A stretch of DNA of 64,000 bases, taken from positions 4,134,596 to 4,198,595 of the forward strand of contig NC_079236.1 of assembly GCF_028502605.1 (NCBI RefSeq). Direction: 5' to 3'. The notes below the pieces were generated by a model. That model saw only the letters and a program-made list of their open reading frames with translations, searched no databases and was not told the origin of the DNA. Made by a program: the position numbers and the translations under genes. Of this stretch, positions 1-64,000 are shown in pieces; positions within the stretch are counted from its first letter, which is position 1, and every line of letters starts with the position of its first letter. The stretch comes from Trichoderma breve (lineage: Eukaryota; Ascomycota; Sordariomycetes; Hypocreales; Hypocreaceae).

Positions 1-139
1 TGTGAAACAAGTTGACTGTGATTTGCGTGATCGGCAAAGAAATTTGTTAAAATAGGAGATTTTGGAGATAGGTTTTCGAAAAACCTGTTCTAAACTCAGT
101 ATCTGAATATTGATGATGAATTGGGAAAGGGAAACTTAC

Positions 140-1017
140 GCGTCGACGTAATATACTGCCTGTTCTGCAGAGAGCAAGCCCATCCTGACAAATTTGTACA
201 AGGCCCATGGGGATGAGGAATCTATATTAGCGTTGAAGATCCTCCGAAGGCCTACAGATGAAGGATATCTGGGACTTTCAAGAGATATATGTGCCCCTTT
301 TGCGGCGGCCTCGAACAATAAGTTCAGGGGATCGTTCCCCTTGCAGATGAGAGTGTTTATGACGATATTAGTCAAGCGATGGTCTGCTTGCCGCAAACCG
401 GCCGTGGTTGGCAAAGCCTGGCTTTGGTGACTAGTCGAATCAAGCGGCGGATGCACCAGACCATCCTCGATATGAGAACATCTCAAGCCTTTGACAGTTG
501 AGTCTTCTTGCATGAGACCGGATGAGGGTGATATCAGTTGGCTATATCGTGACATTTGTGAGACTGGAGAACGGGTACTGTTCGTGTGATGACCTTGTTC
601 CGTTGGTTCTCCCGATTGAGTTTGCTCGACATTGGCATCATCTACGCGGTAAAGATCACAATTGGATCTACTATTTTCATCGCCATTGCTAATTGGTATA
701 TCAGGCTGGAGGTTTGCTGGTTCTCTAGATAAATCGCAGCCCGCTGCGTATGTGCCTGATGTTGCAGGAGAGGTGAGATGTGAATCTCTTACTCGATGTA
801 GACTGGTATTGCGCTCTTCACGGAAGACGCATTCGCGGTTTGCACGACGGCATTGCGCACATGGAGGCCCAGAGAAGGCGTACAGGGATTGATCACCGCC
901 ACCCAAGTCGCAACGTGTCTTTCTCTTCCGACATGCTTCACAAGCCTTGTAACCCCTCTTATACTGTCGGGTCGGTGGGTGGCTTTGTTTGAGTGTTTTT
1001 GGCGCCGGAGGCATCAT
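140..1017 (-). CDS. Zn2Cys6 transcription factor, N-terminal exon (gene continues off the left edge)
   Basis: First exon of a fungal binuclear-zinc-cluster regulator, expected to act in the nucleus on CGG-type sites. The protein has a basic stretch followed by CEACRKRKTRCD at about residues 26-37. The second half of the cluster is CAQCRRANREC, after an unusually long inter-cysteine loop of about 16 residues. The rest is Ser/Thr/Gln-rich linker, then a hydrophobic segment with an NLLF motif that often opens the regulatory domain in this family. The open frame ends at a GTAAGT donor (bases 139-134 on the minus strand), so the gene continues to the left and most of it lies outside the window. 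The start is ATGATG and either Met could be used. The target is unknown; the adjacent hydrolase is a possible one, by position only. Confidence 0.85.
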
Positions 1018-1739
1018 AGCTTAGTAGTTATAAAAGTATTGGGAAAAGGTAAATTCAGAAAATGTGGAGGGTTGTGTTCTGTAGTATTTAAGTAATGGCG
1101 CCTCTATTACGGTAGCTGACATATAGCCGCATCATCCTCTAACTAGGAAAGCCCCCTGAGCAGTGGCTTAGTGTGGCATTATGCTGATTTTAGTACAAAT
1201 GGCAAAACCGAAACGGAATTTTTTGAAGTTGGTAAACCTGTGTGGTCTATAATGTAAGATGAACTAAAAGGCATAAAACAGCGCTTGTGCATTGGAATAC
1301 AGCGCGTTTAGTATAGATTGTTTCATTGTGAACGACACACTACGTACATGTATGCTAGTTGCATTTATCCACGCGTAGGCAATAGATTAGGCGCTCAGTA
1401 TTGTGTTGTCTATTTTCTACTAATATATCCCCAGCTTCTTCTTGTACAAATGATGTTAATCACACATGATAGCATTAAAACGTTTTCTGTTACTATAAGT
1501 AATATACGACATTGTCAGTCCAATTGAGCGACCATTTATCTAGCTAGATCTAAAGCAGCCACGCCAACATTTGCAAAAGAGATTAGGTTCTGAAACTCAA
1601 AGGAATTTATAAAACAACTGCGTATATATATTTCAAGACTCTCATTTAACCCCATCGTACTCTTCAAAATATCGGATACCAGAGTCAATGCTCCAAAGCT
1701 TGGCAGAAATGAGATGAATGTTGGGTTGCGCGATATTAC
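1018..1739. other. Intergenic spacer between a 5' end and a 3' end
   Basis: About 720 bases upstream of the zinc-cluster gene and downstream of the hydrolase. It is AT-rich in places. The short open frames on both strands show no family features or splice structure. I see no RNA gene or repeat here. Confidence 0.5.
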
Positions 1740-3219
1740 TTATACTGGTGGCGATCCCCATTCCTTTATCTGAGTTTCCATTTTCTCTTTTAGAGACGCC
1801 AACGACAAGGGAACCAGCTTGCTGATGTTTAGTTTAGTTCTGAAGAGAGGGCTACCACTCCATTGCATTGCTTCGGTCGTAATAGACTCTGGATTGTCAA
1901 TGGTGGAACAGATAAAAGATGCCCAACGTTTCTTGGAGTACTTCGAAGCTTCTACTTCTGGGATAAGAAGTGAAAAGTTGTGTGGCATGGCAGAGTACTG
2001 CTCTAAAACAACGGAGACGCCTTGAGATGCCATTCGTTGCGCCACAAACATTCCTTGATCTGCCAGGCATTCTTCTCCCACGCATATCCATGTGGGAGGT
2101 GCACCGCTCCAATCATGTGCGGTGACAGGGGACACCAGAGGATTCAAGAGAGCATTGTCATTTGCATATACATGATGTCGAGGTGGATTAGCAGGCCAAA
2201 TTGCACAAGGATCGAAAGTCGTAAAAGGCGGGCCTCGCGCGGGTATAATGTCGTATTGTAAGTTAGACTCGCTGTCCAGCGCGCGAGTTAGGTCATTATA
2301 TGGGGATAATATGGAAACCCCAGCAGGAACTGGCAAGTCTCTTTCTTGGCCATCCCAAGTCAGTCTACCCAACGCATTTTTGGACCCCCCTCTGGTGATC
2401 TCCAAGATAAGTTGAACCAGGGCAATGGCAAGGTTCCCCCCAGCGCTGTCACCGGCGAAGCATATGTCACTGGCTGCAACTGGAGCGTGCAGGCTGCCAG
2501 CGGGGGGATACAGAAGATATAGATATGCTGCCAGACCCTCAATCAATGCGGTTGGGAAGGGATACTGCGGCGAAAGTCGATATCGTACGGCGAGGCATCG
2601 CCCGCCAGTATCCCGGGCGAGCTCATAAGTAATTCGTCTTGGTTCTCGCCCCATTCTCCTGCGAAAGAATTTAGCACAGGACCAGAAATGGACAATGGTG
2701 AGAGTCATACCAAAACTGCCCGCCGTGAAAATACAGGATCGTAGTTTTATTTTTCACCTCATGCATCATTGTCGCATACAGCCTTTCGGGAGTGTCTGTG
2801 TCTGAGGCTGTTCCGTCAGGACTAGTACGATGACATATCCATTCCATAGACACCGAAGGTAGTCTTATGTCCGGAATACTTTCTTGACCATTGCTGAGAT
2901 TTCTAATTGCCTTGAATGCAATAGCAATGATATTTGTCTCAAATGTCAGAGTTAACTTTGTCGATACAAGATATATCCGCTCCTTTACATCCACATCTCG
3001 TAAAGAGTCTTGTTGGCAATCAATGAGTCTCCCAGGCTTCAAGTTACTTGTCGATGATCGCACAACAGCCAGAAACACCGCAGTCCTTAGGTCAAGAAGC
3101 GTAGCAGTTGGGGAGAGCCGCAAACAGTGGAGGATGGCTGCTTTAATCAGCACTATAACATACGCGAAACTCGAGTAGGCTGGCATTTTTGCTGCAGGTT
3201 TACCACGAGTAATAGGCAA
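1740..3219 (-). CDS. Alpha/beta hydrolase of the hormone-sensitive-lipase type (two exons)
   Basis: Predicted esterase or lipase-like hydrolase of the HSL (arylacetamide deacetylase-like) family, 475 residues from the first Met; a second Met 11 codons on is also a possible start. Exon 1 is 3219-2711 and exon 2 is 2658-1740, separated by a 52-nt intron with donor GTATGA, a CTAAAT branch-like site and acceptor CGCAG. Splicing yields HGGQFWRMG, the family's oxyanion-hole HGG motif, then RYRLSPQYPFP and the nucleophile elbow GDSAGG. The C-terminal region contains ECLADQG and a PHNF, which fit the acid and histidine of the triad. The N-terminus has a hydrophobic stretch that may be a membrane anchor. 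The gene is divergent from the permease that starts at 3759. The substrate is unknown. Confidence 0.85.
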
Positions 3220-3758
3220 TTCTAGACTTTGTTCAGAGAAATAAAAGGGATTAGTTTGGTTCTATATGGTTGGTACATTGGCAACTAGCCGAAAGGTTCA
3301 GGAGAGCAGACCTCTACAATCTCCGTCGGATATCCACGGAGACCAGCGTGGTTAACTTCTAGAAATCTGGGGCCGACGGAGGTGCCTCCGCCGGGAAATA
3401 TTCCTAGCATCATCAATTGACATGCGCTAAAACAATTTCGCCACAGCTGTCCGAAGCATACCTGATATACCACAAGAGATAATTGGATTCTGCAAGCGGC
3501 TAAGCACAGAAACGTGGATCATTAAAAAAGTAAGTGCTTGAACTTACGTACGCTCCGTCGGGACCTACAATGCTTCGTCGCAGTTCCCCGGAAGAGCCAT
3601 TACCCCACGGGGAATGTGGATAATGATCTGGGGCACCAAAGCTTTTTAAACCGATGCTCATCGTTCCAGACCTTGTCTTGCCTCTCTTGAAATATATTCA
3701 CTTCAAACCGAATACCTGCCTCTTCGTCATAAACTTGGTGAATAATTTCTTGTTTATC
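3220..3758. promoter_or_regulatory. Divergent intergenic region between hydrolase and Dal5-like permease
   Basis: About 540 bases shared by two divergently transcribed genes, so it must hold both promoters. I see no unmistakable TATA box or palindromic operator. The small open frame at 3285-3473 shows no family features. Confidence 0.4.
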
Positions 3759-5762
3759 ATGGCCCAAGATATCGAGACAGAAAAACCCATAGTCAGGGAA
3801 GTTTCCAAAATTGCAGAAGAGAAGCCGGCCTTTGCAGATTCAGCACTAAGCTTTCTGCATGAAGTGGGAGAGACAACATTCACAGAAGATGAAGAAAAGA
3901 AACTTGTTCGAGTCGTTGATTGGATGATTTTGCCACTGCTGGCCGCTGTATACTTTCTACAGTTTTTGGACAAAAATCTCAGTACATTTAGATCCTCCCA
4001 GATTCTCTTCCAAACCCTCGTTTTATCAGAAATCCTAACCACGGTTTAGTCAATTTTGCGAACATCATGGGCCTCGGAAAAGACACGAATTTTACACCAT
4101 CTCAATTCTCCGACCTTGCACTAGTATTTTATGTCGCTTACCTCGTTAGTGAGCCATTGAGCAGCTTTCTATTACAGAGGCTGCCAGTAGCGAAGCTTTT
4201 GGGCATAAACGGTATATTACACCTGCTATTGTTAGAAAATTTCTAATTTGGTGCTCCAGTCATCCTATGGGGGCTGTGCTTGGCCTTGAATAGTGTATGC
4301 AAAACATATGCTTCACTGGTCGCATTGAGGGTGCTGTTGGGAATTTTTGAAGCTTGCGTGTCGCCCAGGTATACAAGTTCCAAGATAGCCACCAGAACTC
4401 AAGAGGCTGATATTTGTCTATTCTAGCATGATCATAATCAGCTGCATGTGGTACAAGAGAAGAGGTTTGCGTCATCCACTCAAATCTTTTATCCATTTTC
4501 TGACATGCGCGCGCAGAGCAACCACTCCGAATCGGCTTCTGTTGTGGGACAGTCGGACTTGGCATCATTGTTGGAGCATTATGCTCTTATGGCTTCCAGC
4601 ATTACCACGGCAACGTTTTCAAAAGCTGGCAGGTAAGCTTCTTGATTGAGAGTGTTGAGTGATTTTTTAACCTTTGTCTGTGGCAGATCATGTTCCTCGT
4701 CTTTGGCCTTGTCACTATTGCGGTCGGCATTTTGCTGCTGATATTTTTGCCAGACAATCCAATGACCTCGCGACTGAGCAATAGACAAAAGGCAATTGCT
4801 GTCACCCGACTGAGAAACGATACTACGGGCATTGAGAACAAGACCTTCAAACCTTCACAATTTCTCGAAGCTCTTCGCGATCCTCATACTTGGTTAATCT
4901 GTCTATTGACCACTGCCATTAACATACCAAACGCCGCCGTAAGCACGTTTCAGGCAACGATCATACAAGGGTAAGTAAATCTCGCTTATCTCGGCTTCCT
5001 CACTAACAGAAAAAAGCCTTGGGTACACTGCAACGCAAGCTGCCTTAATTAGCATCCCGAGCGGCGTCATCGGGATAATAGCCATTTGGGGGGCGTCATA
5101 TACATCGTTCAAGTTCAACAATAGATCGGTGGTAATAATCTTACTAGTTGCAGCCGGAATTCTTGGCGGTGGTCTTATGGCCTTTTTGCCTAGCCAGGAG
5201 AAGGTTGGTAGACTAATTGGCACATATCTCACTAATACTATTCCATCAAGTATGTTTAGGTCTACTGAGGGCTATAACTTTACGCTGACTTATTCACCAG
5301 CTACACCAATTCTTTACTCTTGGGTTGCCGCAAATATTGCCGGACACACCAAAAAAATCACAGTTAATGCAATGCTTTTGATGTAAGACTAATCTTTCAA
5401 GAATTCGACAACTTTGACTAAAATTTCACAGGGCATTCTGCCTAGGAAACATCATAGGTATGGCGTACGTAATTGGTGAGAAAATTAAGAAGCTGATCGT
5501 TATAGGCCCACTGACGTTCACAAACCCACCGGCGTATACTGCAGCGAAGATTACAATTGTTGCCGTTCTATGTTTTGCAGTGGCTATTGCACTTCTTTTA
5601 GTCTATCTCTACCACCGAAATAATGTACGGCGGATGCTTCTCAGCTCTGGGGATAACAGCCAAGCAACTGCCGAAAGTTCTTTTCTGGATCTTACCGACC
5701 AAGAAAATGAAACTTTCATAGTAGGCTATTGCCCTTTTTCAAGAAGCAAAACTGTATCATAA
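3759..5762 (+). CDS. MFS permease of the Dal5/allantoate (anion:cation symporter) family
   Basis: Plasma-membrane major-facilitator permease, 509 residues, of the Dal5 family that imports allantoate, ureidosuccinate, nicotinate and similar organic anions. Ten exons: 3759-3981, 4050-4211, 4260-4368, 4427-4464, 4517-4632, 4687-4970, 5017-5249, 5301-5382, 5432-5457 and 5506-5762; together exactly 1530 nt. Family landmarks appear only after splicing: YFLQFLDKNLINFANIMGL in helix 1, ACVSPSMIIISCMWYKRREQ between helices 4 and 5, FLPDNPMTSR, RNDTTGIENK, INIPNAAVSTF and a C-terminal GNIIGPLTF. The apparent stop codons in the genomic frame are all intronic, so the gene looks intact. Acceptor 5016 was preferred over 5009 because it keeps the conserved GLGYTATQAAL frame. 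The real substrate cannot be read from sequence. Confidence 0.88.
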
Positions 5763-7118
5763 CATACTGACTCTTTTCTTAGTATATACTTTGACATCTT
5801 TCAGAGTTCTTCAAAATTAGAGAGACTATACTTCTAAATTTTATATTATAACTCAGCTTCGGTAGTTGTAATTGAGATTCTTTACTCTAAATACGTTAGT
5901 AACCTCTTTAAAGCACCCAGTTAGACGGATGTCGCATGTTATGAAGCTAATCCGCCGAAGCGGACTACGCGATGACTTCCATTTGTGATCACTTGCCCCT
6001 TTGTTATGGGTAACCCGTTGAACTTTTTGAAGGAGCGGGATCTGGACCAAGTGTCAAAAATATACGTTCGGATAAGTAAAAGTTGTTCAATCGCTGAACT
6101 GTAGATAACGAGAGCTGTCACATGTAGCTAAGAACCGAAGCAGGGTTTTGGTGACAAAGCCTCTGGCATTCATGTCAGCTTCATACATGGTACTTCTGCC
6201 CAAGATGCCAGTTGAGCCATACCATACCTACGTTGTATCCAACAGCGTAGATGAGTCATCCACATCGAGACCATCATTTCTTGCACGGACATTATATATC
6301 TTAGCAACCTCATTCTTAATTAATCCGCTTCCCTATATCGTTTCTTTTCATTTTCCTCCTCTCATGTGCGACTCTTAAACAACGCTTAACGGCACAAGTC
6401 TGCACCCTCCTGCGTTCTAAGTGCTCCTCCTCAATGCTGTAAGACAGTGGTCTGGTAGCTTCAGCACTCTCGAAGGCAAAGGGGATAGCAACCATACTAA
6501 AACTGACATTATAAACCTTGGGGCTATGAATCGTTATTCTCAATAGCTCGATTATCTGTATAATGACCTAATGAATGTTAGTTGTTTAAGAATATATACT
6601 TCCCTTCCGCATCGCAATGTACTCATTCAGCCTTGTATGCGTAAGCGTCATAGTTGTACCCTCTTCAAAGCAAAATATAATAATCGTTGTTTCGTCCAAT
6701 TGTACATTTTACCACAGAATAATCCTACTGTTAAGCCTCTACCGGAGGGTTACTACAATCGGGTGAAAACTCTAGACTTCTCACTTGTTCTGTATTACTT
6801 TTAAACAGTTGTGCCAGGTTGCCTTGCCGTTGCATATCCTCCCCAAAGGGTTGTATCGTGAAATCTTGGTGAATGCCTGCTGCTACTTGTGGAGCCTAAT
6901 ATGTTCGTGGCTCATTTTGTATGGTTAACCAAGATTTAGACGAGTCTTCCTATTGGAGTTTTCTTGTGCGATACTAGTGCCTTATTAAAGAACAAGATGT
7001 CTTTGTATTTGCTAGTATATATGCCGGAGACTTGTTCCGTAACAATGACGCCAGAAGTGCAATAAAGTTAGAACAATCGTATAGCAGATAACTAGCTAGT
7101 ATATAGTGTGGTTTCTAA
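5763..7118. other. Gene-poor spacer, 1.36 kb
   Basis: AT-rich DNA between two convergent genes. The open frames of 65-77 codons lack family features and start in poor context. No repeat array or RNA gene was seen. Confidence 0.5.
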
Positions 7119-9104
7119 TTAATAACTCTTCCAACTTTCTCTATTTCTTACGAAGGAAAGAAGTTGATTCCCACGTGTAATAAATAGGAAGCATGTAATG
7201 GTAATCAAGAGGGCAAGTCGTCGGAATATACGGACATTTCTCTTCCTACGGCCTTGCAAAGTCCATGATACATTCCAGTGAGACCATGTAGGATAGAGAC
7301 ATGTCCAGCTTTGCCACAACATGCTATACCTGTGCAATCTATGTCAGGATTCAGTCTGTTGGCATCATGTAGAAGTGTCAACTCACGGATAGTTAACTGA
7401 GTTGTGACCATCGTTGGAGAGGTACCAACTTGAACAGCCGCCGCTATTCCAAACCATATTCTTCAACGCGGCCTGTATTTCTTGGTTGTAAGATAACGCT
7501 GCCTCTGTTTTTAAATCAATCTTCGCAATATCGTTCTGTAGCAGTGGGCGGATGAGCTTAATAGCATGGTTGATCTGGTTTTCAAGGCCCAAAATGACGC
7601 TTGAATGTCCGCTAAACGAATTCGGGCCAAACAAGGCAAAAAAGTTTGGAAATCCATCTAACGCAGTACCTTTATACATCTGAGGACCTCCTCTCTTATC
7701 AAAGACAGAGTTCAAACTTTTTCCGTCTAATCCGACTACCATTAGTGGGTGGAACCAACTGCTTACTTCGAAGCCGTTGGCAAGGATAATAACATCACAT
7801 GGTATCTCTCTTTCTTCCATCTGAGCTTCCGATGGATGTGTCTTCCGAGATGGCGCCAGGATCGCGGCGGTGCTGTTTACACTTTTGAGCCCCAGAGTAG
7901 TGAGTTCGAGCCGGGGATCAGATAGACTTGGGAACCAGTCGGTGTCGAATATCCGGCGCTTGCAGCCGACATCGTAATTGGGAGTGAGAATTTGGTGATA
8001 CTGTAAAAAGCAATGAATCAGCGCCATACAGGTTGACCCATCTTGTCGTGTAGAGAAACCCACTTTTGTTGGAGCAGTCTTGTGAAGATGAGCAAGTAAA
8101 TCATCTCGTAGCTTCTCCCGTGCTCGTTGGCTGGACTCTGATGCGCCAAAATAAGCAAAGGTAGCATCAATTTGAATGGCGACAATCTTTCGAATAAAGT
8201 TCATCAGACCAGGGATTGTGCTGAATAGTCTTGGCGCAAGCTTGTTCCAACCTTCATCTCCAAATGGCGGTGTTAATCTTGGGACAACCCAAGGCGCCTC
8301 CCGCATTACTTGGGTTACTCTTTTGACGCCCTTTTCAGCAAGAAGTTTGGGAACAATCTGAGCCGCACTGCAGCCTGTACCTACTACCAGAACGTTCTTT
8401 CCAGAGAGGTTAATATTCTCATTCCATCTGGCTGAATGAAAAATTTCACCCTGAAATTTGTCATGGCCTGTAACATCTGAGGGCCAGCCTCGTGGTTCTA
8501 CCAGGCCCCCAACCGCACTCACAAGTACTTTACACCGTACGATCTCTGATGAGATATAGACCGAATCGGGGCCATCAAGATTTGCCCGCTTTTGCCGTTC
8601 TGCCGCAGAGAGGTCTCCCATACCAGGAACCAGATGGCGAACAGTTATTTCCCATTCATTCTTAAAGTCATCCCACTGACAGTGGACAACGTCAGAATTC
8701 AGCTGTATCTTGTCGATAAGCTGATACTTTTCGATGATTGATTGCTGATACCGCAGTATTTCTTCTCCACTAGGAAAGAATGATGACCAGTTGGGATTCT
8801 GATGAAAAGAAAACGAATAAAATATTGCTGGGCTATACCACAGATGACATTAATCTCCAGGGTGCCGGCAAGAACTTCATCGAAAAAGGACTTACATATC
8901 ACATGCGACACCAGGGTATCTGTTTATCCACCAAGTCCCTCCAATGCCGGACTGGCGCTCAAAAAGACGAAACTGGTCGAAACCAAGCTTATCTTTCAGT
9001 TGACAAGCCATACCAATGCCCCCCATACCGGCTCCTAGTATAACCATTGGATAGAAGGTATTGTCTGAGGATCCATATCCCCGAGGCTTCGACGGTGCAA
9101 GCAT
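7119..9104 (-). CDS. Flavin monooxygenase of the Baeyer-Villiger type
   Basis: FAD/NADPH-dependent monooxygenase, 619 residues, likely inserting oxygen into ketones or related metabolites. Exons: 9104-8896, 8832-7387 and 7323-7119 (1860 nt). GAGMGGIG near the N-terminus is the FAD-binding Rossmann motif, followed by GGTWWINRYPGVACD. The Baeyer-Villiger fingerprint FxGxxxHxxxW is seen as FQGEIFHSARW, and GTGCSAAQ is the NADPH-binding motif. The first intron joins CD to IPAIFYSF as in homologues. For the last intron, two acceptors six bases apart both keep the frame. The C-terminal exon ends in a hydrophobic stretch (ALLITITCFLFI), which is unusual and could anchor the enzyme to a membrane. Substrate unknown. 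Confidence 0.88.
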
Positions 9105-10074
9105 TGTGTCAAATCTGGAGATATTCCACCAAACACAGCAGTTCAATTGTAGAGCCCGAATCTTACAAAGAAGGGTTATCAGTTCATCGTGTAGATTGCT
9201 CCCTATATAACTTGGACGATGGATGTACGTATCGTTCGCTCTTTGACCTCAACTTCCATTGCCTATTACGGCAACCGAGGCATGCGGTAGTTATCTCCAC
9301 AAGGCAGATTTCGGAGTCGTCTTGCGGAAACATGGAACTCACGGAACCCGAAATGTCGTTAACTCATATAGGTAAGTATTGAAAAGGGAGAAGGCTGTTA
9401 ACAGTATACGGATGCCGACTCCAAGGACTGAGTTATCTTATCTTGCCGCGCCTGAGTTTCACTAGTTTCCGCATTGTTGATCTAGCCGCCTGAATACTAC
9501 ATGACTTGTCCAATGTTTAGCTCACCGACCACAATAGCCCGGCAATCACTAGCTTCTCGAGATTCCGTAGACCCGACGCTGCCGTCACGCGGGGAAATGC
9601 GGAGAGAATCTGGAGAAAAAGCCACTCTCCAGTCGGCTAGATTCACGATTCAAGTGTTCTATATCAGCGGAGCACAGTGCGCATGAACTATCCTGGAGAG
9701 GCCTGGAACAAACATGGAGAGGGAGGATATCTGCCATGATCCATCACTTCATTATCGCTCCCTGGAAACGTGGCGTTTTTGATAGGCGTTTTCATAGTCT
9801 ATACTACACATGGAATTGTCGGGATAATGATATGTATCAAATGGAATGGGGTCATATCGTCATCTTTGGCGCCTTATCTTTGGTGCAAAAAAATGAGGAG
9901 CTGAGTGTGAAGCTATATCAATGATTATTAACTCGCTAATTGATCAACCCTTGAACCTTTTTCTTCCCAGATATCTTTATTGCAATCCCTGTGATATCTC
10001 TTTTCATTTTGAGATCCCAGGCTTCCCAAAGAAAATCTTTGTTCTCTATCTCCTCACTCAACAGCTTAATTACA
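9105..10074. promoter_or_regulatory. Divergent spacer between monooxygenase and APC permease
   Basis: Nearly 1 kb holding the promoters of two divergent genes. The open frames here (the longest 111 codons) have no recognisable domain. No clear regulatory palindrome was found. Confidence 0.4.
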
Positions 10075-11993
10075 ATGCAAAAAGACATGCTAGAAGCAAA
10101 CCACGTCGAAAGCGTAGCAATGCCATTACATTCGAAGCCATGTATTTTCCTCCCCGAATTATACTATTAATGTACTCTAACTCTAATAATATACTCAGGT
10201 ATACCAAAGAACGACGGCAGTGCTGCAGATACGTCGATCCAGCTCTCCCAATCCCAAGACAGTCTTCGAAATGGCGAAACAGTTGAAATGACCAAAAACC
10301 TCAGCACTTGGACTTTGATTGCTATTGCTTTCAATGTTTGTAATAGCTGGGCTGGCCTCGCTGGCAGCATGGGAGTCGCTCTCATTCAAGGAGGCCCCGT
10401 GTCTCTAGTGTATGGGTTTCTTATAAGTTCTAGCTTGTATGGTTGCATAGCTTTAACTATGGCAGAGCTGGCGTGTGTATATCCTACTGCAGGAGGGCAG
10501 TACCACTTTGTTTCTATCCTTGCCCCGAGCAAGTATTACAGAAGCCTGTCTTATACCTGTGGCATGGTCACAAACTTTTCTTGGGTTGCCATTGGTGCAG
10601 CTATTAACATGATTTTCAGCGAGCAACTCATTACATTGATCATATTTTACCATCCGACATTTGTCCCACACTCGTGGCACCAATTTCTTCTGTATCAGTG
10701 TTTCGGCTTGGTTATATTGCTGTATAATCTCTTGGCTCTGAAAAAATTGCCAGTTACGCATTACCTTGGATGTAAGTCTCTCTCCATATCAACAATATGC
10801 TTTGACACTTTTTATTTTATGTTATTAATAACTGCAGTTAGTCTTTCTCTGCATCTCTGTCTTCTTTGGTTCATTCTTTGCTATGCTTATTCGATCCTCA
10901 CCAAAAGCACCTTCAAATTTCGTGTGGACTACATTCATCAACCAGACTGGTTGGCCAGATGGAGTTTGCTTCATGTCTAGTCTGCTTACGACGTGCTTCA
11001 TTTACTCGGGTCTTGATGCTTCTTTACATCTTGCAGAGGAAGTACCCAATCCTCGAATTGCCGTCCCGCGTGCTTGCTTAGGTGCAATCGCCATTGGCTT
11101 TTTGACGGCATTTGCGTATCTTATCGCAATGTTATACAGCATCGTGGATCTAGACTCTATTATAAATTTTGATGGGTCTGCTTTTTTTACCTTGTATGAT
11201 CAATAAGTCAGTTTATTAACAAGAAAGCAGGTTCCTACCGTTCGAACTAAATCGACAAGCACTCCGTTCTGATAGCGGAGCAATCGCTCTTCTCATATTG
11301 AGCATTATAATGACGTTCTTCATTCTAAATGCGGTACTCCAAACGGCTTCCAGGTTAACATGGGCATTGGCGAAAGATAACGCCCTTGTGTTTTCCAGCA
11401 TTCTTCAGAAATTGCATCCTAGTCTTGATGTGCCTGTTTCATCACTGCTGGTTAATTCAGCATCGTTAGCATTATGTGGATGCATATATTTGGCATCCTC
11501 TACTGGTATGAAGATGATACTTAATACCCATAACGCGTAACTACGTACTAATATTTCTTCATGGCGGATAGCCTTCAACGCAATCCTAGGCTCTTGCGTC
11601 GTGCTCCAACAATGGTCTTTTTTAATGCCTACTGTGCTTCTCATCTACCGCCAAAGATCCGAAAACTTTTTACCTCGGGATCGAACGTTCCGCCTCCGAG
11701 GATGGATTGGCTGGGTGGTGAACATTTGGGTAATTGTCGTAATTTTAGCATCAATGGTCTTCTTCTTTTTGCCACCAATTCTACCGGTATCGGCTAATAC
11801 AATGAGTAAGTCTTCCCCATAACCCAGAGTATGATTTCAGTGAAGAAACAAGAAGATTGAGAACAAGAAATGCTAACAGATAATAGATTATAATTGTCTT
11901 ATAATCTTGGTCGTCTTTTTTCTCAGCGCTGCAAACTGGTATCTCTATGCAAGACGCCACTACGGCGGCCCACGGGTCATTCTCTGTAGTTGA
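10075..11993 (+). CDS. APC-superfamily amino acid/amine (GABA or choline-type) permease
   Basis: Membrane permease of 535 residues related to fungal GABA, choline and amino-acid transporters. Exons: 10075-10141, 10199-10771, 10842-11193, 11231-11505, 11572-11805 and 11887-11993 (1608 nt). The core begins NLSTWTLIAIAFNVCNSWAG, with AELACVYPTAGGQYHFV, KAPSNFVWTTFINQTGWPDG and HLAEEVPNPRIAVP, all typical of the family. Later come QTASRLTWALAKDNALVFS and FLPRDRTFRLRGWIGW. The intron after residue L of FFTL would be only 37 nt; an alternative donor at 11176 gives a 55-nt intron in the same frame and removes six residues. The gene is convergent with the RidA-amine oxidase gene, which suggests that it imports the amine the oxidase uses. 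That link is inference. Confidence 0.86.
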
Positions 11994-12361
11994 AGGGGAA
12001 CTGAGGTCAATGAGGCAGCCACTAAATATGACAAATAAGACCTGTCTACAATATATCTTGTGAAATTATTTTCTCCACGTGCGCTTCTAAATTTATTCAG
12101 CCATTCCTTTAAACAAGCAAAGGGCATAATGTTACCTGTCATCCACTCCTATGAAGAAAAGTCTAACGCCATATTGTACCCTCAGTGATGTCGACCAACA
12201 GATAGATCATGCTTAGTACATGAGACTATGAAATTTTATTTAGGCGATACTGACTCCCTTTTAACCTCAACCTCAATCTCAGTATTCATAAATGGCATCT
12301 GTAAAGCATCCATTTCCTTTATTTGCTAAGTGAGAGGCTTACGGAACATACATCCTAATAT
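11994..12361. other. Convergent 3' spacer
   Basis: 368 bases between two stop codons of convergent genes. It presumably carries both polyadenylation regions. Nothing else was recognised. Confidence 0.5.
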
Positions 12362-14386
12362 TTAGAGCTGAGGTTGAGCTGCTAGTTCATCAGCGACCTC
12401 CTTGGCAACCCGTTGTCCAGCCGTGATAGCACCCTCCATGTAACCCTTCCACTCGTATGCCGTCTCTCCACCCCCAAAATGAATGCTTCCCACGGACTCC
12501 CTGAGAACTGTGCCAAACTTTTTCAGCATACCGGGGCCTAAGGCGCTAGTCGGTGCACCACCGATATATTCTTCCTTTGTCCACTCTACCATGTTGAACT
12601 CTAGGATATTGCGGGCTTTTGCTGCAAGCGAAGAGTTCTCTCCCACAAGCGTTGCCAGATGCTCAATGATGGCTTCTTCGCGCGCTAATTCATCCAACTT
12701 ATGCCACTCGCTGGCGACCTTTCCGGCAATAAAAATCGCCAAGCTGTATTGTTTCTTAGAAAGGTCGCTGATATCCCAGCTGAAACATACGGGGCCAATG
12801 ACTGATTCAAACTTTCCCACAAGCCCTGCCTCTCGCCACCACGGGGACGAGTATGTCAAGATGGCCTTTGCATATATACCTGGTTTTGTTCGAGTGACGA
12901 GAGCTTTCTTGGTAGGCGGCAATGGCGGGGTAAACTGAATGTTAGTATATGTGTTTGTTGGGATGGCAATGATGACTCTTTTCGCCTTGTAGGTTGCGCC
13001 ACTGCTGGTTGTGACGTGAACTTCATTCTTGGCATACTGAGAGATGCTGTCAACTGGGCTGTGAAGCATTACAGAACCAGCAGGTAGGGTGTTTGCTAGA
13101 GCATCAACTATGGATGATGTACCTGAACAAAGACTCTTAGTATGCAACTGGCCCGCTCAAGCAAGAGAACTCACCGGTCTTGATTTTGAGGGACTGAGCG
13201 CCATCATCGCCTTCGCTTACGATGCTCATGTATCCACAGCAAGATTTGAGATAGTCCAAGAAGTAGTGTGCTCCAACATCTTCCGGCTCACAGCCGACAA
13301 CTGCAGAGCACAACAATCGACAAGTTGCCTTAACGGCAGGGTTATCCGCGAGGCCTTTTTGGGCTACCCATTCAGCCAATGTAACATCCTCCTCTTCTGG
13401 AAACTCGTCAAAGAGGCGGATATTACACTTTTCGGCAGCTTCAGCCATGAGAAGAATAAACTTTTGCACCTGTTGAGTATTCTCCTATATCATGAATCTT
13501 ATTAGCTCGGTGGACAGCGGTCGGCAAGCAGCAAAAACTAGGGGGCTCAATGCAATCTTACATTATGAGCTTGATCCATATTGCATCTATAGATTCTCCC
13601 ATCATATCCTTGGTAAATCTGATCGCCTTCTGTGTATTGAGCTTCAGTTTGCAGTCCAAACTTCTGCGTCAGAGCATATATGGTGGGTTGTGTCTTCTTA
13701 TTGATCCATGTTGCACCAAGCTCAACAACTGCGTTCGGATTGGTTCTAAGTCGTTGAGTTCGACTGCGACCTCCAATACGATGTTTGGCTTCCAAAAGAA
13801 TGACCGAGTATCCAGCTTGGTTTAGTTCGTATGCAGCCATGACACCTGAGAAGCCGCCGCCAACCACAACGACATCGGTCTCAACGGTCGGTGTAGAAAT
13901 TGAGGCACTTGAGAGCTTCTGGATCATGTCTCTCTCTGCACACCATGGACGAGAAGCATGGCCGACGCTAGCAATCGCTTCAATCTCAAACTTTGCTTCC
14001 GGGAACGCAAGTTTGGGAACAGGTACGAGCGTTGTCAATGGTTTATTGGCAGAACCATATTTGTCTGTGAGGAGAGCCAAGACTGGTGCAACGAGGTCAT
14101 TAGCTGCAGAGAGGTCCCAGTCAACGACGTAAAAGCGAAGATGAACAATATCTCGAGGGAATGCGCCAGCGGCTTTAAGAACTTTCTCCAAGTTAGCCAC
14201 AGCTTGTTGGATCTGCTCTGCCACAGATGATGGCCAGGTGCCATCGTCGCGCTGTGCAACCTGTCCAGATGTGCGGATGGTTCTCCCAGCACCTTCAATG
14301 CTTATACCATGAGAGTACCACTGAGGATCGGGAAGACCAGTGGGATTCACGAGATTGGAGCTCGGGTGAGTGTCTCGTGGTGCCAT
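12362..14386 (-). CDS. RidA (YjgF) domain fused to flavin amine oxidase
   Basis: Two-domain enzyme of 631 residues. Exons: 14386-13562, 13484-13175 and 13122-12362 (1896 nt). Residues about 10-142 form a RidA/YjgF/UK114 domain, with TSGQVAQRDDG and FEIEAIASVG as its landmarks; free RidA proteins hydrolyse reactive enamine/imine intermediates. Residues about 170-631 are a flavin amine oxidase: GGGFSG and RIGGRSRT bind FAD, WINKKTQPTIYAL follows, and HFGGGETAYEWKGYMEGAI is the C-terminal flavin-binding segment. The oxidase produces an imine and the fused domain could hydrolyse it at once, giving aldehyde or ketone plus ammonia. It sits beside an APC permease and a Zn2Cys6 regulator, which fits uptake and use of an amine as nitrogen source. 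Substrate unknown. Confidence 0.9.
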
Positions 14387-15157
14387 GATGATTGGAAGAT
14401 AGAGAATAGTTTAGAGGAAATTTTGCGATGTAGAACAATTTACTTGCAATGCTCAAATTGTGTTTAATCGATCCTTGATATAGCGGATGCCAGCCCTTTC
14501 ATATATACTTCAGAATTACTCAACACAACATTTCGAGTGAGTTCACATTGGTGATGTTCCAATAGACGTAGTTATTGCTCACACTGTTCACAAATTGATC
14601 ATGATAGTTGCCGAGATGTTGAATCTGGCCACAGGAAGATCTAATCTAAGCTATTTCTTCCTTAGTTCAACGTTATCTAGCCGCGATTATGTCTAGGGTA
14701 AACGAATCGGTAGTCGCAGATTCTCGCTCTGCACTAAACTATGAGGCACAGTGCAACCGTTCCTAGCCTCGTCGACTCTGCACACTCTCTCCATATTCTG
14801 CCCCGCTTTCCGAAGCTTCCAAGAGATTTGTTCATTCAAGCACACCCCGCCTAACACTCAGCTTGAGGTGTCTCATTCGCATCGGCTAATCTTGACAGGT
14901 CCACATGACCCATCATCCTACCGAGGTCTGTCAATTCAAGGTACATTGACCATCCCTTGACCACAAAGTCCCAGCAACGCAATGTGTTGACATCTTGATA
15001 CAGCCAAGGCGACGTCACTTCGGCCACTTCTGCTCGCAGTCCGCGGGTGTGCGCGGGTCCCGAGAAACCCTTTACCTGACATGAACAAATCGGGGAGGAT
15101 TCTAATACGGAGTAGCGGACAACCAAACTCAACATCTAACCTGAAATCTCCCCAAAT
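14387..15157. promoter_or_regulatory. Divergent promoter of amine oxidase and its putative regulator
   Basis: About 770 bases between two divergent start codons. A direct CGG-N5-CGG pair lies at 15108-15118, some 40 bases upstream of the regulator's ATG. CGG triplets are the usual half-sites for Zn2Cys6 proteins, so autoregulation is possible, but such short motifs also occur by chance. Confidence 0.3.
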
Positions 15158-16705
15158 ATGCAGTGTAGAAGGCGGCCCTATGATTACTCCAAACCGCGAC
15201 CAAACTACCCACGGTTCAAGACAGGATGCTTATCTTGCCGCCTGCGAAAGAAGAAATGTGACGAAGTAAAGCCGAGATGCCGGGCTTGTTGTCGAAACCA
15301 CCTTGAATGTCAATGGCCCGACCTCTCTGGAGGAACCAGTCAGCCAAACAGTGGCAGCAAGCCGGCTGGCCGTGGAGCAGTTGTGGAACAATTGCCTATT
15401 GTACGAGACGAGACACAATCGTATTCTCCAATATCGACAGTCTTGCGTCGCCAGTCCCCTACTCATGATCTCCCAATACCAGGGACAGCGTGTAACCTCA
15501 CACAGGTGTCCATTACATTGTTACAGCACTATTCTGAATACACCGCCGGCCTACTTTGCACATCTCCTCCAACCAAAAGCCCATTTATCACCGTCGTCCT
15601 TCCACTGGCTTCCAGTGATGAACTTATTATGCATACGATCCTAGCTCTAAGCGGCACGCATTTAGAGTGCAGACAATCTGTTCGGAATTCTGGCTCCATT
15701 GGAAGTGTTGATCTCGAAATGCAGCGTGCTACTGCTCTGCACTATCAAAACACAATATCAGGCCTGCGGCGAGAATTGCTCAACTTCGATTCCGCAAATG
15801 ACCGGCAACAAGCGAGGCTCTTGTTAATCCTGATTATTGCTTGTCATTACGAAGCTATATCTGGCAATAAGAGCGGAATGATGCTCCAGCATTTGCGTGC
15901 TAGTCGAGAGATAGTCAGGCGACTTCTCACTCAACCTCAAAGAGGTAATATTGACCAAGATTCTCTGGGTTTTAGCCTTGAACTCTACGCCTACTTGTCC
16001 ATCGTCAACTCGCTCGCATCTTATCGAAGTATTGGAAAGCTTGCTCAGCCATACGACACGTTTTTGACTTCGTTGGATGAACTAAGCAGCTACTCGACAT
16101 TTGGCTCAATGTTTGGCGGTTGCCACTCACTATATGAGCTTATTCCCCGCATCAGTCAGTTAGGCGTAGAATATCTCGCAGGACAGAGTATTCTTGGGGA
16201 TGACTGGATACCTGGTGCCGAACTTCAGTCATGCTATAAAGCAATTGAACAGCGCATTATTACTTGGACGATGCCGCCATCCGCAGACTCTTTGGATCAA
16301 CATGAGAATAGCGATATTACAACAGCCGCAGAAGTTATCCGACATGGTCTCTATATATATCTTATGACTTCTTTTTGTGGAGCAGGTCGGCCAGACCCAA
16401 TTTCGCAATTACAAATTGAAGCTCAGGTCGACATCGTCCTGGCTCTAGCCAGTTCAGTAAAAAATATGCGAAGCAGGACAATACTACTGTGGCCATGCAT
16501 TATAGCCGGTTCCTGCATGACCAAAGAGGAGCAGCAAAAACATCTGAAATATGAATTACTACATTCAGGCTTTGACATGAAGCACTTATTCAGTTTGAGT
16601 GAGATGCTAGAGCGAATGTGGAGTGATGATGATGTGAGGGCGTATGGCCCGTACGGGCTATACTTGACGATGGAGAAGAGTAATCACTACATACCTATTA
16701 TGTAG
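15158..16705 (+). CDS. Zn2Cys6 transcription factor, single exon (UGA3/Fungal_trans_2-like)
   Basis: Nuclear regulator of 515 residues without introns. The zinc cluster near residues 25-52 reads CLSCRLRKKKCDEVKPRC followed by RACCRNHLEC, giving the C-x2-C-x6-C pattern twice over, with PRFKTG just before it. The rest resembles the fungal-specific domain found in UGA3-type activators, including HYxNTISGLR-like, LLLILIIACHYEAISGN and LEMYAYLS-like stretches (here LELYAYLS). The divergent arrangement with the RidA-amine oxidase, and the permease beyond it, suggest a pathway-specific activator of amine catabolism. That is inferred from position; yeast UGA3 does control GABA use. The start at 15158 places the cluster at the usual distance from the N-terminus. 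Confidence 0.88.
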   Translation: MQCRRRPYDYSKPRPNYPRFKTGCLSCRLRKKKCDEVKPRCRACCRNHLECQWPDLSGGTSQPNSGSKPAGRGAVVEQLPIVRDETQSYSPISTVLRRQSPTHDLPIPGTACNLTQVSITLLQHYSEYTAGLLCTSPPTKSPFITVVLPLASSDELIMHTILALSGTHLECRQSVRNSGSIGSVDLEMQRATALHYQNTISGLRRELLNFDSANDRQQARLLLILIIACHYEAISGNKSGMMLQHLRASREIVRRLLTQPQRGNIDQDSLGFSLELYAYLSIVNSLASYRSIGKLAQPYDTFLTSLDELSSYSTFGSMFGGCHSLYELIPRISQLGVEYLAGQSILGDDWIPGAELQSCYKAIEQRIITWTMPPSADSLDQHENSDITTAAEVIRHGLYIYLMTSFCGAGRPDPISQLQIEAQVDIVLALASSVKNMRSRTILLWPCIIAGSCMTKEEQQKHLKYELLHSGFDMKHLFSLSEMLERMWSDDDVRAYGPYGLYLTMEKSNHYIPIM

Positions 16706-17420
16706 CTATATAGTTACATTTTTCACAGCTAAGAAAGTTTATAGGTGCAATTATAAGTGGCGATTAAGTAGCCATGTAAATTACGAAATCTTTTCCTCCA
16801 ATAAAGATCTTGTTCACATATTTTGTCTCTCATATACATACAATTTGGATAAGAGAAAAACACAAAACTAGCAGTTTCTTTCTTTTCTTCAAGGCGGCAA
16901 ATCCCCTTCAACCCTAAAGAAAGAAAACGCATACATGCTGACTTTTAAGATGCATGGTGGCCGGAAAAGTGCTCCAGCTTCTCCCGAGCACCCTATATTT
17001 GCTTCATAAGAATCCCGCTGCGATTTGGTGGTCTCCATCGGTGAAACTGCAACGGACATATGAAGTGGGGCTCGTCCGCGGAAGAGTGAGAGGAACCAGG
17101 ATGAGCTGGACTTGAATGGACAAATTTCACATAATTCCCTACTTGGCACAAGCCACAGACGCAGGAGATAAAATGTCAGTAAGCCTATATGAGTGTAATA
17201 GTGAATTCTATCTTGGAGAAGACACGCTGCTTGAAACTAGATGCAAATAACGGCAACGGGTATCTCTGTTAGGAACATCTGACCATCCTCATACTCTGCC
17301 TCACCACCAATAAGCGCTAATTGACAAAGAGTGGTCAGCTTTCCGCCATATATCAAAATTTGATTCTCGTCTGCAATCTTGCTCTTCATGCCTCGACAGG
17401 TTTTCCCTCAGAAGTGTCCG
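16706..17420. other. Convergent 3' spacer, 0.7 kb
   Basis: Between the ends of two convergent genes. The open frames on the minus strand are short and have no family features. No repeats were seen. Confidence 0.5.
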
Positions 17421-19611
17421 TCACGTTGGCAAAACCTGTCGCAATCCACTAAGCAGAGGCGGCATCTCAACAGCGGTAGAGTTGGCTACATTATCTCTTT
17501 TCCCATCTGCACCAGCAATTGACCGCGACTGTCTACTGCCAGTATCAAATATCGTATCAATCTCTTCCAAAGATTTCCCTTTGATTTCAACCCAAAAGTA
17601 CCACTGTTGTTTGTCAGTCGTGCGCATAAGCACAATCGGGGATGACCACAGCTCACAATCAGCGCCACCATTCCAACATCCCACGACGCATTGATAATAT
17701 ACATCTTCCAGCCAATAGTTTGGAGTGCGATGGGTGTAACCAGCACCAATATGGTGCTGATAGCGGTGTAAGCCAATAGCACAAGCTTGCAAGCTGTGAC
17801 GATCAAAACTTACCCACAAAGATTTTGTCCAAGTTGCGTAACCGCCACGGTGTGAGCGCGAATCAAGAAATTCGCAATCTCTGGTGGATAGAGACTGAAC
17901 AATGGCGTCCATGCAATGGAATAGATGCCTTGAAAGAGGAACATTACGGCCACGTTGCCATAGACCAAGGCTTTTGAGGCGTGGTCCGGATCTTCGGCGT
18001 ACTTTTTCGTGAGAAGGCCGATGGTCAAAAGACAGGCAACCAAAAGTGCTTCAGTGATAATGGCAGTCGACTTTCGTCCCCAGCGAGATATGAACTGTGT
18101 CCCTGCAAGTGCGCAAGGAAGGCACCATGCATTTAGGACAATGTTCTAGATGATAATACGTCAGTGCATGCTTGGATACTTTGCTGCTATGGCGAGTTTA
18201 TTTACCGCCTTCAATTGAGATTTGATGTTCGTGATACCCGCAGTCTTAAGTTCGGCGCCAAGATAGAATGTTGCGATAACGTTTCCAGCTGTTGAAGCAA
18301 ATATTCCCGTCGATGAGCCAATCAGGAGCCGTCTTCTTGCCACAGGGTCCTTGACAATGCCCCAGATTGTCACATTGTGCTTCTGCGAGCGCTCTAGCTC
18401 AATGCCCTTGACAATCTGCTCGTATAAAACATTTGATGCCGGATCTTCAATGTTGCCATTAGAGCTAACAAGAGCAACCGCAAGCTGCGCTGCTTCGTGG
18501 TGGCCACGATAAGCCAACCAACGTGGCGACTCAGGACTACGCGTTTTAGCTAGAGCTCTTCTAGCCTGAGAGGGCACAAACAACACACATGAATGGCAGA
18601 AATCCAATACTGAATACAGAGAACATGCCTTGAGCCACGGATGGAAGCCTCCAGGCCCACGACGATTCCCAGGAGCTCGTGCTAAGAGTAATGACCGCAA
18701 TGATTAAAGCACCGACGCTTAGAGTCTAGTTAGAATCCAACCCCAGTTGTTGAAGTGCACTTACTAGTAGAAGTTGTTAAGCATACTAACCCCCCATAAT
18801 CGCCACGTATTTGGAAACGTTTCAGACAGGTACGTTCCGCTTGCAATATTGGCGATCGCAGTTCCAAACCCGACTAACACTCTGGCCACAATAAACATAG
18901 CAACATTTTGAGCTGCCGTCTGAATTGCCATACTGGCAATTGCTATTAGACTGCCCCAGAAGATAGCAGGGCGTCGACCGAAACGATCGCACAGCAAGCC
19001 AGAGCAGGGCGTTGCCAGACAGCCACCAATAAAAATTGCGGCAGTGTGCAAGCCTTTTGTCGTATCATTAAGATCAAAATAATTAATGTATGCGGGTAAG
19101 ATATTAAGGCCATTGAGCATTGATCGGTAGATTCCATAAGTCTAATTCGCATAAGTAAGATCCATAGTGATCATACAGCAGAGCTTTCGAGCCACACACA
19201 GTAGAGATTGCCATTGAAGAAGTCATAAGCAGAATTAGCACCACATTAGATGATACTGGGACATAGGCAGGGAGCCATGTGCCGGATTCAGCTTTTCTAA
19301 GCATGATGGCAGCGTTGAAGGTCACACAATACGCTGCAATAGTGATAGTGAAGTTTTTGTGGCCATCCAGAACTGCTGAACTTGACAATACAGATGTGCT
19401 TTTAGAGAATTTCGGGTGTTGCATCGACTATGAGGGACGTCGCGATCATATAGAGAGCTATGTTCCGAGATCGGCGCGAAGTCGGAGAGCGGGCGCAGTT
19501 GTTGATCTCTATTTCGAGCAACTCGGATACACTTGCCGGAGTAGCGGGCGTCTCTCGGTCAGAGGTAAAAGGATAATACGAGGTGCGTTTGAGTCTAACG
19601 ATATTCCACAC
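17421..19611 (-). CDS. MFS sugar (hexose/lactose-permease type) transporter; 5' end uncertain, possibly defective
   Basis: Sugar-porter family transporter. From 19120 down to 17421 the frame is coherent across five GT-AG introns. The motifs are MLNGLNILPAYINYF, DRFGRRPA, SGTYLSETFPNTWRLWGVSM, PFIPESPRWLAYRGH, LGAELKTAGI, QFISRWGRKST, LFSLYPPEIANF and YFWVEIKGKSLEEID. An upstream frame (19611-19402) encodes a plausible N-terminus ending RNIALYMIATSLIVDATPE. No good GT donor lies there, and about 280 bases separate it from the expected GYD-S-MLNGL junction. In addition, the usual GYD(G/Q)S reads GIYRS here. Either the intron is unusual (non-canonical donor) or the 5' end has been damaged. The body of the gene is well supported; activity is doubtful. 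Confidence 0.72.
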
Positions 19612-20381
19612 AAGTCGTAGAATGCAACCGACAGTACTTAACTAGCTAATGGTATTGTCTACTCTGCCCAAGGTTTGTGCATCCAATTCCAGTCGCCATG
19701 TTAGCTTGTTGCTGTCCTTTCTATGCCGAGATCGTTAACAATATGATGGACTTTCTGACGTTACATTTGGAAATTCATGGTGCGGTGTCTACCACAGGAT
19801 TCGGTCTCGATCCCTTCTGTCTTCCGAGTTTCCGTTGTTTTTACCAGAAACTCTGTCATACAGACCAAGGCTGTATAGTAGTATTTCCTACCTAGGCCCG
19901 TGAACGCGGAAGAAGTCATGCGGAGGTGCGAGGTATACTGCGCCGGTATACAGTTGTCTATAATAAATGTAACATTTGCTGCCTGTAAGCTACGCTATAG
20001 GGACATGTCTCCAGCCTGTAAGTTACTTGAATACTAAACAGAAGATCTTCTTATAGGTCTCATCGTTGCACTTTGCGTTGAGGATATTTATAAATGTATA
20101 GAGATTATATTTCTTACTTAGACAAGAGTGTTAACGAAGCTGTATTAGTTGGTCTATTATATAACTGGGTTTTATTGATAGCTCGGGAAGGTCCTTTGAA
20201 ACTCCTGTGACTATTACCTCAACACAATACTACTTCCCAGCCTGACTTACTACAGCCAAGACTACGGAGGTAGCACGAGCTTATGGTTATATTGTATCTA
20301 GCTAGTCCACCCGCGTTTGTGCTAGAACTAAGTCGCCAGCAAACTGTAAACCGTGACAGAAGTAGTAATATAAATGTATTC
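19612..20381. other. Spacer between sugar transporter start and P450 end
   Basis: About 770 bases, AT-rich from 19960 to 20220. No convincing coding frame, RNA gene or array was seen. It contains the promoter of the transporter. Confidence 0.45.
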
Positions 20382-21914
20382 TTACTGGTCGTCGTCAACC
20401 AACTGACATTCAATCACGCATTTCAACCCCCATGGTACAGCATCATGTGTGCTACATTGCCTCATTGAGGCGTGTGTGGATGACTCTGTCATGACTGTTT
20501 TATACTTTCGATAGAGCCCTGCAATTAGCAATTTGATCTCCATAGTAGCAAGTGCCTTTCCTAAACAGACTCTTCCACCGTATCCAAAAGGGATAAGTTG
20601 ATTCAATCTCTTGTTGAGCATCTCCTCGTCTCCATCGAGCCATCTTTCTGGCAAGAAATGATCTGGGTTTGGGAATATATTCTCATCTCTATGAAGTGCT
20701 GCGACTGAACTTGTGACTATGGTCCCTTCTGGAAGATAGTTGTTTAACAAAGTACGCCCGCCTTCTGGAACAAGGCGCTCAGAACGTCCGCTCGATGCCG
20801 GATGGAGGCGATATACTTCTCGCAAGCATGCTTCCAGAGATGGAACTTGACTATTGACGTCGGCAAATGATACAAGGCCATTCTCTTGTACTGCCAATTC
20901 GTTCAATTCTTTACGTATTTTCTGTTGCCATTCTGGATGCTCAGTCAATCTCCAGACAAGATACGTGGCAGTTACCGCAACAGTAGCCTCAGCAGCATTG
21001 ATATTGTCGAGAATCTCTGCCGCAACGTATAAGTGGTCAGTCGACTGCTTTGGCCTGACATTTTGGAGGTTTGCGAGGATGTGCTGGAGGAGCGAACGCG
21101 AATTATCAAAATCGGGGTCTTTCATTGTTTCGGAAATGCGTTGTTGACACCATGATGCAAGCCTATCCTCCGCCCGAAGGTATGCCAGCCCTGGGCTCAG
21201 CGTATCCAATAGTTTTGAGACGTAATCAAAAAAAATCGGGCAATGAAGGCGAAGTGGCCCAACAAATTGTAAGTGTTTTAGATCCATAACTATCTGACGC
21301 TCTAGACAAACGTTCTCCACAGACTGGGTGCTATGGTGAGGACCTAACACCAAGAATGTGATAATATCAAGAGCGTAACAGTCGGCGAGACTATAAATGT
21401 CTACTGGCGTATCAGGGCTGATCTGCCTCAGGACAGTCTGGGAACGTTCTTGGATATGCTGCTCAATAGCTGGCACGGTATACATGTTTGAAGCCTGGTA
21501 AAATTTGGAGGTTAATTTTCGCTTCGCGCGATGCTCTTCGTGTGACTTCGTCGCAAAAATGGCCCGCCTATTGTACCCTTTGAAGTTATCAAAGTAATTA
21601 CTTTTTGGCCATCGCTGAGTGGCACTGTATATTTCCTTTGTGGCTTCCAAAGTCGCTACCGAAACTTCATTGGGCGCTATACAGATTATCGGCCCATATT
21701 GGTGATGCCATTTCAGAATTTGGTCGTTCCGGCTGTAAGAGAAGTCGTATATAGCCAAGTGCATACTCGTGATTTTTGACAGCAGAGGGCCGGGAACATG
21801 CCGCAGGTGCCCTCGGAGGACATGATAGAACCACTTGAGGACTAGAATACAGCTAATTACCATACCCATCGTGGGAATGGCAATCTGAGAAGAATACTCA
21901 TAGAAGCACCACAT
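20382..21914 (-). CDS. Cytochrome P450 monooxygenase, intronless
   Basis: Microsomal P450 of 510 residues, the usual length. An N-terminal hydrophobic anchor (about residues 12-32, GMVISCILVLKWFYHVL) is followed by the proline-rich hinge HVPGP. The helix-K ExxR is in EACLREVYRLHP, PERW lies in the meander region, and the heme-ligand loop is FGYGGRVCLGKALA near residue 450, with the Cys present. The I-helix segment (NINAAEATVAVTATYLVWR) lacks the common AGxDTT signature, as in some fungal tailoring P450s. The single exon and lack of disruptions suggest an intact gene. The neighbours are a transporter and a decayed aminotransferase, so no pathway can be assigned. Confidence 0.88.
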   Translation of the reverse strand: MWCFYEYSSQIAIPTMGMVISCILVLKWFYHVLRGHLRHVPGPLLSKITSMHLAIYDFSYSRNDQILKWHHQYGPIICIAPNEVSVATLEATKEIYSATQRWPKSNYFDNFKGYNRRAIFATKSHEEHRAKRKLTSKFYQASNMYTVPAIEQHIQERSQTVLRQISPDTPVDIYSLADCYALDIITFLVLGPHHSTQSVENVCLERQIVMDLKHLQFVGPLRLHCPIFFDYVSKLLDTLSPGLAYLRAEDRLASWCQQRISETMKDPDFDNSRSLLQHILANLQNVRPKQSTDHLYVAAEILDNINAAEATVAVTATYLVWRLTEHPEWQQKIRKELNELAVQENGLVSFADVNSQVPSLEACLREVYRLHPASSGRSERLVPEGGRTLLNNYLPEGTIVTSSVAALHRDENIFPNPDHFLPERWLDGDEEMLNKRLNQLIPFGYGGRVCLGKALATMEIKLLIAGLYRKYKTVMTESSTHASMRQCSTHDAVPWGLKCVIECQLVDDDQ

Positions 21915-22719
21915 TGAGTCTTAGCACTTGGTGAACACTGCGTCAGCAAGCGTATTTGGACAACGCTATGTGCGTATTATAACAAATAGTGACGAGGTCT
22001 GGACAGTAATATTTCAGCTTCTCTATGAGAATTCGCGGGTTGCATGAGTCACTTATCTCTTAGACGTGCCTTAAATACTACATAAAGTATGGTACAGCTA
22101 ATATAGAGATCGTCTCAGGCGTGGGCAAATGTCTTGTGCATACCAAGTGCGTAATACACACCCCTTCTCAGACTAGAAGATGATCATGGGAAGCGTGCAT
22201 AGTTTGACTCATACAAGAGTTTGTACAGGGTGGATGCTTAGAAATAACGTAAGGTCCATTTTGATCATTGTCTCATTCGTTGTACATACACTCAGCTAGG
22301 TACAATCATCAGCCATGATCGTCCCAAATGTCTCAGGCAACACGGGATGTTTTTTGCATGAAACCCTTGGCTCTAAGGACTCGTCCGAACTATTCCATAA
22401 TGGGCGTGGTATTCAATGTTCATTCACCTTTCTGGCTGCATTCGAATCAATGTGACAGCATAGCTGCGTAACAATCCCCAGTCCTACAAGTCAACTTTGC
22501 GAGACTGAGTGGGCTGATAAAAATATTCAATGGCTTCCATTCTGGGCCATGCCATCATCAATAATTTCTATTACGTCATTAATTGCGTCCCAATATTTGT
22601 GAAAACTCACCAGGCATCTCCCGTCTTGATGTGTATATATGAGACAGGGGTCAAGTTGTCATTCGCCTGGTGAACAAGAGCCCGACAATTCACCCACCTT
22701 GCTGCGTTCACACTTACTA
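21915..22719. other. Spacer with P450 promoter; no coding gene recognised
   Basis: About 800 bases. The short open frame beginning at 22316 does not resemble the missing N-terminal part of the aminotransferase downstream. The start of the remnant's homology around 22720 may mark a rearrangement breakpoint. Confidence 0.4.
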
Positions 22720-23454
22720 TTCCGCGACTTTGAGTCTTTGTTCAATGGGACGACTAGGGCTACCAAGCTCATTAGCGTCTGCTCTCCGAATAATCCTGTG
22801 GGCATAGTTTTATCAAGTTCGGAAGTTCAGTCGCTTGCATCTCTGGCACAAGTAAACGAACTCTATCTTCTCGTTGACGAAACCTACGCTGATCTCAACT
22901 ACGCATCCACCTCTGCGGATATCGAACTCGTCATTGGATTGGCTGCAAAGTTCGGCGATCATGTTATCAGTGTTTCATCCATGTCAAAGGTCTATGGTGT
23001 TCTTGGCATCCGGATTGGCTGGCTTGCCACAACTAACAACTCTCTACAAGAAACTTTTCTTGCAGCAAAAGAACTTATTAGTATTAGTGGTAGTGTCGTG
23101 GATGAATTTATCGCGGAACAAATTTTCTCACGACGCACTGAGCTTTTATCCAAGACAATTGCTGACATGATTCGCCGAAGAGAGCACGTCGCAAGCTGGG
23201 TGGATCAAGAATCTGAATTTTTAGACTGGGTAGAGCCAGAAGCGGGAATTATGTGTTTCATCAGAGTCAAGAAGGAGCCGGTGGGAGGGCTTGCGGCATT
23301 TTATCAGAGATTGCTCAAAGACCATGGAGTATATGTTGGACGTGGAACTTGATTCAAACAAGGTGATAATTTTTTTCGCTTAGGTTATGGATGGCCGACA
23401 TGGGAAGAATTAGATATAGGTTTGAAAGCCATATCTAAGGCCCTTCCTGGATAG
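22720..23454 (+). pseudogene. Class I/II PLP aminotransferase remnant (5'-truncated, in-frame stop)
   Basis: The C-terminal two-thirds of a fold-type I aminotransferase. Homologous sequence starts at about DFESLFNGTTRATK, then CSPNNPVG, LLVDETYADLNY and the PLP-lysine region SSMSKVYGVLGIRIGW, all well preserved. The roughly 150-180 N-terminal residues of the family are absent upstream. At 23350-23352 a TGA interrupts the frame where the family usually has Trp (GT-stop-FKQG). Beyond it the same frame continues FFRLGYGWPTWEELDIGLKAI to a second stop at 23452-23454. The open part could be translated from an ATG at 22639, but without the N-terminal domain and C-terminal tail it is unlikely to be active. 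A lone sequencing error could explain the stop but not the missing 5' part. Confidence 0.8.
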
Positions 23455-24455
23455 GCGGCTTCCTTGTCTCGTCACGCTTTTTCCCCAAAGGAGGCTTTGT
23501 TTTTGTTTTTCTTGCTCAGACCATGTGTTATTGGAATACTATCGCTAGTATACCAATCTATCACCATGCCCTATAGCTGGGTAATTTGAATGTGTGTATA
23601 CAAACTGGTATTGATCAACTTGGTGGCAGATGTTCTCCTATAGACACGTGATGTTTGAACAAACTTTCTGCTATACAATTCTATGCAACTGTCTAAAAGG
23701 GGACGTCGAACCCTAGTGCTAATAGATCCCACAGGTGGACTGCCTCTTTCTTTTAGGTATCTAAAATGCAAAGCCTTTTCCGTAGTGCATGATGGTGAAA
23801 ATGGCGGCAAGGCAAGCACTAGCATGAGAAACCAGAATATCGGCTTCTATCGCCAGCGGAACTTTCTCAAGCGTAATAGTGACTAGTACCTTTGGACTCG
23901 GAAATATAGATAAGGTCTGGCCTAGAATCACAGCTGTGCCCATCTGAGTTAAGTACGAGTTTAGGGTAGGAACTCAATGTTGGTGAATAAGGTAACCGAG
24001 CCACTGCTTCCTGTTTAGAGTTGGCACAAGAGTGTCAGAATACGATCCAGTGTTATTAAATGGAATATGTAATGGGGCAACTACGAATATTCGATGGTGA
24101 AAATGTGACGACTCGTAAATATTTCATTAGCGAATGAATCAGCAATGCGGACAGACACAACCTACCGTGTCAACGCGGCAGGTCACATTTTGGGAATCAA
24201 ACGTCTTGACAGACTGCACTTTCTCATTTTTATAGTTCAATCGGACCAGTTGCAAAGTAGCGCGGGAGGTATCAAGATCGAGATACTTAAGTGGCTCTAT
24301 TATAAGAGCGGAGTGTGCCGTCGTGAAAATAGTATTAGGAAGATCGCCAGTGTGGGGAGCATAGTGCATTCCGAGATTGAACCAAAGGTCGCTAATCACG
24401 TTAGTCATTTTGCGCTTCAAGGGCCGAATCAGTGGTAAGGCGCCTACAGATCTTC
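23455..24455. other. Spacer with weak coding hints on the minus strand
   Basis: Frames at 24420-24139 and 23943-23761 on the minus strand have hydrophobic or membrane-protein-like composition (for example NVISDLWFNLGMHY). They could be downstream exons of the uncertain gene at 24456-25418. I could not connect them with convincing splice sites. Confidence 0.25.
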
Positions 24456-25418
24456 CTAATCCAGAGATTCCCCATCAAAGAACTTGGCAAAGTCAATTAT
24501 CGGCTCTATAGGATCAAGAATGTTATACGGATAGGCAGCTTGGGCTTCTGTATCCTTCTGTTTTGTAACATAGAAGTGATGGTCCGCGAAATTGACGGCG
24601 TTTATAGCGTTGGACAAGTTTAAAACTACGAGGAAGATAGCGCTCGAAGCTGCTACGCAGTTAGCTCCACTCAGACACTGCACATATCGTATATTAGGCC
24701 CGCCTACCAGGGAGAATTTATATTCAGGATGAGCAGAGCTATGCTGGTGGTGAGCTTTGACGCGCGACCATGATGCACCCCACGTATAATAGCTGTAGAT
24801 GGATATGCCGGCTGCTAACAGACACAAATAACCAGTCCGAATATGCGAAAGGCAAACATCTTGATCCTTTTGACTGGTATAGATACTTTGTCGTCTCACA
24901 GAACGCGAAATGCTTGAGCCTTGGGGGAGAAAGACGGGAAAACTATATGCACGGAATAATAGACTTTTAAATGTTCTATATCTACTGGGGGTCTTATGAC
25001 GTGACTGTTTGATGAATGTCTCACTTTGTGAACTTTCAGACGAATTTCCGTCATCGTTACTCCTTTTCTCCTCGAACAATCGCTTCACCTTTATGTCGCC
25101 GTAGTCTTCGAGTCGTGAGGAGTGTATATCGCCCATTAAACCGCTGCAAACAGAGTGCCAATGAGAAGGTTCAGTTATTATGGACATAATATTAATAAAT
25201 CCTGATAATAGCACCAATTCGTCTGCGAATGAGTCGGTGATATGCCTACGGCAGAAGTTGGCTTCCCTATTACCCCGCGCCCAGGTTGGCACCTTGGCAC
25301 CTTGGCATCTTCTGGCATTTTTTGGCATCTTGGCATCTTCTGGCATCTTTTGGCACCTTGGCATCTTCTGGCATCTTTTGGCACCTTGGCATCTTCTGGC
25401 ACCTTGGCACCTTGGCAC
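24456..25418 (-). CDS. Hypothetical membrane protein whose N-terminus is encoded by a minisatellite
   Basis: Open frame of 320 codons, family not recognised. Residues about 1-45 are encoded by the GGCATCTT-type tandem repeat and read as K/R-, M-P- and Q-rich repeats (AKMP, RCQKMP). A Ser-rich polar segment with SSESSQSE follows. There are two hydrophobic stretches that could span a membrane, TGYLCLLAAGISIYSYYT and CVAASSAIFLVVLNLS. No signal peptide is present, and translation could instead begin at an internal Met such as MSIITEPSHW. A frame one base out of register continues at 24480-24139, so the gene may have further exons or be frameshifted. The coding status is unsure. Confidence 0.4.
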   Translation of the reverse strand: MPRCQGARRCQGAKRCQKMPRCQKMPEDAKMPKNARRCQGAKVPTWARGNREANFCRRHITDSFADELVLLSGFINIMSIITEPSHWHSVCSGLMGDIHSSRLEDYGDIKVKRLFEEKRSNDDGNSSESSQSETFIKQSRHKTPSRYRTFKSLLFRAYSFPVFLPQGSSISRSVRRQSIYTSQKDQDVCLSHIRTGYLCLLAAGISIYSYYTWGASWSRVKAHHQHSSAHPEYKFSLVGGPNIRYVQCLSGANCVAASSAIFLVVLNLSNAINAVNFADHHFYVTKQKDTEAQAAYPYNILDPIEPIIDFAKFFDGESLD

Positions 25419-25420
25419 CC
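25285..25420. repeat. Minisatellite of TTGGCACC/TTGGCATCTTC units
   Basis: About 135 bases of short variant units of 8-11 nt (TTGGCACC, TTGGCATCTT, CTGGCATCTT). They are partly organised in a 28-nt higher-order unit that recurs around 25344-25405. Because the unit contains no stop codon in several frames, long open frames cross it on both strands. Confidence 0.85.
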
Positions 25421-27496
25421 TAGATCGTAGAAAAATCTCCTTTCACTTGTGCAGATTACATGTAGCGAAGGCCAGTCCTGGAACCCTACCTATCGTCCTA
25501 TTGCCCAGATATGGATGATGTACATATTAACTAGCTGACAGAGTGGATGTTAATAATAAAACAAATGAACACACAAAGAAAAAAAGATACACGCCACTTC
25601 CGGGTGGCGACTACGACGTGATATCTGGTCCTGTTTTCGCCACGGACAGTTCGACTGTGCCTTGTATGCCACAACGCGCAAGAACACAAATTAGGGAGGG
25701 GTGGGCTGGTGCGGTGTCCTAAGACAAATCCACTGTTGCCTCTTTTAATATAATAGAACAAGCAATTTTGATGCGGGCGTTGGCTATCGTGATGGCGGTT
25801 ATGAGAGCAGAAAAATTGCAAAAAGTGATTATGTTGCCTAGACAAAGAACCACTGCTCTTCAGGCTGTCATGGTCTCAGGATCCAACGCGATCTGGGTGA
25901 ATAATTTCTGAGCTTCCAAGTGTCACACTGTCGCGAGAGCCCCATTAAAATTTCCGAGCAAGGATCCGCAGTGCAGCAACCAGTATCAATCTCAATCGTC
26001 GCCACGTCACAACATCGGCTGATCTTGTTCATAATAAGGCGGGAAGGCTACTCTTCATAACCCCGCGCGTTGTCTTTGGTAGAGACATATTAGGTCAGAA
26101 TAAAATACAGCTCGCAGTCATCAAGTGAGACACACTCTTACTCCGCACAACGATACTGAAACAGCGGCATCGAGAGGTGACCAATCCTGCATTTCCACCT
26201 AACACACAATGGAATAAAACCTTGGATTCTTAGTAAGACATACTCGGAACATAAATAAGCTTGACCCTTTCTCCGAGCAGAACAAAATCAGGACCACCAG
26301 TCACAAGCAAACTTGAGAGAAACTCTTATTATAACGTTGCAATATCGAGCACGCCATTTACCTTAAAAAAAAAGTAGACATGGGTACATCTCCTCCGTAG
26401 GGAACACACCATCAAATCTGCTCAGCAAACGCCTATCGAGGCGTATACGAAGCGTAAGAAATCCAGCTGATGTGACTGGTTTCAAGGCCCCCGGATCGAG
26501 AAGATGCTACGGAACTATTTAATCCAGCTTACCGTGGCCGCAATCCTACAGGAACGTGGCCACCGTCTCGACCAGGGGGTTAGCTTATTGCGTGACAGAC
26601 CTTGTTTCCCACCTAGTCCGAGGAAATGTTCCTCTTTTGGGCTAGCCCCAGCTAATCCTCAAAACTCCGTACCTAGTATTGATTACAGGACCCATTAGAA
26701 AGGGCCCTTAAACTGCGTTCTAATCATGCGCTTGCAGCCAGTACACATTCATATTATCAGTTATCTCTAGTCCGAGTAGCCTATTGCGCTGCTATCGTTT
26801 CGTACGAGTAAGAATATAGTGGCGAATTGGGCTGTTGATAGGAAAAGAGCGAGCTGGACCCCTGTCGGACTTTTATATAAGCTTGCGAGTTATCTTTGCA
26901 TAGCGCGGGCCAACTATGCCAGGTTTGGCCAAGTTTGCCATGAGGAATCATCCATAGACGCACACTCCTTCTAGTTTTCCCAAAATCATACAATTACACT
27001 TGAATCATAAGTTCTTACTAGCGCAGTTTTGCATGGGGTTCTCCGATACCTTAACATTTTAGTACAAAGCAGCCGATGACCCCAAACCCTTTGTGGATTT
27101 CCTCCGCCTTGATTAGGCTGGAGCTCTTGCTAGGGCCAACACTTTAATGTTGCTTGACTCGAAAACAAACAGCATCTCGGGAGAAGCGGCACGGGAGCGC
27201 TGATTTAGGCAACATGTATGTGCGGAACATTCCAAAGTTCTGCGGGCGATAAGAAAATAGCTCACCTCAATTGTCGCTAGCATTGGAACTTTTTTCAGAA
27301 CAGGGGTCTAGAATCACGAGGTCCCAGACCAGAACCTGGAGACGTGCTGATTAACTGCAGATAACAATTAACCCATGTATTTGCATGAAGGTATACAAAA
27401 GAATAGAATCGCCCGCCAGAATGGCGAGGGTAAAACGAATTGACTGTGATCGCTCTTTTCTTTTCTTTTTTTGGGAGGAAGGAAACAAAAGCAGCC
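25421..27496. other. Gene-poor spacer, 2.1 kb
   Basis: Only small open frames without family features. The last part is the promoter and leader of the PTR2-type transporter. No transposon ends or RNA genes were recognised. Confidence 0.45.
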
Positions 27497-29821
27497 ATGG
27501 GTATGTGCTATGTAAGATGCTAACATCAACTTCGTGATGACTAACACGAGATCTATCATCTAGCGGACGTTTCGAAGCACGAGACCGCTGTCATCGTACC
27601 CAGCGAGAAGGAAGGTCTCGAAGACTCTAACGCCGATTTCAACCACGGCCAGAGTGTCGCCATCCTCAATCAGGATTATGAGGGAAAGCCAACTGAAGAG
27701 GAATTCGCTACTCTGCGTCGTGTCCCTGGCAAGATTCCAACAGTCGCTTACCTCCTCTGTGCTGTTGAGTTCTGTGAGAGAGCTTCTTACTATGGTACGC
27801 GTACCCGGCTAGTCGTGTTCAGCAGTGGCTTTCAGTACCTGTGAACGGAACACTGACATGTCTATGCTTTCCCTAGGATGTGCCCAGATTTGGACAAACT
27901 ACATCAACCGACCTTTGCCCAAGGGCGGTAACGGTTATGGTTCCCCTGCACCTGGAAGTCAGGCTACTCAGGGTGCCCTAGGTTTGGGCGAGCAGATTGC
28001 CGTAAGACCTCACCTCTCTCTCATCAACTGCTAACCGTTTGATGTCTGTCTCCCATACTAATTTATTTCAAATGCAGAATGCTACTTCACAATCTTTCAG
28101 CTTGTTGGCTTACTGCCTTCCCCTTATTGTCGGATATCTTGCCGATACAAGATTTGGTCGCTTCCCAATGATTTTCTGGGGTGTCATCATCTGTGGTGTC
28201 GGACACGTCCTCATTGTTGCGGGTGGTGCTAAGACACTCATCGACAACGGAACTGCCAAGATCCCCTTCTTTATCGGCGTGTACATTCTCGCTATTGGAG
28301 CTGGTACGCTGCGCCCCGTATACTTGAACCCGTCCTAATCAAGGCACCTGGCTAATCTTCTTTTCTCACAGCCATGTTCAAACCCAATGTCACACCGCTC
28401 CTGCTGGACCAGATGAAATCACATGTACCAAAGGTCAAGACTCTCAAATCTGGTGAACGTGTCATCGAGGACCCTGAACACAGCGCCGAGAGAGTCATGT
28501 TGTGGTTCTATCTCCTCATCAACATTGGCGGTTTCATGTCCACAGCGACATCCTACTCGGCCAGATACGTCGGCTGGTGGTTGGCTTTCTTGCTCCCTCT
28601 CATCCTCTATCTTCCCCTGCCACTTCTGCTTATCTGGCTCAAGCCCCGTCTTGTCTTGCACAAGCCTGGCGGCTCTGATCTACCAAACGTGTTCCGTGTC
28701 ATCAAGCACGGTCTGGCAAATGGCGGCATCTTCAGAATTGGTCGTAAGGGATGGTGGGACAACGCCAGGCCATCTGTTAGAGCTGAGAAGGGATTATCGC
28801 CCGAAACCCACTACAGCGATCAGTTCGTCGTCGACGTGCAGCGAACTATGCAGGCAACCGGAATGTTTTGCTTTTTCCCTGTTCAATTCTGGAATGACAA
28901 CGGGTACGGTTGCTTAGCTTCTACTTACCGTCCTATTGTGCTAACCTTGCGTGTCTAGTATTGGAAGTTCCGCCAACTTTTTGGGCACTATGCTCACAGG
29001 CAACGGTGTCCCTAACGATGTTATTGGCAACTTCAACTCCCTTAGTATCATCGTACTAGGCCCGGTCCTCAATGTCAGTCGTTCCGTGTCAAGGCTGCGG
29101 TTTTGTTTGGCCGTTTTCACTTGTAAATGAGGAATATGCTAACCAGATCATTACAGTACGGATTGTACCCTCTTCTGCGCAAGGGCAAGATTCATTACGG
29201 CCCTGTTGCTCGTATCACGACTGGCTTCTTCCTCAGTACACTTGCTGGCGTTGGCTATGCTGTGCTGTGTTACAAAGCCTACCAGACCTCTCCTTGCGGT
29301 TACTATGGCTCGTCCGACCCGAGATGTGTGGATAATGGATTGGTCTCGCCAATCTCTCTGTGGTGGGAGGCCATCCCATACGCGCTCGGTGGATTTTCTG
29401 AGCTGTTCATTAACGTTCCGGGTATGTTGAAAAACTATCATCTCATATCAGTATAAGTACTAATGCATCTTATATACACATAGCCTACGGTATCGCCTAT
29501 TCCCGTGCTCCGGCCAACATGAGAGGCCTGGTGTCAGCCATCAACCTCTTCAACACTGGCTTTGCATACATCATCAACCTTGCTACTACAGCTGCGATTG
29601 TGGACCCTTACCTTGTCTGGGATTTCGGCGGTCCCGCTATCTTGGGCGGAGTCGTTACAGTCGGCTTTGTATGTTTTGAAACCTTCTCGTGTTAAATTAG
29701 ACTGGTACTGATTTTATTTTAGTGGTTTATCTTCCGCCATATTGACAAGGAGGAATTCGTCCTCTCAACAACCAAGACCAGCGAGGCTGAGGGTTCTGAG
29801 ACCGATGAGCATACTGCGTAA
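27497..29821 (+). CDS. PTR2-type proton-coupled oligopeptide transporter (POT family)
   Basis: Plasma-membrane di/tripeptide-proton symporter, 593 residues in nine exons: 27497-27500, 27564-27794, 27877-28001, 28078-28303, 28372-28903, 28959-29073, 29157-29421, 29484-29668 and 29723-29821. Hallmarks are VEFCERASYYG (the POT ExxER-type motif in helix 1), GYLADTRFGRF, AMFKPNVTPLLLDQ, LLINIGGFMSTATSYSARYVG and the long central loop with GWWDNARPS. Further on are FNSLSIIVLGPVLNYG, the EAIPYALGGFSELF helix and SAINLFNTGFAYIINLAT. The acidic C-terminal tail is typical of the fungal members. The first coding exon contributes only the ATG plus one base. All phases agree, and no disruption was found. 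Confidence 0.93.
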
Positions 29822-31404
29822 TTTTAGTAAGCTCAACGACAAGGCGATATGGCGATAGGTGCCTCGAGGGGGATCTAATCAAAACAAAATCAGCAATGAT
29901 ATCCTTCTAAATTAGCTTAAATATACTTTTAATCTTTGTTCATAATCTCGAAGATGTATAATGATGTTTCTTGGCTTTGAATGGTAATTGAACCTAAGTG
30001 AGAGGCTGCCACTAGTGTACAATGCGCATGACGAGTCTAAATTAGACCGACTGGAAGAACAAAATAGGCACAGCTGGAGTATCAAAGACGAGATTATAGG
30101 TTACAACGTAAATATTACAAAAACAACAAATGGAGGCATATGGACTAATGTGTCAAGGGGGCTGTGGCTGTAATATATACTTAGATACATTGTTTATTGG
30201 ATTCATAATATGTTCGACTGCTCACCTGAGATCGTACATGTTTCTTTGGTTATTTTATACGATGCTTTCTCTGCGATATCACACGGCAAACTACAAGGGT
30301 TTTCGGCTAGAGCTTGTAATATCAAAAGTAGTGGGAACGGAATCAGGTAGCTTTGCAAATATACCGTTACAAAATCTAGCAAAAAAGCAGGGGCCTAAGT
30401 ATGGCCAGACACTTGATCATTCAGCTGGGCACATAGCCAATGTAGCCAAGCGGTTGCAAAAAACCGGAAATCGCAAAATGAACACGCGCAGAAATAATAA
30501 GGAGAATACGCTTGCCATTCTAGATGGGTTTAGTGTAGTGGGTATGTGCGGATTGTCTGTTTCTGGATGGTCATTTCTCGACTCCATCTTTACAGAGTCC
30601 AGACCACTTGGTTGCGTTGACTAGTAGCTGCTTTTCCATCTCGTATAGCACCCATGGATGGGAAAAACAAATATAGCATAAGAGGTACTACTCTGCACTT
30701 GCGTACCCATAATCAAAACGTCTCATTGCCGAAATTCCATAACAAGTCGGGGTCAGTCTAATACGACTATCATCCATTAAAGCAGAGTGAGGAAAAAAAA
30801 TCACGATATTAGACGATATGTACTCTTTATGGGGTAATGATACCTTGCGTATATATATATCAACTTTCAGCGCTATTCTGATGCCGGCTGTGCCATAGCG
30901 TATTCAAGGTGTGGGTGGCAATAAGCACGTCGCCCTCTCACAGAGCAGAACAATTCATTGCGGAGAGCACTGACGATCCATGCCCAGTTCAGCTTGCCTT
31001 TAAGTGCATTGCACTACTTGTGTGCTACCATATGTTTAAACAATTGGCTGTCTAGTAGCGACGATCGATACGAATTAGTCTACCCCCCCGCAAGAGACTT
31101 CATTTCTCCATATATATGGGGATCGATTGTCAACATCGCTCCACAGCTTGCCACGATCTGCTTTACCCCGCTGTTGCGCCCCGGGAAAACAGCAAGGTGG
31201 TTTGTACACTGCGTCTGGTTGCATTTGCTTTAACTATTGTTGGTATCATATCCTGCAAGCTTAGATGAAATTGTTGCGTTGTGGCTGGCTGAATGATAAG
31301 AAAACATGAGTGCAAGGGAGGGGAAACAAACTGCCAGAAAATAACATCCCCAACTTGTAAGCTCATAATAAGAAAGTTGTAAGCGAGTATCTAAAGCCGT
31401 GCAG
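29822..31404. other. Spacer, 1.6 kb
   Basis: The only longer open frame (30130-30624, 164 codons) has no recognisable motif, biased composition or splice context. I treat it as chance. The right end is the promoter of the CHAT gene. Confidence 0.45.
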
Positions 31405-31412
31405 TATAAATA
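31405..31412 (+). promoter_or_regulatory. Candidate TATA box of the TPR-CHAT gene
   Basis: A TATAAATA lies 71 bases before the first in-frame ATG (31483) and 86 before the second (31498). Only its match to the consensus and its position support it. Confidence 0.45.
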
Positions 31413-31482
31413 GTGAACGGCAGGGAATGCTGAGCTCAGGGAATGCCTATTGTCTATGCTAGATCGAAATCGAAACAGGTAG

Positions 31483-34400
31483 ATGATAATCACAAACATG
31501 AAGAAGCTTTTTCGAAAACTCGTCTCTCGTGAAGATGATGGGGAAGACCATACAGCGACAACAGCAGCGAGGACGACAACAACAATTAAGACCACTAAAA
31601 AAAAGGATGGCTTCTTTTCAACTTATATGTATTCGAATAAAGAACTAGATAAAGCTATCACCGAAGCGGAAGACAAAATGATGGCAACCTCTCGAGAAGA
31701 CCCTAGTTTGCCCGAATACAAAGCAGCGCTCGCACAGCTGATGGCACAGAAGTACGCCGAATTATTCAAAGTGCCCATACACTCTCAACAAGTCCCGGGC
31801 TTTGTAAATAAATTGGTTAATATGACTCTCGTGCCAAGCATGTTTCGCGAAGCAATCAGTCTCATGGAGGAAGCCATTTCTACTACAGCCAAGGACAATG
31901 CACTCAACCGAGTCAAGTACTTGGGCCAATTAAGCCAGATGTACAAATTACGCCATAATCGAGTTGGGGAGTTGTCAGATCTGGAATACGCTATCAAGTA
32001 TGCGGATCAAGCGATACACGAGGTCCCCGACCCAGACATTTACACGGGATATGATCGACTGCTGAGCGATGTTTCTGACATGCATATGGCCAAATTTGAC
32101 TATACAGGTCAAATAGATGCTCTCAGAGACGGGATCAACAATGCAGAAAAAGCGCTGTCAATCAGCCGCGATCGAAACCCTGATCCCGATCCGATTCTGC
32201 TCGCCAAGCTTGCTGAAAATTACTTGCTTCGTTTTCATCACGATCAGCGATGGGAAGACCTCGAACAAGCACTGCAGTTAATGAGTGGAGCGGCAGCAGT
32301 AGCAGCGACAGGTACTCAAGAAGGTCATTCACAACGAGCACGAATTTGCAATGGGCTTGCAGAAGTACTCGCACAGCGGTATGAACGGCGACCTGAATAC
32401 ATTCATGATGTTAGGGAGGCTGTCACACTGATACAAAGCGCAATTGATGCCACTTCGACAAAAGATGTGGTACGTGTGAACTATTTGCTCAATCTTGCGT
32501 ATAGGCTTCGTGAGCGCTTCGCACTAGACCAGGACATCAAAGACTTGCATGAAGGCATCCAAGCCGTGGATGATGCCATCAATTTTGCTTTACTTGGTCA
32601 CCCCCGCTTTCTGGATATGCTACGATGTCGAGCCAAGTTGTTTAGTAGTCTCTTCCAGGTCACAAGTGATCTTCGTCATTATACGAAAGCCGAAGATAGT
32701 CTGAGAAAGGCTTTAGATCGCATACCCGATAATCACCCCAATCGGTGCGCTTTCCTCCTAGATAAGGCCGACCTAGTCTTGCTCAAAGAACAAGATGGGG
32801 GTAGAAGTACGCAGCTCTGGTGGGCTACTGAGATATGTTGCCAGGCCATGAATGATTGCACCAATAGTCCTCCATTGGATCGACTCAAGGCGGCATACAG
32901 AGGGGCAAGCCTGTATCTCGAGATGGGTGATTACAGTATGGCTGGTGGACTACTATGCAGGGGGATTGACTTTTTACCACGACTCAACCCACGCTCTCTT
33001 AGTAGAGACGACCAGCAGTTTATTCTTAGTCAATTCTCGGCTATGGCATCTGATGCAGCTGCATGTCTTCTCGAGGTGACAAAACAACCTGCTAGAGCCC
33101 TGGCCACACTGGAGAGTGGTCGGGGAGTCATAGCAAGCTTAATGATCAATTCACGGTCTGATGTTTCCGACCTTCAGAATAAGGATATCAGCCTATTCAA
33201 CCGGTACATTGAGCTTCGAGATGCCGTGTCGAGGAACATCAATGAGTTTAGCAACGCTACTAATGCAGGAGGAGCCGCTTCAGAAAAAGCTGTGGCCAAC
33301 GCTTTGTCTAGACGCGTTCAAGATGAACATGATTTACATCTTGTTGAGGAGAAGATTCGGACACTGGATGGTTTCGAAAGATTTCAACTGTCACCAACAG
33401 TCGAGAAACTCCAACATGCTGCTATTCATGGTCATATTGTTGTTTTCAACGTTGCGAAGTGGAGAAGCGATGCTATTATCGTCCCTCAACATCCCTCTAC
33501 TAGTATCCGCTATGTGTCTCTGCCAAGTCTCAAGTACGATGACCTAGAAAAATTCACCCCATGGGTCACAGGGAAGGAGAAAATAGTCTCCGGACCCATC
33601 AGCACAAAAGCAGACAGGAATGGCAAAATGCGGAAACTTCTGCAATATTTATGGAGGAAAGCTGTCGCCCCGGTTTTAGAGGACCTCGGAATCAACACGA
33701 AGCAGGGTTCCGCAACCGATGAGCTCCCGCGGATTTGGTGGGTTATGAGTGGAATCATGTCTGTCTTCCCCCTTCATGCAGCAGGCGAGGACTGGGGAGG
33801 AGAGTCTTCGTTTGAGAACACAGCGAGCCACGTTATCTCGTCTTACATACCCACAATCAAAGCCTTGCAATACGCTCGTGACAAGAACGTCAGGAATCTA
33901 TCGGAACGAGGTCAGAGCTTTTTGATCGCTAGTATGCCCGAGACAGAAGGAATGAGGCCTTTAAAAGTCTCAGGAGAAGTCGCAGCAGTTAAGGGTTGTG
34001 CTGCTTCTTTTCAAGTTGATAAGGTCGTCGCAGTTGATACTCCTTCAAAGGAATCAGTCTTGGAAGAACTCAAGTCAACACGCATAGCACATTTCATTTG
34101 CCATGGTGCTCTCGACATCAGCAATCCTTCTGACAGTTGCCTACTCTTCAAACAAGATGATGTCGATGGAAAGGCTGGACGTTTAAGGGTTCGGGATGTC
34201 GCAGCCTTATCCATGGAGCATGCGCATATCGCATACCTTTCGGCATGCTCGACAGCAGAGACAGCGGATAAAACACTTGTCGACGAAACAATCCATCTCG
34301 CAAGTAGCTTTCAATTAGTTGGCTTTCCGCATGTTATCGGCACTACTTGGGAAGCAAATAATACCGTCGCCGAAAAGATCGCAAGGAATTTTTATACTTT

Positions 34401-34557
34401 TCTAATCGACCAAGAGCGAGCGTTTCCACAAGATGATAGAAGCGTTGCTTACGCTTTGCACAAGGCTGTAAAAGCTTATTGGAGTCAGTCTAAAGGAAGA
34501 TTTCAACCGAGCGATGATGTTATCGCGTGGGCACCATTCATTCACATTGGCATGTAG
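31483..34557 (+). CDS. TPR-repeat CHAT protease (caspase-like), partner of the gasdermin-like gene
   Basis: Intronless 1024-codon gene. The ATG at 31498 has a better context (A at -3) than that at 31483. Residues about 1-45 are basic and Thr-rich. About 50-560 are a helical solenoid of TPR-like repeats (RVNYLLNLAYRLRERF, AKLAENYLLRF, LDKADLVLLKE). About 640-1024 form a CHAT domain, a clan CD caspase-like peptidase. The catalytic pair is visible as FICHGA (His 874) and LSACSTAE (Cys 922), followed by QLVGFPHVIGTTWEANN, AYALHKAV and WAPFIHIG at the end. CHAT-TPR proteins act as activated proteases: bacterial TPR-CHAT in the type III-E CRISPR craspase and CHAT proteases that cleave gasdermins are known. 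The stop lies 80 bp from the stop of a convergent gasdermin-like gene, which suggests that this enzyme cleaves it. The TPRs probably sense the trigger. Confidence 0.9.
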   Translation: MIITNMKKLFRKLVSREDDGEDHTATTAARTTTTIKTTKKKDGFFSTYMYSNKELDKAITEAEDKMMATSREDPSLPEYKAALAQLMAQKYAELFKVPIHSQQVPGFVNKLVNMTLVPSMFREAISLMEEAISTTAKDNALNRVKYLGQLSQMYKLRHNRVGELSDLEYAIKYADQAIHEVPDPDIYTGYDRLLSDVSDMHMAKFDYTGQIDALRDGINNAEKALSISRDRNPDPDPILLAKLAENYLLRFHHDQRWEDLEQALQLMSGAAAVAATGTQEGHSQRARICNGLAEVLAQRYERRPEYIHDVREAVTLIQSAIDATSTKDVVRVNYLLNLAYRLRERFALDQDIKDLHEGIQAVDDAINFALLGHPRFLDMLRCRAKLFSSLFQVTSDLRHYTKAEDSLRKALDRIPDNHPNRCAFLLDKADLVLLKEQDGGRSTQLWWATEICCQAMNDCTNSPPLDRLKAAYRGASLYLEMGDYSMAGGLLCRGIDFLPRLNPRSLSRDDQQFILSQFSAMASDAAACLLEVTKQPARALATLESGRGVIASLMINSRSDVSDLQNKDISLFNRYIELRDAVSRNINEFSNATNAGGAASEKAVANALSRRVQDEHDLHLVEEKIRTLDGFERFQLSPTVEKLQHAAIHGHIVVFNVAKWRSDAIIVPQHPSTSIRYVSLPSLKYDDLEKFTPWVTGKEKIVSGPISTKADRNGKMRKLLQYLWRKAVAPVLEDLGINTKQGSATDELPRIWWVMSGIMSVFPLHAAGEDWGGESSFENTASHVISSYIPTIKALQYARDKNVRNLSERGQSFLIASMPETEGMRPLKVSGEVAAVKGCAASFQVDKVVAVDTPSKESVLEELKSTRIAHFICHGALDISNPSDSCLLFKQDDVDGKAGRLRVRDVAALSMEHAHIAYLSACSTAETADKTLVDETIHLASSFQLVGFPHVIGTTWEANNTVAEKIARNFYTFLIDQERAFPQDDRSVAYALHKAVKAYWSQSKGRFQPSDDVIAWAPFIHIGM

Positions 34558-34637
34558 CTAGTTGCTCTCTATAAGAGGCCATTATAGGGGCACACTAACT
34601 GAGGATAATGGGAGGACAAGATAAGATTCAGCCATAT

Positions 34638-35468
34638 TCACACAGAAAAAACTTCACCGGGCGCAATTTCTTCGTCTTCATCGTTCTCGTCAACCTCATC
34701 ATCAAGATTAGCCTCAACCACCTCGTCTTCATCATCCTCGCCTCTATTTTCTGAAGCCATTACCCAACAATTATCCGATTGCATTCTAGCATGTTTGATG
34801 TCCCTGCGTAAGAAGAATTTGAAGGTGATCTTCCGATAACAAAATGCAAATATTCGTTCTCCTGGTGCTTTGATAATCTCGGTGTCTAGACCACCATGAC
34901 CATGTTTTGCGCTGATTCCGGCGTCCAAGTCGATGCCAGGGACTGCGACACCTGTAGTCGCAGTCACAATGTCGTTTACGGGGATCTTAGCGTCAAAGCT
35001 CTCCATTCGGGATTCTTGATTAACTCTGCCAATTGTGGCATCTACAACGGTGTAATAGGCAGTGATAAAGTAGAGAGCTTTGGTGCCGTTCTCGATCTCA
35101 TTTTGAAACCATTCCTTTGCGTCGTCATCGCCACTACAGATGCGATTGAATAGAGCCTTTGGCTGTGAGAGTTCGTAAAGTTTGGTCATGCATTTGGAAA
35201 GCATGTTCATGTTGACATTCTGGCCCTCGTATGATGCTGAAAGGAGATTTGTAAGTTGGGCTGAGATTGATGAGTTGTTGCTGGTAAGAAACAGTCGGCC
35301 AAGGCTGTCTTGCTCTTGCAGAAGAATATCTGGCCCTCCTATTTTAACTGGAAATTTGGTGCTGGAGAATGCATCTTGATGCGGCTGACGAATATTGGGG
35401 ACAATGCTACCAAGTTGGACGGCGTCACGCACTGGTGCCACAGCAGGTATAAAGAATTTCTTCGCCAT
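34638..35468 (-). CDS. Gasdermin-like pore-forming protein (fungal RCD-1/HET-Q1 type), putative CHAT substrate
   Basis: Single-exon gene for 276 residues, within the length range of fungal gasdermin-like proteins. I see an N-terminal KKFFIPAVAPVRDAVQLG, a central helical part, an ALYFITAYYTVVDATIG strand segment (about 131-147), TGVAVPGIDLDAG (about 172-184) and PGERIFAFCYRKITFKFF (about 202-219). The order strand, glycine-rich loop, then PGE-IFA-YRK is what I associate with the fungal gasdermin fold, but this is recognition by eye. The last ~36 residues are extremely acidic (EDDEDE, DENDEDEE), suiting a short autoinhibitory tail removed by proteolysis. Fungal gasdermin genes are known to cluster with protease genes (het-Q1/het-Q2), and here the neighbour is a CHAT protease. 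The reading frame is intact. Alternative: an unrelated acidic protein. Confidence 0.68.
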   Translation of the reverse strand: MAKKFFIPAVAPVRDAVQLGSIVPNIRQPHQDAFSSTKFPVKIGGPDILLQEQDSLGRLFLTSNNSSISAQLTNLLSASYEGQNVNMNMLSKCMTKLYELSQPKALFNRICSGDDDAKEWFQNEIENGTKALYFITAYYTVVDATIGRVNQESRMESFDAKIPVNDIVTATTGVAVPGIDLDAGISAKHGHGGLDTEIIKAPGERIFAFCYRKITFKFFLRRDIKHARMQSDNCWVMASENRGEDDEDEVVEANLDDEVDENDEDEEIAPGEVFSV

Positions 35469-35849
35469 GACCCAACAATTGATGTAGGAATAGAAAGGGA
35501 ATGAACCACAGTGATGCTAGAGTGGTGGGTAGGAAGGCGGCGGCAATAATATATAACAGTGGTAAGGCTCACCTTATTCCAGACTCACATTCGTTATTCT
35601 GGGAATGTAAGTTATTTAATTGGTCTACAAAAGGATACTAGGCACTTAATCAATCATTTGCTATATTAAATATTGAGATGTTGAGGCAATTATTCACACA
35701 CGTGAATACTTGGTTATTCACCTCAAATGCAACCCCGCACTTCTCATCCCTGCCTTCAGCTGCCTCATTCCTGGAACTTACACCATTACGGTAGATGTCT
35801 CAGCCCGCCACGGGTTACTCTCGACTAAATCTTCTAACCGGTATTTGCC
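35469..35849. promoter_or_regulatory. Divergent promoter of gasdermin-like gene and aldo-keto reductase
   Basis: 380 bases between two divergent start codons, AT-rich from 35610 to 35740. No specific operator was identified. Confidence 0.35.
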
Positions 35850-36929
35850 ATGTCTCCTCCTACTCAGCCAGTAGCCGCCGTCTTTGGCGGAACACGAATA
35901 GGCAACAGAGAGCTATTCATGCCCCATACCCAGCTCGAGACATTCTTAACAACGCTAGCTCAGCACCACGTTACCAAAATTGACACAGCACAGGCGTACG
36001 GAAATTCTGAAGTTACACTTGGCAGAATCCAGGCGGGCAACAGATTTGTCATTGACACAAAATGGAGCCCTTCTTCATGGACCGAATCCAGCACGCCCTG
36101 GGCCACCAGCGAGCGCATTATACGCTCTGCCGAGGAAAGCATCTACAAGTTAGCAGTTGACCAAGTAAGTAGAACCCTTGCCAGCCCTCCATACAAAGTC
36201 ATCTTTCTTGTGCACAAACAATGTCAAGGACTTTATTACGATACTTTACCTATATTCTGCTGTTACTGATGCTAATTTCATCCAATTATTGCCCAAAAGA
36301 TTGACATATTTTACCTTCATAGGCCAGACCCAATGACACCAATTTCCGAAACCCTTGCGGCAGTAAATACCATTCACAAGCGTGGCGTTTTCCGCCGATT
36401 TGGGCTATCAGGCTTCCCTGCCACAGAGATTGAAGCTATATACAATCACTGCGCCGATCACAGCTATCCTCTCCCCGTCGTTTACCAGGGTAGCTACAAT
36501 CCATTGAATAGACATAAAGAAACTGCCCTACTTTTGACCTTGCGCAGACTGGACATCTCCTTCTATGCGTACGGTACTTCAGCTGGAGGATTTCTCGGCA
36601 AAAGTGTGGCACAAGCAAAAGAACTGGCCAACAATGGTACCTATGTCTCAGCGACCTGTCGGCCGTATTTGCGCGATGCCAACTTTTTGGAGATGCTAGC
36701 ACAATGGAACACTATTGCAGCAATCGAAAGAGTGAGCCCAGCTGAGCTGGCGTATCGCTGGGTGGCGTACCATTCAGCATTACGCTCAGACAACGGTGAT
36801 GCATTTATCATTGGTGCTAGTAGCCCTGAACAACTAGACGAAACACTCAGTGGCATTGAGAAGGGTCCACTCAGCGGCAATGCATGTGTTTCTATTCATG
36901 AAATATGGGAAAAGGTAAAAGGAGAATGA
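35850..36929 (+). CDS. Aldo-keto reductase, AKR7 (aflatoxin-aldehyde reductase-like)
   Basis: NADPH-dependent cytosolic reductase of 314 residues in two exons, 35850-36164 and 36300-36929 (945 nt), with a 135-nt intron. The catalytic tetrad is visible: Asp in KIDTAQAYG, Tyr in the same motif, Lys in VIDTKWSP and His in IFYLHRPDP. Then come LSGFPATEIEAIYNHC, VYQGSYNPLNR, the YGTSAGGFLGK loop and the C-terminal cofactor site IIGASSPEQLDETL. Order and length match the AKR7/AKR13-type reductases that reduce dialdehydes and other reactive carbonyls. An ATG at 35795 lies in another frame. The gene is intact. It adjoins the cell-death pair but has no evident link to it. Confidence 0.92.
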
Positions 36930-38709
36930 GTTGCCAGAAGGCATATAGCTTAGTTTACAGTTATTACAATCAAGACTTGGAAAGAAAGCTAGCCTATTGA
37001 GTCACCATGTTAAACATCATGTTAAGAGTGAACACAGGATATTAGGAAGAGGGCGCGGTAAGTCTACCCGCATGTGATCCATGCCATAATTGAGATTATT
37101 TACACCGAACCCAAGAAAAGTTTTCTATTCGCCACTTACTAGAAACGTCTTCTTTGCTTATCTTCGATAGCGGCAATATATATCGTATACCTAGAGAAAT
37201 GTCCTCCGGCGTGGAAATGCGCCACTGTCAGACACGTGGAAAGGACATTCACTGTAACATCATAGTATATAGGTCTCACTCGCTAAATTGGAGTCAATCA
37301 CTTAGAGTCTGGGATAACAAATGAATGCGTACAAGACGTTTGCCCAGGTTCCGGTGGGCCGGGAACAGGTATGGCAATATCGTTTCATTCTTCGAATTAT
37401 TTACCTGGTCTTTAGAACACTAGGATTAAGTAGACTTAATCCGTCCAACTATTTCAAGCTCGGCATGAGAAGGGAGGAATGCTCTCCAGGAGACGATATC
37501 TCGCTCGCTGCGCGTTACGTACATGGATTGTGCATGGAACATAAAGAGCATAGCCAAGAAGATCTGGTGCTCTCCGTAGGGTGTATGCATACTGATATCA
37601 GAGTGCAAGATGGATAATTTCTTTGGCTTTTTCAGTATATCTTTTCCACAATAAATGCTGGGGGCTAGTAGCCTAAAAATACCATCAGAAATGAGCAATC
37701 AGTAGAGAAGTATGACAAGAGAGTGGTAGATGAAGTGGATATTTATGTGATTTCAGGTGACCGAATCACATTCAGGCCGATTCCACAACACCTCCTGAAG
37801 ACGCGTTATCTTCGAGTCGATTGCATCTTCGATAGTCTGGTGGCTACCTTGCTTCAGCTGCGGTAGCGTCGTCAATATGAAGATTGTGAAAATCTTCAAC
37901 AGGAGGCAGAATTATTAAAAGGAAATTGTTGAATGAGTCAGGCGGATTTCGGAATGAATAACTAGGCCATAGAAGTCACGATATGATCAATATTTATCAT
38001 GGATATTTCCTTCTCCACATACATGCCCATGAATTGGCGGGAGATTTGCGAATCACGTAGCTGGATCGCAGAAGACCGTCCAAGATAAAGGCTCTGGAGC
38101 TGATCACAGATGAATGCGCCTAGAAAACACGGCGTCTGATTCCAATGCTCATTGTCTTGTCGCCCGTCACTTTGCAATCTATGCGTATGCCCAGCTCGTA
38201 AATCATGCGGATATCGTAGCTTCTGTAGAGCCGACCTTTTGATGTTGGGCCCAGAGCATTAGACGTCCATCCAAGCAAGAAGAATCCACGTTCCTATTGA
38301 CATTCGCCAAATGTTCCCCAACGGCCGCCATTACCGCAAGTACTACAAACGCTATGCCTTGCTACGAGTGGTTGCTATGACTAGCCCATCTTTTTGGGTC
38401 AGAATGGCAAAATTCTGACGGGTGACACCCCGTGGCTGACAAATGTTTTTATCAATAGAGGCATTGACAGCAACAAAACTGTCAGAAAGCTCTTAATTAG
38501 CACCTAGCTGAATGCTTAGGGACAATGAATGAGATTATTAACAATACGGTCTAAATGTGATTAGTGTCGTAGGTCATAAATTTCGGGTAGAAAGATTCAG
38601 TAGCACGAGATGCGCTGCGGCGTCTATAAGAGCAGCAACCGGCAGTAAAGCGGCTCATGCAAAACTTTACTACTGTCATCACCTTTTTGCCCTGTTTAAT
38701 CCATCGACA
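36930..38709. other. Spacer, 1.8 kb
   Basis: Includes an open frame of 98 codons at 37321-37617 that I do not recognise and doubt. No RNA gene or repeat was seen. The right part is the promoter of the NmrA-like gene. Confidence 0.4.
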
Positions 38710-39845
38710 ATGACGACACCTTTAAATATCCTTATTCTAGGCGGTGTTGGGGCTCAAAATTCTCATGTCGCCAAAGAACTTGCTGTCGCCGGCCACAAAG
38801 TACGCATTCTTACTCGCGATACACAGAAAAGGGGGGCCAGGGAGCTGGCTGCTTTGCCAGGCATCGAAATCGTCCAGGGTGACACGTATGACGAGGAAAC
38901 CCTGGAAGCTGCTCTCAAAGGTATCCAGTCCGTATATGTGAACACAAACGGTTTCGCTATCGGCGAACGGAGCGAAATATACTGGAGTATTCGTATCTAC
39001 GAGATTGCATATTGGGCAGGAGTGAAACATTTCGTCTATAGCACACTTCCATACGTGTCCAGGAGAAGCGGGTTTAATCCCAAATTTCGCGTTCCCTTCG
39101 TTGATGGCAAGGCTAAGTTTGCGGGTAAGTTTTCCATAAAGAAAACTCATGTATTCATGGCTAACTTGTATGTTCTGGTACAGAGTATCTCAAATCCCAG
39201 CCGACGAATCCTATGAACTGGAGCTTAATAGAGAGTGGCCCATACGCTGAGGATAACTTGTACCGCCGACCTCCTACTTATGACGAAAAAACAGGGGAGT
39301 GGGTTTGGAGAATTTACCTTGGCGAAGGTGGGTGTTACCCACTCGTGGATTTGCCAGACTTTGCTTGGTTTGCTCGATATATACTTGAGCACCCAGAAGA
39401 GTTTCGAGGCGACCTTCTAAGCGTGGGAATAAAGCACACTTCCGGAAAAGAACTGGCTGAGGCTCTCACAGTGACCACAGGCAAGCCATCTCGATATGTG
39501 CCGTTAACTAAAGAGGAATTCCTTCAGGATGCGCCACCTATTAAAATTGGTGCGGCTCATTCGCCGGGTTATGATGATCCCACGCTATGGACAGCCCAGC
39601 AGATGTTTCTTCATTGGTCCACGGCTTGGATAGACAGTGTCGGCAACACAGGTTTGTGGACAAGAGATTATGAGCGCCTCGACAAACTCAAGCCGGATCG
39701 TATCAGGACCGTTGCAGAGTGGATGAAATCGGTGGGCTATGATCCTGAGAAGCCGAAACATTTGGTCAATACGGGTATGACAGTTGCTGGAGTCGGCGAG
39801 ATATTTTTGTGGGGGGAAGATGCTTCTGAACAGGACAAGGACTAA
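38710..39845 (+). CDS. NmrA-like NAD(P)-binding protein
   Basis: Atypical short-chain dehydrogenase-like protein of 358 residues in two exons, 38710-39124 and 39184-39845. The Rossmann start LNILILGGVGAQNSHVAKEL is followed by GHKVRILTRD, GIEIVQGDTYD, the NNxxA-position segment VYVNTNGFA, HFVYSTLP and NWSLIESGPYAEDNL. This is the NmrA/HSCARG order; such proteins sense NADP(H) redox state or act as reductases. The dinucleotide-binding glycine motif reads GGVGAQN, so the third glycine (usually GxxGxxG) is Asn, which may weaken cofactor binding. A longer N-terminal reading from 38557 is open, but the ATG at 38710 directly before the Rossmann strand is the natural start. Confidence 0.86.
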
Positions 39846-41426
39846 ACCAATACTAGCCCACGATCAGTTGGGTATTGTATGCGAGAGAATTTACAAAATA
39901 CTATGCAGAACTTATTATACTACTATTGGCAAACCTTTGCTGTAATTGCCTAGGTATAACAAACTACCCGAAGTGATTACCACGGCACTACGACATGCCA
40001 TCAAATCGTCCATGGATGGGCACACAAGCCGTAAGGCCGAGAGTTTGGTTATAGCCCAGGGCATTGCTGTTCCTTTCAGAAATGGAGCGAGTTGGCGGAA
40101 TAGGTTTACTTTGTCTTATTCAGGATGAATTAGCCTCCACGTAATACATATAGGGTATCTCGTGCCATGATCGCATTTAGTGATACGACAACAACTGAGT
40201 GGATTGCCATCGTGGTCTCGCTTCCAGATTCTAGGCAAAGTCTTAGCGATTTCTATTCCAAATTACTCCCTGTCTCTCTGTAGCGCTAGTCGCAGTCCGA
40301 AACCTCGCAGCAATCCTATCGGAAACAGATGGTGTTCATCATAGCGTGTCTCAGTTGCCAAGTATATAATTTGCCAGCATAGATAATTTTCAGTGGACTA
40401 AATTTTTTCCCAGCTAAAGTTTCTCCGTCCACAACTAGAACAGACTGAATTTTTGCACAGACAGGAATACGCACAGCATGGTACATCATGAACCACCTTT
40501 GCAACTTGACTATGCAATTTTACTGTCTGATGACTGCCTGATCTTGTCATGAATCCTTGACCGCAGGGTGGAGGCCCATGCTCTTTCAAGAGTCTCCTGA
40601 CGACCACATTCCTGTAGAAGAAGTAAGACAAGAGACCTCTCAAATCAACGTCTTTGAGCCCATCATTCAGCTCAAGGTATTGAAATAGACCCAGCCACAG
40701 CCCCCGAGATAGGCAAACTTGTAGTTGAGAGCAAGTTGTACATGATACCGCCCATTCTGACGGTGAGGGTGGTATCATATCGAGAGGTGGTGGCACGCGC
40801 CCAGCCGGACTCCGCTCTTGAATCCTGCATTAGTGAGAGCAGGCTGTATCTGTCTTCTCTTCTGAATCGATAATACGTAGTTCATTAATTAAGCTAGCTT
40901 GGATGTTTGATTGTTAAAATTCCTCGGAAATTGTCATAGGAGCACCCAATTCAGCTCTGTGCTCATGCTGCTATGTAGAATTCGGTCTCTAGTACATGAT
41001 AGAAAAACGAAAGGCTGCTGTTTAATATATACTAAGAAAAGATTTAATACGGAAAAGCATCATACATTTCGTTTGAAAGTACTTAGTAATTTGCAATTAC
41101 CTACAAGAGCTTCAATTTCATGACATTCAAGGCTCTTGCTTTTTAATTAACTGGCTTGCGTATCTTACGTGAGCTGTACAGTAGGAATACGCTGAACGCT
41201 GCCAGGCGTATACGCACAACGCTGTCGGCGATTACGCTAAACGCAATATACCGAACACGCACTGAATACGGTGATGAAAGCCAACGAACAAGAAAAGCGG
41301 TTTGCGGCATCAGAACGAGTATAAGAAGGGAGTCTTGCCACCAAAAATCATATCTGATTAGCACAGAGAAAGCATTCGACATTCACACGATCTCTATTGT
41401 AAACTCACTGCAAAACAACGCACGCA
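39846..41426. other. Spacer, 1.6 kb
   Basis: A minus-strand open frame at 40398-40796 (132 codons) is Cys-rich but not recognised and has no supporting context. No repeats were noticed. The right end carries the promoter of the secreted hydrolase. Confidence 0.4.
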
Positions 41427-42793
41427 ATGGGCGGCATTCTCCCTCTCGTTTCATTTGGGGCTCTGGTTCTTGCTTCTACCACAGCGAGCACCCCTACCGG
41501 CTCCGCTACGACCCTAACCACCAAGCTATGCGTCCAACTCCAGATTCCAGTCCATGTGGTGGCCACCAACTACCACTATGACCAACCCCGTGTTGATAGC
41601 AGTATTGACGCCATGGACTGGACCGTGAATGTTACTACTTGGAGCAGTTCCAACTTCACTGAACGTATTACTGAACGCGTGGATGTTAACAAAACATTCA
41701 ATATCGGTGCGCAATTGTGCGTGCCGTCCCGGAAGACCAGTAAAGCAGGCATTTTGCAAATCGCAACCCCTGGGCTTGGGTTTGGCAAAGAGTTAGCAAC
41801 GAATCTTATGACGAAAACCAACTATGGCAGCCCGCTGATAAGTCCTTGATCTAGATACTTCGACGTAGAGGTTGATCCACAGCAGTACTCCTACGTTGAT
41901 GCCGCTATCAACAAGGGTTACTCCGTCCTTTCTTACGACCGACTTGGCACCGGTGCATCTGAGAAGCCAAATGCTTATGACGATGTTCAGATTCCAGTGG
42001 AAATTGAAATCTTGGCAGGCCTGACTAAAATCGCCCGCGGTGGAAAGCTGTTGAGTTCCTCCAATGCATCGTCAGCCATCAGCAACGCAAGCGCCAAGTT
42101 CGACTTCGTACCTACCAAAATTGTCCATATCGGCCACTCGTTCGGCTCATATATAAACTCGCTCATGCTTATCAACTACCCCGATATCATTGATGGCGCT
42201 ATTTTTACAGGCCTTTACCCTAACAGCATAGAAGCCACCAACCCGCTCAACGTCTTGAATTACAATCACGCATTCGCTAAAGAGAGCGACCCCGTCCGTT
42301 TTGCCAAATATGGCTCGGGTTATTTCGTTTTGGATAATGAGGAAACTCTCCAGAAGCTGTTTTTCCAAAAGGCCACTCTGGACCCAGCTCTGCTTACTTA
42401 TGCCGACAGCATAAAGCAACCCGAGGCCATAGGCGAGTACTCATCCGAAGATGACAACCCGCTTGCACCCGCACCCGATTACAAAGGCCCGTTAATGGTA
42501 AGTAGAGAGCAGAATCGCACTTTGGCTGTCTCTCAAACGTTTAGATAACACCAAGACGACTGACTCTTTTTCTCCTACAGTTTTTTGTTGGCGAGTTTGA
42601 TAACTTCATCTGTAATGGCAATTGCAGCGGTATCTACAGCGAAGCCTTTGCTCGCCAGATTTATCCAGGCGTGGGCGTAGACGACCTTATCTATTACCTG
42701 CAGCCCAATACAGGTCATGCCTCAATGTTGTCGACAAATGCTTCCGCTGGCTATGAGGTTATGCTAGGGTTCTTGGATTCTCGAGGGTTGTAA
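41427..42793 (+). CDS. Secreted alpha/beta hydrolase
   Basis: Predicted extracellular hydrolase of 406 residues. Exons: 41427-41791, 41855-42497 and 42581-42793 (1221 nt). The start ILPLVSFGALVLASTTAS looks like a signal peptide. Several N-x-S/T sequons (NVTT, NFTE, NKTF, NASS) fit a secreted glycoprotein. YSVLSYDRLGTGASEKP precedes the nucleophile elbow GHSFG (Ser). The acid may be in FFVGEFDNFIC and the histidine in NTGHASM. The first intron uses a GTTAGC donor, supported because it yields KEYFDVEVDPQQYSYVDAA in frame. The fungal family has no firm substrate that I can name; esterase or peptidase-like activity is possible. Confidence 0.85.
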
Positions 42794-43135
42794 TTAAGTA
42801 ACACTATTTATTTACATACCTGCTTAGGTAGCCTACAGACTGCTTTATTTTATTAGTCTATGTCATAGCTAATATATATATATATCTGTCTCAAGTCAAA
42901 TCTTTTGTTGAACTACTCCAAGAAAAATTATTTCAAGATGACTATTTATCTCTAATAGCAGCATTTAAGTAGCTACTTCATTAGCTGTTTTCATGATTTC
43001 TTGATACCTTTGCTTAGTTTAGTGTTACAATAGCTATAATAGCCAGCTATGGCAACAAAGGGCTTGCGAAGTCCTATAGCTTAGAATAGACCAACTAGCT
43101 TCAACTGTTCAATAGTCTAACTTATTTTCTTTTTG
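42794..43135. other. Convergent 3' spacer
   Basis: 342 AT-rich bases between two stop codons, including a short TA microsatellite near 42873-42886. No gene was seen. Confidence 0.5.
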
Positions 43136-44933
43136 TCAAAATATACCAGTAACATCCCTGGCATCAAGGAGTTGGAGGTATGTCGCTGGATTGAATAGCG
43201 TTAATAAAATGCTAAACAGGAAGTAAAGAAGATTATTTACCTGCAGCCTTCCAACGATGACTATTCACTCTTAGACTCTGCTTGATATCATGAATTGCAT
43301 TTTTAGCGTCCTCCGAGTCTGACTTTTGTAAAATTTGGGAATAAACGATGGCGGAGCGATAGAACGCGTCGTGGCAAAATGGGGATATGTCATCATTTCC
43401 ACTTAGCCCTGTTCGAAGAATGTGATGTGAGAGGATCAGCATATCTGCCGCTGTAGTTATTTGAACTTCTATTACGGAATTCGCCTCCACCGGGGACTTG
43501 TTCTGATTAATCCAAGCTATTTCTTGGTTAAGAATGAGTCGTGCGCTATAAACATTAATGCTTGATCAATAGAATAGGATCTCTCTGATGCAATACCTAT
43601 GGCATATCGTGGTGGGACAGCAGACTTCAATACCTCGTTTTGCACCCTCCTGTAGCGTAACCTTTGTCAAGGCGGCAATTGTGCTATCGAGTATTTGTAC
43701 TTCATGCTCAAGGATACGATGATCACTTGCTTGAGGACCAGTATATCTGAGCACCTTTCCCAGCAAATAGGCTGCTTGAACTGTCAGGCAAAATCGACCC
43801 ATAGCCTCTGTGGGAGGAGAAGAAATGACAAGTGGAGGGTTGGGAGGTGGATACTACGTCGATGTTAGTAAACCTGCGAGGCGCGAGAAATTGATGGCAT
43901 GAGATTAGTCTTCAAGAGCGCATACCCCCATTTCCCAGAGCTTGTCATCCATTGGTAGCACGCTCGTGTTACTCGGCTCTTTGATCAATAGAGCTCGTTC
44001 CGGGCAACCGACGTTCAAGTATCTATGTCACCGTCAGCAGGCATCTCCTTGCAAATTTCCCACGTCTTGAATACCGATCTAGAATAATAATAGTCCACCA
44101 TGTCCTTCTCTCCTCCTCCGAACCATCCGGTTTAGATGAGCAGAAGGAATCAATTGTTCGATCGATGCCGAGTGCAATGCCATATCTGGCGCAGTAACCG
44201 ACTGTTAAATAGGCTGAGGGATAGATAGCTTGCCCGAGTTCATATATCGCAACGAGAACAAGTGCTTGTAGCGTTCTGAATGTCAAGCTACCACTTAATT
44301 CTACCTCCAAAAGAGCTCTCTTGAGGCTACAGTAGGTAGCAGAAGTCGCATTGGCATCGGGCTCTGTTGTGATGAGCTTTATAGCAGCTATGAGAAGAAC
44401 ATTTTCACAGCGACGTTCACCGAGAGGATTTAAAATCCTTTCCAGGAAATTCCTTCTACATATAAACGGTGCCCATGGGTAATTGTAACGAAAGAAGGCC
44501 TCGGTGAATTCCCTCACAGTGGCCACATCCTCGACGAGAGACACTAAGTCAGGGCTGATGGGTAGATTTGCGTCTGCTAAACTGCCTACAGACCGCCAGA
44601 ACAATGCTGAGTCGGTGAAATATACGGCAGGGAACCCATTTTTGTCCGGTTGGCCTTTGGCGGTGGTGGTCGACGGAGCTCCTTTCGGAGATTTGGGTGA
44701 GGTTCCTGGAACCGAGCTGTTCCTCGTGTTCTTATACACGCAGACACGATCATATCTGGCCAGTGAAATTAGTGTGCTATGTTAGCAACTCTGCGTGACG
44801 GAGCCACCCACCGCTGACAGAGTGAACACCGGGGTTGGCGCCTATCGCATTTCTTTTTCTGGTGCCGACATGTGGAGCAGGAGTACCGCGATAGTCGGCC
44901 AGACTGTGTACGTTTGTCATCCATTATCACCAT
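43136..44933 (-). CDS. Zn2Cys6 transcription factor with fungal-specific (MHR) domain
   Basis: Nuclear regulator of 503 residues in six exons: 44933-44812, 44755-44075, 44022-43926, 43853-43597, 43545-43241 and 43185-43136 (1512 nt, all phases consistent). The zinc cluster spans the first intron: CSTCRHQKKKCDRRQPRC, then SLCQRYDRVC, a perfect C-x2-C-x6-C-x6-C-x2-C-x6-C. The MHR domain follows, with FFRYNYPWAPFICRR, YLTVGYCARYGIALGIDR, RRTWWTIIILDRYLNVGCPE and LPMDDKLWEMG. The last small exon gives YLQLLDARDV, the usual C-terminal motif of this subfamily, so the gene is complete. It is divergent from the aldehyde dehydrogenase at 46214, a plausible target by position only. Confidence 0.9.
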
Positions 44934-46061
44934 TATTCAGATGTCCGAGAGACCCGTCGTCTCAAGTAATCTCAAAATGTATGGATGAAGGATGGACAGG
45001 CCGCATGTAGGAAGTCTATCACGTCAAGAGCTTGAGTCGATCGGATATTTAAGGCGGGGCGGACAAATGGTCGGGGGCGAGCTAAATAATTACCGACCGC
45101 CAATGCGAAGTCCGATCACTATGACGCAGCGGGCTGCTTCTCAAGAGCATCCAGTGGCGAGTCATATTGCTGCGTTTTGTATTAACCGAGGTTCTCAATC
45201 CCAAGAGTCCGCGTTCGGCTGGTATTACTGTACTGTTTGGTACAGTACGGTACTACCCGTTAGCTAATGGATGCAAGGCGGAAAGAGATAGATTATTAAA
45301 GATGAAGATTAGGTTGATCTCATCTCTCTCTGCCCCATGACATCAAATAGCATCGGGCATGGGATCATTCAGCGGAGACATCGCCACGTGCTCCTGTACC
45401 GTGGTTATCTGAGATTTGTCTGCAGCTATTCAGGTGCATGGTCTTAAATAATTTTCGACATATTCCCCTGCAATTGTGGCGTATGATGAAGTTGGCACAC
45501 GACTACATGAACTGAATTTACTGCCCTAGGGTAGTACCATATAGAACCTTAAGCTTCTCAAGGAGTGAGCTGTAGAGATTAGACTGAGAAAGTAAGAAAA
45601 AGGTGCAACTACATCAGATTTGGACCTCCCCTACCGCTACTGTGAAAAGCTATAAAATATGTCGTAATATAGCACGAATGATCTGTGCCTGATGATATTC
45701 GACGTCAAATCTGGCGTATTATTCAGATGCAATCGTTTGGGGCCACAGCACGTCTACCTGCAGCAATCCTCATCCAGCAGTGCGTAGCGGAGTCCGGTCG
45801 GCATTGGTCGGACTTTCACCCCGACTGCTTCTCCTACTGCGCTTGTCCCCACTCCCGCTGCTCCCGCTGTAATCCGGGGAATCTTCCGTGTCTAAAAGAT
45901 GTAAGTAATGGCATATTACAAACCAAAAGACAATGACGGCATGCCATGGCGTCTTCTATACTCAAAGCAATAGTTTTGAGAGAAGGCTGCAGAGAGCAAA
46001 TCTGCTATATATACCGGTCGCCTTGACCGTCAAGTCTGTTTGGCTTCATCTTCTTCAGCAT
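44934..46061. promoter_or_regulatory. Divergent promoter region between Zn2Cys6 regulator and aldehyde dehydrogenase
   Basis: About 1.1 kb without a convincing gene. The frames at 44992-45267 and 45685-45936 have no family features. It must contain the two promoters. Confidence 0.4.
45792..45813. promoter_or_regulatory. Candidate CGG-type site, inverted GTCCG...CGGAC
   Basis: Five-base inverted arms, GTCCG at 45792-45796 and CGGAC at 45809-45813, with an additional CGG between them. Zn2Cys6 dimers bind paired CGG triplets, and a Zn2Cys6 gene starts 0.9 kb away. Purely a motif observation. Confidence 0.25.
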
Positions 46062-46163
46062 CATCTCCAATCAACAAGCATCTTCAATCAACAAGCATCT
46101 TCAATCAACAAGCATCTTCAATCAACAAGCATCTTCAATCAACGAGCATCTTCAATCAACAAG
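46062..46163. repeat. Six tandem 17-bp repeats upstream of aldehyde dehydrogenase
   Basis: Six head-to-tail copies of CATCTTCAATCAACAAG with single-base variants in copies 1 and 5, ending 50 bases before the ATG at 46214. They most likely lie in the 5' leader or core promoter, where they repeat a CAATCAACAA element. Confidence 0.95.
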
Positions 46164-46213
46164 TATCGCTATTCAACAATAGAACAACTTTATCCCTTGC
46201 AACAATACTCACA

Positions 46214-47877
46214 ATGGCACTTTTTACAACTATCAAGACTCCTACTGCAACATATGAGCAGCCCCTTGGCCTGTGAGTACCAAGGTTCCCCGATTCTACT
46301 CACTTTGATCATTTATTCTAATGTTTGCTGCCAGCTTCATCAACAATGAGTTCGTGAAGGGAACTGAAGGCAAATTAATTGAAACTTACAACCCTGCGGA
46401 TGAGAAACTCATTACTTCTGTCCATGAAGCCACAGAGGTGGATGTTGATATTGCTGTTGCTGCGGCACGCAAGGCCCTCGAAACCACATGGCATCAAATC
46501 ACCCCATCTGAGCGCGGTCATCTGCTCATGAAGTTGGCGGATCTTTTCGAACGCGATTTCGAAACTCTTGCGGCTATTGAGTCTCTTGACAACGGCAAGG
46601 CACTGAGCCTGGCGAGGATCGATGTTGCCGGCGCTGCTGGTTGCCTGCGATACTACGGTGGCTGGGCAGACAAGATTCACGGTCAAACAATCGAGACGGA
46701 TCCCAACTCCCTCAACTACACTCGTCATGAGCCTATCGGCGTCTGCGGTCAGATCATCCCATGGAACTTCCCTCTTCTTATGTGGGCTTGGAAGATCGGC
46801 CCCGCGGTTGCGGCTGGTAACACTGTCGTTCTCAAAACTGCTGAACAAACTCCTCTTTCTGGTCTCTACGCGTCCGCATTGGCAAAAGAGGCCGGATTCC
46901 CCGCTGGTGTAATTAACACTATTTCCGGCTACGGTCGTGTTGCCGGATCCGCAATCTCCAGTCACATGGACATTGACAAAGTCGCCTTCACCGGCTCTAC
47001 CCCCGTCGGACGAACTATCCTCCAAGCTGCAGCGAAGAGCAACCTCAAGAAGGTGACTTTGGAACTCGGCGGTAAATCACCAAACATTATCTTCAACGAT
47101 GCCGACTTAGACAATGCTATCAAATGGGCCAACTTCGGTATCTACTACACTAGCGGACAGATCTGCTGTGCAGGCTCTCGTATCCTCGTGCAGGAAGGCA
47201 TCTATGACGAATTTGTCAAGCGATTCAAGGAGCGAGCACTACAGAACAAGCTTGGTAACCCTTTTGACGAGCAGACTTTCCAAGGTCCTCAGGTCTCACA
47301 GCTACAATTCGACCGGATTATGGGATACATTGAGGCTGGTAAGCAGGGTGGTGCGACTCTTGCTTTGGGAGGTGGACGATATGGTGACAAAGGTTTCTTT
47401 ATTGAACCTACTGTCTTTACCGATGTGACACCAGATATGAAGATCGCCCAGGAGGAGATTTTCGGTCCTGTTGCAGCCATTCAGAAGTTCAAGGATGAGG
47501 AGGAGGCTATCAAGATTGGAAATAACAGCAACTATGGTAAGTAAAGTCTACTGCTATCATCCGGGGCATTGTACACTAACGTCAAACTTAGGTCTTGCGG
47601 CTGCTATCCATACTAGCAATGTCAACACTGCGATCCGCGTCTCAAACGCTCTACAGGCAGGGTATAGTTAATAATCTTCTTCGTTGTATGGAACCAACCA
47701 GCTAACGATATTCACAGTACTGTCTGGATCAACCAATACAATATGCTGTCCTACCAGACTCCATTTGGTGGATACAAGGAGTCGGGTATTGGCCGTGAGC
47801 TTGGTTCCTATGCCCTTGAGAACTACACCCAGGTTAAGTCTGTTCGGTATTCTTTGGTTAATGCTCCATTTTCTTAA
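46214..47877 (+). CDS. Aldehyde dehydrogenase (class 1/2, NAD(P)-dependent)
   Basis: Oxidises aldehydes to carboxylic acids; 496 residues, the usual length. Exons: 46214-46272, 46335-47536, 47592-47661 and 47718-47877 (1491 nt). Motifs in order: [29 protein letters not shown] (substrate/cofactor channel), [23 protein letters not shown], catalytic Glu in [10 protein letters not shown], catalytic Cys in [32 protein letters not shown] and the C-terminal [15 protein letters not shown]. No N-terminal targeting signal is evident, so it is probably cytosolic. The neighbours, a divergent Zn2Cys6 regulator and a convergent FAD monooxygenase, could form a small catabolic group (inference). Confidence 0.95.
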
Positions 47878-48059
47878 ACATGTTTAAGTAAGTTGGTGCA
47901 AGGCGGTTGACATAGATGCAAGGTTGAAGAATAGAACAATCTAGACGCAATAATATCGATTTGACTATGGAGGCAGATTGAATCATAATGCATTTCCACC
48001 GTACAAAATGTTATGTAAAGCTCCTTGATTAGTGTAGCATTTCAGACTTGTGATTCCAA

Positions 48060-49492
48060 TCAGTTGATGACTGCAAAGTCGCTCGACGTCATAGGCTGCG
48101 TCCAGGGGACTTTTCCATTCAACTCCTCCTCGCCATTGATGTAATCAAAAACGGGGGTCTTTGCAATGCCCGCAGCAGCCCGAGAATATATACATTTTTC
48201 GATGGTGCGATTCGATATGACATAACGGTCTACAAACTTGACAAGCTGTCCTTGCCAAGTGGCCATTGCGGTGACTTGGCCGGAGCCGACGCAGCCAGCG
48301 ATAACGGCATCAAAGCGGGTGCCTTGATAGGCCTTGAAGGCAGCTGATAGTTGTGCCGTAGTTGGGATACTGTGGACGCCGCCGATGGATCGGAACATGT
48401 TAGCCAACTCATTGGAGAGAGTGACGACGTCAACGATGCCATTGTTGCATCCAGCGCCAGTGCTGGGGGTGAACTTGTGCGCCGCATCGCCAGAAAGCAC
48501 GATACGCCCAGCGTGTGACCAGTGTTGGACGACACCCTCCTCGAGGTTGATCATCCCAGCGCCCCTGCCATCGCCGACGCGTGCATTGTAGGCGTCGCGG
48601 ATCGTCAATCCGCGTGAGATGGGTAGGTGACCCCAGCGGCTGACCAACGCCTCTTCGTCGGCGGTGCTGTAACGGATGCGCTCACGGGTTGGCTTGTCCA
48701 TACGCTCATAGATGCCAATAACGGTGGTGTCCTCGCCAGCAAACAGCTGGACAGCGACGTCACGCCCGTGAGTCTCGTTGGCGTCTCCAGGGTGCAGATC
48801 GCCCTGCGTGGGAAAGCGGATCCAGAGAGCACGGTAGGTGGTCAGGAATGGCTGTTCTTCGTTGACTTGAGAATTCTCGGGGCCTGAAGTCTGGCTTGCT
48901 TGGAGAGCGAGTGTGCGCATCTGGTCACGTACAACGCTATGGGCACCATCTGCTCCGACAATGATGGATCCGTTGTATGAAGTCCCATCACGACAAAGGA
49001 CAGTTACATCGTCATCTGTGATGGAGATGCTGGAAACGCGCTTGTTAGCGAACATTTTGGCCTTGCTCTCATCTGAGAGTGAATCGTAGAGGACAGCGGT
49101 AAGATCGTGGCGGCTGACGGCTCTGAGGGAGCGGCCATGGCTATTGAGTTTGTTAACGCATGCACCACAATGTTACAACGAGAACCAATGTCATACTTTT
49201 CACTGATATGTACAAAAGCCTGGCTGGTGCCCAGATCCTTCCCATTGTGGTCCCGGCGTTCAATTTGAGCCAACGGTGAACTAACGGCATCGAAGGCAGG
49301 GAGAAGTCCAAGCTGGCCCAGGACACGCAAGCCCATAGGGTTTATGACCAGGTTAGAACCGGCGTCGAGTACAATACTGGGCCGGCTTTCGAGCACAACG
49401 AAATCGATACCAGCACGGGACAGGGCATGGGATGCAACAAGCCTGACGGGGCCGCCACCAACAACAATGACTTTAAACCCTGTGGGGCTCAT
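48060..49492 (-). CDS. FAD-dependent aromatic-hydroxylase-type monooxygenase with altered FAD motif
   Basis: Class A flavoprotein monooxygenase of 458 residues (salicylate hydroxylase or paxM-like). Exons: 49492-49197 and 49140-48060 (1377 nt), with a 56-nt intron whose GTATGA donor restores ENHGRSLRAVSRHDL. The FAD motif near the N-terminus reads GGGPVRLVASHAL; the family has G where R stands, which is a one-base change from GGG to AGG. VLESRP follows. IIVGADGAHSVVRD (DG motif) and VLSGDAAHKFTPSTGAGCN (GD motif) are intact. The frame is otherwise uninterrupted. The Gly-to-Arg change sits in the phosphate-binding loop and could impair FAD binding. Substrate unknown. An upstream Met at 49609 is less likely because homologous sequence begins right after 49492. 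Confidence 0.88.
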
Positions 49493-50549
49493 AGTGTATG
49501 GGGTCGAAGCTGAAGCCGACGTTTTATGAAAAGACCCTGAGCAGTACTCTTGGGGTTCGGAAGGAGTTCTTCGGACGTTTTGGAAAGGAGTGATGGTGTT
49601 GACGGTCACAATGTGGGTGACCTGTTATCGAGATGTTCTTGATGATCAGAAGTGGTTTGGAGAGATAATAGCCCGGGGCGGCCATACTTATATAAGAAAG
49701 ATACTTCATCTACAGCTGGGTAAAGGGGTGGTCGGTAAGCCCGTTCTTGTAGCTGGCTTGACTACGAATTGCGGTTAACTTACATGGCTCGCACTCGTAT
49801 TGCTAGTTTGTGCGCTGCATATTCGTCATAATACTGCTAACTGAAATGGGTCGAGGGAGCCGATGATAATTCTGACGGTAAGATAAAGTCTCCCAAGGAC
49901 TAAATTGCTCCGCCCCGGTACGCGCGTTGGGACTTCCTCGCTCTTGGCGGTTGTGCCTAAGCCTTGGTTTCTCAAGTCCACCTTTTAGGCACTAAACAGA
50001 CATCTCACGCTCCCTGTCCGGGTTGGAGATGTGGGAGGGATCATGGGGCGTATTTAGGGGTTGGTAATAACTGGATGATATAATCTATTCTTTTTCTATG
50101 GAACCGATTGGTTCGTCTTACTTTCTTTGACATCCAAAGAGTATCCAACTCGTGGAGAGTTATCGTGTGCGAAGAATGAACTACCATTAGTTTATGCATG
50201 AGGATGACCTTAGAGTTATATAAAGTCGGGTGGAAAGGCAAGATACAGCGGCGTGAATGGATATCTTTGACTACTAAAGCCTTGTAAGAGTTTCAAGGTG
50301 CCCGTCTCATGAAGTAATGTATAGTAGTATAGGTCTCTCCTAATCCGAAATTGTAATATCAGGATTTGCATAAACTAACATCCTCACTATACTTGCGTTT
50401 CCCTTTGAAGTGGTTGCAGCAGATTGTGTTTGCCCAAGTGTACATGGTTCTATATTATTTAGAATCGAAAGTTTCGTCGGTTTCAAGAGCTCCCCTGGAT
50501 GTTTTGGCATGCACTTGGACTGGTTTAGGTATTGATTAATAACTATAGA
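49493..50549. other. Spacer, about 1 kb
   Basis: Promoter of the monooxygenase at its left edge. Otherwise only short frames without features. Confidence 0.4.
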
Positions 50550-50895
50550 GTACATCAGTATATCAATACTTAGGCCGCGTAGCAATCAGCAAGAGAACAT
50601 GACAATTGGAACTAGCTGCTATAAGTGTCGCCTGTTTCTTCCCTTTTCAGATAGGTTTCTGAGAGTGGCATGCGCCTCAGACTATAGCTTCAGTAACTAC
50701 ATCAGCACGCTAATTTGTAAGTAGGCTGCGTGGCAATCAGTCAGAGAACGTGGCAATCGGAACTACCTAGCTGCACGTGTCGCCCGTTTCTTCCTTTTTT
50801 AGATAGGTTCCCGCAAATGCCATGCGCCTCAGAATTAGCTTCCGGGATCCCTCAGTCGGCCAATATTTAGGCTGCATTGTAATTAGCAGGAAGGA
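50550..50895. repeat. Degenerate tandem repeat, period about 148 bp, two copies plus a partial third
   Basis: Copy A is about 50550-50697, copy B about 50698-50845, and a partial third begins near 50851. Shared landmarks are a TAGG(C/T)(C/T)GCGT segment, GCAATCAG...GAGAAC, GTCGCC(C/T)GTTTCTTCC and CATGCGCCTCAGA. Many differences between copies are A/G or C/T, with copy A more AT-rich, as expected from old repeat-induced point mutation. No terminal inverted repeats or ORF were found, so the parent element is unknown. Confidence 0.65.
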
Positions 50896-51548
50896 CTCGG
50901 CGATCGGAGTAGTAATTCGCCCTGCCAAGCTTCAACGAGGCCGTATTGCAAGATACAAGGGACCCTCATCTCCACGCGAGATCAAGCGAAACCTCACTGA
51001 CCATAATTGCCAGCTTCAGTCATAGCCACGTTCTTAGAGGCGGTAATTTAGCCATAGCACTGGTCAACAAGGAGTGCCGTCATCAACAACACTCTTATTA
51101 CAGAGGCCGCAGCTGTTGCCAGCTTGTGCTTATTGCTTTCTGCAAAATAGTATATGTTTGGATCTAACTCTTAAGATTTTTTAGGGAGATAGTGGTTGTC
51201 ATTAGGCCTGCGTGTTTATATTGGCACGACCGGTTTTAGATCTACTGCCAGCGTACATCTTGTTTTAGTCCGAACTGTAAAACCGCAGGTCATGGAATGC
51301 TGCGCAACTAAAATAGCGTTTCATACTTTTAATACATAACAGAAGCGGATCGTGGAGGCTATTTTCTTTTATTGCAGCAAGTACCTGTAATATTATTTCG
51401 ACCACATTATTATACATGAGCACCTATGCCAGGCAGTGGTCGCTCCTAGCTTCCGTGCCTGTAAGCGGAATTGTAGAAGGTATGACACGATGCCCTTAAC
51501 CTCGTAAGAGTGGGACAAAAATAAAGGTGACTAGGTTGCCTGGATCTT
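50896..51548. other. Spacer downstream of carboxylesterase
   Basis: About 650 bases without a recognisable gene. It may contain further, more degraded repeat sequence. Confidence 0.4.
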
Positions 51549-53638
51549 CTATATTGGGATGCTGCTTGCTAGCGTCTGGTAGAAATTGCACCGCGTACCG
51601 CGGCCACCTTCCCAAGTATCGGCTGGGACGACAGAGATAGCATTGCGTAGGCCAGGCTGTTGAAACTGCGTAACAGGCACGCCCCATTGTGTAGTGAATG
51701 AATAGGGCACGCCGCCTGTCTCATTGAGATTGAGCTGCTTGGAGTTGGTCTCGGTCCAAGCTGGCCAGGTAGAAGCGCCGTTGGCTGCATTAGAGTTTGA
51801 CGAAGAGGCTCCGTTAGCAATAGCATTCGTTATGGATGGATCGCCTTTTGTGATAAAATTGCCCCAAATGCGCCTGAATGCCAGGATAAAATCGGTAGAC
51901 AGGTTTGGTGTCGATGGGCCAAAGTAGGCATTCATGTCAATGGTATGCGAGGCGAACGGTACCGAGAATTGGTAATGCCAGCTCCGCCGGCTATTGGACG
52001 TATAGGCCGATGCCATCCAATAAGACGGGCAAACAAACGTCGCCTCAGCATAGATATTATTAGCTCGTTGCTGTTGGCCGTTCGCATCCTGAGATACGTT
52101 GACAGCAGTCAGACCTGTTACGCCGTTGGTCTCAAATAGAGGACTTGCTGAAGTGTTTGCGTTGTTGGGATTCACTGCTAAGATAGCATTAATTTGGGTA
52201 TCAGACAGGTTGGGGAATTCTTCATGCAGCCAGTTGGTTATATCGGTAATGGTTGAGATGGAAGGTGGTACAAAAAGTGGTCCTTCATTGGCGTTATTGC
52301 CCACCAAGAGCTTCTTTCCATTCACTTTTTTAGCTTTCAGTTGCTGGCTGGGTAGGCCTGTGATATAAACGTTGTCTCTAACAGGGTAGAACGCCCTGTA
52401 ATGTGATGGTCAGCCTAGACAAGAAACATAATGTTATTTCTTAGATACTGACCAGAAACCATAAGTCTGCTGTGCGGCCAGTTGGATGTTGGCGTTCTGT
52501 AGGCTGACTGTATCTTTTCCAACGAGGCAAGAGAAGACATTTCTGGAGCCGGGACAGCCGGCCGCGGCCGCGAATGCATAGTAACGAGCCGTAGGCCAAG
52601 CAGCATTATAAGTGTATTGGAAAGGTAAGTATGGAGATGCAACAATTCCCTGGTTGAAAAGCAAGGTGCCTAAGCTGCCTCCAGCGGCCATATCGTGGTA
52701 CAAAACAGAGCTCCCGCCGGCCGAGTCGCCCGAGATGGTAATAGACAAGGGATCGCCGCCGAACTGGCCGATGAAGAGCTTGATCCACAGAAGTGCAAAT
52801 GCTTGGTCGAGAAGGCCGGCATTTACAATGCCTTTACTCTTCACTTCTTGCGATGACAGGAAGCCAAATGCGCCTAGCTAGGTTTTTTATATTAGCTTAC
52901 GTTCGATAAGTTGAAGGGGTGTGAAATGTGAATGCTTTTTTACCCGATACTGTATTGTGACGGCAATGAAATTGTTGTCGTTACTGTTTACGATACCGCT
53001 CATATCCAGAGTGCCATCACCAAAGCCGTATCCACCACCATGGATGTATACTAAGACCGGTAGCCTGGAGGTATTGGATGGCGCGTAAACGTTCAGGAAC
53101 AGGCAGTCTTCGTTTCCCAGAATGCTAGGGACTCCAGGCACAGCTAGATATGCCTGGGGACAGATGGGGCCAAAGTCAGTGGCGGGAATTGGGTGTGCTG
53201 ATGGCTCAGTGGCTGGAAAGCGTGGTGGTTGCCAGCGGAGATTCCCTATAGGTGCCGCTGCGTATCTTATACTGTAGCGAGAGACGCGTTCCTATAGTTT
53301 AGCCATTGGATTTGAACATGAGATAGAAAAGAGTTAAAGTTAAAATACTCATACCCTTTCCAAATATTTAGGTCGCTTGCAGAGTCATAGTAGCCTTTAT
53401 ACTTGGCGTAACCAAGGTTCACTTGCAATGAACTTTGAGACCGCCGAACCTTGCTAGAATCATGAACATTTGCCTGTGAAGCATTGGCTATCAAGCTGGA
53501 CAAGAACTCTGATGCAATATCGCCGCTGTCGACCGAGTTCCCCTCAACAGTATTTGACTCAATGTTGATAGGGGGGGCAGGAACTGCAAGGGAGAAGCCC
53601 GCCACTATTGAGATGAGAATCTGAGATGAAATACGCAT
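51549..53638 (-). CDS. Secreted type-B carboxylesterase/lipase
   Basis: Extracellular serine esterase of 627 residues. Exons: 53638-53355, 53271-52944, 52877-52453 and 52395-51549 (1884 nt). The N-terminal ISSQILISIVAGFSLAVPAP is a signal peptide, followed by a propeptide-like segment with KVRR. Family motifs are GIRYAAAPIGNLRWQPP, NEDCLFLNVYAPS (type-B signature 2), VYIHGGGYGFGDG (oxyanion hole) and the nucleophile elbow ISGDSAGGSSV. LLVGNNANEG fits the acid region. The catalytic His is not obvious by eye: the C-terminal part has SWHYQFSVPFASHTIDMNA, where family members often have the H-x-x-D/E region. N-glycosylation sequons are frequent. The gene is intact; the substrate is unknown. Confidence 0.92.
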
Positions 53639-54743
53639 TATCTACTCCGTATCTAGTAGCAACGTCAGAAAAGAAACAAGAGCGAAGCTCAAAACGTAAG
53701 GATGGCAAGAGGTCGAAGCAACAATATGCAACTGGTCGTGCCTGTGGCGCTTATATTCAAATCCATTTCGCGGTATCCTTCTCACCAGCGGGCTAACCAT
53801 CACAAAAGGACTGATTCAAGAGGAACAACAATGTAAGCGGTAGCTAGTTACGTAGTGTGAATAGGCCAGAGCAAGGGATAAGGTATCCACCCACTTGACT
53901 GCTCTAGGTAATACCGCTGCCAGCCCCCTGAATTGATGTTATATCGCTTACAAAGAGCTTTACACAGATTGACCTAGACTTCACGCACGGCAATATGCTT
54001 GCCCTCTTTCATTAGGGTCGATAACCCATGAATCCGGTTGTGTTTGTTATATGCCAACTTGAGTGGATCCTGATCACTATTGTCAATAAGCCCGCATACA
54101 AGTGTGCTACCAGACACGTGTTAGGGTAGTAGTGACATCTTAGTTACGCACTTGGCGGAGGTCTATCCAAGAAAGGAAGAAACAGGCGACGAATGCAGCC
54201 GGTTCCGGCGTAATATATCTCTGCCCGTAGTATCCATTAGTGAGCATCACGCGCGTCTACGCAGCTTCTGAACAGCGGTGACTCGGGGAAAATGAGAGAG
54301 AGATTTTGGCAGTGTGGTGGGATGTAAGAGTAGGGACGAGTTCTATCACCAGGCAGGCGAGTGAGGGGCGCCGGCATAAAGTCAATACCCACTACTAGGT
54401 ATATAGCAGAGCAAATCATGGAGATAACAGCTGATGATGAGCAAGGCGAGAGCTTAGCCAGAAATACACGTCAATGAGTTTTTTTGGGCTTGAAGAATAA
54501 AATAAGTAAGAATGCACGAGAAAAGCCAGTATGAAAGGAAAATAACAAGTAGAGTCTGAACAGACTACTCTGTAGGAGACTGTCTGCTCAAACACTTAAA
54601 TCAGCTATCTGGTCTGTCAGCCTCTGGTACTGGCAAACATGTATAACCAGTCCCCAGATATTGCCGCACATATACGCCATTGCTCCTTCCATTGTTCCAC
54701 TCCAACCATTCTCACAGTCAGCTACTTGGTTTATCTAAAGCAA
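53639..54743. other. Spacer, 1.1 kb
   Basis: Contains the esterase promoter and the 3' region of the next regulator gene. The frame at 54237-54419 is short and featureless. No repeats were seen. Confidence 0.45.
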
Positions 54744-56456
54744 TCATTTACTATTATGTAGGAGTAAAGCGGACGCGTTGCGCCGGCTGCTATTCAGGAA
54801 TTGACCAAGATGAAAGCCCTGTACTCCGTGGTCAATGAAATATCGTATCCGAGAATATTCGTCGCTGTCTTTCTCCGCCGAGAGGAATCTAAGCGCCATG
54901 CCCACAGGGAAGAGGACAATACTAAGACACCACAAGCCGCTATTTTTCTTGAGGAAGATTGGCAAGGACCGCGCAATGTTACGGCAGCAGATCAACGGGT
55001 CAATTCGGGCTGGCAGCTCCGTGGGCGAGACTGCTATCCTGCGCATTGCATTGTATAGGATAAGACAGGTAGTCCAGTATAGGTTCAACGTGTGGGTTCT
55101 GGCAATGTCTTCCATAGATATCTCAGCGTCCGGCTCGTGTTCAAAATTGTCCGCCACCTTGTTGGGGCTAAATGATATGAACCACGCAAGTAGGTCTCTG
55201 TCGTATTTCCAGCAAGTTTGAAGCAACGCTTCTTGTCGCTTGCGCTTTTTCTCTACATCAGTCTCGCCTTGTAGGTCGTCCAACTTCTCTAAGATGGTGG
55301 GAATATCCACCAAAATGTCAACCAGGTTGTCCGTGGCAGACTTGGGTTCTAGGCTCCAGGGTACTTGCTTCCAGGCTGGGCTGCTTAGGATGGACTGTTT
55401 GCGTGTATAAATGCTCGGGAGGACCTTTATAGCATAGCAACCATTAGTTGATTCACAAAATGGAGCTCTGGGCCCTAACCATAATTGCACGCCCATCACA
55501 AAACATGCGATGACTGACGCCGCTGGCGCACCCCTTCGGGCCTCTCCCGAGGAAGATTGCAACCCCCCCTTTCACATGGTCAACCCAAGCACGTGCTTGA
55601 GCAGCTTTGTCTTGCCTATCATCTCCATGGAACATCTGGTTGGTTGCGTTAGATCCAAACGCGCAATTCGAAAGGAGGAGGGGAGAGGGGAGGGAGGGCA
55701 ACTTCGAAGAGGCTCATTATCTTAGTGGCAACCAAGATTCCATCGTAATTGGCCTGTAACGGATTAACTAGCGCCCCTCTCATTCTGCATAAGGCTTTTC
55801 CGTAAATCCTAAGCCCTGCATCTCGCATCCATTGCTTGTCATCTCTCTTTCCAACGTTGGCCAGTGCGAAAGCGATGAGAGCATTGCGCAATATGGGCTC
55901 GTGGAGATACAAATCCTGTGCGAGGAGCGTCCAGCCGCTGGAGGCACAAGAGATAGTAGTTTCTGGAATGGAGCGGCCAAATGGGAGGAAAGATTCCCAG
56001 AATAAACCGAGGCACTTAGCTTCGAATGCAGCCTCAGTCAGTGTGTCGGATAACACGATGTCGAGAGGCTGCTTGGATTTTGCAGTGACTTGTCTGCGGA
56101 CCGCTTGAATCATTAAGATAAGCAAGCCTTCTGTGATCATCTGGCATTGTATTCACTTACAACCTACAGTTCTCGTAGTGTTGTGTCCACGGTCTTTGGG
56201 TGCCTGGCTATGCACAAAGGACGGTCCTTGGTCATAGACGCATTCGACGCACCGGTGGCGGCATAGACTGCACCTTGGAAGTTGAAGATCACACTGTGCT
56301 CCTTGTCAATTGATACTCAGATTAGGATATACCCTATTTGGGGAAGAGTGTCCGAGCTGCAATGATGGGATAGGGATATGCTCGACGACGACGTACTTTC
56401 TTCTTTAGGTGCCGGCAGGCCATGCAACGCCGAGACTGCCCCGGTCCTCTTGGCAT
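54744..56456 (-). CDS. Zn2Cys6 transcription factor, five exons
   Basis: Nuclear regulator of 476 residues. Exons: 56456-56397, 56293-56161, 56103-55703, 55635-55480 and 55424-54744 (1431 nt). The cluster is split by the first intron: CMACRHLKKK joins CDLQLPRC and SLCRHRCVEC, giving C-x2-C-x6-C-x6-C-x2-C-x6-C. The remainder fits the C-terminal regulatory domain of this class: LGLFWESFLPFG, ALIAFALANVGKRD, KIMSLFEMFHGDDRQDKAA, RMFCDGRAIMV and SILSSPAWKQVPW. The third and fourth introns have weak GTTGCC and GTTAGG donors, accepted because they alone keep these motifs in frame. If they are not spliced, the gene would be broken in two places. No target can be named. Confidence 0.8.
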
Positions 56457-58693
56457 AATGTGGAGTCGGCTATGTTCTTTCTAATTGTGAACTCTAGCAA
56501 TCCGCTTGGAGGTTGGACCTCTTTTTATTTTTCTCTTGATTCTCTTCAGTCATATCGACTGACCGGTAGGGTTGGATCATAAGAATTATCGGCAGATGTA
56601 GTGCTGACGTAAAGGCGGTGCCCATTTCTTATCAAAAAGTGGTGTTGAAATGCAGCTACTATTTCCAGCTAAACCAGGAAAGAGATTGGTGGAAAGCCAC
56701 CTTCCGTGCTAGACTGTCCACCATGAATCCCTATCATCCTGTTCCAACCCTGCGCCTTAAATTATCACTGTGGTACCAACCCGCGCCACCAACTGTTGCA
56801 GGCTGAACCTAAATGGCAACATCATGGTGACTCTAATAAGTAACCACAACAGATGCTGGTGATCATGTGGCTACCACGTGCAGATGTGCATTGACCCGAA
56901 TTCTGGCTGGTAGCTGTTTCTCAAGCTCTCACTTGATCGAGTGTATATGTGTATTGTTTTTCACCCGTCTTTTGCGGTGCATTTCATTATACCATATATA
57001 ACAATTATGTCCAGCCGCTAGCTAATCTCTGCTAACAGGGGCCATAAAATAAGTGCTTAGCATGTGGTGTCAATAGTTGTTGCCACGACTATGGAAATCA
57101 GGTGGTGCTGGTGAAAGCTTTCAGGATCCAGTTTTGTCCTACACAGCTTTGATAGCTTTGCTCCCCTGCGGCAATCTCATAATGCACAACTCAGCAATAG
57201 GTGATGCATAAGTTGAGATACGTACGTCGAGATTTTCCATGACTATAGCGGAAATGGCGGTCAGGCTCACAGGAGAAAAGAGTATTTAATAGCTATTATA
57301 TATATTGAGAATGAAACATAACAAAATCCGGATACATCTGCTTATGCTTTCTTGTGCTTCTCGTCTTTCTTGCACTGTTACCGCCATTGGTGTTTGTAGG
57401 ATTGGTGTTGTTCTACAGAGTATAATGCCAGACGATTAGATCAGGGGTATGGTGTTTGGTCATGGACTCGGTTTGTCTCCTTTAACGCTTATCTACTGCT
57501 GCACAACGACTCTCGCCCTCTCAACGTCCCATATGGCGGCGCTGATTCTTTAGAGGCCGCCAGAGAAAAGACTTCGCCGATGTCATCAATCGATATCTTC
57601 CTATAGCTGGCGCTGAGTTGGTCACAGAAGTTCATTGATAGGACTGAGGGAATGAGAAATTGACGAGTCAGACGGCATACGAGCTACACTACGGAGGACA
57701 TATATTGCATGAGCCTCAATATTTTGCCCATAAAATGTATTTCACTGTGGAAGGATAAAACGCCATTAGCATACACTGTTATTAACATAGTATTTAGGCG
57801 CTAGTTGGCGATTCCAAATGTAATTGGAGTTTCTACTGGTACCTCTTGGAGAGGCCTTACTTGTCTACACAAGTCTTAAGCTCTTGAACAAAATGGAACG
57901 AGACTATTTATCTCTCTAGGATACGTTGAAGTATCGAGAGATGGAATAGTTCAACTCTTGAGGCCAAGCACTCTTAAACATATCTTCTCGACATAGACAT
58001 ATATCTTATTGGCGCCCGACTTTGCATGCCATTGTGCCCAAATCTGTCGCAGAAGTTCTCAATCTCCTCGTCTGCTTGCAGGTGTAAATGGACTGGGCAA
58101 ATAGATGAAAGCGAAGCAAGATTCTCAAGCGGCCGCTCAAGCTTGGAAGTGTCTAATGCCAATGCATAATCACGATCACAAAAATACTGCGACGCTATCC
58201 AAGTTGGAAAGTCTCTTCTAATCTGGCTGTATCTGTTGGATCCCATAGTCATTTTTACCTTGACGAATAGAGTTTAGAGGCGGAGCGGAGGCTGCACCCG
58301 TCGCCCGTTTCTTCCCTTCTTGGACAAATCCCAGAAGTGCGGCCTCGAATATCACGTCAGCTCCACTTTGCTCGGCTCTTCGACTTCTCTGAGGTGCAGC
58401 GACGCACATAGCGTAAAATCCTACGGAGGACACTCATATGGGAACATAACCAGGATGTGGTAATCAGTTGAATAATGCTTATAAGTATGATTGGCGGCAG
58501 TCGGTGATTCGTATGATCTGACAAGTCTCAATGAAAGAAAGAACAAAACACAATATTCTCATATATTGACCCACCCAATAGCATACAATTCGACCTATTC
58601 TACAAGCCGCTTGAAGACTTGCAATTCTTTGCTCTTCATCAATCTCGTGGCACTTGCAACGCGACCACAGAGCCCGAAATCAGCCGATTTATC
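56457..58693. other. Gene-poor spacer, 2.2 kb
   Basis: Only short open frames (62-92 codons), none recognisable. A fragment of the dispersed repeat lies near 58291. The right end is the promoter of the reductase. Confidence 0.4.
58291..58340. repeat. Dispersed fragment related to the repeat at 50.55-50.9 kb
   Basis: About 45-50 bases with the shared core GCTGCAC..GTCGCCCGTTTCTTCC followed by a similar A/T-to-TCCC transition as in copy B of the 50.7-kb repeat. Short, but the 16-base core match is unlikely by chance. Confidence 0.5.
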
Positions 58694-59818
58694 ATGCCAA
58701 CTATGTCCATCTCCCTTGTCACTGGCGGCACAGGCTACATTGGTCTCTATGTTGTGAAGGAACTTCTCGAGCATGGCCATATAGTGCACACAACAGTACG
58801 CAGTCTAAAGAACAAGCAAAAGTGCAAGCCTTTGCTCGACCTACAGGTCGCTCATCCAAGCAAACTGCACCTATTCGAGGCAGACCTGCTTGTCCAAGGC
58901 TCCTTCAAAGAAGCAATGCATAATTGCGATACTGTCTACCATATTGCGTCGCCGTTCATTTTGCCGCAACAGACCAAAGATGGAATGAAGGAAATTGTTG
59001 AGCCAGCCCTGAAGGGAACTCAGAATGTCCTTGACGAAGTAAATGAGACACAGTCTGTTCGGCGCGTCGTTCTCACATCTTCCCGTACGTTCCTCAGTCG
59101 CAAATATCCTGGCATATTCCTTGAGCTCTTCGGACATCAATATTAATTACACACCGCAGTCGTTCCGATGTATTGCGACAGTTCCGAAGTTTATGCCCTT
59201 CCTAAGCACATACTGACTGAATCCGTTTGGAACATTACGGCCTCACCAACATACAATCCCTATGCCTACTCCAAAGCCGAATCAGAGCGGCTGGCCTGGC
59301 GTGTCGCCGACGCCCAGTCCCAACCGCGCTGGGATCTCGTTGCCATCTGCCCAGGTCTCGTGCTCGGCCCTCCGCTATCTAACGCCTCGGACTCTGGATC
59401 TTTGCGAATGCTTGAGCACATGTATGAAGGATCCGATCGGTACGGCATCCCAAACTACTCATACGCGATTGTCGATGTACGCGACTTGGCAGTCGCGCAC
59501 GTTGCGGCGGGCGAGAAGGCCGAGGCGAATGGGAGGTACATTGTGTCTCACGCAAAGTCCACAAGTATGCTTGCTATGGCTGAGCTAGTGCGCCCATTCC
59601 ACAAGCAGGCGAGGGTATTACCGACGAGAGCGATGCCCAAGTTGCTAGTCTATTTGGCAGCACCGTTCCTAAATGTGTCCAAGCGGTGGGCGGATGGAAA
59701 CCTGGGGATTGACTTTGATTTAGACAATAAGAGGAGTAAAGAAGAGTTGCACGTTGTGTACCGGCCTTTGGAGGAGACATTCAGAGACCATTACCAATCT
59801 TACCTTGCTCGGCAGTAA
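58694..59818 (+). CDS. Extended SDR, dihydroflavonol-4-reductase/ketoreductase-like
   Basis: NAD(P)H-dependent reductase of 349 residues in exons 58694-59084 and 59160-59818 (1050 nt). The start SISLVTGGTGYIGLYVVKEL is the cofactor-binding TGxxGxxG motif. HTTVRSLKNK suggests NADPH preference. The chain continues with VYHIASPF, GTQNVLDEV and RRVVLTSS, with the active-site Ser. The catalytic pair is in YNPYAYSKAESE (YxxxK), then AICPGLVLGPPLS and VDVRDLAVAHVAA. Fungal members such as the Gre2-type methylglyoxal/ketoreductases act on small carbonyls. A second Met three codons downstream is equally possible. The gene is intact. Confidence 0.92.
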
Positions 59819-60063
59819 GCCCTGGAAATACATTACTCATTATGATATGTTGACTCCAATCTATCGACTCATCTCTTCTTGACCTGCTTCTAAAACGCGA
59901 TATCTAAGAAGTGTAATGAGTTAATATGTATGACCCGATTTCCACGGAATTCGTAAACTGAAGACTCAGCACCTATAGAGTAACGGCTTCACATGCCAAT
60001 CCCACCATCTATGATGTCGTCCAATCAAAGATTGCCTGTAAAGCCATTTCTTTCTGGAAAATG

Positions 60064-60838
60064 GCTTGTCACTGGAGCGGGAGGCAAGCTCGGAATGAAT
60101 GAAGGTCATTGAAGAATTCCTCAATCAAGGTGCAATTAACATTATCGCCACTACCCGGAATCCTTCCAAGCTCACTGACTTGGTAACTCGTGGTGTCGAA
60201 GGTCGTGAAACCGATTTTGACAAGTTCGAGATCCTGGGTCCAGTTTTCAAGGGTGCCAATCGACTGTCGTTAATTAGCACTGATGCTCTTAATGATCCTA
60301 GACAGAGACTTCGACAACGTCGCTATTAAAGCCGCGATAGATCGTGGGGTTGGTCGTTTTATTTACACCTCGATTCCAAATCCTCATCCCACATCCGAGC
60401 CTTCGGTCCCAAATGATCATTTTTGGACCGTGGTGGCACTTTTCGAAAGTTCGCCCAATTGGACCATACTCCGAAATAACCTCTACTCCGAAGTCATGCT
60501 ACTTTTTGCCGAGAGAGCTATACAAAGTGGCCGATCTATCGCTACAGCTGGGACAGTCGGCCGCTCCTATGTGTACCGAGATGATTGCGCCAGAACTGCG
60601 CTGGAGCCTTGGTCTATGCACAGGTAAACATATTTTTGATGTGAATGGTCCAGCCGTCATCTCCCACAACACGCTGGCACAATCTATCAGTGACATTACC
60701 GGATTGAACCTCTCGCGCAATCTGGTGACTCCAGAAGAACTTGAGCAAGACTGGCTAGATTCTGGGATGCCTCCTTCTGTAGCACAAACCAGCAACCATT
60801 GCACTTTGGAAATGGTTTTTTGGGCAGTAGTGACCTAA
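60064..60838 (+). pseudogene. NmrA-like/quinone-oxidoreductase-type gene with several frameshifts
   Basis: Continuous similarity to an NmrA-like NAD(P)-binding protein is spread over all three frames. WLVTGAGGKLGM begins it. A tandem AATG at about 60091-60098 shifts the frame before KVIEEFLNQGA. This frame runs through TRNPSKLTDLVTRGVEG to LNDPRQRLRQ. A further shift near 60320 leads into AIKAAIDRGVGRFIYTS, NWTILRNNLYSE and GRSYVYRDDCART. One or two more shifts at about 60600-60630 precede GKHIFDVNGPAVISHNTLAQS and LNLSRNLVTPEELEQDW. None of these breaks has usable splice sites. The order of segments is collinear with the family, so this is one decayed gene. It may be a relic of a bacterial-type QorB-like reductase. 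Confidence 0.78.
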
Positions 60839-61032
60839 TGTCAAACTATATGTAAGCAATCCGCCATGTATACGAAATTCTATTCAAGATACAATTTGAT
60901 TAGTTTGTCGGAGCTTTATTCATCCGAGCCGTTTTCTCATCGTGATCCTTCGAAGCAACTATAAGAGTCAGCTTGTACCACTCCGTTAGTGTTACGCTAC
61001 TGCTACAGATTGTGCCTTACTTCACTATCATA

Positions 61033-62804
61033 ATGGCGCTGTTTGAGCTCTCCGCCGGAGCCGCTTTGCGCGTTCTACGAGCTGTTGGCGTGATTGCCAT
61101 TGCTATATTCGCTCGCGGCTTCTTTATTCTTTATCAAAAAAGAATGCAGTTTAGGAGACTTGTTGCCAAGCATGGATTGGTAGGTATTGGCACTATATCT
61201 CATACCAAAATCATGCTGACAATCTCGAAAGGATGTACTCCCTCATTCCTTCATCTTCGGTCATCTTATATCTGTTGGCATGGCCATGGCCAAGCACCCC
61301 GCGGACCTGAACGGCCAAGTATCGCCCCTAGTACTGGCCAGGGATCACCCTGAGCTGGCAAAGGATGGGGTGCTTTACATAGACCTTTGGCCCATCTCGT
61401 ATCAAATGCTTGCCGTCTTTCACCCAGATATGATGGCCCAGTTCTGCCAAGAAAACTCACAACTGAAGCACGAGCAGGTTAGATGGGAATTCTATCCGCT
61501 GACTAAGAACAAGGACCTTGTTACGACCGACGGTGCACAATGGAAGCGGTGGCGCTCCGTCTTCAACCCAGGGTTTTCTACACAGAACATCATGTCTCTC
61601 GTGCCGAGTTTCGTCGAGGAGGTCCTTGTGTTCAAGCGCTACCTGGAAGGCATTGCAACGATGGGGGAGGTGGTCGCTTTGGAGACGCAGGGCATGAAAG
61701 CTACATGCGACATCATTGGCCGTGCCGTTCTGTAAGTTGGGCCGCTGGCTTGAAATGGCCATGAAGATCACGATCCCCGACCCAGCCTGCTGACCGGATC
61801 GCAGCGGAAAAAGTCTCGGGATCCAAACCACACCGGATAACCCTCTTTTCAAAGCCCTCAAGGAGAACATCGCTTGGTTGATTCCTGAATGGGCCCCGAG
61901 GCAGTGGGGAAAGATGATAAACCCGCTACGCCGGCTAAGCATATGGCGTAACAACGCCATCATGCGACGAGAGCTACGATCGCTTATTGAAGAGCAGTAC
62001 AAGAACTCGGGGCACATCGAGGGCCCAAAGACCATCGTCAACCTCGCCATTCGCACTTATGTCAAAGAAAACGGGCAGACCTCAATGGGCGACGTCATTG
62101 ATCCCGAGTTCGTCGATGCAACGATTGAGCACATCAAGATGTTCCTCTTTGCCGGGCACGACACGACTGCCTCGACTCTTTCTTTCGCCTACTACAGCTT
62201 ACACGAAAACCCTGAGATTATGGCCAAGGTCCGCGCGGAACATGATGCCGTCTTTGGAGCCGACCCATCCCAAGCTGCCGATATGATCTCCAAGACGCCG
62301 GCCTTGCTGAACCAGCTACCGCTCACGCTGGCAGTCGTTAGAGAGACGCTCCGCATGTATCCTCCCGTCGGCTCCGTTCGCGCCGGGTCACCGGACTACT
62401 TCCTAACGAACCCAGAAACCGGCCGCCAGTACCCAACGGACAACTTAATGATGTTCAGCTGCAGCTATGCCATGCAGCGCGACGCGACCTACTGGGCTGA
62501 CCCAGACACATTCAACCCAGAGCGGTGGCTCACCAAGGACGGCGAGCCGGCGCAGCTGAGGAAGAACACATGGCGCCCCTTTGAGCTGGGACCAAGGTCA
62601 TGCATCGGGCAGGAATTGGCGATGACGGAGCTTAAGCTAATCCTAGCGTTAACGCTGCGGGAGCTGGACATTGTGCCTATGTATGCTCCTACGGGGGAAA
62701 GGTTTTTTGGGGCTCTAATGTACCAGGCTCATATCTCTGGTGAGCTGACTGCGCATCCCAAAGGCAGTATGCCAGTGATAGTTAAGAAGAGGGTTCTTAG
62801 TTGA
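61033..62804 (+). CDS. Cytochrome P450 monooxygenase
   Basis: Membrane-bound P450 of 548 residues. Exons: 61033-61179, 61232-61731 and 61805-62804 (1647 nt). An ATG 20 codons upstream at 60973 is also in frame and would lengthen the hydrophobic anchor (VLRAVGVIAIAIFARGFFILY). Seen in order: PHSFIFGHL, TTDGAQWKRWRSVFNPGFS (helix C), the I-helix FLFAGHDTTAST, ETLRMYPP (ExxR), FNPERWL and the heme loop FELGPRSCIGQELA with the axial Cys. The combination resembles P450s of fungal secondary-metabolite pathways, but no backbone synthase gene lies within the window. The stop codon lies inside the first unit of a 27-bp tandem repeat. Confidence 0.92.
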
Positions 62805-62911
62805 GTTTGGTTGTATTTTAGTAGTAGTTGAGTTTGGCTGTGTTTTGGTAGTAGTTGAGTTTGGATATATCTTGGGAGTAGTTGAGTTTGGATATATCTT
62901 AGGAGTAGTTG
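62799..62911. repeat. Four tandem 27-bp repeats at the P450 stop codon
   Basis: Units 62799-62825, 62826-62852, 62853-62879 and 62880-62906 plus a 5-base partial. They share AGTTGAGTTTGG...GTAGT-type ends and differ by a few substitutions. The first unit supplies the last codon and the TGA stop of the P450; the others lie in its 3' UTR. Confidence 0.93.
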
Positions 62912-63354
62912 TGATAAGCTGAGCTCCTATAGTTTAGTATAAGAGGGATTCCCAAGGGACAAACCTTGTGCTAGGTTTATGTTGGCGGATGGGCCAGGCT
63001 GGACTGGCAGGCAATCAACAAAGAATAATAAGTAAGGTGTTTATACAACTAGTAGATGATACTTTGTAGTATAATTAAGCGTTGTTCTGTATTCACAACT
63101 GGCTATCTAACTATTCTAAATGAGCGTGGAGAAGGTAAATTATATATCTAGCTGTGCTGGTGAGGTCGTCCGTGATCGTGTCGACCGAGGACGACTTGAG
63201 TCGTGCGAAGTTGTGTCGACTGGATACGACTTTGATCCTATTGGTTGGATCAGCCGGGGTTGGGCCGAGTGCTGCCTACCCTGGAGGCCTGTTATTACGA
63301 CCATAATTGTTGGGTCGTGACATTGAAGTAGTTGCAGCCTCTTTTTATGCTTGA
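62912..63354. other. Subtelomeric spacer
   Basis: About 440 bases. A stretch at 63160-63240 is rich in TCG, CGAC and GTCG short motifs without a strict period. No gene was seen. Confidence 0.4.
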
Positions 63355-63915
63355 CTACTCCTTGACCTCAGTCAAGAATTGTTCCGAAGTGATTACACTC
63401 CCCTGCAGAGAAAATATTTTCTTCATTAATATATCGTGTACATCATCATTGACGTCCAGGCAAAGGTCTTCGACTACAGTGATCTCATAGTCTAGATCCG
63501 CGCTTTGGCGGACTGTGGAGAGCACAACACCGCTTGTCATAACCCCTACCAGTACCAAGTGCTGGATACCGAGACTTCGAAGCACGACCTCCAAATCTGT
63601 GCCGGAAAATGCGGAGTTTCGGCGCTTAACCACAATCACATCATCTGCCGCAGGTCTCACTTCGGAGTGGAACTCAGTAAACGAGCTCCCTTCAACGAAA
63701 ATCTCTTCGCCTAACGATTTTACCCTCATTACGGCCTTATTCCGTGGTGAGGCATCTGAGAAGTTGCGACGTAAGGACGACTTGATGTAGATAACCGGAA
63801 TACCAGCCGCATGTGCAGTAGAACTCGTAGTTGCTAGACGCTGGAAATAGAGCTGTGGGGCTTTAACTATGTTAAGGACGCCATTTTGAACATCCATGAC
63901 GAGAAGCGCCTTTTT
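63355..63915 (-). CDS. Isochorismatase-like cysteine-hydrolase-fold protein, 5' end removed by the telomere
   Basis: Isochorismatase-like domain, nearly complete. The frame begins KKALLVMDVQNGV, the first beta-strand with the catalytic-type Asp, just three bases from the telomere array. It continues IPVIYIKSSLR, ADDVIVVKRRNSAFSGTDL (Lys and the SAF motif), LGIQHLVLVGVMTSGVVLS and YEITVVEDLCLD to a normal stop. The nucleophile position in TSGVVLS is Val rather than Cys; such Val variants form a known subgroup, so activity may differ or be absent. In this frame the adjoining telomeric DNA gives a TAA three codons upstream, so only the Met of MDVQNG (63897) can start translation, and no promoter is left. 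Probably a non-functional, telomere-truncated gene. Confidence 0.85.
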   Translation of the reverse strand, partial: KKALLVMDVQNGVLNIVKAPQLYFQRLATTSSTAHAAGIPVIYIKSSLRRNFSDASPRNKAVMRVKSLGEEIFVEGSSFTEFHSEVRPAADDVIVVKRRNSAFSGTDLEVVLRSLGIQHLVLVGVMTSGVVLSTVRQSADLDYEITVVEDLCLDVNDDVHDILMKKIFSLQGSVITSEQFLTEVKE

Positions 63916-63918
63916 CGA

Positions 63919-64000
63919 GGGTTAGGGTTAGGGTTAGGGTTAGGGTTAGGGTTAGGGTTAGGGTTAGGGTTAGGGTTAGGGTTAGGGTTAGGGTTAGGGA
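63919..64000 (+). repeat. Telomere: TTAGGG array, about 13 repeats
   Basis: Uninterrupted (TTAGGG)n to the end of the window. Its G-rich strand runs 5'-3' toward the end, as at a right chromosome end. The very last base is A instead of T, an edge effect or a sequencing artefact. Confidence 0.98.

What the first reader, a model, noticed from the sequence alone, without database searches (positions are those of the whole stretch)
31483..35468. CHAT protease and gasdermin-like gene in a compact convergent pair: a candidate two-component cell-death module
Seen: a 1024-residue TPR-CHAT protein with an intact His 874/Cys 922 pair faces a 276-residue protein with gasdermin-like central motifs and a very acidic C-terminal tail. 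Only 80 bp separate the stop codons, and both genes are intronless and intact. Known: fungal gasdermins (RCD-1, HET-Q1) kill cells as membrane pores, HET-Q1 is activated by the protease HET-Q2, and gasdermin genes are often next to protease genes. Bacterial gasdermins are likewise activated by adjacent proteases, including CHAT types. Inference: the CHAT enzyme cuts off the acidic tail, and the TPR part senses a non-self or stress signal. A TPR sensor without an NLR NACHT/NB-ARC domain would be a variant architecture for fungi.
Basis: partly seen in the sequence, partly recalled or inferred. Interest (0 to 1): 0.88.

Follow-up and report, generated by a model that had tools for sequence, protein, structure and literature searches.

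The report
Fungal gasdermin with its CHAT protease
Near a chromosome end of a Trichoderma-type fungus sit two facing genes, one for a likely membrane-pore (gasdermin) cell-death protein and one for the caspase-like protease that probably switches it on; pairs of this kind are already known in fungi, so this is a good new example and not a new system.

Summary
A 1024-aa ORF (31483-34557, +) with a C-terminal CHAT domain (PF12770, E 3.5e-31) and intact His874/Cys922 faces a 276-aa ORF (34638-35468, -), 80 bp between stop codons. The 276-aa protein has no Pfam or direct PDB match and its AlphaFold model failed (pLDDT 33.5). The gasdermin call was made stepwise: nine further gasdermin genes lie in the same genome; a profile of four matches RCD-1 (E 5.8e-20) and HET-Q1 (7.7e-7); the window family aligns to the nine-member profile over 186 columns (probability 88%, E 3.2e-6; best of 300 shuffles scored 25.0 against 45.9), weaker in some leave-one-out builds but always ranked first. 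The CHAT protein is modelled as an alpha-solenoid plus CHAT domain, closest to Csx29/TPR-CHAT and separase. The novelty claim fails: reviews describe TPR-, ANK- and WD40-bearing proteases without an NLR core as common gasdermin partners, CHAT as 17-19% of them, and a Podospora TPR-CHAT that activates its gasdermin. Verdict: new member of a known kind. A side result may be new: six of seven protease-linked gasdermin genes here are tail-to-tail with 45-143 bp between stops, across two protease classes. Cleavage and killing remain inferred.

The parts
31483..34557 (+). TPR-CHAT protease gene, 1024 aa, single open frame with stop TAG
   Evidence: ORF; PF12770 E 3.5e-31; AlphaFold pLDDT 79.7; Foldseek best matches Csx29/TPR-CHAT and separase
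31636..33360 (+). alpha-solenoid (TPR-like) part, residues 52-626, putative sensor
   Evidence: successive helices in the model; TPR superhelix matches (OGT, consensus TPR); Pfam TPR only E 0.23
33634..34551 (+). CHAT domain, residues 718-1023; His874 at 34102-34104, Cys922 at 34246-34248
   Evidence: codons; conservation of H874 and C922; alignment to 7zoq
34558..34637 (.). 80-bp spacer between the two stop codons (tail-to-tail)
34638..35468 (-). fungal gasdermin-family gene, 276 aa, single open frame with stop TGA
   Evidence: ORF; profile hit E 6.3e-4, first of 551 window ORF fragments; hhalign 88%, E 3.2e-6; leave-one-out builds
34809..35468 (-). gasdermin pore-forming-type domain, residues 1 to about 220
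   Evidence: aligned columns 15-218; alignment A5
34641..34808 (-). C-terminal tail, residues 221-276 (21 D/E, 5 K/R of 56; last 36 residues 18 D/E, 1 K/R): putative inhibitory, cleavable segment
   Evidence: the HET-Q1 parallel (40 residues removed) is; cleavage itself is inferred

Best explanation
A two-gene regulated cell-death module of the known fungal gasdermin/protease type. The 276-aa protein is a fungal gasdermin held inactive by its short acidic C-terminal tail (family membership supported by profile comparison; inhibition inferred). The 1024-aa protein is a CHAT cysteine protease on a long TPR-like solenoid (supported by domain, dyad and model). When the solenoid senses a signal, perhaps a non-self or damage cue after hyphal fusion (inferred), the CHAT domain cuts the gasdermin near the start of the tail (inferred from Podospora precedents); the freed N-terminal domain assembles into plasma-membrane pores and kills the cell (inferred from RCD-1 and HET-Q1).
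For: PF12770 E 3.5e-31; His/Cys dyad conserved in 19 aligned sequences; solenoid plus CHAT model, pLDDT 79.7, best matches Csx29/TPR-CHAT and separase. Gasdermin: nine own-genome relatives; profile of four hits RCD-1-2 at 5.8e-20 and HET-Q1 at 7.7e-7; window ORF first of 551, E 6.3e-4, next best 5.9; hhalign 88%, E 3.2e-6, 186 columns, score 45.9 against 25.0 for the best of 300 shuffles; still ranked first in all ten reduced profiles. Seven of ten gasdermin genes here lie beside an S8 or CHAT gene. Nine of ten carry a 53-70-residue acidic segment after the last conserved strand. Published precedents, read as passages.
Against: No direct hit of the 276-aa protein to Pfam, PADLOC, NCBIfam or PDB chains; searching its own genome with it finds only itself. 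The four-member profile alone is not significant (E 0.66; hhalign 16.6%). The nine-member result depends on its make-up: leaving out one or two members, E ranges from 6.9e-5 to 0.038 and hhalign probability from 23 to 92%. AlphaFold model uninformative. PF04598 finds nothing in the genome. No named species was seen to carry both proteins, and linkage elsewhere could not be viewed. No expression, cleavage or death data.
Confidence: 0.77

Rival explanations
1. The 276-aa protein is a gasdermin, but is activated without cleavage, as RCD-1 is by meeting a different allele; the CHAT gene is a neighbour with another substrate.
For: RCD-1 is cleavage-independent. The joint profile scores RCD-1 above HET-Q1.
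Against: The protein has a 56-residue acidic tail and is close to HET-Q1 in length (276 against 278 aa). More than 80% of fungal gasdermin genes are reported as clustered with a protease gene, and CHAT is a known activator.
Confidence: 0.1
2. The two genes are unrelated neighbours near a chromosome end; the CHAT protein acts in another pathway.
For: The pair lies about 28.5 kb from telomere-type repeats, and ten flanking ORFs scanned (of 39 of at least 150 aa in the window) look like ordinary enzymes, a transporter and a transcription factor. Co-occurrence in a second genome was not seen.
Against: Only 80 bp separate the stops, and five of the six S8-linked gasdermin genes found in this genome show the same tail-to-tail layout.
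Confidence: 0.07
3. The gasdermin fold has been kept for a non-lethal purpose (for example secretion) or the pair is silent.
For: No expression data; one review raises roles in other processes such as secretion.
Against: Both frames are intact. The gasdermin has relatives at 87-99% (T. harzianum, T. chlorosporum, one unnamed), the CHAT protein at 88% in T. velutinum, 75% in an incomplete T. pleuroticola protein and 79-95% in unnamed sources.
Confidence: 0.04

Closest known systems
Podospora anserina TPR-CHAT / gasdermin two-gene cluster (Clave et al. 2022, known here only through reviews)
   Same: gasdermin gene clustered with a TPR-bearing CHAT protease gene
   Different: different species and sequences; activation was shown there and is only inferred here; gene orientation there not seen
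HET-Q1 / HET-Q2 of Podospora anserina
   Same: gasdermin of nearly equal length (276 and 278 aa) with a short C-terminal segment, controlled by a protease
   Different: the partner is an S8 subtilase there, a CHAT cysteine protease here
RCD-1 of Neurospora crassa
   Same: homologous pore-forming domain, through the own-genome relatives
   Different: RCD-1 works by pairing of two alleles without cleavage
Aspergillus fumigatus hetB
   Same: large CHAT protein, there a proven heterokaryon-incompatibility gene
   Different: 1,327 residues, presence/absence polymorphism; gasdermin partner not established there; allelic state here untested
Csx29 (Craspase TPR-CHAT) and separase
   Same: solenoid plus CHAT/separase-type protease fold
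   Different: different partners and substrates; 10-14% identity over the structural alignments listed

Membership tests
Fungal gasdermin (RCD-1/HET-Q1 family) | sequence homology over the pore-forming domain | tested here: met
   direct PDB and Pfam searches found nothing; through nine own-genome relatives: hhalign E 3.2e-6, first of 551 ORF fragments, with leave-one-out spread 23-92% probability; relatives to RCD-1 5.8e-20
Fungal gasdermin (RCD-1/HET-Q1 family) | gasdermin fold | tested here: inconclusive
   AlphaFold with a 4-row alignment, pLDDT 33.5
Fungal gasdermin (RCD-1/HET-Q1 family) | short C-terminal segment after the conserved domain | tested here: met
   56 residues, 21 D/E; HET-Q1 loses 40 residues
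Fungal gasdermin (RCD-1/HET-Q1 family) | pore formation and killing | not testable with these tools
   needs bench work
CHAT protease | PF12770 domain with His-Cys dyad | tested here: met
   H874 and C922 conserved
CHAT protease | proteolytic activity | not testable with these tools
   needs bench work
TPR-CHAT architecture | TPR-type solenoid fused to CHAT | tested here: met
   Pfam TPR models alone do not reach significance
Fungal gasdermin/protease two-gene cluster | adjacent genes | tested here: met
   80 bp between stops
Fungal gasdermin/protease two-gene cluster | pair kept together in other genomes | tested here: inconclusive
   each protein has Trichoderma relatives, but no named species appeared in both lists and linkage was not visible
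Fungal gasdermin/protease two-gene cluster | protease cleaves and activates the gasdermin | not testable with these tools
   inferred
Fungal NLR | NACHT or NB-ARC domain | tested here: not met
   no such domain among Pfam matches up to E 1
Heterokaryon-incompatibility locus | allelic polymorphism controlling compatibility | not tested
   isolate genomes were not available

The most novel reading that the evidence does not exclude
The tail-to-tail layout is itself part of the device: gasdermin and protease genes are held convergent with close or overlapping 3' ends so that their transcription is mutually limiting, and the protease class can be exchanged (S8 for CHAT) without losing the layout. 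In this genome six of seven protease-linked gasdermin genes found fit (45, 80, 89, 101, 132 and 143 bp between stops; five S8, one CHAT), the seventh being on the same strand. The transcriptional part is speculation; no transcript data were seen.
Probability: 0.15. Interest if true: 0.55.

Novelty: new member of a known kind. Interest (0 to 1): 0.33.

Why it matters
It gives an intact, compact gasdermin/TPR-CHAT pair without introns in a Trichoderma-type fungus, which is easy to clone and to delete. What activates such sensors is named as a major open question in one review. The genome also offers an internal comparison: one CHAT-linked and six S8-linked gasdermin genes, and three without a listed protease neighbour, in one strain. 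The shared tail-to-tail layout, if it holds in other species, would be a simple clue to how cells keep a lethal pair in check.

Tried and rejected
Direct recognition of the 276-aa protein failed: Pfam, PADLOC, NCBIfam and PDB sequence searches, the gasdermin model PF04598 in the own genome (of its 14 control genomes it rang only in E. coli, below cut-off), its own genome searched with the protein itself (only the self match), and two protein-database searches that returned the same three clusters, two named Trichoderma and one unnamed. AlphaFold with four near-identical rows gave no usable model, so no fold search was run on it.

The first attempt to find relatives beside S8 genes took five loci: four held, by my reading, secreted or sedolisin-type proteases, one (L038) a HET-Q2-like one, and no gasdermin was recognised in any. 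A motif filter plus my judgement then chose six more loci (five from the filter, the C7:0.81 Mb one by judgement; two filter hits, L011 and L015, were not pursued). Five of the six held a gasdermin ORF; L045 had none recognised. A four-member profile was too weak for the window protein (E 0.66, 16.6%); nine members sufficed. In one search the single left-out-member scores failed to parse; only those of the two-member drop are valid.

Considered: bacterial origin of the CHAT gene. The best matches outside the close Trichoderma-type group are actinobacterial by name or unnamed, 24-32% identical, and the 80 prokaryote loci kept, of 145 confirmed, all carry titles of genera that I know as actinobacterial. 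Left open: the 5.8-billion search scored only the 7996 candidates sharing most words, possibly crowded by the Thr/Lys-rich N-terminus, and no other fungal CHAT was available except a distant one in the same genome (L004). A scan of 3804 ORFs around those 80 loci with the fungal gasdermin profile found nothing at E up to 1, though a fungal profile may well miss bacterial gasdermins.

Rejected: the CHAT protein being an NLR (no NB domain).
Full report
OBSERVATION. The window is the last 64 kb of contig C5 of a 38.5-Mb genome in 9 contigs and ends in 13 TTAGGG units from 63922 on, so the finding lies about 28.5 kb from a chromosome end. The closest named proteins are from Trichoderma: the 276-aa protein is 99% identical to a T. 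harzianum hypothetical protein and 87% to one of T. chlorosporum. Both ORFs are as described: 31483-34557 on the + strand (1024 aa) and 34638-35468 on the - strand (276 aa), with 80 bp between the stop codons. The closest CHAT protein (P0004) starts at the window protein's Met6, so the true start may be 15 bases downstream.

CHAT PROTEIN. PF12770 matches residues 718-1023 at E 3.5e-31. In an alignment of the window protein with 18 of the 20 database hits (P0008 and P0023 left out), C922 is invariant and H874 nearly so. By sequence the only PDB match at E up to 0.01 is the TPR-CHAT chain 7zoq (E 0.0028), with both dyad residues aligned. AlphaFold gave mean pLDDT 79.7: helices from residue 52 to 626, then the mixed alpha/beta CHAT part; residues 1-51, Thr/Lys-rich, have low confidence. 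Foldseek against the PDB ranks Csx29/TPR-CHAT first and human separase fifth, with O-GlcNAc transferase and designed TPR superhelices further down. TM-scores for the TPR-CHAT chains are modest (0.31-0.39 by query), so the fold class and not the detailed shape is supported. There is no NACHT or NB-ARC domain among the Pfam matches.

GASDERMIN. Direct searches were negative, the genome searched with the protein gave only itself, and the AlphaFold run on four near-identical rows was useless (pLDDT 33.5). I therefore looked for gasdermins beside HET-Q2-like S8 protease genes in the same genome. A first set of five loci held none. Of six more, five held a 204-295-aa gasdermin-like ORF next to the S8 gene. 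Searches of the genome with three of these proteins brought the total to nine besides the window protein. Two of the nine were weak in those searches: C2:0.256 Mb (best E 6.0e-10) is secure, C7:2.89 Mb only reached 0.024; against a profile of the other seven they score 7.2e-28 and 6.6e-24, though that profile was aligned without a test of independence beyond leaving them out. A profile of four of the nine matches RCD-1-2 (8jyz_B, E 5.8e-20), RCD-1-1 (4.8e-15) and the HET-Q1 pore (9uv9_A, 7.7e-7), so these are gasdermins.

The window family was then tested. Against the four-member profile the result was not significant (hhalign 16.6%; hmmsearch E 0.66). Against all nine, the window ORF ranks first of 551 window ORF fragments at E 6.3e-4 (best single stretch 0.0031) while the next reaches only 5.9. 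hhalign of the family without its acidic tail gives probability 88%, E 3.2e-6 for the single comparison, over 186 columns; the best of 300 column shuffles scored 25.0 against 45.9, and the reversed family 15.4. With the full protein the values are 92.7% and 4.3e-7. Ten reduced profiles (each member left out once, and two left out together) all rank the window ORF first, with E from 6.9e-5 to 0.038 and hhalign probability from 23 to 92%, scores 30.7-49.7. So the homology is well supported but not overwhelming. A joint profile of 11 sequences (window, P0002, nine relatives) matches RCD-1-1 at 5.9e-21, HET-Q1 at 2e-10 and, weakly, a gasdermin chain 7n50 at 0.064; three unrelated chains follow at 0.37. 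Most members of that profile are the relatives, so these values mainly restate. In pairwise tests the window protein's best match is the C2 gene (E 3.5e-4 in a nine-sequence set; P0002 reaches 6.6e-6).

TAIL. The segment after the last conserved strand, cut by a motif rule of mine, is rich in Asp and Glu: D/E fraction 0.18-0.38 against 0.07-0.14 in the body for the ten proteins. In nine of ten the segment is 53-70 residues; the C2 gene's open frame has only 14 (3 D/E). The window protein has the highest fraction (21 of 56; 18 of the last 36). HET-Q1 (278 aa) loses 40 C-terminal residues after F238 to the subtilase HET-Q2 (PMC10989679, passages). Tail removal by the CHAT protein is therefore a well-grounded inference, not a result.

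LAYOUT. Seven of the ten gasdermin genes lie beside a protease gene: six S8 and one CHAT; for the other three no listed S8 or CHAT match is near, but those lists are lower bounds and only about 1.5 kb of flank was held for each. Five of the S8 pairs were found by looking beside S8 genes, so the share of linked genes is not an unbiased figure, though the later searches by sequence found the same five. Six of the seven pairs are tail-to-tail, with 45, 80, 89, 101, 132 and 143 bp between stop codons; the seventh is on the same strand. Two HET-Q2-like S8 loci held no recognised gasdermin (L038, L045). A DUF7580 part precedes the S8 part in four of the five convergent S8 cases. The S8 pairs may descend from one arrangement, so they are not independent; the CHAT pair, with an unrelated protease, is the informative one. 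I did not find the layout in two reviews searched for orientation words; one library search with the terms gasdermin, fungi, convergent, protease, gene cluster and tail-to-tail gave 12 papers, and none of the 10 listed titles concerns it (listing only). The primary paper is not held, so priority is unknown.

COMPARISON WITH THE KNOWN. [quoted passage not shown] about 17% of the protease domains are cysteine proteases, among them CHAT; a large fraction carry WD40, ANK or TPR repeats and only a small subset are NLRs; a TPR-bearing CHAT protease of P. anserina activates its gasdermin. Passages of PMC10197012: about 63% S8 and 19% CHAT; about 1900 gasdermins in 400 genomes. Passages of PMC10989679: some Trichoderma strains carry up to 23 RCD-1 homologues. 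Passages of PMC11138114: hetB of A. fumigatus, a heterokaryon-incompatibility gene, encodes a CHAT protein with a presence/absence polymorphism; its authors leave a gasdermin partner open. Passages of PMC11760362 were seen for RCD-1. The Clave et al. 2022 paper itself was not readable.

HOW IT MOST LIKELY WORKS. Supported here: gasdermin family membership, CHAT domain with intact dyad, solenoid, adjacency, acidic tail. Inferred: auto-inhibition by the tail, cleavage by the neighbour, pores, death, and sensing by the solenoid. The trigger is unknown; allorecognition is plausible but untested. Compared with P0004 and P0006 the solenoid and the CHAT part are equally conserved (95.3 and 95.1%; 80.6 and 80.9%), so there is no sign of faster change in the putative sensor in these few sequences.

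VERDICT. A sound finding whose biology is very probably real but already described as a class: new member of a known kind.

Noticed in passing
L043 3027-3854; L044 2619-3467; L046 2736-3581; L047 4652-5503; L051 1402-2013; L053 1438-2217; L054 1303-2259; L055 1483-2271; L056 1450-2418: Nine further gasdermin genes in the same genome, six next to an S8 protease gene.
   Followed up: yes
L053 508-2217: A DUF7580 ORF (Pfam E 2.8e-30) is followed in the same frame, after a single stop codon, by a gasdermin ORF, with no S8 part seen in the flank held; it could be an intron, two genes or a DUF7580-gasdermin fusion.
   Followed up: no
L055 1483-2271: A gasdermin whose open frame has only 14 residues after the last conserved strand and no protease neighbour in the lists; possibly an RCD-1-like, cleavage-independent type (or a further exon was missed). 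It is the window protein's best pairwise match among the nine.
   Followed up: partly
L065-L144: Long TPR-CHAT relatives of the window protein, 26-34% identical, are frequent in actinobacteria; all 80 kept loci (of 145 confirmed) carry titles of genera I know as actinobacterial.
   Followed up: partly
window 63922-64000: The window ends in a run of 13 TTAGGG units, i.e. a chromosome end.
   Followed up: no
L004 1-2388 and L005 670-2916: Two other CHAT-family matches in the genome: a large CHAT ORF (1129-aa open frame) with no gasdermin recognised in the small flank held, and a weak one with stops inside.
   Followed up: partly
P0007 (T. pleuroticola): The T. pleuroticola CHAT protein lacks several blocks present in the others (742 aa), which may reflect a poor gene model or a decaying gene.
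   Followed up: no
L038 2803-5832: A 1010-aa open frame combining S8 motifs, a protein-kinase-like stretch and ankyrin-like repeats (read by eye from the translation), without a recognised gasdermin in the 7.5 kb fetched.
   Followed up: no
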